DNA of 64,000 bases from an uncultured Erysipelotrichaceae bacterium (GTDB lineage Bacteria; Bacillota_I; Bacilli_A; RFN20; CAG-826). The stretch is taken from positions 313,457-377,456 of the forward strand of contig OMWW01000001.1 in NCBI GenBank assembly GCA_900314865.1, read 5' to 3'. Of the stretch, positions 1 through 64,000 are shown piece by piece. Both the position numbers and the translations under genes were made by a program. The notes beneath the pieces were generated by a model. That model was not told the DNA's origin, searched no databases, and saw only the letters and a program-made list of their open reading frames with translations. Position 1 is the stretch's first letter; the number at the start of each line of letters is the position of its first letter.

Positions 1-1489
1 TAGTTAAATCTTTTTTGATCCATCTAGCATTTAAGCAAGCTTCGTTCATACCAACTAAGCCGATAGTGGAGAAGTGGTTATTGAAGGTGCCTAAATATCT
101 CTTGGTGTATGGATATAATCCAGCATCTAAGAGTTTGGTGATGGTGTTTCTTTTAACTTTTAAGCTTCTAGCAGCGATATCCATGATTTTATCGAGTCTA
201 GAATAGAAGTCTTCTTTATCGACTGCTAAATAAGCAATACGTGGCATATTGATGGTGACAACACCAACAGAACCGGTGGATTCACCGCTTCCGAAGAAAC
301 CACCAGATTTCTTACGAAGTTCACGTAAATCAAGTCTCAAACGGCAGCACATACTTCTAACATCACTTGGTTCCATATCGGAATTAATGTAGTTTGAGAA
401 ATATGGAGTACCGTATTTAGCGGTCATTTCAAATAATAATTTATTATTTTCTGTTTCAGACCAGTCAAAAGTTCTGGTAATGGAATAGGTTGGGATTGGA
501 TATTGGAATCCTCTTCCGTTAGCGTCACCTTCAATCATAACTTCGATGAAGGCTTTGTTAACCATTGCCATTTCTTCAACACAGTCTTTGTATTTGAAGT
601 CACATTCTTTACCACCGACGATAGCGTTGAGTTCTGCCATATCATTTGGGACAACCCAGTCTAAAGTGATGTTGGTGAATGGTGCTTGTGTTCCCCATCT
701 AGATGGAGTATTAACTCCATAAATGAATGATTGAATGCATTGTTTAACTTCTTTATAGGTGAGGTGGTCTTTCTTAACAAAAGGAGCTAAGTATGTATCA
801 AAAGATGAGAAAGCTTGAGCGCCAGCCCATTCATTTTGCATAATACCTAAAAAGTTAACCATTTGGTTACATAAGGTAGATAAATGATTAGCTGGAGCAG
901 AAGTAATCTTACCAACAACTCCTCCTAAACCTTCTTGAATTAATTGTTTAAGTGACCAACCAGCGCAGTAGCCAGTTAACATTGATAAGTCATGAATATG
1001 AATATCAGCGTTTTTGTGGGCAGCACCAATTTCTTGGTCATATACTTCGCTTAACCAGTAGTTAGCTGTAACAGCTCCGCTGTTAGAAAGAATAAGTCCA
1101 CCAACAGAATAAGTAACTGTAGAGTTTTCTTTAACTCTCCAGTCATTAATCTTTAAGTAGTTATCAACTGTCTTTTTATAGTCGAGATCAGTAGCTCTTT
1201 GTTCTCTTAAGTTTGCTCTTGCTTTTCTATAGAGCATATATGAACGAGCGACATCAACATATCCTGCTTGAATTAATGTAACTTCAACAGAATCTTGGAC
1301 GTCTTCGATATCGATAACATCGTTACGAATCTTTGCGTTCATTGTGGCCGTTACTCTAAGGGATAACATATTGATAATGTCATCGTTATAGAATTTGTGT
1401 TCGGCCATAAAGGCTTTCTCAATCGCCTTAGAAACCTTTTCTAAGTTGAACTCTTCTAGAGCTCCATCTCTTTTTCTTATGCTTAGCAT
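1..1489 (-). CDS. nrdD: Anaerobic (class III) ribonucleoside-triphosphate reductase, 3' end outside window
   Basis: Reading the minus strand from an ATG at 1489-1487 gives 496 residues with no stop before the window edge. Residues 1-90 look like an ATP-cone (MLSIRKRDG..., binds ATP/dATP for allosteric control). The rest matches the class III reductase barrel: GYCAGWSLKQL near 190, the Cys pair in RSMCCRLRLDLREL and GSVGVVTINMPR. The family makes deoxyribonucleotides from NTPs anaerobically with a glycyl radical. The C-terminal zinc site and radical glycine, and any activase gene nrdG, would lie beyond position 1. A strong GAGGGGG Shine-Dalgarno stands 7 nt before the ATG. Known NrdD proteins are about 700-770 aa, so roughly a third is missing only because of the window boundary. 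Confidence 0.93.
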   Translation of the reverse strand, partial: MLSIRKRDGALEEFNLEKVSKAIEKAFMAEHKFYNDDIINMLSLRVTATMNAKIRNDVIDIEDVQDSVEVTLIQAGYVDVARSYMLYRKARANLREQRATDLDYKKTVDNYLKINDWRVKENSTVTYSVGGLILSNSGAVTANYWLSEVYDQEIGAAHKNADIHIHDLSMLTGYCAGWSLKQLIQEGLGGVVGKITSAPANHLSTLCNQMVNFLGIMQNEWAGAQAFSSFDTYLAPFVKKDHLTYKEVKQCIQSFIYGVNTPSRWGTQAPFTNITLDWVVPNDMAELNAIVGGKECDFKYKDCVEEMAMVNKAFIEVMIEGDANGRGFQYPIPTYSITRTFDWSETENNKLLFEMTAKYGTPYFSNYINSDMEPSDVRSMCCRLRLDLRELRKKSGGFFGSGESTGSVGVVTINMPRIAYLAVDKEDFYSRLDKIMDIAARSLKVKRNTITKLLDAGLYPYTKRYLGTFNNHFSTIGLVGMNEACLNARWIKKDLT

Positions 1490-1682
1490 AAAAAATCCCC
1501 CTCAATGATGTTCTATAAGTTTTAAATGTTTAATTTGACGTTAACTCTCAAAATAGTGAGTGAGTAAATAGTATATAAAGTCAATAATACCTGCAACAAA
1601 AAAATATAAATATTTTGATAAGTTTAGACACTGTCCAAATTATTAATATTTATACTTTTATTTGTATATTGAATATGCTTGT

Positions 1683-1700
1683 AGTATAAAATTTTATACT
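1683..1700. promoter_or_regulatory. Perfect 18-bp AT-rich palindrome between pepT and nrdD
   Basis: AGTATAAAATTTTATACT is its own reverse complement. It lies in the 244-bp gap between the pepT stop and the nrdD start, both on the minus strand. It could be an operator for nrdD or part of a transcript end for pepT. A second small inverted repeat (TTCAAC-TAT-GTTGAA, 1717-1731) lies beside the pepT stop. I looked for the NrdR box pattern in this gap and did not find a convincing one. Confidence 0.3.
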
Positions 1701-1733
1701 TATTTGTTGTATATTTTTCAACTATGTTGAAAC

Positions 1734-2924
1734 TTATTTAACAATATCAATAACTACATCAATCATCTTCTCAAATTCTTGAACATCGAGGAATTCGAAT
1801 CTTCCGTGATGATTGTAACTTCCCGTACCCAAATTTGGCGTCGCTAAACCATTCTTTGAGAAGGTCGCTCCATCAGTTCCACCTCTAATTGCGCCTAAGC
1901 TTGGTTCTAATCCATTTTTCTTAAGAGCGTTCTTGGCACGGCGGACCGCCATTGGTTTACGATCAACATACTTTTTCATGTTGTAGTATTGGTTTTTAAA
2001 TTTGTGGGTTACTTCTGCGGTTGGATGAGCTTCTTTGACCTTCTTAATAGCGTCTTTAACAAGTTGGACTCTTCTTTCCATTCCTTTGTCTTTAAAGTCA
2101 CGAATAATCATTTTCAAAGTAGCAACTTCCGAGTTGCCTTCAATAGTGTTGAGGTGGAAGAATCCTTCTTTATTCTCGCTATCAAATGGAGTCTCATTAG
2201 CTGGTAAAAGATTTACGAACTCTGATGCGAGATTTAAGGCATTCACGAGTTTGCCTTTTCCTTCACCTGGATGAATGGAAACACCTTTAAATGTGATAGT
2301 TGCGCCTATGGCGTTAAAGTTTTCGGCTTCAATTTTATCGATTGAACTTCCGTCTATGGTATATGCATATTTCGCGTGCATCTTCTTGTAATCAAAATGG
2401 TTTGGACCTTCACCAATTTCTTCGTCTACTGTGAAGCAAACACTGATGTTACTATGTTTAACTTTTGGATTATCATGGAAATATTGTAACGCTCCCATAA
2501 TGATAGCTATGCCGGCTTTATCATCAGCACCTAACAAGGTATTACCATCAGTAACCACTAAATCATGGCCAATATGTTCCTTAAGAATTGGAAACTTTTC
2601 AGTATCCATTTCTAAACCATTGGCAAGCTTAATAGTGCCACCTAAATAGTTCTTAATAAGATGAGGCTTAACGTCTTTTCCTGTGACTTCTAAAGCAGTA
2701 TCCATATGAGCATTTAAACCGATGCGGCTTCCTTTGCCTTTAAGATGAGCATAGACATAGCCATATTTGTCCATGTGAGCATCACTTAAACCAAGTTCAA
2801 GTAATTCATTGACTAAAAGCTCACCAAGGACCTTTTGTTTTTCAGTGCTTGGAGTTGTTCCGGTAGTGTCGTCCGATTGAGTGTCAATTTTGACGTAGCG
2901 GATAAATCTTTCTAAGTTGTTCAT
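1734..2924 (-). CDS. pepT: Peptidase T (tripeptide aminopeptidase, M20B)
   Basis: Cytosolic zinc aminopeptidase that removes the N-terminal residue of tripeptides. The M20B pattern is intact: GLNAHMDTA (metal His/Asp, near residue 76), LLGADDKAGIAIIM (bridging Asp), FTVDEEIGEG (catalytic and metal Glu), YTIDGSS and the C-terminal GSYNHHGRFEFL His. About 396 aa, close to the roughly 405-410 of the family. A longer reading from 2945 exists, but the ATG at 2924 has GAGG 8 nt upstream and gives the usual start (MNNLERFIRYVKIDTQS), so I chose it. Same strand as nrdD, 244 bp apart. No clear terminator follows; a 6-bp inverted repeat at 1717-1731 is the only candidate. Confidence 0.93.
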   Translation of the reverse strand: MNNLERFIRYVKIDTQSDDTTGTTPSTEKQKVLGELLVNELLELGLSDAHMDKYGYVYAHLKGKGSRIGLNAHMDTALEVTGKDVKPHLIKNYLGGTIKLANGLEMDTEKFPILKEHIGHDLVVTDGNTLLGADDKAGIAIIMGALQYFHDNPKVKHSNISVCFTVDEEIGEGPNHFDYKKMHAKYAYTIDGSSIDKIEAENFNAIGATITFKGVSIHPGEGKGKLVNALNLASEFVNLLPANETPFDSENKEGFFHLNTIEGNSEVATLKMIIRDFKDKGMERRVQLVKDAIKKVKEAHPTAEVTHKFKNQYYNMKKYVDRKPMAVRRAKNALKKNGLEPSLGAIRGGTDGATFSKNGLATPNLGTGSYNHHGRFEFLDVQEFEKMIDVVIDIVK

Positions 2925-3137
2925 ATGCTGTGCCTCAGGGATCATAATAAAAATGTCATGTTCTGTTTTATCATGAGCATTTCCAAAACTTCATGCAACA
3001 AGTATAACATAGTTGCATTCAAAAATATTAGTCAATATCTCATTAACACCATTAAATATAACCTACTTATGTAAAGTTCTAATTTGTCTATAAAACACTG
3101 TTTTAAGCCTTTTATATACTTAATTTTACAAATAAAG

Positions 3138-3150
3138 TATAATGATTTAG
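3138..3150 (+). promoter_or_regulatory. -10 element placing +1 on the start codon of the 3151 gene
   Basis: TATAAT at 3138-3143 is followed by 7 nt and then the ATG at 3151. Transcription normally starts about 7 nt after the -10 hexamer, so the mRNA should begin at or within a base of the ATG. There is no Shine-Dalgarno and no good -35. The same geometry occurs at 35578 and 38326. Confidence 0.6.
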
Positions 3151-3732
3151 ATGGAAACAGTGAAAATTAAGCATCGTACATTTGAAATTCTTGAGAGATT
3201 ATCTTTAGATAATTTTATCGCTACAAGAAAAGGAAAAGAATATTTTGTACGTCAATTTGATCCTCTTAGTGACGAAGGAAAAGAATTGGCATATTCTCTT
3301 AAAAAACTTGCTAGTAGTGGTGTTAAAATTCCTAAGTTAGTTTTGCTTGATGAAAAGCATGGTTATGCGGTTAGTGAGATCATTGTTGGAGAGAAAATGA
3401 GTGATTATTTGTCTCATTCCGACATGACAGATAATCTCTATGAACAACTTTTCCAAAACGCATATTTTGCTAAGTATTTTCATATCACTTTAGATTATGA
3501 ACCAGAGCACTGGTGTATATATAATAACACCCTTTATTATATGCGTCCTTTATGCATTTTGTTTAAGAAAGAAAAAGACCTTATCGACCGCTATATCAGA
3601 TTGTGGTTCAACACTAAAGAATTGGCGAATTATTTAGCAAATTTGGGCAAAAAATACGATAAATCACGATTAAAAGATGAATATTTGACAAACAAAGAGA
3701 TTGTCCTAACGATATGCAAATACTATAGGTGA
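3151..3732 (+). CDS. Unknown protein, kinase-fold-like, first gene of the queuosine operon
   Basis: 193 aa, probably translated from a leaderless mRNA. I do not recognise a named family with certainty. The layout (short strands with alternating charged and hydrophobic residues; RKGKEYFVRQFDP; VSEIIVGEKMSDYL; later HWCIYNNTLYYMRPL and DLIDRYIRLWF) resembles the N-lobe and hinge of small-molecule or Ser/Thr kinase-like folds, but there is no clear HRD or DFG motif and no Gly-rich loop. No signal peptide or membrane segment. It is followed after 3 nt by the PRPP synthetase and then tgt-queA-queH, so it belongs to a five-gene operon; a role linked to nucleotide or tRNA metabolism is inference only. 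Confidence 0.75.
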   Translation: METVKIKHRTFEILERLSLDNFIATRKGKEYFVRQFDPLSDEGKELAYSLKKLASSGVKIPKLVLLDEKHGYAVSEIIVGEKMSDYLSHSDMTDNLYEQLFQNAYFAKYFHITLDYEPEHWCIYNNTLYYMRPLCILFKKEKDLIDRYIRLWFNTKELANYLANLGKKYDKSRLKDEYLTNKEIVLTICKYYR

Positions 3733-3735
3733 GTT

Positions 3736-5764
<2,029 letters not shown>

Positions 5765-5765
<1 letters not shown>

Positions 5766-6796
5766 TGGATATTAATCTATTTGATTTTTATCTTCCTGAA
5801 GAGCTTATTGCTCAAAAACCAAGTGACAAAAGAGATCATTCTCATCTTTTAGTTATCGATAAAGAAAACCGCACATATGAAGATAAGATGTTTTATGACA
5901 TTATTGATTATCTTCGTCCAGGTGATGTTTTAGTTAGAAATAACACGAAAGTTATTCCTGCACGTTTAATTGGAGTTAAAGAAGTAACTGGAGCACACTG
6001 TGAAACACTTCTTTTAAAACAAGTTGCAGACGATACTTGGGAATGTTTAACTAAACCCGCTAAATCACTTAAAGTAGGGGCAAGAATCAATTATGGTGAA
6101 GGCAAACTTATTGGTGAAGTTGTCAAAATCAAAGAAGAAGGACTTCGTGATATTAAGTTTTACTATCAAGGAATCTTCTTAGAAGTCCTTGATTCTTTAG
6201 GAAAGATGCCTTTACCACCTTATATCAAACAACAATTATGTGGAAATGATCGTTATCAGACGGTCTACGCAAAATATAGTGGTTCAGCTGCTGCTCCAAC
6301 TGCGGGTTTTCATTTCACTGAAGAACTCTTTGAAAGAATAAAAGCCAAAGGAATTGAAGTAGTGGACGTTACACTACATATTGGTTTAGGTACATTTAGA
6401 CCAGTTAAGGTAGAAGATACTGATAATCACGTTATGCATTCTGAAGAATATGAGATAACAAAAGGGGCTGCAGATGCTTTGAATAAGGCTAAAATAGAAG
6501 GAAGAAGAATAATTGCTATTGGAACAACTTCTGTAAGAACTTTAGAAAGCAATATTAATGAGTTTGGTAAGTTCACTCCAATCAAAAAAAGCACTAACAT
6601 TTTTATCACCCCTGGTTATACCTTTAAAGCCATTGATTGTTTAATTACAAACTTCCACCTTCCTAAGAGCACACTCATCATGTTGGTGAGTGCTTTCTTG
6701 GGTAGAGAATTTACTTTAGAAGTGTATCAACACGCAGTAGAAAAAGAATATCATTTCTTCTCGTTTGGAGATTCAATGTTCATCCATGGAAAATAG
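5765..6796 (+). CDS. queA: S-adenosylmethionine:tRNA ribosyltransferase-isomerase
   Basis: Transfers and isomerises the ribose of SAM onto preQ1-tRNA to give epoxyqueuosine. Typical start (FDFYLPEELIAQKPSDKRDHSHLLV), VRNNTKVIPARLIG, LPPYIKQ, then YQTVYAKYSGSAAAPTAGFHFT, HIGLGTFRPV and the C-terminal LITNFHLPKSTLIMLVSAFLG. 343 aa, full length. It shares one base with the end of tgt, and its last codons overlap the start of queH. Confidence 0.97.
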
Positions 6797-7421
6797 GAAA
6801 AATTATAACAATTTGCTCAAAAAAGAACTGCAAAACATTGAAATTTCTGGTAAAAAACCAAAACTTCTTCTTCATGCTTGTTGCGGTCCCTGCTTCACAA
6901 TTCCTCATGAAATATTGAAGGATTTTTTTGATATCACAATCCTTTATAACAACTCTAACATTTACCCAAAAACAGAACATGATCGTCGACTCAACGAACT
7001 CAAAAAATATTTGTCTGATTTAGGAGCAAAAATCGAGGTTATTGAGACCAAATACGATAACGAAAATTACAATTTGGAACTTGAACCAAGAGCGAGTGAC
7101 AAAGAAGGACACGAGAGATGTCGAATTTGCTTTAAGAAGCGTCTAAAAGAAGGCTTTGAATATGCTTCTAAACATGGTTTTGATTACTTTGGAACAGTGA
7201 TGACAATAAGCCGCTATAAGAACGCTCAAGACATTAACAAAATAGGTGAAAACTTGCAAATAGATTATCCTACAGTTAAGTGGCTGTACGCTGATTTCAA
7301 GAAGGATAATGGATATGAAAAATCTTTAATTGTGATCAAAGAACATGAGATGTATTTCCAAGAGTATTGTGGCTGTAAATACAGTTATAATGCCTATTTA
7401 GAAAAGCAAGCCAAAAAGTGA
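6786..7421 (+). CDS. queH: Epoxyqueuosine reductase QueH
   Basis: Reduces epoxyqueuosine in tRNA to queuosine; the non-orthologous alternative to cobalamin-dependent QueG. The family cysteines are visible: HACCGPC (near residue 25), CRICF, and the C-terminal EYCGCKYSY. About 211 aa. An earlier TTG in frame (6765) has no Shine-Dalgarno; the ATG at 6786 gives the expected N-terminus (MENRKNYNNLLKKEL). The start lies inside the end of queA, completing a tgt-queA-queH set; no preQ1 synthesis gene is seen, so preQ1 may be salvaged (inference). The TGA stop lies inside an inverted repeat (7413-7433) and a terminator follows. Confidence 0.93.
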   Translation: MENRKNYNNLLKKELQNIEISGKKPKLLLHACCGPCFTIPHEILKDFFDITILYNNSNIYPKTEHDRRLNELKKYLSDLGAKIEVIETKYDNENYNLELEPRASDKEGHERCRICFKKRLKEGFEYASKHGFDYFGTVMTISRYKNAQDINKIGENLQIDYPTVKWLYADFKKDNGYEKSLIVIKEHEMYFQEYCGCKYSYNAYLEKQAKK

Positions 7422-7450
7422 TTTTCACTTTTTGAATTTCATAATTAATT

Positions 7451-7477
7451 GAGGCAAGAAATTAGCCTCTTTTTTTG
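7451..7477 (+). terminator. Rho-independent terminator of the queuosine operon
   Basis: Stem GAGGC/GCCTC around a 9-nt loop, followed by seven T. A second inverted repeat (AAAAAGTGA-TTT-TCACTTTTT, 7413-7433) spans the queH stop and may add to termination. Downstream, 7478-7600 is AT-rich and holds no gene I can support. Confidence 0.8.
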
Positions 7478-7603
7478 ACCTCAAAAAGTGAAAAATGAGG
7501 CCTCTAAAAACCAAAAAATGTCAAAATCATGAAAAAATTTACAACTTTTTTGGTCATAAAATTGAGCCATAAAACTATCTATAAAAAAATATTAAATTAA
7601 TTA

Positions 7604-7633
7604 TTGACACATACACACGTATAAGAGTAGTAT
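7604..7633 (+). promoter_or_regulatory. Promoter of the S10 ribosomal protein operon
   Basis: Perfect -35 TTGACA (7604-7609), 18-bp spacer and TAGTAT (7628-7633). Predicted start near 7640, leaving an untranslated leader of about 125 nt before rpsJ. This is the best -35 box in the window, fitting the highest-demand operon. Confidence 0.7.
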
Positions 7634-7639
7634 TTGAAC

Positions 7640-7764
7640 GTTGACTGCTCGCGTTGACGTGCGAGGTTGCGGACACACCCACAGGCGTTGTCATGAAGGT
7701 ATGTTCGGTAATTCGCATTGAGAGAGTTGAAGTCAAAGCCTGAAGTGATATAGGAGGAAATTTC
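7640..7764 (+). promoter_or_regulatory. Structured 5' leader of rpsJ
   Basis: Relatively G/C-rich leader in an AT-rich gap. Visible pairings: CTCGC (from about 7648) with GCGAG, and GACA in GGACACACCC with the later TGTC. It ends in AGGAGG before rpsJ. S10-operon leaders often carry autoregulatory structures (well shown for L4 in gammaproteobacteria); whether this belongs to a described family I cannot say. It encodes no convincing peptide. Confidence 0.45.
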
Positions 7765-8076
7765 ATGGCAAAAACTACTAAGATTAGAGTTCGTCTCAAA
7801 GCTTACGATCATGTTAGCTTAGATCAAAGTTGTGAGAGAATCGTCCAAGTGGCGAAGAACTCTGGGGCTACTGTTGTGGGCCCAATTCCACTACCAACAG
7901 AAAAACAAGTATTCACGATTTTAAGAGCGGTTCACAAGTACAAAGATTCTCGTGAACAATTCGAAATCAGAACACACAAACGTATTATCGATATTAGTAA
8001 TCCAAAGAAGGAAACACTCGATGCTCTCAAGAACCTCGATCTTCCATCAGGAGTTGATATCGAAATCAAACTTTAA
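7765..8076 (+). CDS. rpsJ: 30S ribosomal protein S10
   Basis: 103 aa, full length. [22 protein letters not shown] and the loop [30 protein letters not shown]... are diagnostic. Binds 16S rRNA in the 30S head and, as NusE, joins antitermination complexes. AGGAGG 7 nt before the ATG. First gene of a 28-gene block read in one direction to rplQ. Confidence 0.98.
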
Positions 8077-8090
8077 GGAGGTAAGACACA

Positions 8091-8807
8091 ATGAAAGCAA
8101 TTTTAGGTCGTAAAATGGGCATGACTTCTGTCTTCGCTGAAGATGGTACCTTATACCCAGTAACAGTTGTCGAAGTCTTACCAAACGTCATTACCCAAGT
8201 TAAGACCCTTGAAAAAGATGGTTATGTTGCGGTTCAAGTTGGCTACGAAGAAAAGAAAGAATCTCGTGCTAATAAAGCCGAAAAAGGTATCGCCAAGAAA
8301 GCAAACACTGTTCCACACTATGTTTCCAAAGAATTACGTGGTGATGAAATGGGAAGTTATCAATTAGGTGATTCCCTCAAAGCTGATTTATTCAAAGATG
8401 GTGACATCGTTGACGTAATCGGTACCAGCAAAGGTCATGGTTATTCCGGCACCATTAAAAGATGGCATATGACCATCGGTCCAAAAGGTCATGGTTCAGG
8501 ATACCACAGAGGACAAGGTTCCTTCGCTAACAACGGTCGTTACAACCACGGTGTTATGCCAGGAAAGCACATGTCCGGACATCACGGTAACAAATCTGCA
8601 ACAATCCTCAACTGTTTAGTTGTCAAAGTTGATGCAGAAAAAGGCTACATCTTAGTTAAAGGCGGTTTACCAGGATGCAAGAAGAGCATCGTTACAATCC
8701 GTTCCGCGATTAAGACAGTCAAAAACAAAGAAGCTGTTAAATCTTTAATTAATAGAGCATCTGCTCCAGTTAAAGAAGAAGCACCAGCCGAAGCAAAGGC
8801 TGAATAA
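8091..8807 (+). CDS. rplC: 50S ribosomal protein L3 with acidic/Ala C-terminal tail
   Basis: Residues 1-222 are a normal L3 (MKAILGRKMGMTSVF start; SKGHGYSGTIKRW and the GSGYHRGQGSF loop reaching toward the peptidyl-transferase centre). The last 15 or so residues (APVKEEAPAEAKAE) form a Lys/Glu/Ala/Pro tail absent from typical L3 (about 207-220 aa). Tails of the same style occur on L22, L5, S5 and S17 of this operon. Shine-Dalgarno AGGAGG, 14 nt after rpsJ. Confidence 0.98.
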   Translation: MKAILGRKMGMTSVFAEDGTLYPVTVVEVLPNVITQVKTLEKDGYVAVQVGYEEKKESRANKAEKGIAKKANTVPHYVSKELRGDEMGSYQLGDSLKADLFKDGDIVDVIGTSKGHGYSGTIKRWHMTIGPKGHGSGYHRGQGSFANNGRYNHGVMPGKHMSGHHGNKSATILNCLVVKVDAEKGYILVKGGLPGCKKSIVTIRSAIKTVKNKEAVKSLINRASAPVKEEAPAEAKAE

Positions 8808-8829
8808 GGACGAAAGGAGATAGAAAATC

Positions 8830-9468
8830 ATGGCAGAAAAGAAATCCGTCAGCGTTAAAGTTGTTAACATGGCTGGCGAAGAAGTCAAAAAGATTAATCT
8901 TGCCGGTTCTGTCTTCGCCATTGAACCTCATGAACAAGCGATGTTCAATGCAGTCCAAGTAGAACAAGCAAATTCACGTCAAGCTACTGCAAAAACAAAA
9001 GTTAGACATGAAGTCTCTGGTGGTGGTAAGAAACCATGGAGACAAAAGGGCACAGGTAGAGCGCGTGCAGGTAGCTCTAGAAGCCCAGTGTGGGTCGGTG
9101 GTGGAACCGTCTTTGGACCAGTTGGTAACCAAAACTTCACCATTTCCCAAAACCGTAAGGAACATCAATTAGCTTTAAGAAGTGCATTATCTCTTAAGAC
9201 TCCAAAAGACTTAGTGGTCGTTGATGAAATCAAGTTTGCTGAAAAGAAAACTAAAGAATTCGTCAAAATGTTACAAGCCCTTAAGTCTGAAGTAAAAACT
9301 CTCGTAGTGGTTACTGAAATTGATGAAAACTTATTCGCATCTGTGCGTAACGTTAATTACGCCAAAGTGGTGACAACCGATAACGTCTCCGTTTATGACT
9401 TATTAAACGCTGACAAATTAGTTATCAGTGAAGCCGCAGTTAAAGTAGTTGAGGAGGCTTTGAAGTAA
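8830..9468 (+). CDS. rplD: 50S ribosomal protein L4
   Basis: 212 aa, with the long exit-tunnel loop KVRHEVSGGGKKPWRQKGTG followed by RARAGSSRSPVWVGGG. In some bacteria L4 also represses its own operon. Preceded by AAAGGAG; stop lies 1 nt before the rplW start, so the two are likely coupled. Length and sequence are ordinary. Confidence 0.98.
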   Translation: MAEKKSVSVKVVNMAGEEVKKINLAGSVFAIEPHEQAMFNAVQVEQANSRQATAKTKVRHEVSGGGKKPWRQKGTGRARAGSSRSPVWVGGGTVFGPVGNQNFTISQNRKEHQLALRSALSLKTPKDLVVVDEIKFAEKKTKEFVKMLQALKSEVKTLVVVTEIDENLFASVRNVNYAKVVTTDNVSVYDLLNADKLVISEAAVKVVEEALK

Positions 9469-9469
9469 T

Positions 9470-9814
9470 ATGGCAGCCAAAAAGAAAACTGAAGCTCCAG
9501 CAAAAAGAGGCTTCCCAAAAGCAACACAAAGAGACTTTGAAGTCATCTTAAAGCCAGTTATCACTGAAAAGAGCATGGCTAAGATGCAAAATGAAAACAA
9601 AGTCACAGTGAGAGTTGCTGATGACACAAACAAGACTGAAGTCAAACTTGCATTTGAAAGAATCTTCCAAGTGAAAGTTGAAGACGTCAGAATCGTCAAT
9701 GTTCATCCAAAAGCAACAACCAGAGGAACCCGTTATCACGGACACATCCAAGGTTATAAGAAAGCGGTTGTTACCGTCGCTCAAGGCGAAGCAATCGACT
9801 TATTCAGAGAATAA
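9470..9814 (+). CDS. rplW: 50S ribosomal protein L23 with short basic N-terminal extension
   Basis: 114 aa; the core starts near residue 22 (DFEVILKPVITEKSM) and ends VVTVAQGEAIDLF. L23 lines the tunnel exit and docks trigger factor and SRP. The first 20 residues (MAAKKKTEAPAKRGFPKATQ) are an Ala/Lys extension compared with the usual ~95 aa. The Shine-Dalgarno (GAGGAGG) lies inside the end of rplD. Confidence 0.97.
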   Translation: MAAKKKTEAPAKRGFPKATQRDFEVILKPVITEKSMAKMQNENKVTVRVADDTNKTEVKLAFERIFQVKVEDVRIVNVHPKATTRGTRYHGHIQGYKKAVVTVAQGEAIDLFRE

Positions 9815-9851
9815 TCAAGTTCGTATTCTCAAATTATAGGAGGAAAAAGTA

Positions 9852-10685
9852 ATGTCAATTAGAACTTATAAGCCAACATCTCCTTCGAGACGTGGCATGA
9901 CAAACTCGACATTCGAAGAAATTACAACTAGCACTCCTGAAAAAAGTTTATTAGTCTCTTTACCAAAAACTGGTGGTAGAAATAACCAAGGTGTTATTAC
10001 CTGCCGTCACATTGGTGGAGGTCACAAACGTAAATACCGTTTAATTGACTTCAAACGTAATAAGGACGATATCCCTGCTATTGTAAAAACTGTTGAGTAT
10101 GATCCAAACCGTAACGCAAACATTTGTTTAGTCGCTTACGCTGATGGTGAAAAGAGATACATTCTCGCACCAAAAGATATCAAAGTGGGATATAAAGTCT
10201 ATTCAGGCGTCGCCTGCGATATTAAAGTAGGAAACGCTATGTGCTTAAAGAGCATTCCAGAAGGTACATTCGTTCATAACGTGGAATTAGTTCCAGGTAA
10301 AGGTGGACAAATGTGTAGAGCCGCTGGTACTGCTGCTCAAGTCCTTGGTAGCGAAGGTAAATATGTTATGCTTCGTCTTGCCAGTGGCGAAATGAGAAAA
10401 GTTCTCGCTGAATGCCGCGCGACCATTGGTTTCGTCGGTAACGAAGATTGGAACTTAATCAACTTAGGTAAAGCCGGTAAAACCAGATGGTACGGCACAA
10501 GACCTACAGTTCGTGGTTCTGTTATGAACCCAAATGACCACCCACATGGTGGTGGTGAAGGTAAATGTCCAGTTGGACGTGATGCACCAAGAACACCTTG
10601 GGGTAAACGTGCAATGGGTGTTAAGACCAGAAACAACAAGAAAAAGTCTACCAAATTAATCATCCGTAGACGCAATGGTAAATAG
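9852..10685 (+). CDS. rplB: 50S ribosomal protein L2
   Basis: 277 aa, standard length. [17 protein letters not shown] start, [20 protein letters not shown], and C-terminal [18 protein letters not shown] with the conserved peptidyl-transferase-side His. Required for 23S folding and subunit joining. AGGAGG upstream after a 37-nt gap. Confidence 0.98.
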
Positions 10686-10697
10686 GAGGAAAGGAAA

Positions 10698-10991
10698 ATG
10701 GCAAGAAGTTTGAAAAAAGGCGCATTCGTTGATGGCCACTTAATGAAAAAAGTCGAAGCTTTAAATGCATCTGGCAAAAAAGAAGTCATCAAAACATGGT
10801 CACGCCGCTCAACAATTTATCCATCTTTCGTCGGACACACCTTTGCGGTTTATAACGGAAGAGAACACATCTCTGTCTACGTTACAGATGATATGGTTGG
10901 ACATAAACTCGGTGAATTCTCTCCAACCAGAAAATACACCGGACATACCGGCCACACTGCTGAAGACAAAGCAGCTGCGGCAGGCAAATAA
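10698..10991 (+). CDS. rpsS: 30S ribosomal protein S19
   Basis: 97 aa; [41 protein letters not shown] and [12 protein letters not shown] are diagnostic. Binds the 30S head with S13. A few extra residues at the C-terminus ([10 protein letters not shown]) continue the Ala/Lys-tail habit of this operon. AGGAGG upstream. Confidence 0.97.
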
Positions 10992-11007
10992 TTAGGAGGT
11001 AAGCACG

Positions 11008-11502
11008 ATGGCAGAAGCAAAGAAAGCCCCAGCAAAGAAGACTTCTAAAAAAGTAGAAGAAGTTGCTGAAGTTAAAGAAGAAGCCCCAAAAGCTGAAGCT
11101 CCTAAAAAAGCAAAGAAAGCCGCTAAAAAGGAAGAAAAGAAAGTCGAAAAACCAGCAAAACCAACTCCTACACAAGCAGTTGCGATTGCTAGAAACGTGA
11201 GAGTCACTCCACGTAAAGCTAGACTTGTTATCGACCAAGTTAGAGGCAAAGACGTCAAAGTTGCATTAGGTTTATTAAAGAATATTAACCGCGCAGCGAG
11301 CGAACCAGTTAGCAAAGTCATCAGAAGTGCCAGCGCTAACGCCATCAACAACTTTGGTTTTGATGAAGATAAGTTATATATCGCTGAGTTATATGCTAAC
11401 GACGGCTTAAAAATGAGAAGATACTTACCAAGAGCGAAAGGTTCCGCTTCTGGTTTAGTAAAAAGAAATTGCCACATCACTTGTGTGGTCAAAATGAGAT
11501 AA
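11008..11502 (+). CDS. rplV: 50S ribosomal protein L22 with ~55-residue Lys/Ala/Glu N-terminal extension
   Basis: 164 aa against about 110 normally. The core begins near residue 57 (QAVAIARNVRVTPRKARLVIDQVRGK) and keeps the tunnel-lining beta-hairpin (RYLPRAKGSASG). Residues 1-55 are a low-complexity KAPAKK/EEAPKAE extension predicted to be disordered or helical. The ATG has a good AGGAGG, so the extension is really part of the reading frame. Its first 11 residues ([11 protein letters not shown]) are identical to those of L5 from the same operon. Confidence 0.96.
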   Translation: MAEAKKAPAKKTSKKVEEVAEVKEEAPKAEAPKKAKKAAKKEEKKVEKPAKPTPTQAVAIARNVRVTPRKARLVIDQVRGKDVKVALGLLKNINRAASEPVSKVIRSASANAINNFGFDEDKLYIAELYANDGLKMRRYLPRAKGSASGLVKRNCHITCVVKMR

Positions 11503-11515
11503 GGAGATAGATACA

Positions 11516-12187
11516 ATGGGTCATAAAGTTAATCCAGTAGGCATGCGTATCGGTGTCAACAGAGATTGGAATTCTCGTTGGTACGCTGATGATAAAGATT
11601 TCCATGTTTACTTAAACGAAGACATTAAAATTCGTAAATATCTCGAAAAGTCTTTGAAAGAAGCGCTCTTATCACATATTGAAATCGAGAGAACCAAATC
11701 CGATAAAGGCACATCTGTGGTCGTCAAATTATTTGTCGCCCGTCCAGGTGTTGTCATTGGGGTCGATGGTAAAAACATCCTCGCGGTCAAAGAATCTTTA
11801 GTGAAATTAATCAAAAACAGCAATGTTAGAGTTGATGTCATTGAAGTCAAAAACCCAGATTTAGATGCTAACATCGTCGCTCAATCTATCGCAAAACAAC
11901 TCGAAGAAAGAGCCAGTTTCAGAACTGTTCAAAAGAAAGCCATTCAAAGAGTTAGAAAAGCAGGCGCCAAAGGATGCCGTACAGTTGTCGGTGGTCGTTT
12001 AGGCGGCGCGGATATCGCACGCGCTGAAGGTTATAAAGAAGGTATCATTCCTCTTCATACCTTAAGAAGTGATATTGACTACGCTCACTGCGATGCTGCT
12101 ACTACATATGGTCGCTTAGGTGTCAAGGTTTGGATCTGTAGAGGAGAAATCCGTCCAGAATTAGCCAAAGACAAGAAAGGAGAATAA
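11516..12187 (+). CDS. rpsC: 30S ribosomal protein S3
   Basis: 223 aa. MGHKVNPVGMRIGVNRDWNSRWYA start, KH domain with VVIGVDGKNI, and C-terminal ERASFRTVQKKAIQRVRKAG. Lines the mRNA entry channel. Shine-Dalgarno AAGGAG; 3 nt before rplP, so probably coupled. Confidence 0.98.
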   Translation: MGHKVNPVGMRIGVNRDWNSRWYADDKDFHVYLNEDIKIRKYLEKSLKEALLSHIEIERTKSDKGTSVVVKLFVARPGVVIGVDGKNILAVKESLVKLIKNSNVRVDVIEVKNPDLDANIVAQSIAKQLEERASFRTVQKKAIQRVRKAGAKGCRTVVGGRLGGADIARAEGYKEGIIPLHTLRSDIDYAHCDAATTYGRLGVKVWICRGEIRPELAKDKKGE

Positions 12188-12190
12188 GCC

Positions 12191-12601
12191 ATGTTACAAC
12201 CAAAACGTGTTAAATACCGTCGTCCACATATCTTAAGATATGAAGGCCATTCAAAAGGCGGAACAGAAGTTAGCTTTGGTGAATATGGTTTACAAGCTCT
12301 TGAAGGTGCTTGGGTTACAACTAGACAAATCGAAGCTGCTCGTATCGTATTAAGTAGATACACAAAACGTGGGGGACAAATCTGGATCAGAATCTTCCCA
12401 CACTTAGCAAAAACAAAGAAACCTGCAGAAGTCCGTATGGGTTCCGGTAAAGGTTCACCAGAAGACTGGGTTGCAGTCGTACAAAAAGGCAGAGTTATGT
12501 TTGAAATCGGTGGAGTCGATGGCGAAGTCGCAAGAGAAGCTCTTAGATTAGCTGCTTATAAGCTCCCAATCAAATGTAAAGTTGTCGGTAAAGGAGAGTA
12601 A
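12191..12601 (+). CDS. rplP: 50S ribosomal protein L16
   Basis: 136 aa, ordinary. [53 protein letters not shown]. Helps position the A-site tRNA. Translated from within the S3-L16-L29 group with very short gaps. Confidence 0.98.
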
Positions 12602-12606
12602 GAGCC

Positions 12607-12804
12607 ATGAAAATTAGTGAAGTCCGTGAAATGTCTACAGGCGAGCTCAAGGAAAAGCTCTACTCGCTTAAAGAACAACTCTTTGAGTTAAGACGTAAGA
12701 AAAGCGTTGGAACTCTTGAAAGAGGAGAAGACGTGATTACTGTTAGAAGAGATATCGCTCGCGTCAACATGGTGTTACGTGAAAGAGAACTCGAAAGTAA
12801 ATAA
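12607..12804 (+). CDS. rpmC: 50S ribosomal protein L29
   Basis: 65 aa, two long helices (EVREMSTGELKEKLYSLKEQ; VRRDIARVNMVLRERE). Sits beside L23 at the tunnel exit. GGAGAG immediately upstream; 5 nt after rplP. Confidence 0.96.
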   Translation: MKISEVREMSTGELKEKLYSLKEQLFELRRKKSVGTLERGEDVITVRRDIARVNMVLRERELESK

Positions 12805-12817
12805 GGAGAACATGTAA

Positions 12818-13207
12818 ATGGAAGAAAGAAACTTAAGACGTTCCATTCAAGGTGTAGTTGTAAGTGATAAAAATGACAAGACCATTGTTGTCCTTGTTGA
12901 AACTCACAAGAAACACGCCAAATATGGAAAGCGCGTTAAATATAGAAAGAAGTATTACGCGCACGATGAAAAGAACGAAGCTAAAGTCGGCGATACAGTT
13001 ACCATCATGGGAACTCGTAAATTAAGCGCCACAAAACGCTTCAGACTCGTTAGCATCGATAAGACTGCTGAATTATCTGTTAAGGAAGCAGAAAAAGAAT
13101 TAAAAGAAGAAATTTTAACTGGTGAAGTTGCTGTAGAAGTCGAAGAGAAACCTGCGGCAGAGAAAGAAGCAACTGAAGTAGTTAAAGAGAACAAGGAGGC
13201 CGAATAA
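12818..13207 (+). CDS. rpsQ: 30S ribosomal protein S17 with acidic C-terminal extension
   Basis: 129 aa against roughly 85. The OB-fold core ([53 protein letters not shown]) ends near residue 88. The last 40 residues are Glu/Lys/Val/Ala-rich ([20 protein letters not shown]). It is the acidic counterpart of the basic tails on L22 and L5. AGGAG upstream; 2 nt before rplN. Confidence 0.96.
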
Positions 13208-13209
13208 TT

Positions 13210-13587
13210 ATGATTCAAAAGGAAACGAATCTTGTCGTCGCTGATAATAGTGGCGCTCGTAAAGTTCGCGCTTTCACCCTCTACGGAGGAAGTAAAAGAA
13301 AGAATTCTTACATTGGTGACATCATTCAATGTTCCGTCAAAGAAGCTATTCCTAATGGAAAAGTGAAAAAAGGCGACGTTGTGAGATGCGTCATTGTCAG
13401 ATGTAAAAAGCCAACTCAAAGAGCAGATGGTAGCACAATTGCCTTTGATGACAACGCTGTTGTTATCATTAACGAAGACAATGCTCCAATCGGAACTCGT
13501 GTCTTTGGACCTGTCGCTCGTGAGTTAAGAGATACTGGTATTGATGGATTCATGAAAATTGTCTCCCTCGCACCAGAAGTGTTATAA
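13210..13587 (+). CDS. rplN: 50S ribosomal protein L14
   Basis: 125 aa. [22 protein letters not shown] start, [49 protein letters not shown]. Forms part of intersubunit bridges. The AAGGAGG motif lies in the rpsQ stop region. Confidence 0.98.
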
Positions 13588-13599
13588 GGAGGAGAGGAC

Positions 13600-13905
13600 A
13601 TGAACTTAATTAAAGGTGATAAGGTTATTGTTATCGCTGGCAAAGACAAGGGCAAGACCGGAGCAATCCAAAAGGTTGATCCAAAATCTAACCGTGTTGT
13701 TGTCGAAGGTGTCAATCTCCGTAAAAAACACAAAAAACCAACCCAAGCAAACCCAGAAGGAAGTATCGTTGAGATTTACGCTCCAATCGATGCCTCTAAC
13801 GTGATGCTTGTTGATCCAAAAACAAAGAAACCAACTCGTATCGGTCACAAAATTGTTAAAGGAAAGAAAGTCAGAGTCGCTAAAGCTAGCGGCACTGAAT
13901 TATAA
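13600..13905 (+). CDS. rplX: 50S ribosomal protein L24
   Basis: 101 aa with a KOW motif at the start ([22 protein letters not shown]) and [22 protein letters not shown]. One of the two assembly initiators of the 50S subunit. AAGGAGG upstream. Ordinary. Confidence 0.97.
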
Positions 13906-13918
13906 GGAGGACTATTAA

Positions 13919-14614
13919 ATGGCAGAAGCAAAGAAAGCTCCAGCAAAGAAACCAGCTGCTAAAAAAGAAGCTGCTCCAAAAGCTGAAGAAGTCAAAGTAG
14001 AAGCACCTAAAGCCGCTCCTAAAGCAGCACCTAAAGCTGCTAAAAAAGGTAACGGAAACAAGAAAGCCGCTATCACATCTCGTTTAAAAGAAAGATACGA
14101 GAACGAGATCAAAAAAGAAATGAATGAAAAATTCCATTATTCTTCAGTAATGGAAATTCCAGGTCTTGATAAGATCGTTGTCAACATCGGTGTTGGTGAC
14201 GCAACTCAAGATTCTAAAAGACTTGAAGAAGCCGTCGCTGAATTAGCGCAAATCACTGGTCAAAAACCATTAGTGACCCACGCTAAAAAGTCCATTGCTT
14301 CCTTCAAATTAAGAGAAGGTCAAGCTATCGGTTGTAAAGTCACTTTAAGAGGAATCAGAATGTGGGACTTCTTTGATAAGCTCGTCTCTATCGCTCTCCC
14401 ACGTGTTCGTGACTTCCGTGGTGTTAGTAAAAACGCCTTTGATGGTCGTGGTAACTACACCTTAGGTGTCAAAGAACAATTGATCTTCCCAGAAATCGAC
14501 TATGATAAGGTCGCAAAAGTCAGAGGTATGGACGTTGTTATCGTCACAACCGCAAAGACTGATAAAGAGGCATTTACCTTGTTAGAATTACTCGGTATGC
14601 CATTTAGTAGATAG
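13919..14614 (+). CDS. rplE: 50S ribosomal protein L5 with ~47-residue Lys/Ala N-terminal extension
   Basis: 231 aa against about 180. The core starts near residue 50 ([41 protein letters not shown]) and continues with [23 protein letters not shown] to the C-terminus. Residues 1-47 are repeats of [19 protein letters not shown]. Binds 5S rRNA and contacts P-site tRNA. The start has AAGGAGG. The first 32 nt match the start of rplV with a single difference. Confidence 0.96.
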
Positions 14615-14631
14615 AAAGGAGTCGCAATATC

Positions 14632-14817
14632 ATGGCAAAAACAAGTGCTAAAGTCCGCTGTGCGAGACCTAAAAAGTACAAAGTTAGAGAATATACACGT
14701 TGTGAACGTTGCGGACGTCCTCATGCTGTCTATTCAAAATTCCATTTATGCCGTATTTGTATTCGTGAACTCGCATACAAGGGTGAAATCCCAGGCTTAA
14801 AGAAATCATCTTGGTAA
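14632..14817 (+). CDS. rpsZ: 30S ribosomal protein S14, zinc-binding type
   Basis: 61 aa, short type Z form with the two zinc pairs CERCGR and [22 protein letters not shown]. The zinc form is the common one in Bacilli and Mollicutes. AAAGGAG upstream. Confidence 0.97.
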
Positions 14818-14836
14818 TAGGAGGGAAAACGTTAAT

Positions 14837-15229
14837 ATGATGACAGATCCAATTGCGGATATGCTTACCCGCATTAGAAATGCAAACGCATTAAAATACG
14901 AACAAGTCAAAATGCCTTCTAGCAAGATGAAAGTTGAAATCGCCAAAATCTTAAAAGAAGAAGGCTTCATCGTTGATTATAAAGTCAAAGGTGCAACAAA
15001 AAAGGAATTAGTTATTTCCTTAAAATACGCGAGCGATGGCACAAGAGTCATCTCTGGCTTAAAGAAAATCTCTAAACCAGGTTTACGTGTTAACGTTGGC
15101 TGCGGTCAACTCCCACGTGTTCTCAAAGGTTTAGGTATCGCGATCATCTCCACTTCACAAGGAGTGATGACTGACGCCAAGGCAAGAACCTTAGGTATCG
15201 GCGGAGAAGTTATCGCTTACGTTTGGTAG
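14837..15229 (+). CDS. rpsH: 30S ribosomal protein S8
   Basis: 130 aa. [32 protein letters not shown] start and [26 protein letters not shown] end. Binds the central domain of 16S rRNA; in E. coli it controls the spc operon. AGGAGG upstream. Confidence 0.98.
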
Positions 15230-15243
15230 GAAGGAGATTCAAT

Positions 15244-15789
15244 ATGTCACGTATTGGTAACAAAGTAATCGAAATTCCTGCAGGCGTCACCGTTACTGTT
15301 GAAGATAGAAATGTCAAAATCAGTGGTCTAAAAGGTAATCTTGTTGTCCCACTAAACAAAGGCATCTCTGTTGAAATCGAAGGCGCCACACTAACTTGTA
15401 AAAGAGATAGTGAAGTCAAACAAGTCAAACAAAATCACGGTACAGTCCGTGCTAACATCCATAACGCAATCGTTGGTGTTTCTTCCGGTTATAAGAAGGA
15501 ACTCGAAATGAGAGGTATTGGTTACAAAGCTCAACTTCAAGGTAACAATGTTGTCTTATGGGCTGGATATAGCCACACCGTTACTATCATTCCTAACGAA
15601 GGTGTTAAAGTCACATTACCATCTCCAACTGAAATCGTTGTTGAAGGTATTGATAAGCAAGCCGTTGGACAAACCGCTGCTCGTATTAGAGAAGTCCGTC
15701 GTCCAGAACCATATTTAGGAAAAGGTATTCGTTATAAAGATGAATACGTTGCTCTTAAAGAAGGTAAACGTGCTGGTGGTAAAAAATAA
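15244..15789 (+). CDS. rplF: 50S ribosomal protein L6
   Basis: 181 aa from the ATG at 15244, which has AAGGAG 7 nt upstream and gives the usual MSRIGNKVIEIPAGV start; a longer frame from 15223 overlaps rpsH and was not used. C-terminal RIREVRRPEPYLGKGIRYKDE is diagnostic. Located near the factor-binding site. Confidence 0.98.
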   Translation: MSRIGNKVIEIPAGVTVTVEDRNVKISGLKGNLVVPLNKGISVEIEGATLTCKRDSEVKQVKQNHGTVRANIHNAIVGVSSGYKKELEMRGIGYKAQLQGNNVVLWAGYSHTVTIIPNEGVKVTLPSPTEIVVEGIDKQAVGQTAARIREVRRPEPYLGKGIRYKDEYVALKEGKRAGGKK

Positions 15790-15809
15790 TAGAAAGGTAG
15801 GTATATAAA

Positions 15810-16166
15810 ATGATTTCTAAAGAAAGTAAAAACATTGCTAGAGTTAGAAGACATTCCCGTGTTAGAGCCAAAATCTCTGGCACCTCTGAATGCCCACGTT
15901 TATGTGTCTATCGTTCTAACAAAAACATTGAAGCACAAATCATTGATGATGTGAAAAGAGTCACATTAGTGTCCTCTTCTTCAATGAGCTTAAAGCTTGA
16001 AAGTGGTAGCAACATCGACGCTGCTAAAGCCGTCGGAAGTGATATCGCTAAGAAAGCTTTAGCAAAGAAAGTCAAGAAAGTGGTCTTCGACCGTTCTGGA
16101 TATTTATATCACGGACGTGTTAAAGCCCTTGCAGAAGCCGCTAGAGAAGCTGGCTTAGAATTCTAA
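15810..16166 (+). CDS. rplR: 50S ribosomal protein L18
   Basis: 118 aa; [35 protein letters not shown] and C-terminal [25 protein letters not shown]. Binds 5S rRNA with L5. AAAGG Shine-Dalgarno. Ordinary. Confidence 0.98.
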
Positions 16167-16176
16167 GGAGAATATT

Positions 16177-16815
16177 ATGGCAGAAGAAAAAGTTGTTACT
16201 GAAGAAGTAAAAGCAGAAGCTCCAGCTTCTCCTAAAGAAGAAAATAAAGCTCCTAGAGGCGACGCTCCTAGAGGAGATAGACGTCCACATGGCGATAGAA
16301 AAGGTGGTAGACCAGATCGTAAAGGTGACCGCAAAGAACGCCGTGAAGTCAAAGATGATATGGAAGAAAGAGTTGTCTTCATCAACCGTGTTAGTAAGAC
16401 TGTTAAAGGTGGTCGTCGTATGAAATTCACCGCCCTTGTTGTTGTTGGTGATCATAAAGGACAATATGGCTTCGCTTTAGCGAAAGCTGCTGAAGTCCCA
16501 GATGCCATCAAAAAGGCCAGTGAATCCGCTCGTAAAAAGCTATATTCCATTCACTTAGTGAAGGGAAACACCATTTCCCACGAAATCGTTGGTAAATTTG
16601 GTGCTTGTAATGTTTACTTAAAACCTGCTCCTGAAGGTACTGGTATTATTGCCGGTGGCCCAGTGAGAGCGATTCTTGAACTTGCTGGAGTACAAAACGT
16701 TTGCTCCAAAGTCTATGGTAGCCGCGCTCCAATCAATATCATTAGAGCGACAAACCAAGGTTTAAATAACCTTAAGAGCTACAAGACCATGAAAGAATTA
16801 CGTTCTAAGGAATAA
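16177..16815 (+). CDS. rpsE: 30S ribosomal protein S5 with Arg/Asp/Gly-rich N-terminal extension
   Basis: 212 aa against about 165. The dsRNA-binding core begins near residue 62 ([30 protein letters not shown]) and runs through the fidelity region and [19 protein letters not shown]. Residues 1-20 are acidic/Ala; 20-60 are repeats of the type APRGD/RKGDR, which resemble RNA-binding RGG-like tails. S5 lies at the mRNA entry site, where such a tail could touch mRNA (inference). AAGGAG upstream. No rpmD (L30) between this gene and rplO. Confidence 0.96.
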
Positions 16816-16847
16816 GTAATTCTAGAAAGTTTAAGGAGGTGTAAAAA

Positions 16848-17288
16848 ATGAAATTACATGAACTTCGTGCAACAGAAGGCAGTAGAAGCGAACACTACCG
16901 CAAAGGTAGAGGTATCGGTTCCGGTAATGGTAAAACTGCTGGTAAGGGTCATAAAGGACAAAACGCTCGTAGTGGCGGTGGAGTCGCTTTAGGCTTTGAA
17001 GGTGGACAAATGCCATTATGGAGAAGACTTCCAAAAAGAGGCTTCAAAAACGTTAACCGTGTCGAATACGCTGTCGTCAACGTTAGCGATTTAAACAAAT
17101 TTGATGAAGGTACAGTCGTAACTTCAGCGTTACTTAAAGAAGTTGGCTTAATTGGTAAAGAATATCATGGAGTCAAAATTCTTGGTAAAGGTAAACTCGA
17201 AAAGAAATTAACAGTTCAAGCTGCTAAATTCTCTAAGAGTGCTGAAGAAGCAATTAAAAACGCTGGTGGATCAGCTGAGGTAATCTAA
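16848..17288 (+). CDS. rplO: 50S ribosomal protein L15
   Basis: 146 aa. [38 protein letters not shown] and [21 protein letters not shown] are diagnostic. AAGGAGG upstream. Ends 1 nt before secY, the usual spc-operon arrangement, but L30 is missing before it. Confidence 0.97.
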
Positions 17289-17289
17289 T

Positions 17290-18639
17290 ATGAAAAAGAT
17301 TGCTTCGATTCTTAAAAATAAGGAGATTATGAATCGTATTTTATTTACGATTCTCATCCTCTTTATCTTCCGTATCGGAGCACAGATAACAGTCCCAGGA
17401 GTGAATCCTGAGGGATTAGATCAATACCTCAACTCTGGTTCTGCCTTATCACTTATGAACATGTTGGGTGGTGGAACGTTGCAAACGTTCTCCATCTTCG
17501 CCCTTGGCGTCTCCCCATACATCACCGCACAAATTATTGTTCAATTATTGTCGACTGATGTATTGCCTGCTCTTAGTGAGCTACGTCGTCAAGGCCAATA
17601 CGGAAGAAGAAAAATGGAATATGCTACCCGTTACCTAACCTTATTATTAGGTGCGGTACAAGCATATGGTATTATCAAAACCATTGAAAACACCCCAGAT
17701 GTCACACTTAACTTAAATGGAAACTGGTTAACATACGTCTATATTATCGTCGTTATGTTAGCGGGTACCATGGTCGTTATGTGGCTTGGTGACCAGATTT
17801 CTGTTAAAGGTATCGGAAATGGTATCTCAATGATCATTTTCGCGGGTATTGTTTGTTCTTTACCAAATCAATTCGCCCACGCCTTTACAACCTATATCAG
17901 CACACGCATGGGATTCCCAGGAAACATGGTTGTCGCTGGAGTGTTCAGATTCTTGCTATATGTCATAGCATATATCGTCATTGTCGCATTCGTTACATTC
18001 ATTGAGTTGTCTCAAAGAAAGATCCCTATTCAACATAGTGGTAAGTCCGGTGGACAAACTCAAAGTATGACAAGAGCAAGTTTCTTACCAATTAAAATCA
18101 ATAGCGCTGGTGTTATTCCTGTAATCTTCGCTAGCTCGCTTATGATGGCACCAAGTGTCATTGCTGCCTTCGTAGATAGTAATGCCGCTAATGCTAAATG
18201 GCTTAAGATCTTCTCAACTAGTGAGATGTATGATATGGGCAGTTGGTCAATGCCGTGGGGCTTATTAATCTATATTGTCCTCACCGTGGCGTTTACCTTC
18301 TTCTATGCCAATCTACAAATTGATCCGCAACAAATGGCGGAGAATTTCCAAAAGAATGGTTCCTATATCCCAGGTATTAAACCTGGTTTAGAAACCGAAA
18401 GATACATTAGACGTGTCTTAAATAGAGTCACTTGTATTGGAGCCGCGGCTTTAGTGCTTATTGCCTCTTTACCATCAATCCTCACATTAAGTGGAGTCTT
18501 TGGTGGAGACAATTCCCTCGTTCTTGGTGGAACCGGAATGATCATCGTCGTCGGTGTGTGTCTTGAACTTAATAATCAAATCGATGGTTTGCTTGCTGGT
18601 AAATCATTTGATGAAGTTGTCGCTTCCGGAGGTCACTAA
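17290..18639 (+). CDS. secY: Protein translocase subunit SecY
   Basis: 449 aa polytopic membrane protein with about ten hydrophobic segments, the channel core of the Sec translocon. FRIGAQITVPGV, the plug-region ALGVSPYITAQIIVQLLS, QLSTDVLPALSELRRQG and GGQTQSMTRASFLPIKINSAGVIPVIFASS match the family. Start 1 nt after rplO with a Shine-Dalgarno (GAGG) inside the end of rplO. Full length, nothing odd. Confidence 0.98.
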   Translation: MKKIASILKNKEIMNRILFTILILFIFRIGAQITVPGVNPEGLDQYLNSGSALSLMNMLGGGTLQTFSIFALGVSPYITAQIIVQLLSTDVLPALSELRRQGQYGRRKMEYATRYLTLLLGAVQAYGIIKTIENTPDVTLNLNGNWLTYVYIIVVMLAGTMVVMWLGDQISVKGIGNGISMIIFAGIVCSLPNQFAHAFTTYISTRMGFPGNMVVAGVFRFLLYVIAYIVIVAFVTFIELSQRKIPIQHSGKSGGQTQSMTRASFLPIKINSAGVIPVIFASSLMMAPSVIAAFVDSNAANAKWLKIFSTSEMYDMGSWSMPWGLLIYIVLTVAFTFFYANLQIDPQQMAENFQKNGSYIPGIKPGLETERYIRRVLNRVTCIGAAALVLIASLPSILTLSGVFGGDNSLVLGGTGMIIVVGVCLELNNQIDGLLAGKSFDEVVASGGH

Positions 18640-18644
18640 TCTAT

Positions 18645-19295
18645 ATGAAAAAGAACATTATCTTAATGGGCCCTCCAGGAGCTGGCAAAGGTACCCTTGC
18701 TAAGCAACTCAAAGACGCTTTACATCTCGTTCATATTTCTACTGGAGATATGTTTAGAGACGCGATTAAAGCTCAAACAGAACTTGGCAAACTCGCTCAA
18801 AGTTATATTGATCATGGTGACTTAGTCCCTGATGAAGTAACAATTGGGTTAGTAAAAGAGAGATTATCGCAAAAAGATTGCGAAGCGGGATTCCTTCTCG
18901 ATGGATTCCCACGCACTCTTCCTCAAGCGGAAGCGTTAAGTGAAATCGCTAAGAGTATCTCTCGTGAAATCGATGTCGTTGTCAATTTAGACTGCGATGT
19001 CGATGAACTTGTAAGACGTATTTCCGGTCGTCGCGTTTGTAAAAATTGTGGCGCCCCATATCACGTCATCACCATGAAACCAAAAGTGGAAGGTGTTTGT
19101 GACTTATGTGGCGGACCACTCTATCAAAGAAAAGACGACAATGAAGACGCTCTTAAAGTTCGTCTTACTCACTATGAAGAAGAAACAAAGCCACTTCTTG
19201 ATTACTATCAAAAACTTGGCTTACTTGCTTCCTTCAATTCCTTAGTGGGCAAAGAAAATTTATTCGATGAAGTTTCTTCATTTCTTAAAAAATAA
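18645..19295 (+). CDS. adk: Adenylate kinase, zinc-LID type
   Basis: Balances AMP, ADP and ATP. P-loop GPPGAGKGTLAKQL near residue 8, AMP-binding STGDMFRDAI, DGFPRTLPQAEAL, and a long LID with four Cys (CKNCGAPYH...CDLCGGPLYQRKDD) that should bind zinc, as in Gram-positive enzymes. 216 aa, full length. Starts 5 nt after secY and 2 nt before map. Confidence 0.98.
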   Translation: MKKNIILMGPPGAGKGTLAKQLKDALHLVHISTGDMFRDAIKAQTELGKLAQSYIDHGDLVPDEVTIGLVKERLSQKDCEAGFLLDGFPRTLPQAEALSEIAKSISREIDVVVNLDCDVDELVRRISGRRVCKNCGAPYHVITMKPKVEGVCDLCGGPLYQRKDDNEDALKVRLTHYEEETKPLLDYYQKLGLLASFNSLVGKENLFDEVSSFLKK

Positions 19296-19297
19296 TT

Positions 19298-20059
19298 ATG
19301 GTAATCCTTAAATCTCCACGTGAATTAGCGTTAATGAAAGAAGCCGGTAGAGTGGTGGGCCTTGTCTTTAAAACTCTTGAAGAGAAGATCAAACCAGGTA
19401 TGTCGACTTTAGACATTGATGCGATTGTAGAAAAAACGATGCTTGATAACGACTGTATTCCTGCTGAAAAGGGATACTATGGTTACCCTGCAAGCGCTTG
19501 TGTATCCGTTAACGATACACTTATACACGGTATACCTTCCTCTAAAGAAATATTAAAAGAAGGCGATATTGTTTCCGTGGATATTGTGGCGAGCTATAAA
19601 GGCTATATGGCAGATGCGTGTCGAACCTATAAGGTCGGCACCGTCTCCCAAAGGGCCGAACGCTTAGTGAATATAACGAAAGAAGCGTTCTTTAAAGCCT
19701 TAGAGGTCGTGAAAGTTGGAAATACAATTGGAGATATCTCTTCTACGGTTCAAACTTTTATCGAAAAGAACGGCTATAACGTCGCTAGGGATTATACAGG
19801 ACACGGGATTGGTTCCCATATGCATGAAGACCCCTCAATTCCTAATTTTGGAAAAGCGGGCACTGGTACTCGTTTGCAAGCGGGTATGACAATATGCATT
19901 GAACCAATGGTGTTAGAAGGAAGGAAAGATACGCGTGTTCTTAAAGATGGGTGGACCGTTAAAGCAAAAGACGGTAAACTTACCGCTCACTATGAAAACA
20001 CGATTATCGTCACCGAGAGTGGTTATGAAATAATCACGATGTATGAAGGGGAAGAATAA
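19298..20059 (+). CDS. map: Methionine aminopeptidase, type I
   Basis: Removes initiator Met from nascent proteins. The metal ligands are in place: two Asp (VSVDIVASYKGYMADACRTY), His in GHGIGSHMHEDPSIPNFG, Glu in ICIEPMVLEG and the C-terminal Glu in HYENTIIVTE. 253 aa, pita-bread fold without extra domains. Start 2 nt after adk; stop directly abuts infA. Confidence 0.97.
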   Translation: MVILKSPRELALMKEAGRVVGLVFKTLEEKIKPGMSTLDIDAIVEKTMLDNDCIPAEKGYYGYPASACVSVNDTLIHGIPSSKEILKEGDIVSVDIVASYKGYMADACRTYKVGTVSQRAERLVNITKEAFFKALEVVKVGNTIGDISSTVQTFIEKNGYNVARDYTGHGIGSHMHEDPSIPNFGKAGTGTRLQAGMTICIEPMVLEGRKDTRVLKDGWTVKAKDGKLTAHYENTIIVTESGYEIITMYEGEE

Positions 20060-20278
20060 ATGTCAAAAGCAGATGTCATCGAAGTACAGGCGGTCGTTAC
20101 GGAAACATTACCAAACGCGATGTTTCGTGTAAAACTTGAAAACGACATGGTAATCTTGGCTACCGTTTCTGGTAAAATCCGAATGAATTACATTCGCATT
20201 CTTCCAGGTGATAAAGTTACCGTAGAAATCTCGCCTTATGATTTAACACGGGGCCGTATAACATTCAGGTTTAAATAG
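20060..20278 (+). CDS. infA: Translation initiation factor IF-1
   Basis: 72 aa OB-fold: [64 protein letters not shown]. Blocks the A site during initiation. Begins immediately after the map stop codon; the Shine-Dalgarno-like GGGGAAG is inside map. Confidence 0.97.
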
Positions 20279-20312
20279 TCCTGAGACAAAACTATTTTAG
20301 GAGGTATTATTT

Positions 20313-20426
20313 ATGAAAGTCAGACCTTCAGTCAAACCAATTTGCTCCAAGTGCAGAGTCATCAAAAGACATGGTAAAGTCATGGTCATTTGCTCTGATC
20401 CAAAGCACAAGCAAAGACAAGGTTAA
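20313..20426 (+). CDS. rpmJ: 50S ribosomal protein L36
   Basis: 37 aa: [20 protein letters not shown] followed by [17 protein letters not shown]. The zinc ligands C, C, C and H are present, so this is the zinc-binding form. AGGAGG 8 nt before the ATG. Lies between infA and rpsM as in other Bacilli. Confidence 0.97.
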
Positions 20427-20444
20427 TGAAAGGAGAATATAGAC

Positions 20445-20822
20445 ATGGCACGTATCGTTGGTGTTGATATTCCAAATGACAAGCAAGTTGCTTTCTCCCT
20501 TACCTATATTTACGGTATTGGAAGAACAACTGCTAGAAAAATCTGTGAAGCCGCAAAAGTCGATCCTTCACTCCGCGTTAAAGATCTCTCTGATGATCAA
20601 ATGAACGCAATCCGTACCGAAGTTAGCAAAATTAAGGTCGAAGGTGATCTTCGTAGAGAAGTCGCTTTAAATATTAAGAGACTCACTGAAATTGGCTGCT
20701 ATCGTGGACAAAGACACAAGAAAGGTTTACCAGTCCGTGGTCAAAGAACCAAGACTAATGCCCGTACTCGTAAAGGTCCACGTAAGACAATCGCCAATAA
20801 GAAGAGTGCTCCACAAGGTTAA
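20445..20822 (+). CDS. rpsM: 30S ribosomal protein S13
   Basis: 125 aa; [26 protein letters not shown] and the C-terminal [19 protein letters not shown]-type tail (here [20 protein letters not shown]). Contacts tRNA and the 50S subunit. AAAGGAG upstream. Confidence 0.98.
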
Positions 20823-20840
20823 TGAAAGGAGAATAGAATT

Positions 20841-21230
20841 ATGGCTACAAAAACTACAGCTCGTAAAAAGAAAGTCAAACGTTCCTATACGAAAGGTGTT
20901 GCACACATCCATTCCACTTTCAATAACACAATTATCACAATCACTGACGCTCAAGGTAACGCAATTGCCTGGAGTAGCGCTGGTGCATTAGGATTCAAAG
21001 GTGCAAAGAAATCCACTCCATTTGCCGCTCAACAAGCCGCTGAAGCAGCTGCTAAGAGTGCTTATGATCAAGGCTTACGTCAAGTTGATGTTGACGTCAA
21101 AGGCCCAGGCCCAGGAAGAGAAGGTGCAATCCGTTCTTTAGCGGTCAGTGGATTACAAGTATTAAGTATTGTTGATACTACTCCAATCCCACATAATGGT
21201 TGCCGTCCACCAAAACGCCCACGTGGTTAA
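20841..21230 (+). CDS. rpsK: 30S ribosomal protein S11
   Basis: 129 aa. [38 protein letters not shown] and [17 protein letters not shown] are diagnostic. Located on the platform near the Shine-Dalgarno helix. rpsD (S4) does not follow, as in Bacillus. Confidence 0.98.
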
Positions 21231-21250
21231 TTTATTAGGAGGAAAAGAAA

Positions 21251-22216
21251 ATGAAAATCGCTAATCCTTTTGAAAGATTTGGTATTACCCAAGCTGACTA
21301 CGATGGAAACGAAAATTATGGACGTTTCATCATTGAACCACTCGAAAGAGGCTTTGGTTTAACTCTTGGTAACGCTTTAAGAAGAGTCTTATTAAGTGCT
21401 TTACCAGGTGCAAGCGTCTATGCGATTGAAGTTGAAGGCGCTCAACATGAATTCTCTGCTCTTCCAGGAGTGGAAGAAGATCTCACAAACATCATCTTAA
21501 ATTTAAAAGACTTAGTCTTAAAAATTGATGATGAAGAAAACGCCAATAAGAGACTTGAAATCAACGTTCAAGGACCAAAAGTGGTTACTGGAGCAGACAT
21601 TGTTTGCCCAACTGGTGTCACAGTGGTTAATAAAGACGTTGTTCTCGCTCATGTCGCAGAAGACGGCTCTTTACACGCTGTTCTTCACGCTCGTAATGGT
21701 AGAGGTTATGTTACTGGTGAACAAAACAAAGTTCTCCATCCTAACTTCCCAGTCGGTGTTATTGCTACCGATAGTAATTACTCCCCAGTTAGAAAGACAA
21801 ATTATATCGTTGACAACACTCGTGTTGGCCACGATTCCAAATTTGATAAACTCACTCTTGAAGTTTGGACAGATGGTTCTATCCTTCCTCAAGAAGCAGT
21901 GGTCTGGGCGTCTGAATTACTTATCAAACACTTAGAAAAATTCTTAAATCTCGCAGAAATCACACAAGATATCAATATCGAGAAAGAAGAAGAAAAAGTC
22001 GAAGAAAACAAATATGAAAATATTTCTATTGAAGATCTCGACTTATCCGTCAGAAGCTATAACTGCTTAAAAAGAGCGCAAATCTCTTCAGTTCTTGAAT
22101 TAACTGAAAAGAGTGAAGATGACATGATGAAAGTCAAAAATCTTGGTAAGAAATCTCTTAAAGAAATTAAAGAGAAACTTGCCGCTATCGGCTTATCATT
22201 CAAGGATTTCGAATAA
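21251..22216 (+). CDS. rpoA: RNA polymerase subunit alpha
   Basis: 321 aa. The N-terminal dimerisation domain (ERGFGLTLGNALRRVLLSALPGASV...) ends near residue 235; a Glu/Lys-rich linker (KEEEKVEENKYE) leads to an intact C-terminal DNA-binding domain (SIEDLDLSVRSYNCLKRAQI... VKNLGKKSLKEIKEKL) that reads UP elements and activators. AGGAGG upstream. Full length. Confidence 0.98.
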   Translation: MKIANPFERFGITQADYDGNENYGRFIIEPLERGFGLTLGNALRRVLLSALPGASVYAIEVEGAQHEFSALPGVEEDLTNIILNLKDLVLKIDDEENANKRLEINVQGPKVVTGADIVCPTGVTVVNKDVVLAHVAEDGSLHAVLHARNGRGYVTGEQNKVLHPNFPVGVIATDSNYSPVRKTNYIVDNTRVGHDSKFDKLTLEVWTDGSILPQEAVVWASELLIKHLEKFLNLAEITQDINIEKEEEKVEENKYENISIEDLDLSVRSYNCLKRAQISSVLELTEKSEDDMMKVKNLGKKSLKEIKEKLAAIGLSFKDFE

Positions 22217-22234
22217 TTTAGGAGGAAATGTACT

Positions 22235-22636
22235 ATGCCAGCACAAGGTCGTAAAAATGTTCATGGTAAAACCGGTGTTAGATTTAAAGCCGCTTATACC
22301 AAAAGCAAATATGAAAACATGCTTCGTAATGTCGTTACCGATTTAATCATTCATGAATCCGTGAAGGTTACTGAAGCAGTTAGTCGTGATGTTGTTAAAG
22401 AAGCAGATAGACTCGTCACTTTAACTAAAAAAGAAGACGTTATGAACGCTAAACGTCAAGCTGCTAGATTCGTTAGAAATATCGAAGCTAGTGAAGGCGT
22501 CAGCGCGTTAGATAAGCTCTTTAACGTTATCGGTCCAAAATTTAAGACACGTAATGGTGGTTATACCCGTAAGCTCAAACTTGAGAATAGACGTGGTGAT
22601 GACGCCCCAATCGTCTTAGTTACTTGGGTCGACTAA
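22235..22636 (+). CDS. rplQ: 50S ribosomal protein L17
   Basis: 133 aa. The start MPAQGRKNVHGKTGVRFKAAY differs a little from the common RKLGR motif, but SKYENMLRNVVTDLIIHESVKVTEA and the C-terminal NRRGDDAPIVLVTWVD fit L17. Last gene of the ribosomal block; followed by a terminator. Confidence 0.96.
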   Translation: MPAQGRKNVHGKTGVRFKAAYTKSKYENMLRNVVTDLIIHESVKVTEAVSRDVVKEADRLVTLTKKEDVMNAKRQAARFVRNIEASEGVSALDKLFNVIGPKFKTRNGGYTRKLKLENRRGDDAPIVLVTWVD

Positions 22637-22649
22637 TCAAATCTAAATA

Positions 22650-22684
22650 GAGGCTTTCTTAAATGAAAGTCTCTTTTTTATTTT
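22650..22684 (+). terminator. Terminator of the ribosomal protein block
   Basis: Stem GAGGCTTTC/GAAAGTCTC (one G-T wobble) with a 6-nt loop, followed by a run of T. Ends the ~15-kb unit that starts at about 7640. Confidence 0.88.
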
Positions 22685-22703
22685 AGAAATATTATTTCTT
22701 ATA

Positions 22704-22719
22704 TATAATTCTATTAAGT
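22704..22719 (+). promoter_or_regulatory. -10 element of the hydrolase-glycosyltransferase gene
   Basis: TATAAT at 22704-22709 is followed by 10 nt and then the ATG at 22720. No Shine-Dalgarno is present. The predicted mRNA leader is only about 3 nt, so this gene is nearly leaderless. Confidence 0.5.
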
Positions 22720-24645
22720 ATGGAAAGAATAATTAAAAAGAGTGTTCAAACATATACTTATGAAATTGATCATAGCCACTATGAGGTGATGTCTTTTAAT
22801 TCTAAAAGCAAACTAGGGAAAGCAATTGTTTTTCCTCTCTTTTATCCTGAAGGAATGAAAGCCTTTACGGATTTACTAAATCCGATTTTAGAGGCTGGAT
22901 ATCACGTTATTATTTATAAGCTTTTATCTAAAGGTGATCGAGTTCTTTTCTTTGATTTTTATGGCAAGACTTTTGAAAGATTAGTCAAAGAAACCGTGTC
23001 TCATAAAGTGATTAAAAATGAAGAAATCATCTTCTTCGGCTTTGGAGTTGGATGCCTTTTAGCGAACTCCATACAAAAAAGCAAAGTTAAAAACATCACT
23101 AAATGCATCTTAGTGTCTCCATTTAACCGCTTTAAAGATAACACTTCTTCTTTAGGCAAAGACTTATGCAATTTTAAGATTCCGACCTATATCTTCTTTG
23201 GTCAATTTGATTCAATTGTGTCAATTGATTCAAGATTCCAAACATTTGAAAAAGCGCATCGTAATTCCCACTTACGTTATTTTACATATCCTGCTACAGG
23301 TCATTTCTTATTCTATGAAAGAAATTTATCTTTAGAAGTTGAAGAGAAATATAAGAAAGTCTCTAATAGTCCTTTTGTGGGTGATGATAAGAAAGACAAT
23401 TATCTTCCTGAAGAAATCAAATACAACAATCGATTCTATGAAGATGTCTTTAAGATTTTAAAGGATGTTCCATTTAAAAAGAAAGTTGCTCTTCTTACTG
23501 ATGCGTTCCCACTTTTCATCAATGGAGTGGCGATTGTCGTTTCTTTACTTAAGGAAGAATTAGACAGGCTTGGATTTGAAACCTATATTGTCGCGCTTTG
23601 GGATAAGAAGGAACCATTAGAAAATCTACCAGAAGGATATATCCCAGTCGTTTCTACAGGGGCAAGACTAGTTAAAGGCTATAAAGATTTACATTTACTT
23701 AAGAATTTAGCCTTCCAAAAGAACGCGAAGCAATTAACAACCTTTGGTTTTGATTATTTACATTTACACACCGAATACTCCATGGGTCAAATTGGTTTAT
23801 GGTTATCAAGATATTCTGATGTAAAGATGCTCTATACTTATCACACTTTGTGGAAACTTTATTATGAACATAAATTTGGTAAACTCTTTGGAGATATCAC
23901 TTATAAAGCAGCGAGAGAACTTATGTTCTCAAAAGTTTATAAAGAATGTCCAGTTATCATTGTTCCTTCTTTAAAGAGTTATGAAATCTTAAGTGAGGAA
24001 AGTAAGGTAAAAGATATCCGTATCATTCCTAGCTCTATTGATATGGAGAGATTCAAAATCACTAAAGAAGATTTACCTGCTATTAATAAACTCAAAAACC
24101 AATACAATCTCAAAAAGAAGAAGGTTCTTGGTTATATTGGTCGTGTTTCTACTGAAAAGAATATCGTGGAGACACTTGAATATCTCGCTCACATTAAAGA
24201 AGAGATTCCTAATATCGTCTTTATGATTGTCGGTATTGGAGATGCGCTTAAAGCGTTAAAGAAAACAATTAAAAAACTTCACCTTGAAGAATATGTCATT
24301 TTTGTGGGTGAAGTGGAGAATGATAAACTCAAATACTATTACGCTTTGTTCGATGTCTTTGTGACTGCTTCTAATTTTGAAACTCAAGGTTTAACTTATT
24401 TTGAAGCAGCCTGTGCTGGAACATTAATCTTAGCCAAAGAAGATAAGGCAATCGAAGGAATATTCACTGATGGAGTTAACGCTTATATCTATAAAGACTT
24501 CTATCAATGGGCAGAAAGACTTGAGAAGGCTCTATTTGAAAATAACACTAAGTTAATTAATAATGCGAAGAAAACTCTCAATCATTACGCGCCTGATAAG
24601 TGGGCGAAAAAGATCGCGGGTATTTATCAAGAAATTAATAAATAA
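22720..24645 (+). CDS. Fusion: alpha/beta-hydrolase-like domain + GT4 glycosyltransferase
   Basis: 641 aa. Residues 1-215 resemble an alpha/beta hydrolase (KAIVFPLFYPEGMKAF; a FFGFGVGCLLANS elbow in place of GxSxG; TYIFFGQFDSIVSIDSRF; ATGHFLFYERN with a late His). Residues 250-641 are a GT-B glycosyltransferase of family 4: KVALLTDAFPLFINGVAIVV, HTEYSMGQIGLWLS, GYIGRVSTEKNIVETLEYL and the ExxE-type region SNFETQGLTYFEAACAG. The GT half resembles diacylglycerol glucosyltransferases that make membrane glycolipids; this is my inference. The nucleophile position is Gly-rich without an obvious Ser, so the hydrolase half may not be catalytic. Single gene between two terminator/promoter regions. Confidence 0.85.
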   Translation: MERIIKKSVQTYTYEIDHSHYEVMSFNSKSKLGKAIVFPLFYPEGMKAFTDLLNPILEAGYHVIIYKLLSKGDRVLFFDFYGKTFERLVKETVSHKVIKNEEIIFFGFGVGCLLANSIQKSKVKNITKCILVSPFNRFKDNTSSLGKDLCNFKIPTYIFFGQFDSIVSIDSRFQTFEKAHRNSHLRYFTYPATGHFLFYERNLSLEVEEKYKKVSNSPFVGDDKKDNYLPEEIKYNNRFYEDVFKILKDVPFKKKVALLTDAFPLFINGVAIVVSLLKEELDRLGFETYIVALWDKKEPLENLPEGYIPVVSTGARLVKGYKDLHLLKNLAFQKNAKQLTTFGFDYLHLHTEYSMGQIGLWLSRYSDVKMLYTYHTLWKLYYEHKFGKLFGDITYKAARELMFSKVYKECPVIIVPSLKSYEILSEESKVKDIRIIPSSIDMERFKITKEDLPAINKLKNQYNLKKKKVLGYIGRVSTEKNIVETLEYLAHIKEEIPNIVFMIVGIGDALKALKKTIKKLHLEEYVIFVGEVENDKLKYYYALFDVFVTASNFETQGLTYFEAACAGTLILAKEDKAIEGIFTDGVNAYIYKDFYQWAERLEKALFENNTKLINNAKKTLNHYAPDKWAKKIAGIYQEINK

Positions 24646-24649
24646 GTTC

Positions 24650-24678
24650 TTGAATATAGATTTATTATTTGATTAAAT
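24650..24678 (+). promoter_or_regulatory. Promoter of small RNA A
   Basis: TTGAAT (24650-24655), 17-bp spacer ending TGA (extended -10), TTAAAT (24673-24678). Predicted +1 at 24685 with initial ACAA. The spacing matches the promoters of B, C, D and E exactly. Confidence 0.6.
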
Positions 24679-24684
24679 AATTAC

Positions 24685-24736
24685 ACAAGCGGATGGCCTG
24701 GTGGTATCGGAAACGGTACGGTAATCCGCTTTTTTG
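24685..24736 (+). ncRNA. Predicted small RNA A (GNRA-capped hairpin RNA)
   Basis: About 50-nt RNA that folds as one rod. The outer stem is 8 bp (AAGCGGAT 24687-24694 with ATCCGCTT 24724-24731); an asymmetric internal loop follows (9 nt left, 4 nt right); the inner stem is GTATCG/CGGTAC (24704-24709 with 24714-24719) closed by a GAAA tetraloop. The outer stem runs directly into a T tract, so the RNA is also its own terminator. Same architecture as RNAs C and D. Contains no ORF. Function unknown. Confidence 0.6.
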
Positions 24737-24744
24737 TTACTTAG

Positions 24745-24794
24745 CAAGTTTATGCTTGAATAAAATTAAACTGTTTGGTTTAATATACTCACAA
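24745..24794 (+). repeat. Direct repeat, copy 1 (promoter of RNA B)
   Basis: 50 bp matching 24894-24943 with a single difference (G/A). It holds the -35, the extended -10 and the ACAA start region. The terminator tails just upstream (TTTTTGTTA...) are also alike, so the duplicated unit is 'tail + promoter', while the RNA bodies behind the two copies are unrelated. Confidence 0.9.
24756..24784 (+). promoter_or_regulatory. Promoter of small RNA B
   Basis: TTGAAT (24756-24761), 17-bp spacer with TGG before the -10, TTTAAT (24779-24784); predicted +1 at 24791. A TATACT 4 nt further on (24784-24789) could be an alternative -10. Confidence 0.6.
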
Positions 24795-24885
24795 GTTGTC
24801 ACGCAGAGCTAAATTGGCTCAGACAACCGCGCACCAATTGGCAGCTCGATCTGCCCGATGCACTAAGTCCTTAAGGGACTTTTTG
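24791..24885 (+). ncRNA. Predicted small RNA B (multi-hairpin, possible pseudoknot)
   Basis: About 95 nt. Stem GTTGTC/GACAAC (24795-24800 with 24822-24827) encloses hairpin GAGC/GCTC (24806-24809 with 24817-24820). Then hairpin GGCAG/CTGCC (24840-24844 with 24851-24855) and a terminator AAGTCC/GGACTT (24865-24870 with 24876-24881) plus T tract. The first hairpin loop carries AATTG, complementary to CAATT at 24835-24839, so a pseudoknot is possible. Different from A, C and D in body, same promoter. No ORF. Function unknown; I do not recognise a known RNA family. Confidence 0.55.
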
Positions 24886-24893
24886 TTATCTAA

Positions 24894-24943
24894 CAAGTTT
24901 ATGCTTGAATAAAATTAAACTATTTGGTTTAATATACTCACAA
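24894..24943 (+). repeat. Direct repeat, copy 2 (promoter of RNA C)
   Basis: 49 of 50 positions equal 24745-24794; period 149 bp. See copy 1. Confidence 0.9.
24905..24933 (+). promoter_or_regulatory. Promoter of small RNA C
   Basis: TTGAAT (24905-24910), 17-bp spacer with TGG before the -10, TTTAAT (24928-24933); predicted +1 at 24940. Confidence 0.6.
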
Positions 24944-24996
24944 AGCGGTTCGTACGCGAGATCGGAAACGGTCTTATGAGCCGCTTTTATTTTTTG
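24940..24996 (+). ncRNA. Predicted small RNA C (GNRA-capped hairpin RNA)
   Basis: Outer stem of 9 bp (AAGCGGTTC 24943-24951 with GAGCCGCTT 24978-24986, one wobble), left internal-loop sequence GTACGC, inner stem GAGATCG/CGGTCTT (24958-24964 with 24969-24975) and GAAA tetraloop, then a T-rich tail. Shares CTCGTACGC-type left strand and TTATGAG right strand with RNA D, and the apical ATCG-GAAA-CGGT with RNA A. Its 3' tail runs into the end of the convergent minus-strand gene at 24987. Function unknown. Confidence 0.6.
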
Positions 24997-25310
24997 CTTT
25001 TAATAGATTTGATAAGTGACTTATCGTCTCTGTGTATTTTCATACCAACTAGTTCTTTTCCACCAAGCTCGCGCCGTTTTGCAATTTTAGGTTCGTTATG
25101 AACAAAAGACACCTTAACCTTTTTCGGCTCAATACTATGTTTTAATCTTTTTCTTTTGGGGCCTTTTGATGAAGTGAAAATCAGAATGAAATAGAGGTTT
25201 TTATTATCTCTCTTTTTATATAAAAGTGCTGGGTGGCCACCGAATTTATCGCTGTGTAGGTAGAACCTTCCTTTTTCTAAGTGTTTTTTGAAGAATTTCT
25301 TTCTGCTCAT
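24987..25310 (-). CDS. Small, very basic protein of unknown function, inside the small-RNA island
   Basis: 107 aa. The start ATG at 25310 has AAAGGA upstream on the minus strand, so this is a real gene. Very rich in Lys/Arg with few acidic residues: MSRKKFFKKHLEKGRFYLHS, then FGGHPALLYKKRDNKN, LYFILIFTSS, RKRLKHSIEP and a C-terminal Lys-rich tail. The GHPALL / hydrophobic-strand / TSS pattern suggests a small beta-barrel that could bind nucleic acid, perhaps distantly like small toxin or mobile-element proteins; I cannot name a family. It is convergent with RNA C (3' ends overlap by about 10 nt) and flanked on the other side by RNAs D and E. A 20-bp inverted repeat lies upstream. Confidence 0.75.
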   Translation of the reverse strand: MSRKKFFKKHLEKGRFYLHSDKFGGHPALLYKKRDNKNLYFILIFTSSKGPKRKRLKHSIEPKKVKVSFVHNEPKIAKRRELGGKELVGMKIHRDDKSLIKSIKSKK

Positions 25311-25341
25311 GTGCCGTCCTTTCCATATGGATTTAGTTAAT

Positions 25342-25361
25342 CCTTATACAAATATATAAGG
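25342..25361 (-). promoter_or_regulatory. Inverted repeat upstream of the basic-protein gene
   Basis: CCTTATA-6 nt-TATAAGG, perfect 7-bp arms, 32 nt before the start codon of the minus-strand gene. It overlaps the region where a -10 (TATAAG) would sit, so it may be an operator for autoregulation. The 25362-25450 stretch beyond is AT-rich with a TATTAAA-TTA-TTTAATA palindrome and no gene. Confidence 0.4.
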
Positions 25362-25452
25362 GGCGAAATTCGATTTTTTTGGAAAAAACTTTTAAAAAAT
25401 TAGATGCTTAGACTGCTTATTAAATTATTTAATAAAAAATTTGTTGTTTTAG

Positions 25453-25481
25453 CTGATAAATGTGTCATTGCCTGATTAAAT
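25453..25481 (+). promoter_or_regulatory. Promoter of small RNA D
   Basis: CTGATA (25453-25458), 17-bp spacer with TGA before the -10, TTAAAT (25476-25481); predicted +1 at 25488, ACAA start. Same -10 and TGA as promoter A. Confidence 0.55.
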
Positions 25482-25487
25482 ATATAC

Positions 25488-25541
25488 ACAAAGTGGCTCG
25501 TACGCTTTACCGGTAACGGTATTTATGAGCCACTTTTCTTT
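25488..25541 (+). ncRNA. Predicted small RNA D (GNRA-capped hairpin RNA)
   Basis: Outer stem of 9 perfect pairs (AAGTGGCTC 25491-25499 with GAGCCACTT 25527-25535), left loop GTACGC, inner stem TACCG/CGGTA (25508-25512 with 25517-25521) with a GTAA tetraloop, then TTTT. Compared with A and C there are compensatory changes: C-G to T-A in the outer stem, T-G to C-G and G-C to T-A in the inner stem. The GNRA loop is kept while its second base changes. Function unknown. Confidence 0.6.
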
Positions 25542-25558
25542 AATCAAGTAAGATAGCC

Positions 25559-25587
25559 TTGAATAACAATTCGTTCTTTGTTTTAAT
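25559..25587 (+). promoter_or_regulatory. Promoter of small RNA E
   Basis: TTGAAT (25559-25564), 17-bp spacer with TGT before the -10, TTTAAT (25582-25587): the same layout as promoters B and C although the surrounding sequence differs. Predicted +1 near 25594. Confidence 0.55.
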
Positions 25588-25593
25588 AATTAA

Positions 25594-25645
25594 AGAGATT
25601 CGCACGTTTGAAATCCTTCGTTGGTTTCGGTGAATCTTTTTATTT
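25594..25645 (+). ncRNA. Predicted small RNA E
   Basis: About 50 nt. Outer stem AGATTC/GAATCT (25596-25601 with 25632-25637) followed by TTTTTATTTT; inner stem GAAA-CC/GG-TTTC (25610-25616 with 25623-25628, one bulge) around a TTCGTT loop. Rod-like with an internal loop as in A, C and D but without the GNRA cap or the GTACGC strand. Between here and preT (25646-25747) I see only the preT promoter. Confidence 0.45.
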
Positions 25646-25673
25646 TATCTAAATGCCAATACAAAGTTAGCAA

Positions 25674-25702
25674 TGACAAATAAATATAATTTATTGTAAA
25701 AT
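25674..25702 (+). promoter_or_regulatory. Promoter of preT-preA
   Basis: TGACAA (25674-25679), 17-bp spacer, TAAAAT (25697-25702). The -10 is part of TAAAATATAAAC, which recurs at the hydrogenase promoter (28306-28317), and ACAAGGTAAT (25707-25716) also recurs there (28329-28338). Confidence 0.5.
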
Positions 25703-25747
25703 ATAAACAAGGTAATTCTTTTTGATACTTAAATAGGAGGATTTTTA

Positions 25748-26953
25748 ATGTCCGAAAAGTACTTAAAAGAATATGAAGCAGGTTATACACCTAAACTTGT
25801 GATGGAAGAGGCAAGCAGATGCCTCCTTTGTCATGACGCTCCATGTTCGAAAGCGTGTCCTGCTGGAACCGATCCAGCAAAATTTATTCGTTCTGTTCGT
25901 TTTAGAAATTTCAAAGGCGCAGCAGAAACAGTTAGAATCAATAATATCTTAGGTGCGATATGTGCGAGAGTTTGCCCAACTGAAAGATATTGTCAACAAG
26001 GTTGCTCTAGAAGTGGCATTGATAAGCCAATCGATATTGGTAGAATTCAAAGATATGTTACCGATTATGAAGATGCTTTAAAGATGGATATCTTAGAAGC
26101 TAAACCTCTTAACGGTAAGAAAGTCGCGGTCGTTGGTAGTGGCCCTGCTGGATTATCTATTGCTGGTTTATTAGCCCAAGACGGCTATAAAGTCACAGTC
26201 TACGAAAAAGAAGCAAAAGCTGGTGGCTATCTAAGATACGGTATTCCTGAATATCGTTTACCAAACGCGGTTGTTGATAAGGAAATCAAACGTATTCAAA
26301 AATTAGGAGTCGAGATTTTACTCAATTCTCCAGTTGAAGATTTAGAAAAATTAAAGAAAGAATTTGACGCGGTTGTCGTCGCTGTCGGTCATAACAAGGG
26401 TAAAGTCTTACCAATGTTTGCGGGCAAGAGATTTGTGAAGACTGCGGTTGATTTCTTACATGAAGCCAAACGAAGAAAAGGCAACATCAAAGTCCCTGAA
26501 AACGTTCTCGTTATCGGTGGTGGTGATGTCGCTATGGATACAGTTACAACCCTTAAGTTATTAGGTGTTAAACAAGTCACTGATGTGGTTTATGAAACAT
26601 TTGAAGAATTTAAGGCTAGCAAGAAAGAACTTCAAGGCGCTCAAGAACAAGGCGTTTCCATCATTGATGGCTTTGTCCCAGTCGCTTTAAAAGGAAAGAA
26701 AGTTGTTTTCCAACACAGATTCGTTCCTTCTAAATTAGAAGTTAAAGCCGATTTAATTCTTCTCGCTGTTGGTCAATATACCGAAGCTGGTTTACTTGGA
26801 TTTGAAGTGAACAAGATGCAAGAAGTCACTAACGCAGGCGGTAAAGTCTTTGTTTGTGGTGACATCGGTAGCGGTGAAAAGACTGTTGTTTACGCAGTTA
26901 GAGGCGCTAAAGAAGTGGCCTACGCTGTTAAAAAATATTTAGGAGGTAAATAA
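25748..26953 (+). CDS. preT: NAD-dependent dihydropyrimidine dehydrogenase, PreT-type subunit
   Basis: 401 aa, GltD-like flavoprotein. N-terminal Fe-S cysteines ([34 protein letters not shown]), FAD-binding [17 protein letters not shown] near residue 125, GIPEYRLP, and NAD(P)-binding [13 protein letters not shown] near 255. PreT passes electrons from NADH to PreA for reduction of uracil/thymine (or the reverse). AGGAGG before the ATG; preA follows after 2 nt. The pairing with preA argues against a plain glutamate synthase small subunit. Confidence 0.93.
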
Positions 26954-26955
26954 TC

Positions 26956-28203
26956 ATGGTTAAGAAAGATTTAAGTATTACCTTCTTAGGTGTTAAATTC
27001 CCTAATCCTTTCTGTCTTTCTTCATCTCCAGTCGGTAACGACTATGATATGTGTAAGAAAGCGTATGATGTCGGTTGGGGTGGTATTGTCTTTAAGACAA
27101 TCGGACCAAAATCCTACGTTATTAATGAAGTTTCTCCACGTTTTGATACATTAACTAAAGAAGCTGAACCATTCGTTGGTTTTAAAAACATGGAACAAAT
27201 TGCTGAACACTCTTTAGAAGAAAACTTAAGAGATTTAGCAAGACTTAAAAAAGAATATCCTGACAAAGTATTAATTGCTTCAATCATGGGTAACAGTGAA
27301 GAAACCTGGGAAGATTTAGCCCGTAAGGTTACTGAAGCTGGTGCTGATATGATTGAAATGAACTTATCTTGTCCTCAAATGACTTCTCATGCGATGGGAA
27401 GTGACGTTGGCGCAAACCCAGAACTTTGTAAGAAGTACTGTCAAGCTGTTAAACGTGGATCTAAACTCCCAATGATGGCTAAGATGACACCTAATATCAC
27501 TGATATGGTGGTGGTCGCCAAAGCCTGTTTAGAAGGTGGAGCGGATGGTATTGCGGCAATTAACACAATTAAATCCATTTGTAATATTGATTTAGATAAG
27601 AAGATTGGTATGCCAATCGTTAACGGCAAATCTTCTATCTCTGGTTACTCTGGCAAAGCCGTTAAACCAGTCGCCTTAAGATTCATCCAACAAATGAGAG
27701 TGGGTATCCCAGGAGTGGAAATCTCCGGTATCGGTGGTATTGAAACTTGGGAAGACGCCGCGGAATTTATTTTAGTGGGTGCTAAAACTTTACAAGTTAC
27801 AACTGGTATTATGCAATATGGCTATAGAATCGTCGAAGATATGTGTAACGGCTTAATGCATTACATGGAAGAACAAAAAGTTGATTCCTTAGAAGAACTT
27901 GTTGGTAAAGCTAACAAGAACATCATTCCTGCAGAAGAACTCGATAGAGATTACATTGTCTATCCAGAGATCGATAAGGAAAAATGTGTTGGTTGTGGTA
28001 GATGCTATATCTCTTGTTATGATGGCGCACATCAAGCCATGGAGTGGGATGAAGATAGCCGTAGACCTACATGTAATCATGATAAATGTGTCGGTTGTTT
28101 ACTCTGTGGACATGTCTGTCCAGTAGGCGCGATTTCTAAGGGTGAGATCGTCTTTAAGAAGACCGCTAAACCTGGCCGTAAGATTAAAGACATTAGACTC
28201 TAA
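26956..28203 (+). CDS. preA: NAD-dependent dihydropyrimidine dehydrogenase, PreA-type subunit
   Basis: 415 aa. Dihydroorotate-dehydrogenase-like FMN barrel (residues 1-310: [38 protein letters not shown] with the catalytic-type Cys, [21 protein letters not shown]) and a C-terminal ferredoxin domain with two [4Fe-4S] motifs ([30 protein letters not shown]). Catalyses the pyrimidine half of the PreTA reaction. AGGAGG upstream, translationally close to preT. Confidence 0.95.
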
Positions 28204-28220
28204 TATCAATCAAATTTTCA

Positions 28221-28245
28221 AAGAGGGCTTCGGTCCTCTTTTTTC
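28221..28245 (+). terminator. Terminator of preT-preA
   Basis: Stem AGAGGGC/GTCCTCT with a TTCG tetraloop, followed by TTTTTT. Confidence 0.88.
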
Positions 28246-28261
28246 TTATTTAAAACATTTT

Positions 28262-28340
28262 TTATCAATAATGGTTTTTCTATTGATAAGCAATAATGCT
28301 TACTTTAAAATATAAACGCAAAACTATTACAAGGTAATAG
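28262..28340 (+). promoter_or_regulatory. Promoter and operator-like repeats of the hydrogenase operon
   Basis: TTGATA (28283-28288), 17-bp spacer, TAAAAT (28306-28311). A perfect 9-bp inverted repeat TTATCAATA-11 nt... TATTGATAA (28262-28270 with 28281-28289) covers the -35, so a repressor or activator could bind here. Within the leader, CTATTAC-AAG-GTAATAG (28324-28340) is a second perfect inverted repeat just before the AAGGAGG of the first gene. I do not recognise a Rex site. Confidence 0.5.
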
Positions 28341-28356
28341 AATAAGGAGGAAGTTT

Positions 28357-28842
28357 ATGGCCCGTTTACAAAGCGACGCTGTCAAACAAATCACAGAGAT
28401 TGTAAATCGTTATAAGGATGAAGGAACTCCTTTAATGATGATTCTTTCTGACATTCAAAAGGAATATGGATACATTCCTCTCGAAGTCCAAGAATTAGTC
28501 TCTTCTTTAACAGGTATTCCTACTAGTGAGATTTATGGTGTTGTCACATTCTATTCATTCTTCTCACTCACACCTAAAGGAAAATACGTTATTGGTGTGT
28601 GCTTAGGTACTGCTTGTTATGTCAAAGGTTCTCAACTCGTTCTCGACAAATTTGAAGAACTCTTACACATTAAACCAGGGGAAACAAGTGAAGATGGTTT
28701 ATTCACTCTTGACGCTCTTAGATGCGTAGGTGCATGTGCTATTGCTCCAGCTGTTTCAATTAATGGCAAAGTTTACCCAATGGTTCAAGTTAGCCAAGTC
28801 GAAGGTATTATTAATGAATTCAAAAACAAGGAGGCTCAATAA
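28357..28842 (+). CDS. hydC: Electron-bifurcating [FeFe]-hydrogenase, NuoE-like subunit
   Basis: 161 aa thioredoxin-like [2Fe-2S] protein: C-x4-C (CLGTAC, near residue 88) and C-x3-C (CVGAC, near 129) with the NuoE helix bundle at the N-terminus (LMMILSDIQKEYGYIPLEVQELVS). Shuttles electrons inside the trimer. GGAGG upstream; 2 nt before the NuoF-like gene. Also named HndA in NADP-reducing systems. Confidence 0.93.
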   Translation: MARLQSDAVKQITEIVNRYKDEGTPLMMILSDIQKEYGYIPLEVQELVSSLTGIPTSEIYGVVTFYSFFSLTPKGKYVIGVCLGTACYVKGSQLVLDKFEELLHIKPGETSEDGLFTLDALRCVGACAIAPAVSINGKVYPMVQVSQVEGIINEFKNKEAQ

Positions 28843-28844
28843 TC

Positions 28845-30749
28845 ATGATTAAGATTAAATCTAGCGAAGAATTAATCAAGACTCACGAACATTTAGCGTC
28901 CTGTCTTGATAAAAAATTCCACTGCGAAGAAGGCAAACGCGCAATCGTTGTCTGTGGTGGTACAGGTTGTTTATCATCTAGAAGCCAAGAATTATTGGAT
29001 AGATTAAACCTCCTTATTAAAGAAAAAGGCCTCGAAGATAAAGTGACCGCTAATATCGTTGGATGTTTCGGATTCTGCTCTCAAGGACCATTCGTCAAAA
29101 TCTTCCCAGAAGAAACTTTATACACCAAAGTGAAAGTTGAAGACGCTGATGAAATTATTGAAAAAGATATTTTAGGTGGAGAAATTGTTGAAAGATTACT
29201 ATTTGTTGATCCACAAAGCAAAGCTCGTGTTGCTAAACAACATGAAATCAATTTCTACAAATTACAAAAAAGAGATATCGCTTTAAAGGGTAATGCGGAA
29301 ATCAACCCAGAAGATATCAATGAAGCAATTGGACATGGAGCGTTCCTCGCTTTAAATAAAGCTCTCCATATGTCTCAACAAGACGTCATTACTGAAGTCT
29401 TAAATAGTGGACTTCGTGGTCGTGGTGGCGCTGGCTTCCCAACCGGAAGAAAATGGCAATTTGCTTATGATGTTAAAAGCGATGAAAAATATGTCGTCTG
29501 TAATGGTGACGAAGGTGATCCAGGAGCATTCATGGATCGTTCAATTATCGAAGGTAACCCAATTAACGTTATCGAAGGTATGATGATTGAAGCTTATGCG
29601 ATCGGAGCCAAAAACGGTTATTTCTATATCCGTGCTGAATATCCAATCGCTGTTAATAGATTAAAGAACGCGATTAAACAATGTGAAGAGATGGGTCTTT
29701 TAGGTGATAACATCTTAGGCACTGACTTCTCATTCCGTTGCCACATTAGACTTGGTGCTGGTGCATTCGTCTGTGGTGAAGAAACCGCTCTTCTTAACTC
29801 TATTGAAGGACAAAGAGGCATGCCTCGTCCACGTCCTCCATTCCCAGCCGTAAAAGGTTTATGGGGAAAACCATCTGTTATTAATAACGTGGAAACACTC
29901 GCTAACGTTCCATATATTCTCCTTCATGGAGCGGAAGAATACGCCAAGATTGGTACTGAAAAATCTAAAGGTACAAAGGTCTTCGCTTTAGGTGGAAAAG
30001 TGAATAACGTTGGACTTGTTGAAGTTCCAATGGGAATCACTTTAAGACAACTCATCTTTGATATCGGTGGCGGTATTCCAAATGGCAAGAAATTTAAAGC
30101 CATTCAAACTGGTGGTCCTTCCGGTGGATGTTTAACTGAAAAAGATTTGGACACTCCAATCGATTACGATAACTTAATCGCTGCTGGAAGTATGATGGGA
30201 TCTGGTGGAGCGATCGTTATGGATGAAGACAACTGTATGGTCGACGTCGCTAAATTCTATATGACATTTATTTGCGATGAAAGCTGTGGTAAATGTTCTC
30301 CATGTCGTATCGGCACTAAGAGATGCTTAGAACTCTTAGAAAAGATTACTGATGGTAAAGGCACCATGAAGGATCTTGATGAACTCAAGAACCTCGCCAA
30401 TGTCATTAAGAGCAATTCTCTTTGTGGCTTAGGTCAAACTGCTCCTAACCCAATTCTTTCTACAATGAATGCGTTCTATGATGAATATATCGCGCATATC
30501 GTTGATAAAAAATGTCCTGCTCATGTCTGTAAGAGCTTAATGCAATATAAGATTCTTGAAGACAAATGTGTGGGCTGTGGAATGTGTGCTCGTAATTGTC
30601 CTGCTAACACAATTGTCAGGACTGACATTGTTCCAGCTGGAAGACCTGCAAACTTACCACTACGTGTACATAGAATTGATCCAACTAACTGTGTTAAGTG
30701 TGGATTATGTCTATCCAACTGCCGCTTCGGTGCAGTTGTTAAAGATTAA
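28845..30749 (+). CDS. hydB: Electron-bifurcating [FeFe]-hydrogenase, NuoF-like flavoprotein subunit
   Basis: 634 aa. Order: N-terminal thioredoxin-like [2Fe-2S] domain (VVCGGTGCLSSRS, CFGFCSQGP), NADH/FMN domain (GLRGRGGAGFPTGRKW, VCNGDEGDPGAFMDRS, GAGAFVCGEETALLNS), SLBB region, [4Fe-4S] site ESCGKCSPCRIGTKR ... SLCGLGQTAPNP, and two C-terminal ferredoxin clusters (CVGCGMCARNCPANT, CVKCGLCLSNCRFGA). This layout is that of HydB/HndC, the NADH- and ferredoxin-handling subunit. AAGGAGG upstream; AAGGAGG also precedes the next gene. Confidence 0.95.
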   Translation: MIKIKSSEELIKTHEHLASCLDKKFHCEEGKRAIVVCGGTGCLSSRSQELLDRLNLLIKEKGLEDKVTANIVGCFGFCSQGPFVKIFPEETLYTKVKVEDADEIIEKDILGGEIVERLLFVDPQSKARVAKQHEINFYKLQKRDIALKGNAEINPEDINEAIGHGAFLALNKALHMSQQDVITEVLNSGLRGRGGAGFPTGRKWQFAYDVKSDEKYVVCNGDEGDPGAFMDRSIIEGNPINVIEGMMIEAYAIGAKNGYFYIRAEYPIAVNRLKNAIKQCEEMGLLGDNILGTDFSFRCHIRLGAGAFVCGEETALLNSIEGQRGMPRPRPPFPAVKGLWGKPSVINNVETLANVPYILLHGAEEYAKIGTEKSKGTKVFALGGKVNNVGLVEVPMGITLRQLIFDIGGGIPNGKKFKAIQTGGPSGGCLTEKDLDTPIDYDNLIAAGSMMGSGGAIVMDEDNCMVDVAKFYMTFICDESCGKCSPCRIGTKRCLELLEKITDGKGTMKDLDELKNLANVIKSNSLCGLGQTAPNPILSTMNAFYDEYIAHIVDKKCPAHVCKSLMQYKILEDKCVGCGMCARNCPANTIVRTDIVPAGRPANLPLRVHRIDPTNCVKCGLCLSNCRFGAVVKD

Positions 30750-30766
30750 GGAAGGAGGAAATTATC

Positions 30767-32527
30767 ATGTCATTAGTGAACATTAAAATTGATGGACAAC
30801 CATTCCAAGTTGAAAGTGGTTTAACAATTTTAGAAGCTGCTAGAAAATGTGGTTTCAATATTCCTTCTTTATGTGCCTTCAATAATGGTAAATGCTCTAG
30901 AGCTAGCTGCCGTGTCTGTCTAGTTGAAGTTAAAGGCGCAAGAGGCTTAGTTGCTAGCTGTGTTTATCCAGTTAACGAAGGTATGGAAATTACTATTTCC
31001 TCTGCTAAAGCTGTCGACGCTCGTAGAGCGAGTGTTGAACTCATTCTTTCTAATCACCATAAGAACTGCTTACAATGTGAGAAAAACGGACATTGTGAAC
31101 TTCTTGAAGTTTCTAAACTCGTTGGTGCTAGAGACGGAATGTATGAAGGAAGTCAAACTCCTAGTACAGTGGACACTCTTGCTCCAGGTTTAATTAGAGA
31201 CACAAGTAAATGCATCTTATGTGGTAGATGTATTGAAAGATGTAAAGAAGCTCAAGGTATTTCTATCTTAGGATTTGAAAACCGTGGCTTTAAAACCATT
31301 GTTGCTCCTGTTGAAAATAGAAGTTTTGCTAAATCACCATGTTTACAATGTGGTCAATGTGTGAACGTCTGTCCTACTGGTGCTTTAATGGAACATTCCG
31401 AAATTGATAAAGTTGATGAAGCTCTTAGAAGCGGCAAGAAAGTGGTTGTTCAAACTGCTCCTGCTGTTAGAGCGGCTATCGCTGAAGAATTCGGTGAAAA
31501 GATTGGTACCCCAGGTACTGGTAAGATGGTTGCCGCTTTACATAGACTTGGCTTCTATCGTGTCTTTGACACCAACTTCGGTGCTGACTTAACCATTATG
31601 GAAGAAGCAAACGAACTTCTTGAAAGAATCAAGAATAAAGGTGTTCTTCCTCAAATTACTTCCTGTTCACCAGGATGGATTAACTATCTTGAATATTATT
31701 ATCCAGAAGTTATCCCACATGTCTCTACTTGTAAATCCCCACATATGATGCTTGGTGCGATTGTGAAGACATATTTCGCTAAGAACCATGACATTGATCC
31801 AAAGGACCTCTTTGTGGTTTCAATCATGCCTTGTGTTGCTAAGAAATATGAAAGACAACGTAAAGAAATGCCAAATGATGTTGATGCAGTTTTAACTACA
31901 AGAGAACTTGCTAAACTCATCAAACGTAGTGGTATTAACTGGGCTAGATTACCAGAAGAAGAATTTGATAATGATCTTCTTGGTGAATATAGTGGCGCGG
32001 GTGTCATCTTCGGTGTCACTGGTGGAGTTATGGAAGCAGCCTTAAGAACCACATATTTCTGGCTCACTGGTAAAGAACACGACAAGATTAATTTTGAAGC
32101 TGTACGTGGTCTTGAAGGTGTTAAAGAAGCAAGCCTCGATATTAATGGCACCACCATTAAAGTCGCGGTTGCTAGTGGAATGAAAAACGCCAAGAAACTT
32201 CTTGATGAAGTTAAAGAGGGTAAATCTCCATATGCCTTCATCGAAATTATGTGTTGTCCAGGTGGATGTATTAATGGTGGTGGTCAACCATTCGTTAAAC
32301 CTCTCTTCTTACCAAATGAAGATGATGACATTTTAGAAACATATAAAGCTAAAAGAGCCTCTGTTCTATATAAAGAAGATGAAAAACAAGTTGTTAGACA
32401 ATCTCATAACAACAAAGACATCCAAAAACTTTATAAGGACTTCTTAGGAAAACCAGGAAGTGAACTCGCTGAAGAGTTATTACATACTTCCTACGATTCT
32501 AATAGAGAAAAATTCCCAAAAGAATAA
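30767..32527 (+). CDS. hydA: [FeFe]-hydrogenase catalytic subunit
   Basis: 586 aa. N-terminal [2Fe-2S] domain (residues 1-75), His-Cys3 [4Fe-4S] (HHKNCLQCEKNGHC), two [4Fe-4S] (CILCGRCIERC, CLQCGQCVNVC), then the H-cluster domain: L1 TSCSPGW, L2 MPCVAKKYE, L3 IMCCPGGCINGGGQP. L1 has Ser where many enzymes have a second Cys. With the two preceding genes it forms a HydABC-type complex that couples NADH and reduced ferredoxin to H2 formation. The maturases HydE, HydF and HydG are not in the window. Confidence 0.96.
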   Translation: MSLVNIKIDGQPFQVESGLTILEAARKCGFNIPSLCAFNNGKCSRASCRVCLVEVKGARGLVASCVYPVNEGMEITISSAKAVDARRASVELILSNHHKNCLQCEKNGHCELLEVSKLVGARDGMYEGSQTPSTVDTLAPGLIRDTSKCILCGRCIERCKEAQGISILGFENRGFKTIVAPVENRSFAKSPCLQCGQCVNVCPTGALMEHSEIDKVDEALRSGKKVVVQTAPAVRAAIAEEFGEKIGTPGTGKMVAALHRLGFYRVFDTNFGADLTIMEEANELLERIKNKGVLPQITSCSPGWINYLEYYYPEVIPHVSTCKSPHMMLGAIVKTYFAKNHDIDPKDLFVVSIMPCVAKKYERQRKEMPNDVDAVLTTRELAKLIKRSGINWARLPEEEFDNDLLGEYSGAGVIFGVTGGVMEAALRTTYFWLTGKEHDKINFEAVRGLEGVKEASLDINGTTIKVAVASGMKNAKKLLDEVKEGKSPYAFIEIMCCPGGCINGGGQPFVKPLFLPNEDDDILETYKAKRASVLYKEDEKQVVRQSHNNKDIQKLYKDFLGKPGSELAEELLHTSYDSNREKFPKE

Positions 32528-32546
32528 AGCTTAAAGCTATAGATTA

Positions 32547-32575
32547 AACACACTTTTTATTAAGTGTGTTTTTTC
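32547..32575 (+). terminator. Terminator of the hydrogenase operon
   Basis: Perfect 9-bp stem AACACACTT/AAGTGTGTT, 6-nt loop, six T. Confidence 0.9.
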
Positions 32576-32600
32576 TATTTATTTATATTATATATAAGTC

Positions 32601-32606
32601 TATAAT
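32601..32606 (+). promoter_or_regulatory. -10 element of the secreted nuclease gene
   Basis: TATAAT, about 23 nt before the ATG at 32630, which has its own Shine-Dalgarno (AAGAGG). No clear -35. This gene therefore has a normal short leader, unlike 3151 and 35578. Confidence 0.5.
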
Positions 32607-32629
32607 TGATATGCTTAAGAGGTAATATT

Positions 32630-35539
32630 ATGAAAAAGAGATTTCTCATATCAATTGTTTTTAGTGCGTTAAGTATGACCGCACTTCCTTTAGTGTTTTC
32701 TAACGTTAAAGAAGAAGTGGAAGTGACTTATGCATCTAGTCATAATCAACATTTAGATAATTTTAGTGATTACACCTATAGTGGTAGTTACTATGATTCA
32801 ATTACTGCGGATGGAGAAGGACTTAATGGTAGTTTAAGAAAGCAACTAGCAAGTTTAGTTTTTCCTGCTGAATGGCCATCTTATAGTGGCTCTAGTGAAA
32901 ATTCTTTAGCGGTCCTTTGCCAACTCGCTGATGAAGACCCTGAAAACAAAACTAATATGATTTATCTCTATTCTAGAGATTCTGTCACCAAGAACTCCGC
33001 AAGTACTTGGAATAGAGAACATGTTTGGCCTAAGAGTTTGTCTAATGGAAACTGGGGAACTGGTAGAGCCGGCACTGATTTACTCCATCTTAGACCAACT
33101 TATAACACGATTAACTCCACAAGAAGTTCGATTCCTTTTGGGGAAGTTGAAAGTGGAGAAAAACTTACTACTAAGGATGGTATGAATTTTGGTTATAAGG
33201 GTGGCGGATATTTCATGCCTTTAGATGCAACTAAAGGTGATGTTGCTCGTATCATCATGTATGTTTGGTCAACCTATGTTGATTATTATAGTAACCTTCC
33301 AGATATCACAAAGGTTTTTGAAAGCTATGACACTTTATTAAGATGGCACATGGAAGATAAACCAGATGCTTTAGAGGGACATAGAAATGATTTCTGTGAA
33401 ACTTCTATTCAAAAGAATCGTAACCCATTTGTTGATCATCCTGAATATGCTTGGATGGTGTTTGGCGAGAAAGCTTCTAAGAGTGTCGTTGACGCTTGTA
33501 AAGATGTTTATCCAGGCAATAACGCGACAGTAACCGCCTTAAATATCGAATCTTTACCAAATAAGACTACTTATTATATCAATGAAAATTTAGACACTAC
33601 TGGTATTAAAGTTACCGCGACTTATGATAACGGCGATGTTAAAGATGTTACTACTAAAGTAAGCTATAACGTTTATAAGCTTGAAACTTTAGGAACTCAA
33701 ACTATCAAAGTTTCTTTTGGTGGAAAATATACTTCTTTTAATGTCACTGTTAAAGATTATGAACAAGTCGCATTAACCTCAATTAATGCATATTTCAACA
33801 CTGATCATTTCTATGAAGGTGGTTCATATTCAATTTTAAAATCCTATCTTCCAACTGACGCTTATCCTTATCCAACATTTAAATATTCTTCAAGCGACAT
33901 TGAAGTTGCCTATTTTGATGTATATGGAACTTTAAAAGCAGTTAAACCTGGCAAGACCACAATCACTGCGATTGGACGTCAAAATGATATTGAACTTACT
34001 AATTCTTTTGAAATCACCATTGAAGAAAAACCAGTTCCAAAACTAAGTGAAATCTATAACATGAAGAAAGGTGACTCTATTAGTTGCTATGCTTTATATA
34101 TGGGCGCATATCAAACCACTAAAAACGGAATCTTTATTGGGGACGGAGAATATGCGACTTTAATCTATGGATATAATGAAGCTCCAATTAATCAATGGAC
34201 ACCTTATGAAACTTATCTCCATGTCAGTGGCACGGTTGATATTTATAACGGCCTTTATGAAATAAAGGAAAGCACTGTTAAGGTTGTTTCTAGTGAAGTT
34301 GGAGTGAAATATGTGAGCCCTGTTGTTCCTTATGTTGTTGATGGAGAAGAAAACGAAGAACAAGATTTAACTATTTGTTCTCGTCCAACTGTTATTACTG
34401 GTAAAGTCAAATCCCTTAATGGTGAAATTAGTGCTACAACAGAAGTTACAGTTACTATGGAAGTTGGTGAAAGCACGATTGATGTCTTTATTAAGAAGAA
34501 TACTGGATTAGATTATGATGCGCTTAAAGCCGCTCTTGTGGTTGGTGAGACTGCAAGTGTTCGTGGATTTATGGGTGTCTATAATTCTAAATTCCAAATT
34601 GTTTTACCTTCTGTGTTAGATAAAGTTGATACAGTTACACTTTCTGAAACAAGTGTTGAGTGTTTAGTTGGTGATGTTTTCCATCTTAACGCGACAGCCT
34701 CTGATGGTGGAGAAGTTATGTGGTTTGTTAATAACGATAACTTATCTATTTCTGATGGTGAGTCTACTAACAGTAAATATTTCACCGCTAATAAAGTAGG
34801 TAGTTCTATCATTACCGCTCGTAGAATTATTAATGATTTTGAATACACTGCGACATGTGTTGTTACAATTACTGAAGCTGAACCAGTTAAATTAGATGCG
34901 ATTGAAATCATAACTTTACCAACTAAACTTGAATATAACGTTGGTGATGAATTAGATCCAACTGGTATCACTGTTATTGCGTTCTACACTGATGAAGACT
35001 ATAACAAAGACGTCACTGATGAAGTCACTTATGATGTGACTACATTTGATGAAGTAGGTTTTATTACCGTTACTGTTAGTTACACTGATTTAGGAAGTAC
35101 TAAAACTGATAGTTTTGAAGTTACTGTTAACTTTGTTGAAAAAGTACTTCAATCAATTAAAATTGATTCTCTACCTGATAAGACAGAATATAAAGTCGGC
35201 GAATCTTTAGATATTACTGGTATCTTAGCAACAGCGAATTTCACCGATGGAACTTCTGAAGGCATTGATGCGAACGATTTACATGTTGATGAATACACCT
35301 TCACAAGCGCTGGTGAATATGAGATTGAAGTTTCTTATACCTATAAAAGCGTTACTAAATACGCAACCTTTAAAGTTACTGTGAAAAAGGATGAAACTCC
35401 TGTTACACCTACTCCAGTAAAGAAAGGATGTAGTGGAGATATTAACTCTACAAGCATTATTCTTTCTGTTTTATCTGGAGCATTCTTACTTTCTTTATTA
35501 GGTGTTTTAATCTTAAGAAGAAAAAAAGTTAGCAAATAA
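32630..35539 (+). CDS. Secreted endonuclease I-family nuclease with Ig-like domains and C-terminal anchor
   Basis: 969 aa. Signal peptide (MKKRFLISIVFSALSMTALP, cleavage probably after TYA). Residues ~35-310 are an endonuclease I/NucM-type domain: NREHVWPKS (catalytic His), GTDLLHLRPTYNTINSTRS. Then bacterial Ig-like modules (a 'LxxLPxKTxYxxxExLDxTGIxV' type repeated three times), a BIG2-like module and an OB-fold-like module near 470-560 (CYALYMGAYQTTKNGIFIGD). The end is proline/threonine spacer, KKGCSGD, a hydrophobic helix and RRKKVSK. Start chosen at 32630 because of AAGAGG; an earlier TTG at 32606 lies inside the -10. Likely degrades extracellular nucleic acid at the cell surface (inference). 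Confidence 0.9.
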   Translation: MKKRFLISIVFSALSMTALPLVFSNVKEEVEVTYASSHNQHLDNFSDYTYSGSYYDSITADGEGLNGSLRKQLASLVFPAEWPSYSGSSENSLAVLCQLADEDPENKTNMIYLYSRDSVTKNSASTWNREHVWPKSLSNGNWGTGRAGTDLLHLRPTYNTINSTRSSIPFGEVESGEKLTTKDGMNFGYKGGGYFMPLDATKGDVARIIMYVWSTYVDYYSNLPDITKVFESYDTLLRWHMEDKPDALEGHRNDFCETSIQKNRNPFVDHPEYAWMVFGEKASKSVVDACKDVYPGNNATVTALNIESLPNKTTYYINENLDTTGIKVTATYDNGDVKDVTTKVSYNVYKLETLGTQTIKVSFGGKYTSFNVTVKDYEQVALTSINAYFNTDHFYEGGSYSILKSYLPTDAYPYPTFKYSSSDIEVAYFDVYGTLKAVKPGKTTITAIGRQNDIELTNSFEITIEEKPVPKLSEIYNMKKGDSISCYALYMGAYQTTKNGIFIGDGEYATLIYGYNEAPINQWTPYETYLHVSGTVDIYNGLYEIKESTVKVVSSEVGVKYVSPVVPYVVDGEENEEQDLTICSRPTVITGKVKSLNGEISATTEVTVTMEVGESTIDVFIKKNTGLDYDALKAALVVGETASVRGFMGVYNSKFQIVLPSVLDKVDTVTLSETSVECLVGDVFHLNATASDGGEVMWFVNNDNLSISDGESTNSKYFTANKVGSSIITARRIINDFEYTATCVVTITEAEPVKLDAIEIITLPTKLEYNVGDELDPTGITVIAFYTDEDYNKDVTDEVTYDVTTFDEVGFITVTVSYTDLGSTKTDSFEVTVNFVEKVLQSIKIDSLPDKTEYKVGESLDITGILATANFTDGTSEGIDANDLHVDEYTFTSAGEYEIEVSYTYKSVTKYATFKVTVKKDETPVTPTPVKKGCSGDINSTSIILSVLSGAFLLSLLGVLILRRKKVSK

Positions 35540-35550
35540 TAATATATAAA

Positions 35551-35577
35551 TATAGCACTCGTGCTATAATCAACCAT
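35551..35577 (+). promoter_or_regulatory. Palindrome and extended -10 promoter of cysS
   Basis: Perfect 8-bp inverted repeat TATAGCAC-TC-GTGCTATA (35551-35568) overlaps an extended -10 (TGC-TATAAT, -10 at 35565-35570). The ATG follows 7 nt later, so the cysS mRNA is predicted leaderless. The palindrome may be an operator or the end hairpin of the nuclease transcript. Confidence 0.55.
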
Positions 35578-36915
35578 ATGGATATCAAAGTATATAACTC
35601 TTTAACAAATCAAATTGAAGACTTCAAAACTCTAAAAGAGAATGAAGTATCAATGTATGTCTGTGGACCTACAGTCTATAACTATCCTCATATTGGTAAT
35701 ATGAGACCAGTGGTAGTCTTTGACGTCTTCAGAAAATTTCTTTCCTATATTGGCTATAAAGTCACTTATGTCTCTAACTTTACTGATGTTGATGACAAGA
35801 TTATTAAAGAAGCCAAAAAAGAAGGTAAGAGTGAAAAAGAGCTAACTGAATTCTTTATTAATGAATTTAAAAAAGCCACTTTAGCTATTGGAAGTGATAT
35901 TCCTTCTATTACTCCTAAAGTGACTGAATATATTGAAAAGATTATTTCTTATGTTGATAATCTAGTCAAAATTGGAGCAGCCTACATAGTAGATGGTGAT
36001 GTTTATTTTAGAGTGTCCAAGATTAAAGATTATGGCGCTCTTTCTGGAATCAACGTAGAAGATCTTAAAGTAGGCGCCAGAATTGAAGAGAATAGTCAAA
36101 AAGAATCTCCTCTTGATTTTGCTTTATGGAAGAAAACAAGTGAAGGAATCAACTGGCCATCTCCTTGGGGAAATGGTAGACCAGGATGGCACACGGAATG
36201 CTGTGTGATGATTGATACAATCTTCCCAAGTCATTATATCGATGTCCATGGTGGTGGCTATGATTTGAAATTCCCACATCACGAAAATGAAATAGCACAA
36301 AGCGAAGCCACTCACGGCAATAAAATAGCTAAATATTGGATGCATAATGCATTTATCAATTTTGGTAATGAAAAGATGTCTAAGAGTTTAGGCAATGTCG
36401 TTTATGCAAAAGACATGATTGAAAAATACGGTGGAGCAGTTACTAGACTCGTTATTCTTAACGCTCACTATCGTCAACCTGTTAATTTCACTGATGAAAC
36501 CGTTAACGCTGCTATTCAAGAAGTTAACAAGATGCAAATGGTGGTCCGTCAACTAGCTTTAAAACTTCAAACTGGACCAGTAAATATCGATGAAGGTAAA
36601 CCAACCTACATCGAACCATTCTTACTCTCTTTAGCGGACGACCTTAATACCGCTAACGCTTTAACTGAAGTTTATAATTTAATCAAGCTTGCTAACCAAG
36701 AGATCAGGGTTAGAGATATTAACTATATAAAGGTTAATGATATCTTTAAATCATTAATGGATATGCTTGGTGTTTTAGGTCTTGATATTCCATATGTAAA
36801 AATGGATGAAAAGGATAAAAATCTCTACAAAAACTATTTAATTAGTAAAGAAAATAAAGATTTTGCAGAGTCTGATAGATTACGTCAGGAGCTCATTTCT
36901 AAAGGAATAATGTAG
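35578..36915 (+). CDS. cysS: Cysteinyl-tRNA synthetase
   Basis: 445 aa class I synthetase. CGPTVYNYPHIGNMRP (HIGH-type motif and first zinc Cys), WPSPWGNGRPGWHTECCVM (zinc/substrate Cys), KFPHHENEIAQSEA, and KMSKSLGN. Full length. No Shine-Dalgarno; predicted leaderless start. Followed by rlmB and a SigH-like gene, the same order as in Bacillus (there with two extra genes, mrnC and yacP, in between). Confidence 0.97.
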   Translation: MDIKVYNSLTNQIEDFKTLKENEVSMYVCGPTVYNYPHIGNMRPVVVFDVFRKFLSYIGYKVTYVSNFTDVDDKIIKEAKKEGKSEKELTEFFINEFKKATLAIGSDIPSITPKVTEYIEKIISYVDNLVKIGAAYIVDGDVYFRVSKIKDYGALSGINVEDLKVGARIEENSQKESPLDFALWKKTSEGINWPSPWGNGRPGWHTECCVMIDTIFPSHYIDVHGGGYDLKFPHHENEIAQSEATHGNKIAKYWMHNAFINFGNEKMSKSLGNVVYAKDMIEKYGGAVTRLVILNAHYRQPVNFTDETVNAAIQEVNKMQMVVRQLALKLQTGPVNIDEGKPTYIEPFLLSLADDLNTANALTEVYNLIKLANQEIRVRDINYIKVNDIFKSLMDMLGVLGLDIPYVKMDEKDKNLYKNYLISKENKDFAESDRLRQELISKGIM

Positions 36916-36928
36916 AGGGTTTACGTCA

Positions 36929-37648
36929 ATGAAAAATGAAAACTCTAACATTATTTATGGAAGGAATCCTGTTAAGGAAGCCTTAAGAGCTGGACGTGTA
37001 TTAAAGGTTTATGTCGCTAGTGGTTTTTCTGATAAAGAAATTAACCCTCTTTTTGAGCAATATAAACCATATATTAAAGTCATCTCAAATAACGAATTAC
37101 TTCAAAAAGCAAATGGTGGGGTTCATCAAGGGATTGTTGCTGAAGTCAAACCTTATGAATATCTTGATTTAGATGAAATTATTAGAAGAAGTCGAAAACA
37201 AGAAGTCCCTGTAATCGTTATATTAGATGGAATTAATGATACACATAACCTTGGCGCAATCTTACGTTGTTGTGATGTGTTTAATGTTAGTGGTGTTCTT
37301 TTACCAAAACATAATTCCGTACAACTCAATTCGACTGTAGCTAAAAGTAGTGCTGGAGCGATCAATTATGTTCCTGTCGCTCAAATTGGTTCCATCAATC
37401 AAACACTTCAAAAATTAAAGGATAATGGTTTTTGGATTGTCTCCACTGATGGAAGTGCGAAAATTAGTTACACCGATATCAAGTATGATTTCCCAGTCGC
37501 TTTAGTGATTGGAAGCGAAGGTAAAGGAGTTTCTCCTCTTGTTGTTAAGAATTCTGACTATGTTATCAAGATTCCTCAATATGGACATGTCAATTCTTTA
37601 AATGCTTCAGTAGCAACAGGTATCCTTTTGTCTAGAATTAGAAGCTAA
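36929..37648 (+). CDS. rlmB: 23S rRNA 2'-O-ribose methyltransferase (TrmH/SpoU family)
   Basis: 239 aa. N-terminal substrate-binding domain (NIIYGRNPVKEALRAGRVLKVYV), then the SPOUT knot motifs: LDGINDTHNLGAILRCCDVF, GSEGKGVSPL, NSLNASVATGILLSRI. By family and position (cysS-rlmB-sigH) it probably methylates G2251 of 23S rRNA; other TrmH-type targets cannot be excluded. AGAGGG lies before the start, 13 nt after cysS. Confidence 0.93.
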   Translation: MKNENSNIIYGRNPVKEALRAGRVLKVYVASGFSDKEINPLFEQYKPYIKVISNNELLQKANGGVHQGIVAEVKPYEYLDLDEIIRRSRKQEVPVIVILDGINDTHNLGAILRCCDVFNVSGVLLPKHNSVQLNSTVAKSSAGAINYVPVAQIGSINQTLQKLKDNGFWIVSTDGSAKISYTDIKYDFPVALVIGSEGKGVSPLVVKNSDYVIKIPQYGHVNSLNASVATGILLSRIRS

Positions 37649-37686
37649 CTTAGTAGGTTCTTCTTCCATAATAGGAAGGAGTTCCC

Positions 37687-38299
37687 ATGAATAATAAATT
37701 CGTAAACGTCCCTGACGAAGATTTAATTCGCCCATTTTTAGAAGGGAATACGGAAGTCGTCCACGAACTCGTGAGACGATATCGAAAAAAAATCAGCGGG
37801 TTTGGCTAACAAGATATTTATTCGATATCACGACATTAGTCATATTGAAAAGCCAGATTTAGTTGAAATAGGCTTATATGCCTTTATGGTAGCGGTGAGG
37901 AAATTTAATTTTAAAGGTTCCTTTAGTGCTTATTGGTATGTAATCGCCAATAACGAGATGACGGAGGCTGCATATAAAGAGTCTTTATATCTTTCTAGTA
38001 AAGATCATAGAGAAAGTGTATGTGATAGTGACTATGCGGATATCTCTATGCTTTCAAGTAGTGAGCAATACCATGATCATGTTAGCGATACTCTCGCCAT
38101 TGATGAAGTCATTGATTTTCTGAATAATCCGAAAAACAAGATTTCTCAAAGGGATGTCGCTATTTTTCTTTATTACATCTCTTCTTGTAGTTATCAACAA
38201 ACCGCGAATAATTTTGGTACTTCATATGCTTATGTATATGAGAAAGTAAGAAAGATACGGAAGAAAATCACAAATATTTTGTATAAATCTAAAGATTAA
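37687..38299 (+). CDS. Sigma-70 family factor, SigH-like, split by a one-base frameshift
   Basis: An ATG at 37687 with a strong AAGGAG opens a frame (MNNKFVNVPDEDLIRPFLEG, then NTEVVHELVRRYRKK) that matches the start of sigma region 2 but stops at 37807-37809. The rest of the factor continues one base over, from about 37793 to 38299 (SAGLANKIFIRYHDISHIEK, DLVEIGLYAFMVAVRKF, region 2 core; C-terminal KISQRDVAIFLYYISSCSYQ with a region 4 helix-turn-helix). The join is a run of eight A (37785-37792): one A fewer would give a single ORF of about 203 aa. Position after rlmB supports a SigH orthologue. It may be a sequencing error, a broken gene, or expression by transcriptional slippage or recoding. 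Confidence 0.8.
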
Positions 38300-38312
38300 T
38301 CAAAATATCGTG

Positions 38313-38325
38313 TATAATATTCCGC
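38313..38325 (+). promoter_or_regulatory. -10 element giving a leaderless ecfA1 transcript
   Basis: TATAAT at 38313-38318, then exactly 7 nt to the ATG at 38326. No Shine-Dalgarno. Third example of TATAAT-N7-ATG in the window. Confidence 0.55.
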
Positions 38326-39147
38326 ATGACATCTGTTGAGATTAAAGAACTTGTATTTTCATATAATGATGGAACCCCAATTTTACAAGGTTTAAACCTT
38401 AAAATTGAAAAAGGGGAATATATCTCTATTGTTGGACATAACGGTAGTGGTAAATCCACATTAGCGAAATTAATTGATGGCTTATTACCTTTTGATAAGG
38501 GAAGTATCATTGTTGATGGAGAAGAATTAAACAAGAAGAATCTTCAATCGATCAGAACAAAAATTGCGATTGTCTTCCAAAACCCTGATAACCAATTTAT
38601 TGGGGCTACAGTGGAAGATGATATTGCCTTCTCTTTAGAGAACATGAATGTCCCTCGAGACATTATGCTTAAAGAAGTAAAAGAATATGCTTCTAAAGTA
38701 GGAATGTTTGATTTTTTAAATAAAGAACCAAGTTATCTATCTGGTGGACAAAAACAAAGAGTGGCAATCGCTACCGCGCTTATTAGAAAACCACAAATAT
38801 TAATATTGGATGAAGCAACTAGCATGCTTGACCCAAATGGTAAGAGTGAGATTCTCTCTTTAGTAAGGAGAATGAAAGAAGAGAATCCGGATCTCACCAT
38901 TATCTCAATTACTCATGACATCGAAGAAGCATATTTAAGCGATAGAATCGCTCTTCTTTCCGATGGGCAAATTGTTTTACTCTGCAAACCAAATGAACTA
39001 TTCAAAAATAGAGACATCATTGAGAAATATAATCTTGATGTTCCTTTCATCATTGATTTGAAAAAAGAGCTGAGTTCTTTAGGGTTTAAGGTTGATGATA
39101 AAGACTCTTTAGAAGAAATAGGAGAGATGATATGGCGATCAAAATAA
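38326..39147 (+). CDS. ecfA1: Energy-coupling factor transporter ATPase EcfA1
   Basis: 273 aa. Walker A GHNGSGKST, Q-loop FQNPDNQF, signature LSGGQKQR, Walker B ILILDEAT, switch His in SITHD. One of the two ATPases of the shared ECF module that powers uptake of vitamins (riboflavin, biotin, folate and others) with separate S components, none of which is in the window. Leaderless start predicted; the end overlaps ecfA2 by 16 nt. Confidence 0.95.
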   Translation: MTSVEIKELVFSYNDGTPILQGLNLKIEKGEYISIVGHNGSGKSTLAKLIDGLLPFDKGSIIVDGEELNKKNLQSIRTKIAIVFQNPDNQFIGATVEDDIAFSLENMNVPRDIMLKEVKEYASKVGMFDFLNKEPSYLSGGQKQRVAIATALIRKPQILILDEATSMLDPNGKSEILSLVRRMKEENPDLTIISITHDIEEAYLSDRIALLSDGQIVLLCKPNELFKNRDIIEKYNLDVPFIIDLKKELSSLGFKVDDKDSLEEIGEMIWRSK

Positions 39148-39980
39148 AGCATCTCTCTTATACCTACTTTAAAAAGACACCTAATGAAACAGAAGCTCTT
39201 CATGATGTTTCTTTTGAAATACCTGAAGGTAAAATCACTACGATTGTTGGTCATACGGGAAGTGGTAAATCCACACTTATTCAAACATTCAATGGTTTAA
39301 TTGCCCCTACCAGTGGTTCTATTGAAATTGCTGGCTTTGAAATAACATCAAATTTAAAGAAACTGAAGAAAATCAAAGAATTGCGTAAACATGTTTCTAT
39401 TGTTTTCCAATTCCCGGAATATCAACTCTTTGAAGAAACTGTAGAAAAAGATGTCGCCTTTGGCTTAAAGAATTATGGTTATAAACTAGAAGATGCTTTG
39501 AAAGAAGCACATAAAGCTTTAGAAAAAGTTGGTATTGATGAATCTTTCTATAAACGTTCTCCCTTTGAACTATCTGGAGGAGAAAAAAGAAGAGTGGCGA
39601 TCGCGGGTATTATCGCGATTAATCCAGAAATCCTTATTTTAGATGAACCTACTGCGGGATTAGACCCTAAGGGTAGTAAAGTCATTCTTGAACTCATCAA
39701 AGATTTAAATAAACAAGGTAAGACCATCATTATCGTTACTCACGATATGAATATCGTTTTAAATCATAGTGATAATGTAGTGGTATTAAATGAAGGAAAA
39801 CTAAGTTTTAGTGGTACACCTAATGAACTATTCTTACAGGATGTATCCTCTTACTCAATCGATATTCCAGAATTATTCAAGTTCGCTCTTATGTTAAAAG
39901 AACATGGAGTGGATTTAGATATTAGCAAAATCAAAAACATAAATGACTTAATCGGTCAGCTAAGGAGAAAAGATGAATAA
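39132..39980 (+). CDS. ecfA2: Energy-coupling factor transporter ATPase EcfA2
   Basis: 282 aa. Walker A GHTGSGKST, FQFPEYQLFEETV (the EcfA2-type Q-loop), LSGGEKRRVAIAG, ILILDEPTAGLDP, VTHDM. Dimerises with EcfA1. GGAGAG just upstream inside ecfA1; overlaps ecfT by 8 nt, so the three genes are translationally coupled. Confidence 0.96.
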   Translation: MAIKIKHLSYTYFKKTPNETEALHDVSFEIPEGKITTIVGHTGSGKSTLIQTFNGLIAPTSGSIEIAGFEITSNLKKLKKIKELRKHVSIVFQFPEYQLFEETVEKDVAFGLKNYGYKLEDALKEAHKALEKVGIDESFYKRSPFELSGGEKRRVAIAGIIAINPEILILDEPTAGLDPKGSKVILELIKDLNKQGKTIIIVTHDMNIVLNHSDNVVVLNEGKLSFSGTPNELFLQDVSSYSIDIPELFKFALMLKEHGVDLDISKIKNINDLIGQLRRKDE

Positions 39981-40857
39981 CTTAACCTTTGGCCGATATG
40001 TCCCATATGATACCTGTGTTCATCGTCTTGATCCAAGAAACAAGATTTTTTTGATGGTCCTATTTTTAGTGTCCATCTTCTTTAGAGTTTCAACTTGGTC
40101 CACCGCGTTAATTCTTACTGGTTTCCAATTTGGAATTTTATTGATGATTCTCTTTTTATCTCACGTAAGTCTTAAACAATTAATCAAAAGCTTAAGTGCG
40201 TTGTGGATATTAATACTCTTCTTAATGATTATTTATATTTTCATCCCTAATCCAGCGTATAACCCAATCCATATTGCATTTCATATAGGAAGTTATCCGG
40301 TTAATTATGACGCTTTTGTGCAAGCTGGATATATCATTTTCCGTCTTATTATGATGATCATGTTAACCATGATACTTACAAGCACTACAAAACCTATGGA
40401 TTTAACCTATGCAATTGAATGGTACCTCACTCCTTTGAAGGTTGTTAAGTTCCCAAGTCACATTGTAGCGATGACTTTAAGTATTGCCTTACGTTTTATT
40501 CCTACTTTATTAGATGAAACTCAACGAATTATGAAGGCTCAATCCTCTCGTGGTGTTGATTTTAATCATGGTGGTCTAATTAGAAGAGTTAGAGCCCTTA
40601 TTTCTTTAGTGATTCCTCTATTTGTATCTGCAATTTCTCGTAGTGAAGAATTATCTAACGCCATGGAGGCTAGAGGCTATGATCCATATGGGAAACGAAG
40701 TAGATATCGTATCTTACGTTTCCATTTCTCTGATATCGTTGCATTCTTATTCGTTGGTGGCGTTTTTGGGGCGATGTTAGCGTTCCTGATATTAGATAAG
40801 AATTATATGAAAGTGGACTTCATTTTCTGGATTTTCCACGCAAATCCGTTATTTTAG
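39973..40857 (+). CDS. ecfT: Energy-coupling factor transporter transmembrane protein EcfT
   Basis: 294 aa, about five to six membrane segments and the two coupling-helix motifs with Arg-Gly (QSSRGVDF, MEARGYDP) that contact the ATPases. Start FGRYVPYDTCVHRLDPRNKI is typical. AAGGAG lies at the end of ecfA2. Completes the ECF module; truA follows as in many Bacilli. Confidence 0.95.
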   Translation: MNNLTFGRYVPYDTCVHRLDPRNKIFLMVLFLVSIFFRVSTWSTALILTGFQFGILLMILFLSHVSLKQLIKSLSALWILILFLMIIYIFIPNPAYNPIHIAFHIGSYPVNYDAFVQAGYIIFRLIMMIMLTMILTSTTKPMDLTYAIEWYLTPLKVVKFPSHIVAMTLSIALRFIPTLLDETQRIMKAQSSRGVDFNHGGLIRRVRALISLVIPLFVSAISRSEELSNAMEARGYDPYGKRSRYRILRFHFSDIVAFLFVGGVFGAMLAFLILDKNYMKVDFIFWIFHANPLF

Positions 40858-40866
40858 GTGAGAATT

Positions 40867-41601
40867 ATGAGAATTTTTGCAAGTGTTTGTTATAAAGGTA
40901 CAAATTACTTTGGCTGGCAAAAACAACCAAATGTGATTTCCGTTCAAGAAGTGATTGAGAGCAAATTATCTCAATATTTTAATCGCCCAATTGTTATTTA
41001 TGGAGCTGGTAGAACTGATGCAGGAGTTCACGCCTTTGGACAAAAATTTCACTTTGATATTGATAAGGATGAAATCGATTTAGATAGACTCCTTTATTCC
41101 ATCAATATGATGCTTCCAAATGACATCAAAATTGAAGATTTCCAAATGGTGGAAGACGATTTCCATGCGAGATACTCCGCAAAAAGCAAAATCTATAGTT
41201 ATACGATTCTTCAAGACTCAAAAGATCCATTTTTATATGATACCGCGTATCTTCATCCTATTAAAATTGACGCCGTTGAGCTTCAAGAAGTATTAACCCA
41301 CTTTATTGGTGTGCATAACTTTAAGAATTTCACCTCAAAAGAGGAAGATGATGATAATTTTGTTAGAGAAATATATGATATTGTGGTTTCTGAGAATAGA
41401 GATTTAATCTATATCACTCTTAGAGGTAATGGCTTCATGCGTTATATGATTAGATTTATTATTGGAACCGCGCTTCAAGTCGTGGATAAAAAACTTGACG
41501 TCAGTAAGATAGATGAATTACTTGATGAGAATAGTCCTAGAGAAATTGCTAACTACAAAGCACCTGCTTCTGGACTTACTCTCATTGATGTTGAATATTA
41601 A
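40867..41601 (+). CDS. truA: tRNA pseudouridine synthase A
   Basis: 244 aa. MRIFASVCYKGTNYFGWQKQP start, catalytic Asp in GAGRTDAGVHAFGQ, FHARYSAKSKIYSY, GNGFMRYMIRFIIG. Makes pseudouridine 38-40 in tRNA. A GTG at 40858 is possible, but the ATG at 40867 has AGGTGAG at a good distance and gives the family N-terminus. Confidence 0.96.
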   Translation: MRIFASVCYKGTNYFGWQKQPNVISVQEVIESKLSQYFNRPIVIYGAGRTDAGVHAFGQKFHFDIDKDEIDLDRLLYSINMMLPNDIKIEDFQMVEDDFHARYSAKSKIYSYTILQDSKDPFLYDTAYLHPIKIDAVELQEVLTHFIGVHNFKNFTSKEEDDDNFVREIYDIVVSENRDLIYITLRGNGFMRYMIRFIIGTALQVVDKKLDVSKIDELLDENSPREIANYKAPASGLTLIDVEY

Positions 41602-41624
41602 ATATTTTCTTAATAAATATTGTG

Positions 41625-41633
41625 TGATATTAT
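41625..41633 (+). promoter_or_regulatory. Extended -10 promoter of the YebC-type gene
   Basis: TGA-TATTAT with the -10 at 41628-41633, about 27 nt before the ATG at 41661. The -35 is weak, as at the other extended -10 promoters here. Confidence 0.45.
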
Positions 41634-41660
41634 TTTTCGGGAAAAAGAAGGTGTATTTAT

Positions 41661-42365
41661 ATGGGTAGAGCACACGAAGTTAGAGCAAAAGCGATGGCAG
41701 CCACTGCTGCTGCTAGAAGCGCATTATTTATGAGAGCCAGTAAAGAAATTTATATGGCGGCTAAAAGTGGAGTCCCAGATCCAGATAGTAACCTCGCGTT
41801 ACGTTCTGCAATTGAAAAATGGAAGGGACAACACGTTACTAAAGATGTTATTGAAAGAGCGATTCAAAAGGCAAAAGGTGGATCTGCTGAATCTTATGAA
41901 GAAGGTAGATATGAAGCTTTTGGTCCAGGTGGAAGCTTATTCATTATTGATACTTTAACTGATAACACCAATCGTGCTTTAGTTGAAGTTCGTACCGCAG
42001 TTACTAAAAAAGGTGGTCACTTAGGTTCTACAATCTTTAACTTCACTGAAACTGGTGTCTTTGATTTCAAAGGTGAAAATAGAGATGAAGTTGAAGAAAA
42101 TCTTATCTTAGGTGATGTCGATGTTAGAGAAGTCACTTGTGAAGATGGTGAAATCGAAGTCTTAGTCGCTCCTGAAGCATTCTCCGCTGCTAGAGAAGTT
42201 TTAGCGGGTATGGGTATTAGTGAATTTGACACTGCAGAAATTACATTCTTAGCAAATGATCCAGTGGAAATCACTGATCCAGAAGACTTAAGAAAATTTA
42301 ATGAACTTTGTGAAATGCTTGATGAACTTCAAGATGTCCAAAACGTCTATCACAACGTTAAATAA
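41661..42365 (+). CDS. YebC/PmpR family protein (TACO1-like)
   Basis: 234 aa. MGRAHEVRAKAMAATAAARSALFMRASKEIYMAAKSGVPDPDSNLALRSAIEKWKG-type start, KDVIERAIQKAKGG, YEAFGPGG, DNTNRALVEVRTAVTKKGGHLG. The family was first described as DNA-binding regulators and is now also linked to translation of difficult sequences such as proline stretches; both roles remain possible. AAGGTG upstream. Monocistronic, followed by a strong terminator. Confidence 0.93.
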   Translation: MGRAHEVRAKAMAATAAARSALFMRASKEIYMAAKSGVPDPDSNLALRSAIEKWKGQHVTKDVIERAIQKAKGGSAESYEEGRYEAFGPGGSLFIIDTLTDNTNRALVEVRTAVTKKGGHLGSTIFNFTETGVFDFKGENRDEVEENLILGDVDVREVTCEDGEIEVLVAPEAFSAAREVLAGMGISEFDTAEITFLANDPVEITDPEDLRKFNELCEMLDELQDVQNVYHNVK

Positions 42366-42380
42366 TTAATCAAAACATAT

Positions 42381-42412
42381 AAGCAATCGGGTATTAATGC
42401 CGGTTGCTTTTT
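42381..42412 (+). terminator. Terminator after the YebC-type gene
   Basis: Ten-pair stem AAGCAATCGG with CCGGTTGCTT (one T-G pair), 9-11-nt loop, TTTTT. Confidence 0.88.
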
Positions 42413-42433
42413 ATATACTTTATATATAGAAGC

Positions 42434-42523
42434 AAATATACACAAATATACACAAATATACACAATTGAGTTTGAAAATACACAAACTTGCACAAATATA
42501 CACAAACTTGCACAAATATACAC
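42434..42523 (+). repeat. Nine 10-bp units upstream of the AAA ATPase gene
   Basis: Units in unbroken 10-nt register: AAATATACAC at 42434, 42444, 42454, 42494 and 42514; AAACTTGCAC at 42484 and 42504; GAAAATACAC at 42474; one degenerate unit (AATTGAGTTT) at 42464. The second AAACTTGCAC contains the -35 (TTGCAC) of the downstream promoter. The spacing of about one helical turn would place every unit on the same DNA face, as expected for cooperative binding. Confidence 0.92.
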
Positions 42524-42536
42524 AATCGTATATAAT
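42508..42536 (+). promoter_or_regulatory. Promoter of the AAA ATPase gene, embedded in the repeats
   Basis: TTGCAC (42508-42513), 17-bp spacer, TATAAT (42531-42536). Immediately after, TAATTAC-GTT-GTAATTA (42533-42549) is a perfect inverted repeat overlapping the -10 and the transcription start region. Confidence 0.7.
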
Positions 42537-42562
42537 TACGTTGTAATTAGGAGGAAATGAAT

Positions 42563-43624
42563 ATGGAAAAAGTTAGCAACCCCTTCTCTTTAATGTATGG
42601 AAAAAGACCAAAACAAACTATTGAAAGAATGAATGATATGAATACAGTCATTGATGCTTTTACTTCTGATGATCCATCGAAAATGACATACCTCATCACT
42701 GGATTAAGAGGAACTGGTAAAACAGTACTTCTAAGAGAACTAGCAGAAAAGTTTGAAAGTATGGATGACTGGCTTGTTATTGATATCAATCCTCAATCAA
42801 ATATTCTTCAATCTTTTTCTGATAAATTGGATTTCTTATTTAAAAAGTACAAGTTTCCTTTTGATTGGACATTGACACTTAATTTAACAACTCTTTCTGT
42901 TTCATTATGCAAGGGAAAGGAAACTATTCGTAACCCTGAATTAATCGCTGAAAAATATGTTGAAAAAGCCGCTTCAAAAAATATGAAGATTTTAATCACT
43001 ATTGATGAAGTATCAAAAACTAATGACTTTAAGTTGTTTGTGAACTTCTATCAATCTATGATTGGCAAGAACTACCCAGTCTTTATGATTATGACTGGTA
43101 TTAGAAGTAACATTGATCAACTTATTTCTGATTCAGCGATGACCTTCTTATCTAGAAGTCCAAAACTTGAAATTGGACCTCTTAATAATCGAGACATTGT
43201 ATTTGAATATCGTTCAATTTTTAATATTGATTTAGATACCGCTACTGAGTTAGCTCTTCTTACTAAAGGGTACGCTTTTGCGTATCAAGTACTTGGGTAT
43301 CTTTTCTTTGAAAAGAAAGAGAAAGTTATTGATGAAAAGTTATTAGCGTTATATGACAAATATTTAGCGGATAATGGTTACAATACTTTCTGGAAAGAAT
43401 TAACAAGCGCTGAAAAAACTTTCTGTATCGCTCTAGCGGAATCTGAAACTCAAGAAGTAGAAGATGTTAGAAAACGTTCCAATATGAATATTAGTAACTT
43501 CAACAACTATAGAGCGAGACTTTTAAGGAAAGAAATCATTGTCGCTAAATCATATGGATATCTAGAATTCACGCTTCCAAGATTCAAAGAATTTGTCATG
43601 ATGGCGAAAGTGTTTGGTTACTAG
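42563..43624 (+). CDS. AAA ATPase with C-terminal winged-helix-like region
   Basis: 353 aa. P-loop YLITGLRGTGKTVLL (residues ~45-55), Walker B ILITIDEVSK, sensor-like FMIMTGIRSN, and a C-terminal helix-turn-helix-like part (LTSAEKTFCIALAESETQEV ... NFNNYRARLLRKEIIVAK). This is the architecture of the 'archaeal ATPase'/STAND-like family found in many bacteria; the substrate is unknown. AGGAGG is 8 nt before the ATG at 42563; the ATG at 42557 is too close (2 nt). The repeats upstream suggest autoregulation through the winged helix (inference). Confidence 0.88.
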   Translation: MEKVSNPFSLMYGKRPKQTIERMNDMNTVIDAFTSDDPSKMTYLITGLRGTGKTVLLRELAEKFESMDDWLVIDINPQSNILQSFSDKLDFLFKKYKFPFDWTLTLNLTTLSVSLCKGKETIRNPELIAEKYVEKAASKNMKILITIDEVSKTNDFKLFVNFYQSMIGKNYPVFMIMTGIRSNIDQLISDSAMTFLSRSPKLEIGPLNNRDIVFEYRSIFNIDLDTATELALLTKGYAFAYQVLGYLFFEKKEKVIDEKLLALYDKYLADNGYNTFWKELTSAEKTFCIALAESETQEVEDVRKRSNMNISNFNNYRARLLRKEIIVAKSYGYLEFTLPRFKEFVMMAKVFGY

Positions 43625-43640
43625 TCAATTCAAAATATAC

Positions 43641-43668
43641 AAGAACCCTTAAGGGTTCTTTTTCTTTT
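43641..43668 (+). terminator. Terminator of the AAA ATPase gene
   Basis: Self-complementary AAGAACCCTTAAGGGTTCTT followed by a T-rich tail. Confidence 0.88.
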
Positions 43669-43703
43669 CAACTCCTTTGATTTTTAAATAAATCAAATTT
43701 TTG

Positions 43704-43733
43704 TTGATAAAGAAAGGAGAAAAATAGTAATAT
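43704..43733 (+). promoter_or_regulatory. Promoter of rplM-rpsI
   Basis: TTGATA (43704-43709), 18-bp spacer, TAATAT (43728-43733). Predicted start near 43741. Confidence 0.55.
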
Positions 43734-43740
43734 TTTACTC

Positions 43741-43808
43741 GGCACAAGCCAAAAATAATGAAGTCCCCGGTAAGGAATAAGTTAGTTTGGTAAAGGAGGA
43801 TTAATTGT
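43741..43808 (+). promoter_or_regulatory. Leader of rplM, candidate L13 leader
   Basis: About 68 nt with a G/C-rich patch (GTCCCCGG) in an otherwise AT-rich gap, ending in AAGGAGG. L13 leaders that bind their product are known in Firmicutes; I infer the same here from position and size, not from a full match. Confidence 0.4.
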
Positions 43809-44249
43809 ATGCAACGTCAAACTACTATTGCAAAAGCAAATGAAATCCAAAGAAAATGGTATGTCGTTGATGCCACTGACAAACCATTAGGTAGATTAGT
43901 CTCCCAAGTTGCTCAAATTTTGACAGGAAAGGTGAAACCAACATGGACACCAAATGTTGACTGTGGTGATTATGTCATCATCATCAACGCTGAAAAAGTG
44001 AGCTTATCTGGAGATAAAATCCACAATAAAAAGTATTATAACGTGTCTGGCTATGATGGCGGTCTTAGAACAAGAACTGCGGGCACAATGCTCAAAGAAT
44101 TCCCATGTGAAATGATTGAGAGAAGTGTTCACGGTATGGTGCCAAAAGGACGCCTTGGAAGACAAATTGAAAAGAAATTATTTGTCTACGCTGGCCCAGA
44201 TCACAAGCACGAAGCTCAAAAACCAGAAGTTCTTGAGCTCAAATTCTAG
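43809..44249 (+). CDS. rplM: 50S ribosomal protein L13
   Basis: 146 aa. [66 protein letters not shown]. Early 50S assembly protein. AAGGAGG upstream; rpsI follows after 13 nt. Confidence 0.98.
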
Positions 44250-44262
44250 GAGGAAATAGAAT

Positions 44263-44664
44263 ATGGCAACTAAGAAAGAAGCTCTCCAATATTACGGTAC
44301 TGGTAGAAGAAAAAGTTCTATCGCTAGAGTCTATGTCACTTCTGGAAAAGGCAATATCACAGTCAATGGTCGTGATGTCAATGAATATATGCCATACGCC
44401 ACACTCGTGATGGACCTCAAACAACCATTAGTGTTAACTGAAACTGAATCCAAATACGATATCAGATGTGAAGTTAAGGGTGGTGGTTTCACAGGTCAAG
44501 CTGGTGCTATTAGACTTGGCATTACCCGCGCTTTACTTGAAGCAGGATGCGATCGCAAAGTTTTAAAGACCGCTGGTATGATTACTAGAGATTCCCGTAA
44601 AAAGGAAAGAAAGAAATACGGTCTCAAAGCTGCGAGAAAAGCTCCACAATTCTCTAAGCGTTAA
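44263..44664 (+). CDS. rpsI: 30S ribosomal protein S9
   Basis: 133 aa. [41 protein letters not shown], and the C-terminal tail KAPQFSKR ending in Lys-Arg, which reaches the P-site tRNA. AGGAGG upstream. Ordinary. Confidence 0.98.
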
Positions 44665-44709
44665 TCTTACTTTGATATCTTTGATATCAGAATTGAGACA
44701 AAACAAATT

Positions 44710-44736
44710 AAGGAAGTCGTTAAAAACTTCCTTTTT
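44710..44736 (+). terminator. Terminator of rplM-rpsI
   Basis: Perfect 8-bp stem AAGGAAGT/ACTTCCTT and a T tract. Confidence 0.88.
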
Positions 44737-44799
44737 GTTTTTTTATTTTCTTATTGATTTATATAAATCCTTATATTATATTATTTAAGCGCGTATTTT

Positions 44800-44876
<77 letters not shown>

Positions 44877-44953
44877 AAATTGTGAAATTTCCCCCAAAAT
44901 TTTGTCTCCAAAGCGCGTATAGGACAAAAAATAGGGAAAGCTCATCGCCAATA

Positions 44954-44974
44954 TAGCCCTTTAGTTAGGGCTTT
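44954..44974 (+). terminator. Weak terminator-like hairpin after tRNA-Ile
   Basis: AGCCCT-TTAGTT-AGGGCT with only three T. The 119-nt gap between tRNA-Ile and tRNA-Val also holds a second copy of AAGCGCGTAT (44911-44920), which also lies just before tRNA-Ile (44787-44796). Confidence 0.45.
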
Positions 44975-44995
44975 AAAATTAATTAAGCACTATAG

Positions 44996-45070
44996 GGACA
45001 CTTAGTTCAGCGGGAGAACGCTTCCTTCACACGGAAGAGGTCACAGGTTCGATCCCTGTAGTGTCCACCA
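44996..45070 (+). tRNA. tRNA-Val (CAC)
   Basis: Acceptor GGACACT/AGTGTCC, anticodon stem CTTCC/GGAAG with loop TTCACAC (anticodon CAC), T arm CAGGTTCGATCCCTG, CCA encoded at 45068-45070. Confidence 0.95.
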
Positions 45071-45074
45071 AAAT

Positions 45075-45150
45075 GCCGTCTTAGCTCAATTGGCAGAGCA
45101 ACTGATTTGTAATCAGTAGGTTGTTGGTTCGATTCCGATAGACGGCACCA
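45075..45150 (+). tRNA. tRNA-Thr (TGT)
   Basis: Acceptor GCCGTCT/AGACGGC, anticodon stem ACTGA/TCAGT with loop TTTGTAA (anticodon TGT), CCA encoded at 45148-45150. Only 4 nt after tRNA-Val, so the two are co-transcribed. Confidence 0.97.
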
Positions 45151-45165
45151 TTATATTGAAATACT

Positions 45166-45190
45166 ATAGTAGCTTATTGCTACTATTTTA
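45166..45190 (+). terminator. Terminator between tRNA-Thr and tRNA-Leu
   Basis: Perfect 8-bp stem ATAGTAGC/GCTACTAT, 5-nt loop, TTTTATTTT tail. It ends just 6 nt before tRNA-Leu, leaving no room for a promoter, so tRNA-Leu would need read-through or a promoter inside this hairpin. Confidence 0.7.
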
Positions 45191-45196
45191 TTTTCT

Positions 45197-45282
45197 GCGG
45201 CTATGGCGGAACTGGTAGACGCGCTAGACTTAGAATCTAGTAGGTAACCCCTGTGCATGTTCGATTCATGTTAGCCGCACCA
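45197..45282 (+). tRNA. tRNA-Leu (TAG)
   Basis: Acceptor GCGGCTA/TAGCCGC, anticodon stem CTAGA/TCTAG with loop CTTAGAA (anticodon TAG), long variable arm, encoded CCA at 45280-45282. Confidence 0.96.
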
Positions 45283-45316
45283 ATAATAGGTACTGTTTAA
45301 GTACCTATTATTTATT
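45282..45316 (+). terminator. Terminator after tRNA-Leu
   Basis: Perfect 12-bp stem AATAATAGGTAC/GTACCTATTATT, followed by TTTATT. The stem begins on the last base of the tRNA CCA end. Confidence 0.85.
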
Positions 45317-45424
45317 ATACGAAAATCAGTTAATACCTTTAAAAACACAAAAAATTGTATGATAAATTATACAAAAATGATTAAGTGTTACATCAATTGC
45401 GTTTATTAATACGATGGCTATTAA

Positions 45425-45787
45425 ATGAAACAGGAATATTACAAAATGCGAACGGATTTCAAATACGCGGACAAAGGAAGATTTTATAGAGTTTTCCTAG
45501 TGAGAAACGATATTACTCTTAGTGACCTTGGTGAATTCATTGTTGAGATATTTGGAGGAAGAATGGAGCGTTTCTTCCTCTACAAATTAAAAGACAAACA
45601 ATATGTTCATTCAAGCTGGCTTGATGGATATTATTCTCACCTCATTAAACAAGAAGCATTTGATGACAAACTTATTTCTGAATTACCTGAATCTTTTGAA
45701 TTCGATTATGACACTGGTGATGGTTGGGATTTCAAATGTAAGATTTATAAAATATATTTTTTATATAGTCTCATAATTTACATTTAA
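45425..45787 (+). CDS. pRiA4b ORF-3-like protein, C-terminally truncated
   Basis: 120 aa. FYRVFLVRNDITLSDLGEFIVEIFGG, then FEFDYDTGDGWDFKCKIYKI, corresponds to the family found on plasmids and beside IS elements (Y-x-Y-D-F-G-D-x-W motif). Full family members continue for another ~60 residues or more; here the frame degenerates into an AT-rich run (YFLYSLIIYI) and stops. I see no continuation in other frames. No Shine-Dalgarno. Probably a decayed remnant of a mobile element beside the tRNA cluster. Confidence 0.6.
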   Translation: MKQEYYKMRTDFKYADKGRFYRVFLVRNDITLSDLGEFIVEIFGGRMERFFLYKLKDKQYVHSSWLDGYYSHLIKQEAFDDKLISELPESFEFDYDTGDGWDFKCKIYKIYFLYSLIIYI

Positions 45788-45872
45788 TTGACGAGCTGTT
45801 CAATAAAAAGTGTGGAATCATATTAATTTTACATGTCTTAAAAGAAAATACAGTAATCAGTGTTTTGTTGGG

Positions 45873-45900
45873 GCCGTTTTTTGTTTCAAAAAACAGGTTT
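45873..45900. terminator. Hairpin before the polysaccharide cluster
   Basis: GTTTTTTG-TTT-CAAAAAAC (45876-45894), extended by CC/GG, with T-rich sequence after it. May end transcripts in both directions. Confidence 0.5.
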
Positions 45901-45902
45901 TT

Positions 45903-45950
45903 GTAGTATACTACGAATACTATTATTATCAAGTATTGTACTTGTAAAAT
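45903..45950 (+). promoter_or_regulatory. Promoter/operator region of the polysaccharide cluster
   Basis: Perfect palindrome GTAGTATACTAC (45903-45914) and inverted repeat CAAGTA-TTG-TACTTG (45930-45944) stand just before TAAAAT (45945-45950), a likely -10. The ATG at 45961 is 10 nt further on, with no Shine-Dalgarno. The two repeats are good candidates for regulator binding. Confidence 0.45.
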
Positions 45951-45960
45951 AGTATGTCTT

Positions 45961-46569
45961 ATGAGAAAAAGTCAAAAAATATATCTTCCAATTAAACGAT
46001 TAATCGGTATATTAGGTTCGCTTATGGGAATTGTCTTTTGCCTTGTTTTGCTTTGGTGGTGGATTATTCCAATTAATGCCATTGTCACCAAAGGCCATCC
46101 TTTTTTCTTACAGGAGAGGTATGGTAAGAATCAAAAAGTTTTCAAAATGATTAAATTGAGATCCATGAAACTTGATGTCAATCCTAATCTTGCTCCAAGC
46201 GATATGGACGAAAATAAGCAAAAGGGTATGTACACAAAATTTGGCGCATTTTTAAGAAAATCTTCTTTAGACGAGACTGTACAATTATTTAATATTTTGA
46301 TTGGTCAAATGGCATTCATTGGTCCTCGACCAGGAAGTGCTCATCACGAAGAATATTTACGAGAGTGTAGACTCATGTATACTCCAAGTGCTTATGATGT
46401 AAAGCCAGGAATAAGTGGTTATGCTCAAATTAAAATGAAAAGAGAACACAATCCTGAATTCAAGGCTTATTGGGATCATAGATATGTTATTAGAATGAAT
46501 TTCTTTTTTGATACTGGCGTATTTATCTATACATTTTTGAAATTGTTTGGAGCCGTTAAGGGAAGATAA
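45961..46569 (+). CDS. Initiating sugar transferase (polyprenol-phosphate phosphoglycosyltransferase)
   Basis: 202 aa. One N-terminal hydrophobic segment (LIGILGSLMGIVFCLVLLWW), then the monotopic PGT domain: FFLQERYGKNQKVFKMIKLRSM, LRKSSLDETVQLFNILIGQMAFIGPRPG (Asp-Glu dyad in LDE), KPGISGYAQIK. Adds the first sugar-phosphate to undecaprenyl phosphate and so starts repeat-unit synthesis. First gene of the cluster; nearly leaderless mRNA predicted. Confidence 0.95.
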   Translation: MRKSQKIYLPIKRLIGILGSLMGIVFCLVLLWWWIIPINAIVTKGHPFFLQERYGKNQKVFKMIKLRSMKLDVNPNLAPSDMDENKQKGMYTKFGAFLRKSSLDETVQLFNILIGQMAFIGPRPGSAHHEEYLRECRLMYTPSAYDVKPGISGYAQIKMKREHNPEFKAYWDHRYVIRMNFFFDTGVFIYTFLKLFGAVKGR

Positions 46570-46570
46570 C

Positions 46571-47344
46571 ATGTGCGAAAATATTAAAGTTTCTATAGTT
46601 ACTCCTATATATAACGACGCGAAATATGTTAGCGAAACAGTTCGTTCTGTTTTAAATCAGACTCATAAGAATTTTGAACTTATCATCATTGATGACTATT
46701 CAAATGACGGTTCGATTGATATTGTTAATTCTTTTAACGATTCAAGAATCAAAATTATCAGAAACGAAGGTAATAAAGGGCCTGCATTTTGCAGAAACGT
46801 CGGTATTAAAACTGCTATTGGTGATTATATTGCTTTTCTTGATGGCGATGATCTCTGGCTTGAAGATAAATTAGAAAAGCAATTAGAATTTATGATTTCT
46901 AATAATTATGTTTTTTGTTGCACGAAATATGGAACTATTGACGAAAATGGCAAAGACCTAAAAAAGTATGTCTATGCCCCGAAAGTCATAACGCATAAAA
47001 CGATGATTAGATGTTCATATGTTGGATGCCTTACTGTTATGTATAAAAGAGACATACATCCTGAGCTTGAAATTCCAAATAATATTACCAAACGTAATGA
47101 TTACGCATTATGGTTAAAATTATCTGAATGTGCGAATTGTTATTTTTATAATGAGACAACAGCATTTTATAGAAAGCATCAAAAAAATCACGTTTCTTCT
47201 GGTAGAAAAACCAAGTTGATTAAATATCACACTGACATGTTTATGAAACTATACGGCTTTAAAAGAATGAAGGCAGAGAGATACGCAATAAGGAATGCGT
47301 TTTATTATTTTTTGAAGAAAATTAGGTTTGTTAAAAACAAATAG
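46571..47344 (+). CDS. Glycosyltransferase family 2
   Basis: 257 aa GT-A enzyme. KVSIVTPIYNDAKYVSETVRSVLNQTHKNFELIIIDDYS, and the D-x-D region AFLDGDDLWLEDKLEKQ. The ATG at 46571 follows the previous stop by one base, with AAGGGAAG upstream; a frame from 46547 overlaps the sugar transferase and was not used. Substrate unknown. Confidence 0.93.
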   Translation: MCENIKVSIVTPIYNDAKYVSETVRSVLNQTHKNFELIIIDDYSNDGSIDIVNSFNDSRIKIIRNEGNKGPAFCRNVGIKTAIGDYIAFLDGDDLWLEDKLEKQLEFMISNNYVFCCTKYGTIDENGKDLKKYVYAPKVITHKTMIRCSYVGCLTVMYKRDIHPELEIPNNITKRNDYALWLKLSECANCYFYNETTAFYRKHQKNHVSSGRKTKLIKYHTDMFMKLYGFKRMKAERYAIRNAFYYFLKKIRFVKNK

Positions 47345-47357
47345 TATTTGACTAATT

Positions 47358-48833
47358 ATGGAAGAAAACGCCAACGAAATGAAACAAGTAAATAAAAATA
47401 CAATTTCTACAAATCTTATGTGGAGATTTTTAGAGCGTTTTGGCGCGTATATCGTTTCCTTTGTAATTTCTGTTGTTTTGGCACGTATTTTAGATCCATC
47501 GACATATGGCGTTGTAGCCTTGATGACTGTTGTTATTACTTTTTTAGATGTCTTTGTGACTGGTGGCTTCGCAAATTCTTTGATTCATGATAAACATGCA
47601 GGAGAAAAAGATTTTAATACTTTGTTTTGGTTCAATATTGCTTTCTCTTTTGTTCTTTATATTGCTTTGTTTTTTACATCGCCTTTAATTGCTGCTTATT
47701 ATGAAAAAGAAGCTCTTACTTGGTTGATTAGAGTTGAAGGCATTTCTTTATTAATTAACGGAATAAAAAATTTGCAGTATGCCTTTGTTGCTAAAAATCT
47801 TCAGTTTAAGAAATTCTTTTTCGCCACAATTGGTGGTACTTTAGCTTCTGGTGTGATAGGTATTGTCCTTGCGCTTAAAGGATTTGGCGCTTGGGCGCTC
47901 GTTATTCAAGGCTTGGTTAACCATTTTGTTGACAGTGTGATACTTTGGTTTGTTATTAAATGGAGGCCAAAATTTCAATTTTCTATCAAACTATGGTATA
48001 AGCATTTCTCGTTTGGATGGAAAATCTTGGTTTATAAAATATTTTATAATGTCTCAAATAGTGTTAGGCAACTTGCAATTGGAAAGAAATACACTGACAG
48101 CGATTTAGCTTTTTATAACAAAGGAAAAACCTATCCAAATATAATCGGTCAAAACATTACTAACAGTGTTAATTCTGTTATGTATCCAGTCTTAGCAAAA
48201 ACTCAAGACGATTATAAACGTTTTAACGATATTTTATATAAGTCAATTAAACTAAATATCTTCATTATTCTTCCTATGATGGTTGGATTCTTTTGCGTAG
48301 CAGACTCTTTCATATACATTTTGCTTGGTTCTAAATGGATGCCGTGTGTTCCTTATGTAAAAATCTTTTGTGTTGTTATATTTCTAAACTCAATTGAAGC
48401 TATTATTAGTTCAGGTCCTTTGGCGCTTGGAAAAAGCACCGCAAGTATGATTCTTGGCATTGCGGAGTGTCTTATTAACATTGGGCTACTTGTTGCCGCT
48501 ATACCTTTTGGTGTTATGGCAATCGGATACAGTATGATTGTTTCATCGGCTATAAATTGCTTAATTTATTTTGTTTACTTAAAAAGATTGTCAGGCTTTA
48601 GCTTCTTTAAAGCGCTTTCAGATTCCTTTACTTCCATTGTTTCATCTATTTTAATGGGTGTTACTATTTATGCGTTATTAAATTTACAATTACCATTTTA
48701 TATTATTTTCCTTGCCCAAATAATTATTGGTATATTCCTCTATTATTTCTTGAGTGTAGCTTTCAAAGATGATTCACTTCCTTATTGTGTTTCGTTGGTT
48801 AAAGATTTACTAAAAAGGAAGAAAAAATCATGA
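47358..48833 (+). CDS. Polysaccharide flippase (Wzx/MOP superfamily)
   Basis: 491 aa with about 12-14 hydrophobic segments. The start MWRFLERFGAYIVSFVISVVLARILDPSTYGVVALM is typical of WzxC-like lipid-linked oligosaccharide flippases. It would move the undecaprenyl-linked repeat unit outward. No Shine-Dalgarno for the ATG at 47358; the ATG at 47379 is an alternative. The end overlaps the next gene by 4 nt. Confidence 0.93.
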   Translation: MEENANEMKQVNKNTISTNLMWRFLERFGAYIVSFVISVVLARILDPSTYGVVALMTVVITFLDVFVTGGFANSLIHDKHAGEKDFNTLFWFNIAFSFVLYIALFFTSPLIAAYYEKEALTWLIRVEGISLLINGIKNLQYAFVAKNLQFKKFFFATIGGTLASGVIGIVLALKGFGAWALVIQGLVNHFVDSVILWFVIKWRPKFQFSIKLWYKHFSFGWKILVYKIFYNVSNSVRQLAIGKKYTDSDLAFYNKGKTYPNIIGQNITNSVNSVMYPVLAKTQDDYKRFNDILYKSIKLNIFIILPMMVGFFCVADSFIYILLGSKWMPCVPYVKIFCVVIFLNSIEAIISSGPLALGKSTASMILGIAECLINIGLLVAAIPFGVMAIGYSMIVSSAINCLIYFVYLKRLSGFSFFKALSDSFTSIVSSILMGVTIYALLNLQLPFYIIFLAQIIIGIFLYYFLSVAFKDDSLPYCVSLVKDLLKRKKKS

Positions 48834-49876
48834 AAACAATTAGTGTAATTGGAAGTTGCGTTTGTAGAGACTTGTTTGAAAAAGACAAGGGTGAAAATTA
48901 TTCTTTTCATACGGATATACGTTTTTCATCTCCAATTTCTATGCTGAGCGAACCAGTTGATTTTATTCACGCTGAGTTTGATAACTTCAAAAAAAACGTA
49001 GAAGTAGTTGGAACCAAATGGTACAAGAAAAATCTTATTAATGATATTAACAAAACTGCATTTGTGGCCTTGGAAGAAAAGCACGGGGAGTATTTGATTT
49101 TAGACTTTGCAGAGGCTCGAACACCAATTGCCATAGTTCACTGGAAGAACAGGCCAAACAAAACTTTATTAGTAAGTAATTCAATAACTTTTAGAGAACA
49201 ATATAATGCTAATTTATCAAAAAATATTTTAAGTAATACATACATAGAAATTATTAGCCCACTTGCATATAGTGATGATTTTTGGAAGAAAACAATAAAG
49301 GATTTTTCCAAGAAAATTAAAAATATCTTTAGTGAAGAAAAGATTATTCTCATCAAGAATATGCCGGCCAGATATTATGTTGATTCAGATTCTTTCTTAC
49401 ATCCATATAGTACTAATTTTCATTTTGGACAAATATTAACTTGCAATATTTTGTTGGATAAATTAAACAATTATTTTATTGAATGTTGCCCAAACTGCAA
49501 AGTAATCGAGATACCAGATAATGCTATTGGTTACCAATTACATCAGTGGGGCAACCATCCATTTCATTTCACAGATATTTACTATGAATATTTATTGAAT
49601 ACCGTTAATGAAATTATTTTGAACGATAATCCAGAAGGAGCAAAAAAATATTTTGATGAATACAAAGATAAATTTTCTCGCGAATTAGAGCATGCTAAAT
49701 ATAAGACAGCCAGCGCATTCGTTTCTACTGACAACGAACCTAATTATGTTAAGATTCTGAACGCAAACGAAGAATTTAATCTACTTGGCAAAAAGAAAAG
49801 ACTCGGTTTATTCTTTATCTTTGATAAAAGACATTTTTTTAAACATCTAAAGAGAATCATTAAAGAAAAGCGCTAA
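48830..49876 (+). CDS. DUF6270-like protein (SGNH-hydrolase-like), polysaccharide cluster
   Basis: 348 aa. MKTISVIGSCVCRDLFEKD gives a GSC-type first block of the kind seen in DUF6270, and LHQWGNHPFHFTDIYYEYL supplies a late His block; together they resemble an SGNH-type esterase, possibly an acyl or other substituent-modifying enzyme for the polysaccharide. C-terminus is basic (KKRLGLFFIFDKRHFFKHLKR). Function is inferred from fold-like motifs and position only. AAGGAAG upstream. Confidence 0.7.
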   Translation: MKTISVIGSCVCRDLFEKDKGENYSFHTDIRFSSPISMLSEPVDFIHAEFDNFKKNVEVVGTKWYKKNLINDINKTAFVALEEKHGEYLILDFAEARTPIAIVHWKNRPNKTLLVSNSITFREQYNANLSKNILSNTYIEIISPLAYSDDFWKKTIKDFSKKIKNIFSEEKIILIKNMPARYYVDSDSFLHPYSTNFHFGQILTCNILLDKLNNYFIECCPNCKVIEIPDNAIGYQLHQWGNHPFHFTDIYYEYLLNTVNEIILNDNPEGAKKYFDEYKDKFSRELEHAKYKTASAFVSTDNEPNYVKILNANEEFNLLGKKKRLGLFFIFDKRHFFKHLKRIIKEKR

Positions 49877-49899
49877 AAAATAAACTACTGGTATCGAAT

Positions 49900-51081
49900 A
49901 TGAATAGTGATAACAAATATTTAAACATAAAATCAAGGCGTAAGTATTTTATTTTTATATGCCTTTATTTTTTCTTGTATCCAATTTGCAAGTTGCTGTT
50001 TGGCAGAAAGAAAAATTGGATTGTATGTGAAAGAGGCAATGACGCTCAAGACAATGGCTTTTTATTTTTTAAGTATTTAATTGATCACCATCCAGAGATA
50101 AAACCTGTTTATTTGATTAATAAAACTTCACCAGATTATCTAAAAGTGAAAAAAATCGGAAAAGTGGTGGAATTTCAATCCTTTAAACATTTTATGATGG
50201 TTATTGGCTCCCCGGTTAAAATTAGCTCTAATTTATTTGGATATGCTCCGTGGGTGCAAATGACAACATATCTTAGAAGAAACAAAACGCGTGATATAAA
50301 TGTTTTTTTACAGCATGGTGTTATAAAAAATTATCACGAAGGTTTATGCTCGGATAATTGTAAGGCTATCGATTTGTTTGTTTGTGGTGCAAAGCCAGAA
50401 TATGACTATGTATTAAGCGAGTTTCGATACAATAATAGCGTGCCACAATACACCGGATTTGCAAGATACGACTCGTTGGAAGACTTTAAAACGAAAAATC
50501 AAATATTGCTGATGCCAACCTGGAGATCTAAACTGTCTGCTATAAGTGATGAATGTTTTATTAACAGCGATTTTTACAAAGAATGGGTTAATTTGATAAA
50601 CAATTCAAAGCTATTAGAAAGATGTAAAAAAGCTAATTTAACCATTAAATTCTATCTGCATTATGCTTTACAGAACTATTCTCACTTATTTAAAGGTAAC
50701 GAAATTGTGAAAATCGTTAACTTTGGTGAGGAAGCTGTTCAAGATTTGTTAAAAGAATCAAAAATTTTAATTACAGATTTTTCAAGCGTCTACTTTGATT
50801 TTGGGTATATGAATAAACCGGTTGTGTATTTTCAATTTGACGAATCGACATTTTATGATGAACATTACACAAAGGGATATTTTGATTATAGAAGAGACGG
50901 CTTTGGTGATGTCTGTTTGAAAACTGATGAAACTGTAAATTCAATTATTAAAATTATTGATAATAAGTTTGATGCTGAAAAGAAATATTTAGATAGAATG
51001 AACACTAATTTTGTTTATAGAGACAACAAAAACTGTGAAAGAATTTTTAATTGTATTTGCGAATTGAGAGATAAAAAATGA
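49900..51081 (+). CDS. CDP-glycerol glycerophosphotransferase-like (TagB/TagF family)
   Basis: 393 aa. N-terminal membrane-associating segment (YFIFICLYFFLYPICKLLF), then NVFLQHGVIKNY (catalytic His), GFARYDSL, ILLMPTWRSKL, and ILITDFSSVYFDFGYMNKPVVYFQFD. Family members transfer glycerol- or ribitol-phosphate onto teichoic acids or capsule, so the polymer may carry polyol phosphate. The end overlaps the next gene by 4 nt. Confidence 0.9.
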   Translation: MNSDNKYLNIKSRRKYFIFICLYFFLYPICKLLFGRKKNWIVCERGNDAQDNGFLFFKYLIDHHPEIKPVYLINKTSPDYLKVKKIGKVVEFQSFKHFMMVIGSPVKISSNLFGYAPWVQMTTYLRRNKTRDINVFLQHGVIKNYHEGLCSDNCKAIDLFVCGAKPEYDYVLSEFRYNNSVPQYTGFARYDSLEDFKTKNQILLMPTWRSKLSAISDECFINSDFYKEWVNLINNSKLLERCKKANLTIKFYLHYALQNYSHLFKGNEIVKIVNFGEEAVQDLLKESKILITDFSSVYFDFGYMNKPVVYFQFDESTFYDEHYTKGYFDYRRDGFGDVCLKTDETVNSIIKIIDNKFDAEKKYLDRMNTNFVYRDNKNCERIFNCICELRDKK

Positions 51082-52031
51082 AAGAAATCACAGTAATTGT
51101 AATGACTTATAATCACAGAGATTATATCAAGCAAGCACTTGATTCTATTTTGTCACAAACAACTTATGTTGATTTTGATATTTTGATACATGATGATTGT
51201 TCCAATGATGGAACCTATCAAATTCTATTAAACTATCAAAACAAATATCCTAAAAAGATAAGACTTATTAGACAAGAATCACGAAAGTTTTTGGATGAAG
51301 GTTTTAACATGATGATTTTTAATCATGTTGTTCCACATATTGACTCTAAATATGTCGCCTATTGTGATGGTGACGATTATTGGTGTGATAACTTAAAACT
51401 TCAAAAGCAGTATGATTTTATGGAATCACATAAAGATTATTCAATGTGTTCTCATTGTGCTTATCAACTAAGACCAAATAACGATATGTCTAGCAAGTGG
51501 TTTATTAAAGAAGAGGGCGATATTACTCTACAAGATTTAATTAATGAAAATCCTGGAGTACCAATCGCTACTTCATCTTTATTCGTCAGAGGTAATGTTT
51601 TTAAAGATTTTTCAGATTGGAGAAAATCCTATTCCATTGAGGACTTACCACTTTATATGACTGCAGCGTTAGAAGGAAAAATTCATAGATTAAAAGACAT
51701 AATGTGTGTTTATAGACAGTTTTCAATTGGATCGTGGAGTTCGCAAAATAAGGACAATATTAATAGACTTATTACCCATCAAGAAAACCTTATAAAGGGC
51801 GCTACTCTTTTTGATGAACAAACAATTCATAAGTATCACAATTTAGTAGTCAATCATGTTGAGGGATGTCAATTTAGAATTGCTATGATAAGACAGGACT
51901 ATAGACTTATCTTTTTAAAGAAAAATAAACGATTTGTAAAACAATTATCGGCAAAAGAAAGGCTCTCCCTAAAATTGCAATATAGACTTCCTTGTCTATA
52001 TAATTTATTACATAAGAAAAAGAAGGGTTGA
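51078..52031 (+). CDS. Glycosyltransferase family 2
   Basis: 317 aa. ITVIVMTYNHRDYIKQALDSILSQTTYVDFDILIHDDCSNDGT and YVAYCDGDDYWCDNLKLQKQ (D-x-D). Similar N-terminal half to rhamnosyl- and fucosyl-type GT2 enzymes, but the donor cannot be named. Starts inside the end of the TagB-like gene; a TGA stop. Confidence 0.92.
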   Translation: MKEITVIVMTYNHRDYIKQALDSILSQTTYVDFDILIHDDCSNDGTYQILLNYQNKYPKKIRLIRQESRKFLDEGFNMMIFNHVVPHIDSKYVAYCDGDDYWCDNLKLQKQYDFMESHKDYSMCSHCAYQLRPNNDMSSKWFIKEEGDITLQDLINENPGVPIATSSLFVRGNVFKDFSDWRKSYSIEDLPLYMTAALEGKIHRLKDIMCVYRQFSIGSWSSQNKDNINRLITHQENLIKGATLFDEQTIHKYHNLVVNHVEGCQFRIAMIRQDYRLIFLKKNKRFVKQLSAKERLSLKLQYRLPCLYNLLHKKKKG

Positions 52032-52037
52032 TCATAT

Positions 52038-53135
52038 ATGATTCCATGTAATGATTCAAAAAGACTGTTTAATAGATATAAAGACGAATTTGAACAAGCT
52101 GCTTTAGATGTTTTAAGAAGTGGTTGGTATGTTTTAGGTAACAATGTTCAAGAATTTGAAAAAGAATTTGCTGAATCGATTGGCTCTAAATTTTGTGTTG
52201 GTGTTGATAATGGCACTAATGCGATTAAACTTGGTATTCAAGCATTAGGTATTGGCCCTGGTGATGAAGTAATAGTGCAGGCCAATACATATATTGCTAC
52301 GGTTTTAGGAATTACTGCTAATGGAGCAGCCCCTATTTTTGTTGAACCAAATGAATTCTTTAACATGGACGAAAACGAAATTGAATCAAAGATTACAGAG
52401 AAAACTAAAGCTATTATTGTTACACATTTATACGGGCAAGCAACCAAGATGGATAAGATTATTTCTTTGTGTGGCAAATACAATTTGTATTTATTAGAAG
52501 ATTGTGCTCAAGCGCATTATGCTGAATTTAAAGGAAAGAAAGTTGGCACATTTGGTGATTTTGGCTTCTTTAGTTTTTATCCAACCAAAAATATTGGAGC
52601 GTTTGGTGATGCTGGTGCAATTGTTACTAATAATGAAGAACTATATAAAAAAGTAATGATGCTAAGAAACTATGGCTCATCAGTTAGATACCATTTTGAA
52701 TTGGAGAATGGATCTAATTCTAGATTAGATGAAATACAGGCCGCTCTATTAAGAGTGAAGATTAAACACGCAAAAGAGATTACTAATGAAAAAATTACCA
52801 TTGCGAATAAGTATCTCAAAGGAATCAAAAATGATTTAATCAAATTACCAAGAGTTGATAAAGACTGTGGTAGTGTTTGGCATTTATTTGTTTTAGAAGT
52901 TGATGATCGAGAAGGCTTTATGAATCATATGCTTAGTTGTGGGGTTAAAACTGATATCCATTACCCAATTCCACCTCATCTTTCTAAGTGCTATGAAAAA
53001 CTTAATTATCATGCTGGTGATTTTTTAAAAACGGAATATTTAGCTAATCACGTTGTTGACCTTCCCATATTTAATGGAATGACAGATGAAGAAATAGAAT
53101 TGGTAATCAAGGCGGTTAATTCTTATGGAAAATAA
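52038..53135 (+). CDS. DegT/DnrJ/EryC1 sugar aminotransferase
   Basis: 365 aa PLP enzyme. GVDNGTNAIKLGIQALGIGPGDEVIVQANTYIAT, LEDCAQAHYAEFKGKKVGTFGDFGFFSFYPTKNIGAFGDAG with the PLP Lys in YPTKN. Of the DegT family members it is most like enzymes that make 3-amino-3,6-dideoxyhexoses (FdtB, QdtB). The next gene is a FdtA-like cupin, which supports that pathway. No glucose-1-phosphate thymidylyltransferase or dehydratase is present here. Confidence 0.93.
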   Translation: MIPCNDSKRLFNRYKDEFEQAALDVLRSGWYVLGNNVQEFEKEFAESIGSKFCVGVDNGTNAIKLGIQALGIGPGDEVIVQANTYIATVLGITANGAAPIFVEPNEFFNMDENEIESKITEKTKAIIVTHLYGQATKMDKIISLCGKYNLYLLEDCAQAHYAEFKGKKVGTFGDFGFFSFYPTKNIGAFGDAGAIVTNNEELYKKVMMLRNYGSSVRYHFELENGSNSRLDEIQAALLRVKIKHAKEITNEKITIANKYLKGIKNDLIKLPRVDKDCGSVWHLFVLEVDDREGFMNHMLSCGVKTDIHYPIPPHLSKCYEKLNYHAGDFLKTEYLANHVVDLPIFNGMTDEEIELVIKAVNSYGK

Positions 53136-53529
53136 TAAGCACTATCTTTTTGAAATAAAGCCATTTTCTGATGAGGATGGTTTTCTTGCTGTGTTTGAGG
53201 AAGAAAAACAAATACCTTTCAAAATTAGAAGAATATTTTATGAATATGGTGTCGAAAAAACGAGCTTGAGAGGTAAACACGCGAATAAAATTAGTCGTTT
53301 TTGTTTAATTGCTGTTTCTGGATCTTGTGATGTAATAGTGGAAGATGGCAAAAGCAAAATGGTTTATAAACTAGATAAACCACACAAAGTTTTGTTTTTA
53401 GATAGAATGGTTTGGAAAACGATGACTAATTTTTCTAAAGACTGTGTTTTGTTAGTTTTATCGGATTGCTTATACGATAAGAATGAATATATTAGAGACT
53501 TTGAGGAATATAAGAAACTAATAAAATGA
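53125..53529 (+). CDS. FdtA/WxcM-like sugar ketoisomerase-type cupin
   Basis: 134 aa, double-stranded beta-helix. SLRGKHANKISRFCLIAVSGSCDVIVEDG aligns with RGxHAHKxxxQ of dTDP-4-keto-6-deoxyhexose 3,4-ketoisomerases, but the second His is Asn and the Gln is Arg. So either the reaction differs or activity is lost. Overlaps the aminotransferase by 11 nt and the next gene by 4 nt, so it is tightly coupled. Confidence 0.8.
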   Translation: MENNKHYLFEIKPFSDEDGFLAVFEEEKQIPFKIRRIFYEYGVEKTSLRGKHANKISRFCLIAVSGSCDVIVEDGKSKMVYKLDKPHKVLFLDRMVWKTMTNFSKDCVLLVLSDCLYDKNEYIRDFEEYKKLIK

Positions 53530-54623
53530 AAAAAACAATCAACATAGTTTGTTCTTATGCATCAATATATGGGGGCAATTTTATTCCCTCTCTTTTATAT
53601 TTATCAAACAAAATTAGAGAAAACGGCAATATTGTAATATTTACTTTTCCTAATGACGCCAAAGATAGAGAATGGGTAAAACATATTCAAAGCCAAGGCT
53701 ACAATGTTTTTTTTATTGATTTTAATAATGCTTTTTCTAAAAAAATAAAGTCCATCAATAAGAACAATAGAGTCAATGTTCTTTATTCTCATTTCTTGTC
53801 AGGACTAAAAATAAAAATCCTTTACCCTTTTTCGAAAAAAATTAAGTTATTAATTCATGTTCATTCTGATTTTAGCGCCGGAAAAAAGAACGGCTTAATT
53901 ACAAAAATCAAAAGGCTTATTGAATATAAAATTTTAAGAAGAGATGCAACTTATTTTTATGTGTCTGGGGAGATGAGTTTACGACATGGTAATAGAAAAA
54001 AGCACATATATCTGCCTAACGCTTTGTGCTTAGATCGCATTCCATGTAAACAAATAAACATCAAGGAATTTAAAGAAGCGCACCATATTGGTAATAATGA
54101 TACAGTTTATTTGCATTTTGGGTGGTCTCCATATGTAAAAGGCACTGATATTGCTGTTAAATCTTTTGTTAATAGTAACTACAACGACACCAATAGCAAA
54201 TTGATCGTTGTTCATGGCCGTGATGATGGGTATAACAAATGCTTATCTTATTTAGAAAGCAAAGGAATTAACCTCAAAGAATTAAACGGTAAAATAATTT
54301 TTATTCCACCTACCGAAGACATTTTCTCTTTATATGAAATAGCGGATATATTCATCTCAAGTTCAAGGAGCGAGGGTTTTTCGTATTCGATATTAGAATC
54401 ACTTTATTTCAACTTAAAAGTTTATTCGTCAGACATTCCAGGCGTAAGGTGGTCAAGAAAATATGATGTTCAATTTTTCAAAAATGCAGATGAATTAACA
54501 CAAATGATTAATGATTCAGTTGATTTTAAAAAAGAAAATATTGTTAACAAAAAAATTGTTGATGAATTCGATATAAATATGTGGTGCTCAAGCATTTTTA
54601 ATGTTATAAAAGAATCATGGTAA
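53526..54623 (+). CDS. Glycosyltransferase family 4
   Basis: 365 aa GT-B. NIVCSYASIYGGNFIPSLLYLSNKI, donor-side LHFGWSPYVKGTDIAVKSF, and ISSSRSEGFSYSILESLYF (E-x7-E). Donor unknown. Very Lys/Asn-rich and AT-rich codons. Starts in the end of the cupin gene. Confidence 0.9.
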   Translation: MKKTINIVCSYASIYGGNFIPSLLYLSNKIRENGNIVIFTFPNDAKDREWVKHIQSQGYNVFFIDFNNAFSKKIKSINKNNRVNVLYSHFLSGLKIKILYPFSKKIKLLIHVHSDFSAGKKNGLITKIKRLIEYKILRRDATYFYVSGEMSLRHGNRKKHIYLPNALCLDRIPCKQINIKEFKEAHHIGNNDTVYLHFGWSPYVKGTDIAVKSFVNSNYNDTNSKLIVVHGRDDGYNKCLSYLESKGINLKELNGKIIFIPPTEDIFSLYEIADIFISSSRSEGFSYSILESLYFNLKVYSSDIPGVRWSRKYDVQFFKNADELTQMINDSVDFKKENIVNKKIVDEFDINMWCSSIFNVIKESW

Positions 54624-54636
54624 AGAGGACTGATTT

Positions 54637-56940
54637 ATGAAAAAAATATTTATGGGTTTATCAATTATTGCTTTTTTATTATCTTCTTGCGGGGAAGCCG
54701 TTCAAGGACCTCAAGGTCAAATTGGCCCACAAGGACCTCAAGGAGAAACCGGCCCACAAGGCCCACAAGGTGAACAAGGTATTCAAGGAGAAACTGGACC
54801 TCAAGGTATTCCTGGACAAGATGGCTCATCTGTTCTAACTGGATTTGGAGAGCCCAATGTCGATAAGGGAAAAGTGGATGATTCTTATATAGACCTCGAT
54901 ACATGGAATTTTTATGTTAGAACAGTAGATGGTTGGGTCTTGAAGGGAAACATCAAAGGTGAACAAGGCGAAGCTGGTTCTCAAGGTCCACAAGGTGAAG
55001 TTGGTGTTTCAATCTCTGACGCATACATTGATACAGAAGGTAATTTGATTGTTGTATTATCTGATGAAAGCGAAATTAATGTTGGAAAAATTAACAATAA
55101 TCATCGACACACTGTTAACTTTTATTTTGATGATACATTAATGTATACAGAAAGTGTTCATCATGGTGAAAAAATTGTTGAACCTGTAATCGATAAAGCT
55201 GCTGTTTATGGGTGGTATATCGATCAATCTTTAACAAAAGAATGGATTCCATATGGTTATGTTGTCACTGAGGATATGAATTTATATGGTGACTTCGTTT
55301 TGGAACCAACAAGACTTTCTTTTGATTCAACAACATTATATGAACTCGATAAAAACGGATATGGTGAATTAGTCGAAGACAACGCAACTGTCTGTGTATC
55401 TAAAGCCTTAGATTCCGAGAATTTTATTGGGCTTGATTCTAGAGGGATAATGTTTAATAAAGATTTGATAGGGCTTATTGATCATTTAGAAATCAACATT
55501 GATTCTGATGGTTTTGAAGGAGCAAAAGTTTTTTATGGTAGTAGCCCTCTATCAATTGAATTTTGTGAACAATTGAACGTTGGAAGTAATATTGTTGAAC
55601 TTGGTGGCTATGAGTATTTTACGATTCAAAATCAAGGAGAAGGATTGCTGAACATTAATTCGTTAGACGTTGTTTATACAATAAAAACAAAACATGATGA
55701 GCAAAAAGACATCCCTGTTATTAGAATCGACACAAATAATGTTGAAATCACGTCCAAAGAAGATTATGTAAACTGTGTTGTTTCCACTAGTGGAAAAGGT
55801 AAGGACACAGAAGGTTTAAAAGGAAATATCAAATTAAGAGGCAACACAACTTTAACCAAGCCAAAAAAACCTTATAGAATTAAGCTTGATAAAAAGAATT
55901 CCTTATTTGGTTATGAGAAAGCAAAGAATTGGGTTTTATTGGCTGATTACTTGGATGGGTCAAAAATGCATAACTATACTGCGTTATCATTCTCCAAACT
56001 TTTAAATGGAGATGATTCATTTTCTTTGTCTCCGCTCCATGTTAAATTGGTCCTAAATGGTGTGGATATGGGTTTATATCTTTTCTGCGAGCATATTGAA
56101 GCGAAAAGCGGAAGACTTGATATTGAGCAAGATAACATTTGGGAAAGAGATTTTGATGATATCAATTTCTATGTTGAAAGAGACGAATCCACTGTAGGTG
56201 ATCCAACTGAAATAGAGGGTGTAACATTTTTCAATATTGAACTTGAGAATTATACTGAAGAATCATATACGTTTGCTTTAAAATATCCTGAAAAAGAAGA
56301 TTTTATTGAAACAAAAGAAGATGGAACAGTTGATGAACACGAAGAAGAATTTTTTGCATTTTTTAACAATTTGAAAAATTATTTCCAATGTGTATGCGAC
56401 AAATTTATTGATTGTAGAAATAGCGATTACTCAAGTCATTATGATGTATTGGGTGAAATTATTGATATCGACTCACTTGTGAGATACGCTCTTGTTGATC
56501 AATTAATGGTGGAAAGAGACCACCACGCCAAATCATTTAAAATGTATAGAAGTAATGGTGGGCTTTTAAAATTTGGACCAAATTGGGATTATGATTTATG
56601 CGTAGCATTCTTGCCAGCAACATCAACTTATGTAATCAATCCTTTCGGAACTGGGGATGTACATGGTGAGACGCTAGTTATGTCAGAGGAATGGAGCCTT
56701 ATCATTTTAAAAAGTGGCTATGGACGTCAACTATTCAGAAATGCTTGGAACAATATTACTAATGAAATTGTTTCAGAATTTTTAAAACTTCAACTTAACG
56801 AAATGAACTTAATATCTAGAATCCTTATTGAAGATTGTGAAAAATGGATGGAAAACAAATTCTACGTATTGTTTGATAATCAACTATATTTTTACGAGTT
56901 CCTCCAATATAGATTCCAATACATAAAATCACACATATAA
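54637..56940 (+). CDS. Lipoprotein with collagen-like repeats and a CotH kinase domain
   Basis: 767 aa. Lipobox signal (MKKIFMGLSIIAFLLSSC, Cys18). Residues ~24-63 are thirteen Gly-X-Y triplets (GPQ, GET, GEQ types), then a DSYIDLDTWNFYVRT module and five more triplets (~110-125). After a beta-rich section comes a CotH domain: KLRGNTTLTKPKKPYRIKLDKK, NWVLLADYLDGSKMHNY, NGVDMGLYLFCEHIEAKSGR, and DQLMVERDHHAKSFKMYR with GPNWDYDL (metal/catalytic Asp). CotH proteins are atypical protein kinases. Its place in a polysaccharide cluster suggests an outer-surface role (inference). AGAGG upstream. Confidence 0.9.
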   Translation: MKKIFMGLSIIAFLLSSCGEAVQGPQGQIGPQGPQGETGPQGPQGEQGIQGETGPQGIPGQDGSSVLTGFGEPNVDKGKVDDSYIDLDTWNFYVRTVDGWVLKGNIKGEQGEAGSQGPQGEVGVSISDAYIDTEGNLIVVLSDESEINVGKINNNHRHTVNFYFDDTLMYTESVHHGEKIVEPVIDKAAVYGWYIDQSLTKEWIPYGYVVTEDMNLYGDFVLEPTRLSFDSTTLYELDKNGYGELVEDNATVCVSKALDSENFIGLDSRGIMFNKDLIGLIDHLEINIDSDGFEGAKVFYGSSPLSIEFCEQLNVGSNIVELGGYEYFTIQNQGEGLLNINSLDVVYTIKTKHDEQKDIPVIRIDTNNVEITSKEDYVNCVVSTSGKGKDTEGLKGNIKLRGNTTLTKPKKPYRIKLDKKNSLFGYEKAKNWVLLADYLDGSKMHNYTALSFSKLLNGDDSFSLSPLHVKLVLNGVDMGLYLFCEHIEAKSGRLDIEQDNIWERDFDDINFYVERDESTVGDPTEIEGVTFFNIELENYTEESYTFALKYPEKEDFIETKEDGTVDEHEEEFFAFFNNLKNYFQCVCDKFIDCRNSDYSSHYDVLGEIIDIDSLVRYALVDQLMVERDHHAKSFKMYRSNGGLLKFGPNWDYDLCVAFLPATSTYVINPFGTGDVHGETLVMSEEWSLIILKSGYGRQLFRNAWNNITNEIVSEFLKLQLNEMNLISRILIEDCEKWMENKFYVLFDNQLYFYEFLQYRFQYIKSHI

Positions 56941-57054
56941 TTTATATAAATTTTAGAGATTATATTTATTAAAATCGGACAAATAATCAACATATTATTT
57001 TTAAAATGACTATGTCAATTTAAAATAGACTTTTGTTTTGCAAAAATTATTATC

Positions 57055-57060
57055 TATAAT
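57055..57060 (+). promoter_or_regulatory. -10 element upstream of the 57143 gene
   Basis: TATAAT with TTGTTT (57033-57038) 16 bp upstream. The leader of about 75 nt contains a hairpin TACGC-ATTAA-GCGTA (57091-57105) and GGAGG (57130-57134). An internal promoter in the middle of the polysaccharide cluster. Confidence 0.5.
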
Positions 57061-57142
57061 AATATAACAATAGAATTTAATGGTTCACGATACGCATTAA
57101 GCGTAATCTGACTAATATAATCTTAATTTGGAGGCTATTGTT

Positions 57143-58408
57143 ATTAAAAAAACGGCATTAATTAAATCCCCGTTATTACCTATATCACTAATCGTGTTGG
57201 CCATGACGAATATCTTTTTTGCCGGATATTTTTCTAGTGATAAGCCTTTGGAATCTGTTGCTAATTATGCATCGAAAGTTGTTGTGCAAAACACCGTTAA
57301 CAAAAAATATTGTGCTTTGACTGTGCAATCAACGAATGATAGTGGCTCAATAGCAGACAGCTATAACGAATTTCACACTTTGTATGGACTCTTCAAACAG
57401 ACAAAAGTGACTTTTGCTTCTGCTATCAACTTGTATAATGCAGGGCTAAATAGCAAAGATCACGATATAAGAATTAAATATGATGAAAGCCTTTTATCGG
57501 ACAATCTTTCTATGTTTTATCTCGGCCCTGTTGGCTCTATTGAATATGAGGGGCACTATAAACATTATGTCTATCCATTAGAAACAATGTTTGTAGATGA
57601 TCAAAAGAAATATGATGTTGTGCCAAATAAATATGTTGCCTATATTAGTCAAAATCACGCAGACAAAATTTTGGAACAATATGGCGAACAAAGAGATGCT
57701 GATGGAAATTACAACAGAGAGCAATATGAGAGCTTATTGACTGATGTTGATAGGAATGTGATAGACATAAATATCGATTCAACAGCGTATCAATTTGCAA
57801 TTTTGAATATCTATTATCAATCTAATTACTATTATGAAGGGATTAGTGAAATACTTGATGATTTCATTGCAATTTCATATTATGCTCCTTCAAATCTAGG
57901 AAGAGAGCGAAAGAACATCTACTTCTTAAGCGAATATTCGTATCAAAATGAATATTTCATGAAATATGTTAGTGATGTCTATGCTAATGGCAAATTCAAC
58001 GTTGAAATAAACCACAACAATATTGTTGGTAGTATTGATGACGTATTGCTTACTAGTTTCTATTATCAAAATTTAACCAACCAATATACATGGGCTGTTG
58101 TATTATTACTATTCCTTTCATTCGCTATCATTGGATGCGCGCTGTTTTTTGCACATAGGGCTAAACTTTTTAAATCAAATCTTTATATTGTAGCAGCCTT
58201 ACTACTTTGCCTGCTTCCATATATTTTGTTTAGACTGATTTACAATTACTCATTTTCGGTCGGATTCTTTACATACTTTTCTTGCAAGACCTTCTTTATA
58301 ACGTTGTCTGTTTTGGCCATTATTCTTTTCGCGCAAAAATATATACCAGTAGCATTGAAGAAAAGAAGCGATTCATCTGGAGATAGTCATCATGAAATTG
58401 ATATATAA
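57143..58408 (+). CDS. Membrane protein of the polysaccharide cluster, unknown function, probable ATT start
   Basis: 421 aa from an ATT at 57143. One N-terminal membrane segment (PLLPISLIVLAMTNIFFAGYF), a ~280-residue extracytoplasmic region rich in Tyr/Asn, and three hydrophobic segments near 310-410, then a charged tail (KKRSDSSGDSHHEIDI). This outline recalls Wzz-like or other polymer-length/anchoring proteins, but no family is recognised. GGAGG (57130-57134) is 8 nt before the ATT, whereas the in-frame TTG at 57128 overlaps it and cannot use it; no ATG or GTG lies nearby in frame. The end overlaps the next gene by 17 nt. Confidence 0.75.
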   Translation: MKKTALIKSPLLPISLIVLAMTNIFFAGYFSSDKPLESVANYASKVVVQNTVNKKYCALTVQSTNDSGSIADSYNEFHTLYGLFKQTKVTFASAINLYNAGLNSKDHDIRIKYDESLLSDNLSMFYLGPVGSIEYEGHYKHYVYPLETMFVDDQKKYDVVPNKYVAYISQNHADKILEQYGEQRDADGNYNREQYESLLTDVDRNVIDINIDSTAYQFAILNIYYQSNYYYEGISEILDDFIAISYYAPSNLGRERKNIYFLSEYSYQNEYFMKYVSDVYANGKFNVEINHNNIVGSIDDVLLTSFYYQNLTNQYTWAVVLLLFLSFAIIGCALFFAHRAKLFKSNLYIVAALLLCLLPYILFRLIYNYSFSVGFFTYFSCKTFFITLSVLAIILFAQKYIPVALKKRSDSSGDSHHEIDI

Positions 58409-60695
58409 TCTTCAGAAATCAATTGCCTTACAAAAGGCGCTTAGAATAGCAATCATCATTTTGCTTTTTGCATATGTTTTTCTAATTCCTTCGTTTGGTG
58501 AGGCATCATCAAAACTTAACGTCCTTGTTTATGCTGCAATGTCTTTGCTAGCGGTCTCTGTAATTCTTTATTGTTTCTTATTTGGTGATTTCAAATCAAA
58601 CAAATACGCATTATTAATTCCGCTTTTTGCGATTTTTGCTTTTATTGGTACTGCTGTTTATTCACACGAATTTAGAAGATGGCTCTCATTATTGCTATTG
58701 GCTGTTAGCTTCTATGTATTTATATTTTCCTTCAAAATCATTAAGAACAAGTTTCTAATAACTCATATAATTTCTGTTGCTTTCTTTTGTTTTTCGGTTT
58801 TGTTTGTTATTCATTATCGTAATGAACTGATTCATTTTAGCGATTTTGCAAGCGGCAAATTCAGATTAGGCGATTATTTTGATAACCCTAACGGAGTGGC
58901 GGCGTTTGAAGTTGTTGGTTTTGCTGCACCTCTTTATTTGCTTTTGTTTTATAAGAAAAAAAGACGTTTCTTTCATGTTGCGCCATTAGTATTATCGATT
59001 GCTGTTGGAGTATCTACTGGCAGTAGATCGTATATTTTAGCAATTGCAATATTTGTCTTAGTATTACTTTTCTTTGTGTTTAAAAAACATAAGTGGAAAT
59101 ATTTGATTGTTGTTGCAGTTTTAATTATTGCCTTTATTGGATTTTTGCAATTATCTTTTATGTCAACAATTAAAGACAGATTTATAATTGCATTCCAAAC
59201 TATATTTGGTGGTGGAGATAAGATTGAAACTTCAACATTAACAAGAACAATATGGCTTGATTATGGACTTTTCTTAGGATTTAAGAATGGTATTTTTGGA
59301 TACGGTACAAATGGTTTTTCGATTTATTCTGGCGTTGGAACTTATGCTCACAACAACTTTGCAGAAGTAATTTGTGATTTTGGTTTTATCGGATTATTAA
59401 TTTTTTATTCTCCGTTAGTCATATTGCTTGTTTATGCATTTAAGAATAAGAATGTTGATAAATCACTAATTATTTCGTTTGTGGCTTATTACATCATAAT
59501 CAGTTTTTCAAACGTTCTATACTACAAAAAAATCTATTATATGATTCTTGCTTTCTTATATTATTTGGTTTTCATTGAATGCAAATGTAACTCACAGGAA
59601 TGTCCAAGAAAAATAAGAAAAATTGTTTTTACATGTGATTCTATGGAATCTGGTGGCGCTGAAAAAGTGATAGCGACTTTGTCTAATGAATTTGCTAATC
59701 GAAAAATTGAAGTTACCGTTATTGGTATAGCTGACAAGTTTGAACCAAAACCTTTTTATAAACTTGATGGTTCTATTTCTTATATTTCATTAAATTATGG
59801 ACTCAGTAAAAGAACTACCTTATTTAAAAGAATTTTGTTATTAAGAAAGACTATTAAAAAAGAACAACCTGATATCGTCATTTCTTTCTTGCCACACGTT
59901 AATGTATATACATGGCTATCTCTTCTGTGGAGCGAAATTCCTTTTGTTGTATCTGAAAGAAATGATCCAAATTACGATCCAAAGAACTTGTTATTAAGAA
60001 TTCTTAAGAGAATGTCATTTGTAGCCGCTGATGGATGTGTGTTTCAAACACAAGAAGCGATGAATTTTTATAAGCAATCAATTATTGAAAAAAGTGTTAT
60101 TATTTCTAATCCGTTTAAACAAAATTTGAATGTCGTGCATAAAGAAAAAAAGAACGTGATTTTATCTATTGGTCGATTAAGTGAACAAAAGAATTTTGCA
60201 TTACTGTTATCTTCTTTCGCTAAGGCAAATCAAGTTTTAAACAGTAAATATGTCCTTAGAATTTATGGGGATGGCCCATTGAAGGAAGAACTAATTGCTA
60301 AGGTAAATGAGTTGAATATATCTGAAATAGTTGAGTTTAGAGGAAACGATAATGAGTGGCAGATCAAAGAAATGGACGACGCTTTATTTGTTTTGCCTAG
60401 TAATTATGAAGGAATGCCTAACTCACTTATTGAGGCTTTAAGTTTAGGAATACCATGTGTTTCGACAAATTGCCCTTGTGGTGGGCCAAAGGAATTAGTT
60501 AATCTTGGCTTTAATATTTCTTTAGTTAACGTAAATGATTGCGATGGTCTTTCAGATGCGATTATAAATACACTTCAACAATATAGTTTCACCTTTGATA
60601 ACAACAATACGAACCTTTGCAATATATTTGACGTAGGAAAAGTGTGTGATGAATGGATAAAATATATAGGTAGATGTAGTTATGAAAATAGATAA
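58392..60695 (+). CDS. Fusion: O-antigen polymerase/ligase-like membrane domain + GT4 glycosyltransferase
   Basis: 767 aa in one uninterrupted frame. Residues 1-400 are polytopic (about 10-12 segments) with GSRSYILAIAIFVL and FGYGTNGFSIYSGVGTYAHNNFAEVICDFG (Wzy/WaaL signature region). Residues ~410-767 are a GT-B enzyme: KIVFTCDSMESGGAEKVIATLSNEFANR, VSERNDPNY, LSIGRLSEQKNFALLLSSF, LPSNYEGMPNSLIEALSLGIP. Usually these are separate genes; here the join region (ECKCNSQECPRKIRK) is short and cytosolic. Overlaps both neighbours. Confidence 0.9.
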   Translation: MKLIYNLQKSIALQKALRIAIIILLFAYVFLIPSFGEASSKLNVLVYAAMSLLAVSVILYCFLFGDFKSNKYALLIPLFAIFAFIGTAVYSHEFRRWLSLLLLAVSFYVFIFSFKIIKNKFLITHIISVAFFCFSVLFVIHYRNELIHFSDFASGKFRLGDYFDNPNGVAAFEVVGFAAPLYLLLFYKKKRRFFHVAPLVLSIAVGVSTGSRSYILAIAIFVLVLLFFVFKKHKWKYLIVVAVLIIAFIGFLQLSFMSTIKDRFIIAFQTIFGGGDKIETSTLTRTIWLDYGLFLGFKNGIFGYGTNGFSIYSGVGTYAHNNFAEVICDFGFIGLLIFYSPLVILLVYAFKNKNVDKSLIISFVAYYIIISFSNVLYYKKIYYMILAFLYYLVFIECKCNSQECPRKIRKIVFTCDSMESGGAEKVIATLSNEFANRKIEVTVIGIADKFEPKPFYKLDGSISYISLNYGLSKRTTLFKRILLLRKTIKKEQPDIVISFLPHVNVYTWLSLLWSEIPFVVSERNDPNYDPKNLLLRILKRMSFVAADGCVFQTQEAMNFYKQSIIEKSVIISNPFKQNLNVVHKEKKNVILSIGRLSEQKNFALLLSSFAKANQVLNSKYVLRIYGDGPLKEELIAKVNELNISEIVEFRGNDNEWQIKEMDDALFVLPSNYEGMPNSLIEALSLGIPCVSTNCPCGGPKELVNLGFNISLVNVNDCDGLSDAIINTLQQYSFTFDNNNTNLCNIFDVGKVCDEWIKYIGRCSYENR

Positions 60696-61923
60696 GACAT
60701 TAATTGTAATTTTAAGTGATTATCCATATAACAGCGGAGAGCCTTTTTTTGAAAATGAAATTAGCTTTCTTTCTAAATCGTTTAAGCATATTTTTGTATA
60801 CTCAGTGATGGGGAAAAAAGATGAAATGCAAACAAGAACTTATCCAGAAAATGTTGAATGTGTTCCATTAGGTTGCAGCCACAATAGATTAAAATATTGC
60901 ATTAAAGGGCTGTTTTCTAACCATAATAATTTTCCAATCATCAATAAGAACATAAAAAGACTATTGTTGAATGCTTATATTTATGGAAGGAACAACGAAA
61001 TATATCGCAAAATAAAAAAGCACATCATAAGCAAAAATATTAATCTTCGAGATTGTGTTGTTTATTCCTATTGGCTTACATTAGGTATATCGGCAATTAA
61101 GCTAAAAAAACATATTCAAAAGAAGTGTGACTATGTTCCTTTTGCTATTTCGAGATGTCATAGATATGATCTTTATAGTGATGTTAACAAATACAATTAT
61201 CAACCCTTACAGAAAGAGACTATAGGTTTGCTCGATTGCGTTTGTTCGTGCAGCGATTCTGGCACCAACTATTTAAAGCAATTATATCCAGATCAATCCA
61301 AAAAGATTATTACCAGCAAACTAGGGACTAAATTTCATGAGTTGAGATTACATAAAAAAGAAAGCGATAAAAAATATCTTGTTACATGTTCAGGACTTAG
61401 ACCAGTTAAAAGACTTGATTTGTTTGCTGAAGGATTTGTTTTGGCATCAAAACAAAATGAAGATATACACTGGGTATGCATGGGCGACGGAGAAGAAAAA
61501 AACAAAATTATTGATGTAATAAATCAAAATTCGTTATGTGATCGAGTTACTTTCATGGGTGATTTATCAAACGATGATGTTTATAAGTATTATGAAGGAA
61601 CAGATGTTTTTTGCTTTGTTAACACTTCATCGTCTGAAGGCATTCCTGTTTCCATTATGGAAGCTATTTCATATGGAATACCAGTAATTGCAACTGATGT
61701 TGGTGGCAGTGGTGAAATTGTGAATTCTTCAAATGGTATATTACTATCTAAAGATTGCACTAAAGAAGACGTTAGCAAGGCTATTTTAAAACTTTGTAAT
61801 TTGAACGAAGAAGATTATCATAGGTTGAGATTAAATTCTCGAAGCAAATGGGAAAAAGAATATAACGCTGATGATAATTATGAAAAATGGGTCAGTATTT
61901 TGTTAAACAAAACTTTTGAATAA
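60682..61923 (+). CDS. Glycosyltransferase family 4
   Basis: 413 aa. N-terminal DYPYNSGEPFFENEISFLSKSFKHIFVYSVMG, then TCSGLRPVKRLDLFAEGF, and CFVNTSSSEGIPVSIMEAISYGIPVIATDVGG. Resembles WcaL/AmsK-like GT4 enzymes that extend exopolysaccharide units. Starts inside the fusion gene; followed by a 49-nt gap. Confidence 0.93.
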   Translation: MKIDKTLIVILSDYPYNSGEPFFENEISFLSKSFKHIFVYSVMGKKDEMQTRTYPENVECVPLGCSHNRLKYCIKGLFSNHNNFPIINKNIKRLLLNAYIYGRNNEIYRKIKKHIISKNINLRDCVVYSYWLTLGISAIKLKKHIQKKCDYVPFAISRCHRYDLYSDVNKYNYQPLQKETIGLLDCVCSCSDSGTNYLKQLYPDQSKKIITSKLGTKFHELRLHKKESDKKYLVTCSGLRPVKRLDLFAEGFVLASKQNEDIHWVCMGDGEEKNKIIDVINQNSLCDRVTFMGDLSNDDVYKYYEGTDVFCFVNTSSSEGIPVSIMEAISYGIPVIATDVGGSGEIVNSSNGILLSKDCTKEDVSKAILKLCNLNEEDYHRLRLNSRSKWEKEYNADDNYEKWVSILLNKTFE

Positions 61924-61972
61924 TATTATTTACTGCGCGAGAATATTAAAACTAAATTAGGAGAGCACTTAT

Positions 61973-63100
61973 ATGATTAATGTTATGCAACCTTCTTTGG
62001 GAAAAGAAGAATTAGAAAATTTAGAAAAAACCTTTAAGACAAATTGGCTTGGTAAAGGCCCTCAAGTTAAAGAATTTGAATCAAAATTTGCTAACCACAT
62101 AGGAAGTAAACCTGAAAATGTTATAACAACAAATTGTTGTACTGAAGGATTATTTATTTGGCCTGAATTATTTGACTTAAAAGAGGGAGATGAAGTAATT
62201 GTCCCTACAATCAGTTTTATTGGTGCAGGTACAAGTGTTTGCTCTCACAAGCTCAAAATGGTTCTCTGCGATGTCGACCCAAGAACATTAAACGCTAGAG
62301 CAGAGGATATTGAAAAAGTTTTAACTCCAAAAACAAAAGCTGTTTTGTTACTTCATTATGGTGGAATACCTTGTGATATGGATCCAATTATGGAATTAGC
62401 TAACAAACACCGTTTAGTTGTAATTGAAGATAGCGCCCCTGGTATTTGGTCTAAATATAAAGGTAAGCATTTAGGTACTATTGGTGATATGGGGATGTGG
62501 TCTTTTGATGCGATGAAAATTCTTGTATGTGGAGCTGGTGCGATGCTTCATTTCAAAGATCCAACAATTAGAGCAAAGGCAGAAAAACTTATGTATTTTG
62601 GTTTAGAAACAAAGTCAGGATACGAAAATAGTGTCGCACAAAAGTGGTGGGAATTTGATATTTCTTGTTTTGGACATAGAGCAATTATGGATGATATAAC
62701 CGCTACAATTGCATTAGCACAATTTGACAAGCTTCCAGAGTTTTTAGCAAGAAGAAAATATGTTCACAATTTCTATAATGAGAAATTAAAGGACTTATCA
62801 TGGATTGATTTACCACCAGAACTACCAGAAGGATGTGAAACATCATATTACTTCTATCATATTCAAGTTAAAAATGGACAAAGAGATGCATTGGCAAAAC
62901 ATTTAAGAGAAAATGGTATCTACACGACATATCGTTATTTCCCTTTACATAGAGTTCCTGGTTTTAACGCTAACGGAGTATTTCCTGGTGCTGATTATGC
63001 TGCTGATAATACCCTTTGTTTGCCACTTCATCAAAGTTTAAGTGATGAAGATCTCAATTTAATCGTGCAAAAGATTTATGAATTCGGAAACAAGCTTTAA
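61973..63100 (+). CDS. DegT/DnrJ/EryC1 aminotransferase (second in cluster)
   Basis: 375 aa PLP enzyme. MQPSLGKEELENLEKTFKTNWLGKGPQVKEFE, VITTNCCTEGLFIWPELF, EDSAPGIWSKYKGKHLGTIGDMGMWSFDAMKILVCGAGA with the PLP Lys in FDAMK. Not close to the aminotransferase at 52038, so a second amino sugar (for example a 4-amino type) is likely. TAGGAG upstream. One base separates its stop from the next ATG. Confidence 0.92.
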   Translation: MINVMQPSLGKEELENLEKTFKTNWLGKGPQVKEFESKFANHIGSKPENVITTNCCTEGLFIWPELFDLKEGDEVIVPTISFIGAGTSVCSHKLKMVLCDVDPRTLNARAEDIEKVLTPKTKAVLLLHYGGIPCDMDPIMELANKHRLVVIEDSAPGIWSKYKGKHLGTIGDMGMWSFDAMKILVCGAGAMLHFKDPTIRAKAEKLMYFGLETKSGYENSVAQKWWEFDISCFGHRAIMDDITATIALAQFDKLPEFLARRKYVHNFYNEKLKDLSWIDLPPELPEGCETSYYFYHIQVKNGQRDALAKHLRENGIYTTYRYFPLHRVPGFNANGVFPGADYAADNTLCLPLHQSLSDEDLNLIVQKIYEFGNKL

Positions 63101-63101
63101 A

Positions 63102-64000
63102 ATGAATGAAACTATTTACGTGAGGATTAGGGGAGGACTTGGAAATCAAATGTTCCAGTATGCCTTTGCCTATATGCTTAGTAAAAAATATGTTTGTTCA
63201 AAGTTGATCCTTGATATAAGAGAATACAAAGACTATTATTGGCCTTTTGAATTAGATTGTTTTAATTTACCTACTAACTATGAGATTTCAACGCAAAAGT
63301 TAAAATATGACTCTAAAATCAAAAGTTATCATTTCTATCAAGGCATTTATCGTCGTTTGCATCATAAATCGCCAACCTCTTTAAAAAAGAGCTACATAAA
63401 AAAAGGCTATTTGTTTTGTGGACAATACTGCGAAATGCCACCAGATAAATTGTCTGACGACATTTATTTATATGGATATTTTCAAAATGCTGATTTACTT
63501 GCGCCGATTAGAGAAGATTTATCAAAGATTTTTGTTTTAAAAGAGCAAACGGATCTGGTTAAAAAATATCTTAAAAGAATCAAACCCAATAGTGTGTCTA
63601 TCAATATTCGTTTTGCAAAAGAAATTGAATTAAAAAATAATGAAACATATACCTACTCTTCAAAAAAATATTATGTTGAGTTAGTAAAAGAAATTAAAAA
63701 AAGAAGAAAAGAAAATATTCAATTGGTAATATCATCTAATGATATTAAAAACGTTAAACAAGAAAAATGGTTTGATGATTTTGATGATGTAGTGTTTGTT
63801 GAGAATTGTTCCGCGATTGAACAGTTAGAAATAATGAAACATTGTAGAGATTTCGTTTTATCTAATAGTACTTTCTCTTGGTGGATTGGATATTTGGGTT
63901 CTTTTAATAAAGATAGCGTTGTTCTTGCTCCTAAGACCTGGTTTCAAGGACAAGATATAACTGACACCAAGATAAAATTTGAAGAAATGGAAATAAGATA
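63102..64000 (+). CDS. GT11 family (alpha-1,2-fucosyltransferase-like), 3' end outside window
   Basis: 299 codons visible, running off the window. GGLGNQMFQYAFAYMLSKKY at the start and SNSTFSWWIGYLGSF near residue 255 are characteristic of GT11. The usual H-x-R-R-G-D donor-binding motif is replaced by SINIRFAKE, keeping only one Arg, so donor or activity may differ from known fucosyltransferases. The ATG is 1 nt after the aminotransferase stop; no Shine-Dalgarno. It indicates a fucose or other deoxyhexose branch on the polymer. Confidence 0.88.
   Translation, partial: MNETIYVRIRGGLGNQMFQYAFAYMLSKKYVCSKLILDIREYKDYYWPFELDCFNLPTNYEISTQKLKYDSKIKSYHFYQGIYRRLHHKSPTSLKKSYIKKGYLFCGQYCEMPPDKLSDDIYLYGYFQNADLLAPIREDLSKIFVLKEQTDLVKKYLKRIKPNSVSINIRFAKEIELKNNETYTYSSKKYYVELVKEIKKRRKENIQLVISSNDIKNVKQEKWFDDFDDVVFVENCSAIEQLEIMKHCRDFVLSNSTFSWWIGYLGSFNKDSVVLAPKTWFQGQDITDTKIKFEEMEIR

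Follow-up and report, generated by a model that had tools for sequence, protein, structure and literature searches.

A putative competence sigma factor gene interrupted at a run of eight adenines in two sister Erysipelotrichaceae

Introduction

Can a sigma factor gene whose two halves lie in different reading frames still be in use? The question is raised by a locus downstream of rlmB in a 64,000-nucleotide stretch of DNA (the window) from the 1.365-Mb genome of an uncultured Erysipelotrichaceae bacterium (G000), where the two halves meet at a run of eight adenines (A8). Homopolymers are the usual site of sequencing errors, and most known cases of programmed slippage come from mobile elements, dnaX and secretion genes. 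A first-pass annotation had nevertheless proposed a functional, slippage-gated sigma factor rather than an indel error. The functional and gated parts of that proposal are well supported by the shared A8, purifying selection and a dedicated regulon motif; for the slipping step RNA polymerase is the best fit, closely followed by phase variation.

A sigma factor gene split at a run of eight adenines

The gene starts with the ATG at 37687–37689, and its frame 0 ends at the TAA at 37807–37809 after the 40-codon product MNNKFVNVPDEDLIRPFLEGNTEVVHELVRRYRKKISGFG. The +1 frame is free of stops over 168 codons from 37793 to 38296 and closes with the stop at 38297–38299. If the run is read as seven adenines (A7), a 203-residue protein results. 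Direct reading thus agrees with the initial description of two sigma halves, in order, that need one A to be skipped at the run (Table 1). An internal start for the second half was considered and rejected: the TTG at 37802 in G000 has no Shine-Dalgarno sequence, and the orthologue in the sister species G012, introduced below, has no usable start codon ahead of region 2.

The claimed synteny after rlmB was also recovered, as the order cysS-rlmB-sigma-ecfA is found, and the intact ecfA-type ATPase gene adjoins the sigma gene in G012 as well. The slot after rlmB is the sigH position in Bacillota. The product of the gene just upstream of cysS has 977 residues, with an Endonuclease I domain, bacterial Ig-like domains and a membrane anchor at its C-terminus. 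It is probably secreted and might have a role in DNA uptake or feeding.

Table 1 Coordinates of the features discussed. Plain numbers refer to the window; contig:position refers to the respective genome.
Feature	Location	Strand	Remark
Endonuclease I-domain protein	32606–35539		
cysS	35578–36915		precedes rlmB
rlmB	36929–37648	+	upstream neighbour of sigma gene
Leader hairpin (predicted)	37656–37685	+	GG..CUUCUUCC-AUAAUA-GGAAGGAG..CC; 3' arm contains the sigma Shine-Dalgarno
Sigma gene, part 1	37687–37806	+	frame 0, 40 codons; codons 1–35 are the sigma factor proper
Pre-run stem-loop (predicted)	37753–37783	+	12 bp, one bulge, one internal mismatch; abuts A8
A8 run, candidate frame gate	37785–37792	+	A7 in mRNA (or DNA) would fuse both halves
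Sigma gene, part 2	37793–38299	+	+1 frame, 168 codons and stop; most of region 2, plus region 4
ecfA-type ATPase gene	38326–39147	+	downstream neighbour
Motif, comEA-comEC	G000 C8:4236		
Motif, T2SSE-ATPase pilus operon	G000 C5:72476		
Motif, dprA	G000 C4:14731		
Motif, rpsF	G000 C3:115549		
Motif, ABC transporter	G000 C11:25953		
Motif, comEA	G012 C46:17321		
Motif, pilus operon	G012 C76:14077		
Motif, dprA	G012 C53:2578		
Leader locus L153	G000 C2:197289		competence-type promoter and structured leader of ~140 nt (all five loci)
Leader locus L156	G000 C7:92910		
Leader locus L158	G000 C11:15796		
Leader locus L161	G000 C5:16804		
Leader locus L162	G000 C2:154854		

The joined protein and its family

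Compared with the genes after rlmB in the 17 congeners that carry an intact orthologue, the joined protein is colinear and gap-free at the joint (for example RYRKKSAGLANKIF versus RYRRKAKNLASSLL). With the Pfam region 2 profile (PF04542, cut-off 24 bits) the second half alone scores 23.7 bits, and the joined protein 25.9 bits over profile positions 1–64. The joined protein also reaches 52.5 bits with TIGR02937 (cut-off 42.9), while region 4 alone stays below its Pfam cut-off (14 versus 25.7). In addition, a family profile search of the PDB matched sigma-H (3mzy, 1e-13) and RpoE. By these matches the joined protein is a predicted sigma-70 family RNA polymerase sigma factor.

The label SigH-like, which the locus had been given at the outset, is only partly borne out. 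The position after cysS-rlmB and a probable competence role speak for it, but the NCBIfam SigH equivalog model TIGR02859 is not passed: the G012 protein scores 20.5 bits against a cut-off of 294.8, and that of G000 gives no match at E-values up to 0.1.

Across the genus the sigma orthologues share ~25–47% identity in many pairs whose RlmB proteins are 83–90% identical, a very fast evolution that is unusual for a regulator.

The same interruption in a sister species

A sigma relative is present in 218 of the 279 genomes of the order, and among the full-length matches listed from it, a split at this place is found only in G000 and G012. The latter is the uncultured Erysipelotrichaceae RUG14307, a metagenome-assembled genome (MAG) from the rumen (contig CADBUF010000016.1). 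Its A8 frameshift falls at identical codons, its halves use the same pair of frames, its joined protein is likewise colinear with the intact congeners, and the 22-nt context of the run, GACGATATCGAAAAAAAATCAG, is identical in both genomes. G000 and G012 are sisters with 100/99 support, in a tree built from the neighbouring genes as well as in the sigma tree, and therefore a single origin of the frameshift is the simplest explanation. As only these two species have the A8, its conservation rests on one shared origin.

Comparison of run lengths among relatives, suggested earlier as a way to refute slippage, gives a divided answer: the frame is open and the sequence non-slippery in 17 of the 18 congeners, but the nearest one, G012, is the exception and has the same A8.

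How common are such runs? Pattern searches count 38 A or T runs of eight in G000 and none longer, where ~27 per 64 kb, or ~580 per genome, would be expected from a first-order Markov model built on the window; an A8 at the frame break is therefore no product of chance. These runs are thus ~15-fold rarer than in the model, those of at least nine are absent, and counts are similarly low in four congeners. Of the remaining A8 runs in G000, about 18 sit within intact open reading frames, which rules out an assembly-wide indel problem at A8.

Selection on the split gene

The first part of the gene is 71% identical in amino acids between the sisters over 34 codons, and the second half ~43%, without stops. 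In the second half 215 of 504 nucleotides differ, most frequently at third codon positions. Neutral change would be expected to leave 8.9 stops over the 168 codons; none is present, and none of 2000 neutral simulations (0/2000) ended without a stop. Selection thus acts on both halves, and purifying selection on the downstream one is well supported by this comparison. For the whole sigma protein, the split pair shows an identity of 0.47 at an RlmB identity of 0.90, and pairs of intact genes show 0.35–0.73 at 0.88–0.91. Judged by these identities, the sigma rate in the split pair is no faster than in the intact congeners.

A candidate competence regulon

Searches with region 2 return only RpoD and the split sigma in G012, and only RpoD in G000, where the second half of the split sigma alone falls below detection. 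No alternative sigma factor other than the split sigma was found in the two genomes. Which promoters could it serve? A 30-nt motif, TCGAAAAANNCCCCTNNTATATTTGTGAGG, occurs at 10 sites in G000, seven of them perfect, and at none in a reversed control. It precedes comEA-comEC, a pilus operon with a T2SSE ATPase, dprA, rpsF and an ABC transporter, in addition to five structured-leader copies. In G012 a homologous motif stands upstream of three of these, comEA, the pilus operon and dprA. Both genomes have an intact ComEC (69% identity between the two), although the G000 copy is below the Pfam threshold. Judged by eye, the ATPase and neighbours of the pilus operon look more CpaF/Tad-like than like comG.

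Because of this gene set, and as no other alternative sigma was found, we infer that the split sigma recognises this motif as its promoter; the factor would then probably be a SigH-class competence regulator and the master switch for DNA uptake. The motif is near-invariant across its sites and differs in sequence between the two species; this difference perhaps tracks the fast-evolving sigma factor.

Four of the five structured leaders are followed by a tiny hydrophobic open reading frame (for example MEEFLKFLMILLIIVEIKKALNRRG) with its Shine-Dalgarno within a predicted hairpin. The leaders have no match in Rfam. The encoded products resemble signal peptides or type I toxin-like peptides, apparently controlled by the competence sigma factor.

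Two predicted hairpins

The strong Shine-Dalgarno that had been noted at the locus is indeed present, but it is buried in a predicted hairpin of the leader. In G000 this hairpin has −14.5 kcal/mol, and only 1 of 200 shuffled sequences is equally stable; the hairpin of G012 is likewise matched by 1 of 200. A hairpin that hides the Shine-Dalgarno is predicted in 18 of the 20 sigma leaders examined, of which 19 come from the genus and one from a neighbouring genus; the stem sequences differ. Pairing of the Shine-Dalgarno averages 0.78 in sigma leaders, whereas 38 control genes average 0.37 (p = 1e-7). Many leaders of the genus have a U run between hairpin and start codon. The leader hairpin may also be a terminator.

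The second structure is a stem-loop that directly abuts the run. In G000 it is predicted at −15.0 kcal/mol (z −3.2), which ranks first among the 38 A8 sites; in G012 only a short version is left, at −4.6 to −5.4. A downstream pairing partner of the run was set aside, since the segments that pair with A8 in the two folds are not homologous.

How could the frame be restored?

Selection has kept both an out-of-frame gene and its putative target promoters, so the A8 is presumably bypassed, by slippage on the run or by switching of its length. Irrespective of the route, we regard it as very likely that the frame gate exists and that the gene works. Our favoured route, to which we give about an even chance, is transcriptional slippage. 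RNA polymerase would drop one A at the run in a minority of transcripts, helped in G000 by the nascent RNA hairpin directly before it. The resulting A7 mRNAs would encode the 203-residue sigma factor, and the remaining mRNAs a 40-residue stub. Together with the hairpin over the Shine-Dalgarno, the gate would keep the sigma factor near zero by default, and the competence promoters would fire rarely. We infer from sequence that the one-A loss occurs in RNA rather than in DNA, and the slippage rate and the competence phenotype are deduced in the same way.

The hallmarks that we take to define programmed slippage are found, in two species only: a run of at least eight A's at the frame transition, its retention in the orthologue, and selection on the trans-frame product. 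Slippage by the Escherichia coli enzyme requires at least eight A's or seven T's (PMC6260861). In an insertion sequence of Roseiflexus (PMC5009743), a 5'-adjacent nascent hairpin drives slippage with the deletion of one base, and slippage fits best here, helped by the strong hairpin that lies just before the run in G000. On the other side, this hairpin is weak in G012, bacterial RNA polymerase inserts bases more readily than it deletes them and slips more on T runs than on A runs (PMC6260861), and genome-wide data from E. coli and Buchnera contain few homopolymer deletions and no rescue of frames (PMC5574713).

All the same facts except the hairpin are also accounted for by phase variation, in which slippage of DNA polymerase would toggle the run between an off state (A8) and an on state (A7) and a small heritable subpopulation would make the sigma factor. 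This fits nearly as well as slippage of RNA polymerase. No run class longer than A8 is tolerated in G000, the consensus of a MAG would display the common off state, and switching at poly-A is known from p78 of Mycoplasma fermentans (cited in PMC3711429), while sigH of Staphylococcus aureus is switched on by a rare, reversible rearrangement of DNA (PMC3486894). However, the off state is seen in both species, A8 is short for rapid switching in DNA, and selection as strong as in the always-intact congeners would require frequent use. Phase variation also leaves the strong hairpin of G000 unexplained; we hold it to be possible but rather unlikely.

Might the gene simply be decaying in both species, yielding no product, after an A was recently inserted, either once for both or in parallel? 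The frame is broken in both assemblies at hand, and 17 congeners thrive with an intact one. But the absence of stops and the third-position bias since the split, the normal relative rate of the sigma protein and a regulon motif near-invariant at seven sites all argue against decay. An ancestral break would moreover have left further damage, of which there is none, and two independent recent breaks at one base would themselves imply a hypermutable switch. Decay is therefore improbable.

There is a slim chance of a programmed +1 ribosomal frameshift on CGA AAA AAA ATC, with tRNA-Lys slipping forward. Re-pairing after such a slip would be perfect (AAA to AAA), and run and codon phase are identical in both species. 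Against this, the A-site codon that follows, ATC, is not a stop and not obviously slow, and inspection of the sequence reveals nothing like the spaced Shine-Dalgarno-type element that stimulates the shift in prfB. On the heptamer A_AAA_AAA a ribosome would rather move to the −1 frame; we rejected that route, as this frame runs into unconserved stops within ~25 codons in G000 and 4 in G012.

Finally, an error of sequencing or assembly in both genomes, with a true run of A7, is very unlikely even at a homopolymer, because two independent assemblies concur, the source study of G012 assembled its RUG genomes from Illumina data and made one nanopore assembly separately, and other A8 runs of G000 lie in intact frames.

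Relation to known systems and meaning

Each of the three ingredients is already known on its own: genes read by slippage, phase variation at poly-A, and a cryptic sigH. The closest likeness is to sigH of S. aureus (Morikawa 2012, PMC3486894), a cryptic SigH-class competence sigma factor that is repressed by an inverted repeat and for which contingency behaviour was proposed. There, as here, an upstream inverted repeat probably hides the ribosome binding site, and expression in a minority of cells is a shared trait, here a proposed one. Unlike in our case, the S. aureus gene has an unbroken frame, and a tandem duplication that yields a chimeric gene, instead of an A8 frameshift, forms its second gate.

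For the frame itself, the Roseiflexus transposase (PMC5009743) combines a hairpin 5'-adjacent to the slippery run with a one-base loss that gives the full product; it differs in its U5C5 run and its product, whereas here the run is A8 in a sigma gene, slippage is proposed and the hairpin of the sister is weak. In tssM of Citrobacter rodentium (PMC4256274) a chromosomal gene is interrupted at poly-A and slippage of RNA polymerase restores the frame, as proposed here, but the run is A11, bases are inserted and the product is structural, in contrast to A8, a deletion and a regulator. Mycoplasma genes such as p78 likewise have short coding poly-A runs that toggle the frame, but they encode surface proteins (cited in PMC3711429); here a sigma factor is affected, and the one genome examined from each species shows the same run length, A8. 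Shigella mxiE (PMC5009743) is a transcription regulator whose extended form requires slippage, though an activator of another family and not a sigma factor. Keyword searches of a slippage review and a genome-wide frameshift survey yielded no sigma factor among the known slippage genes, and neither these nor an incomplete wider search of the literature yielded one gated by an A run.

Taken together, a doubly gated competence sigma factor, with a hairpin-hidden start and a frame restored by hairpin-driven loss of one A by RNA polymerase, is a tentative reading that we rate somewhat short of even. If true, it would be, within the literature searched, the first sigma factor made via programmed transcriptional slippage. 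The sole alternative sigma factor found in this small genome, and with it probably competence, would be held behind a selected one-base frame error — a way for a cell to set a regulator almost off. Annotation pipelines would label such genes as pseudogenes and overlook their regulon.
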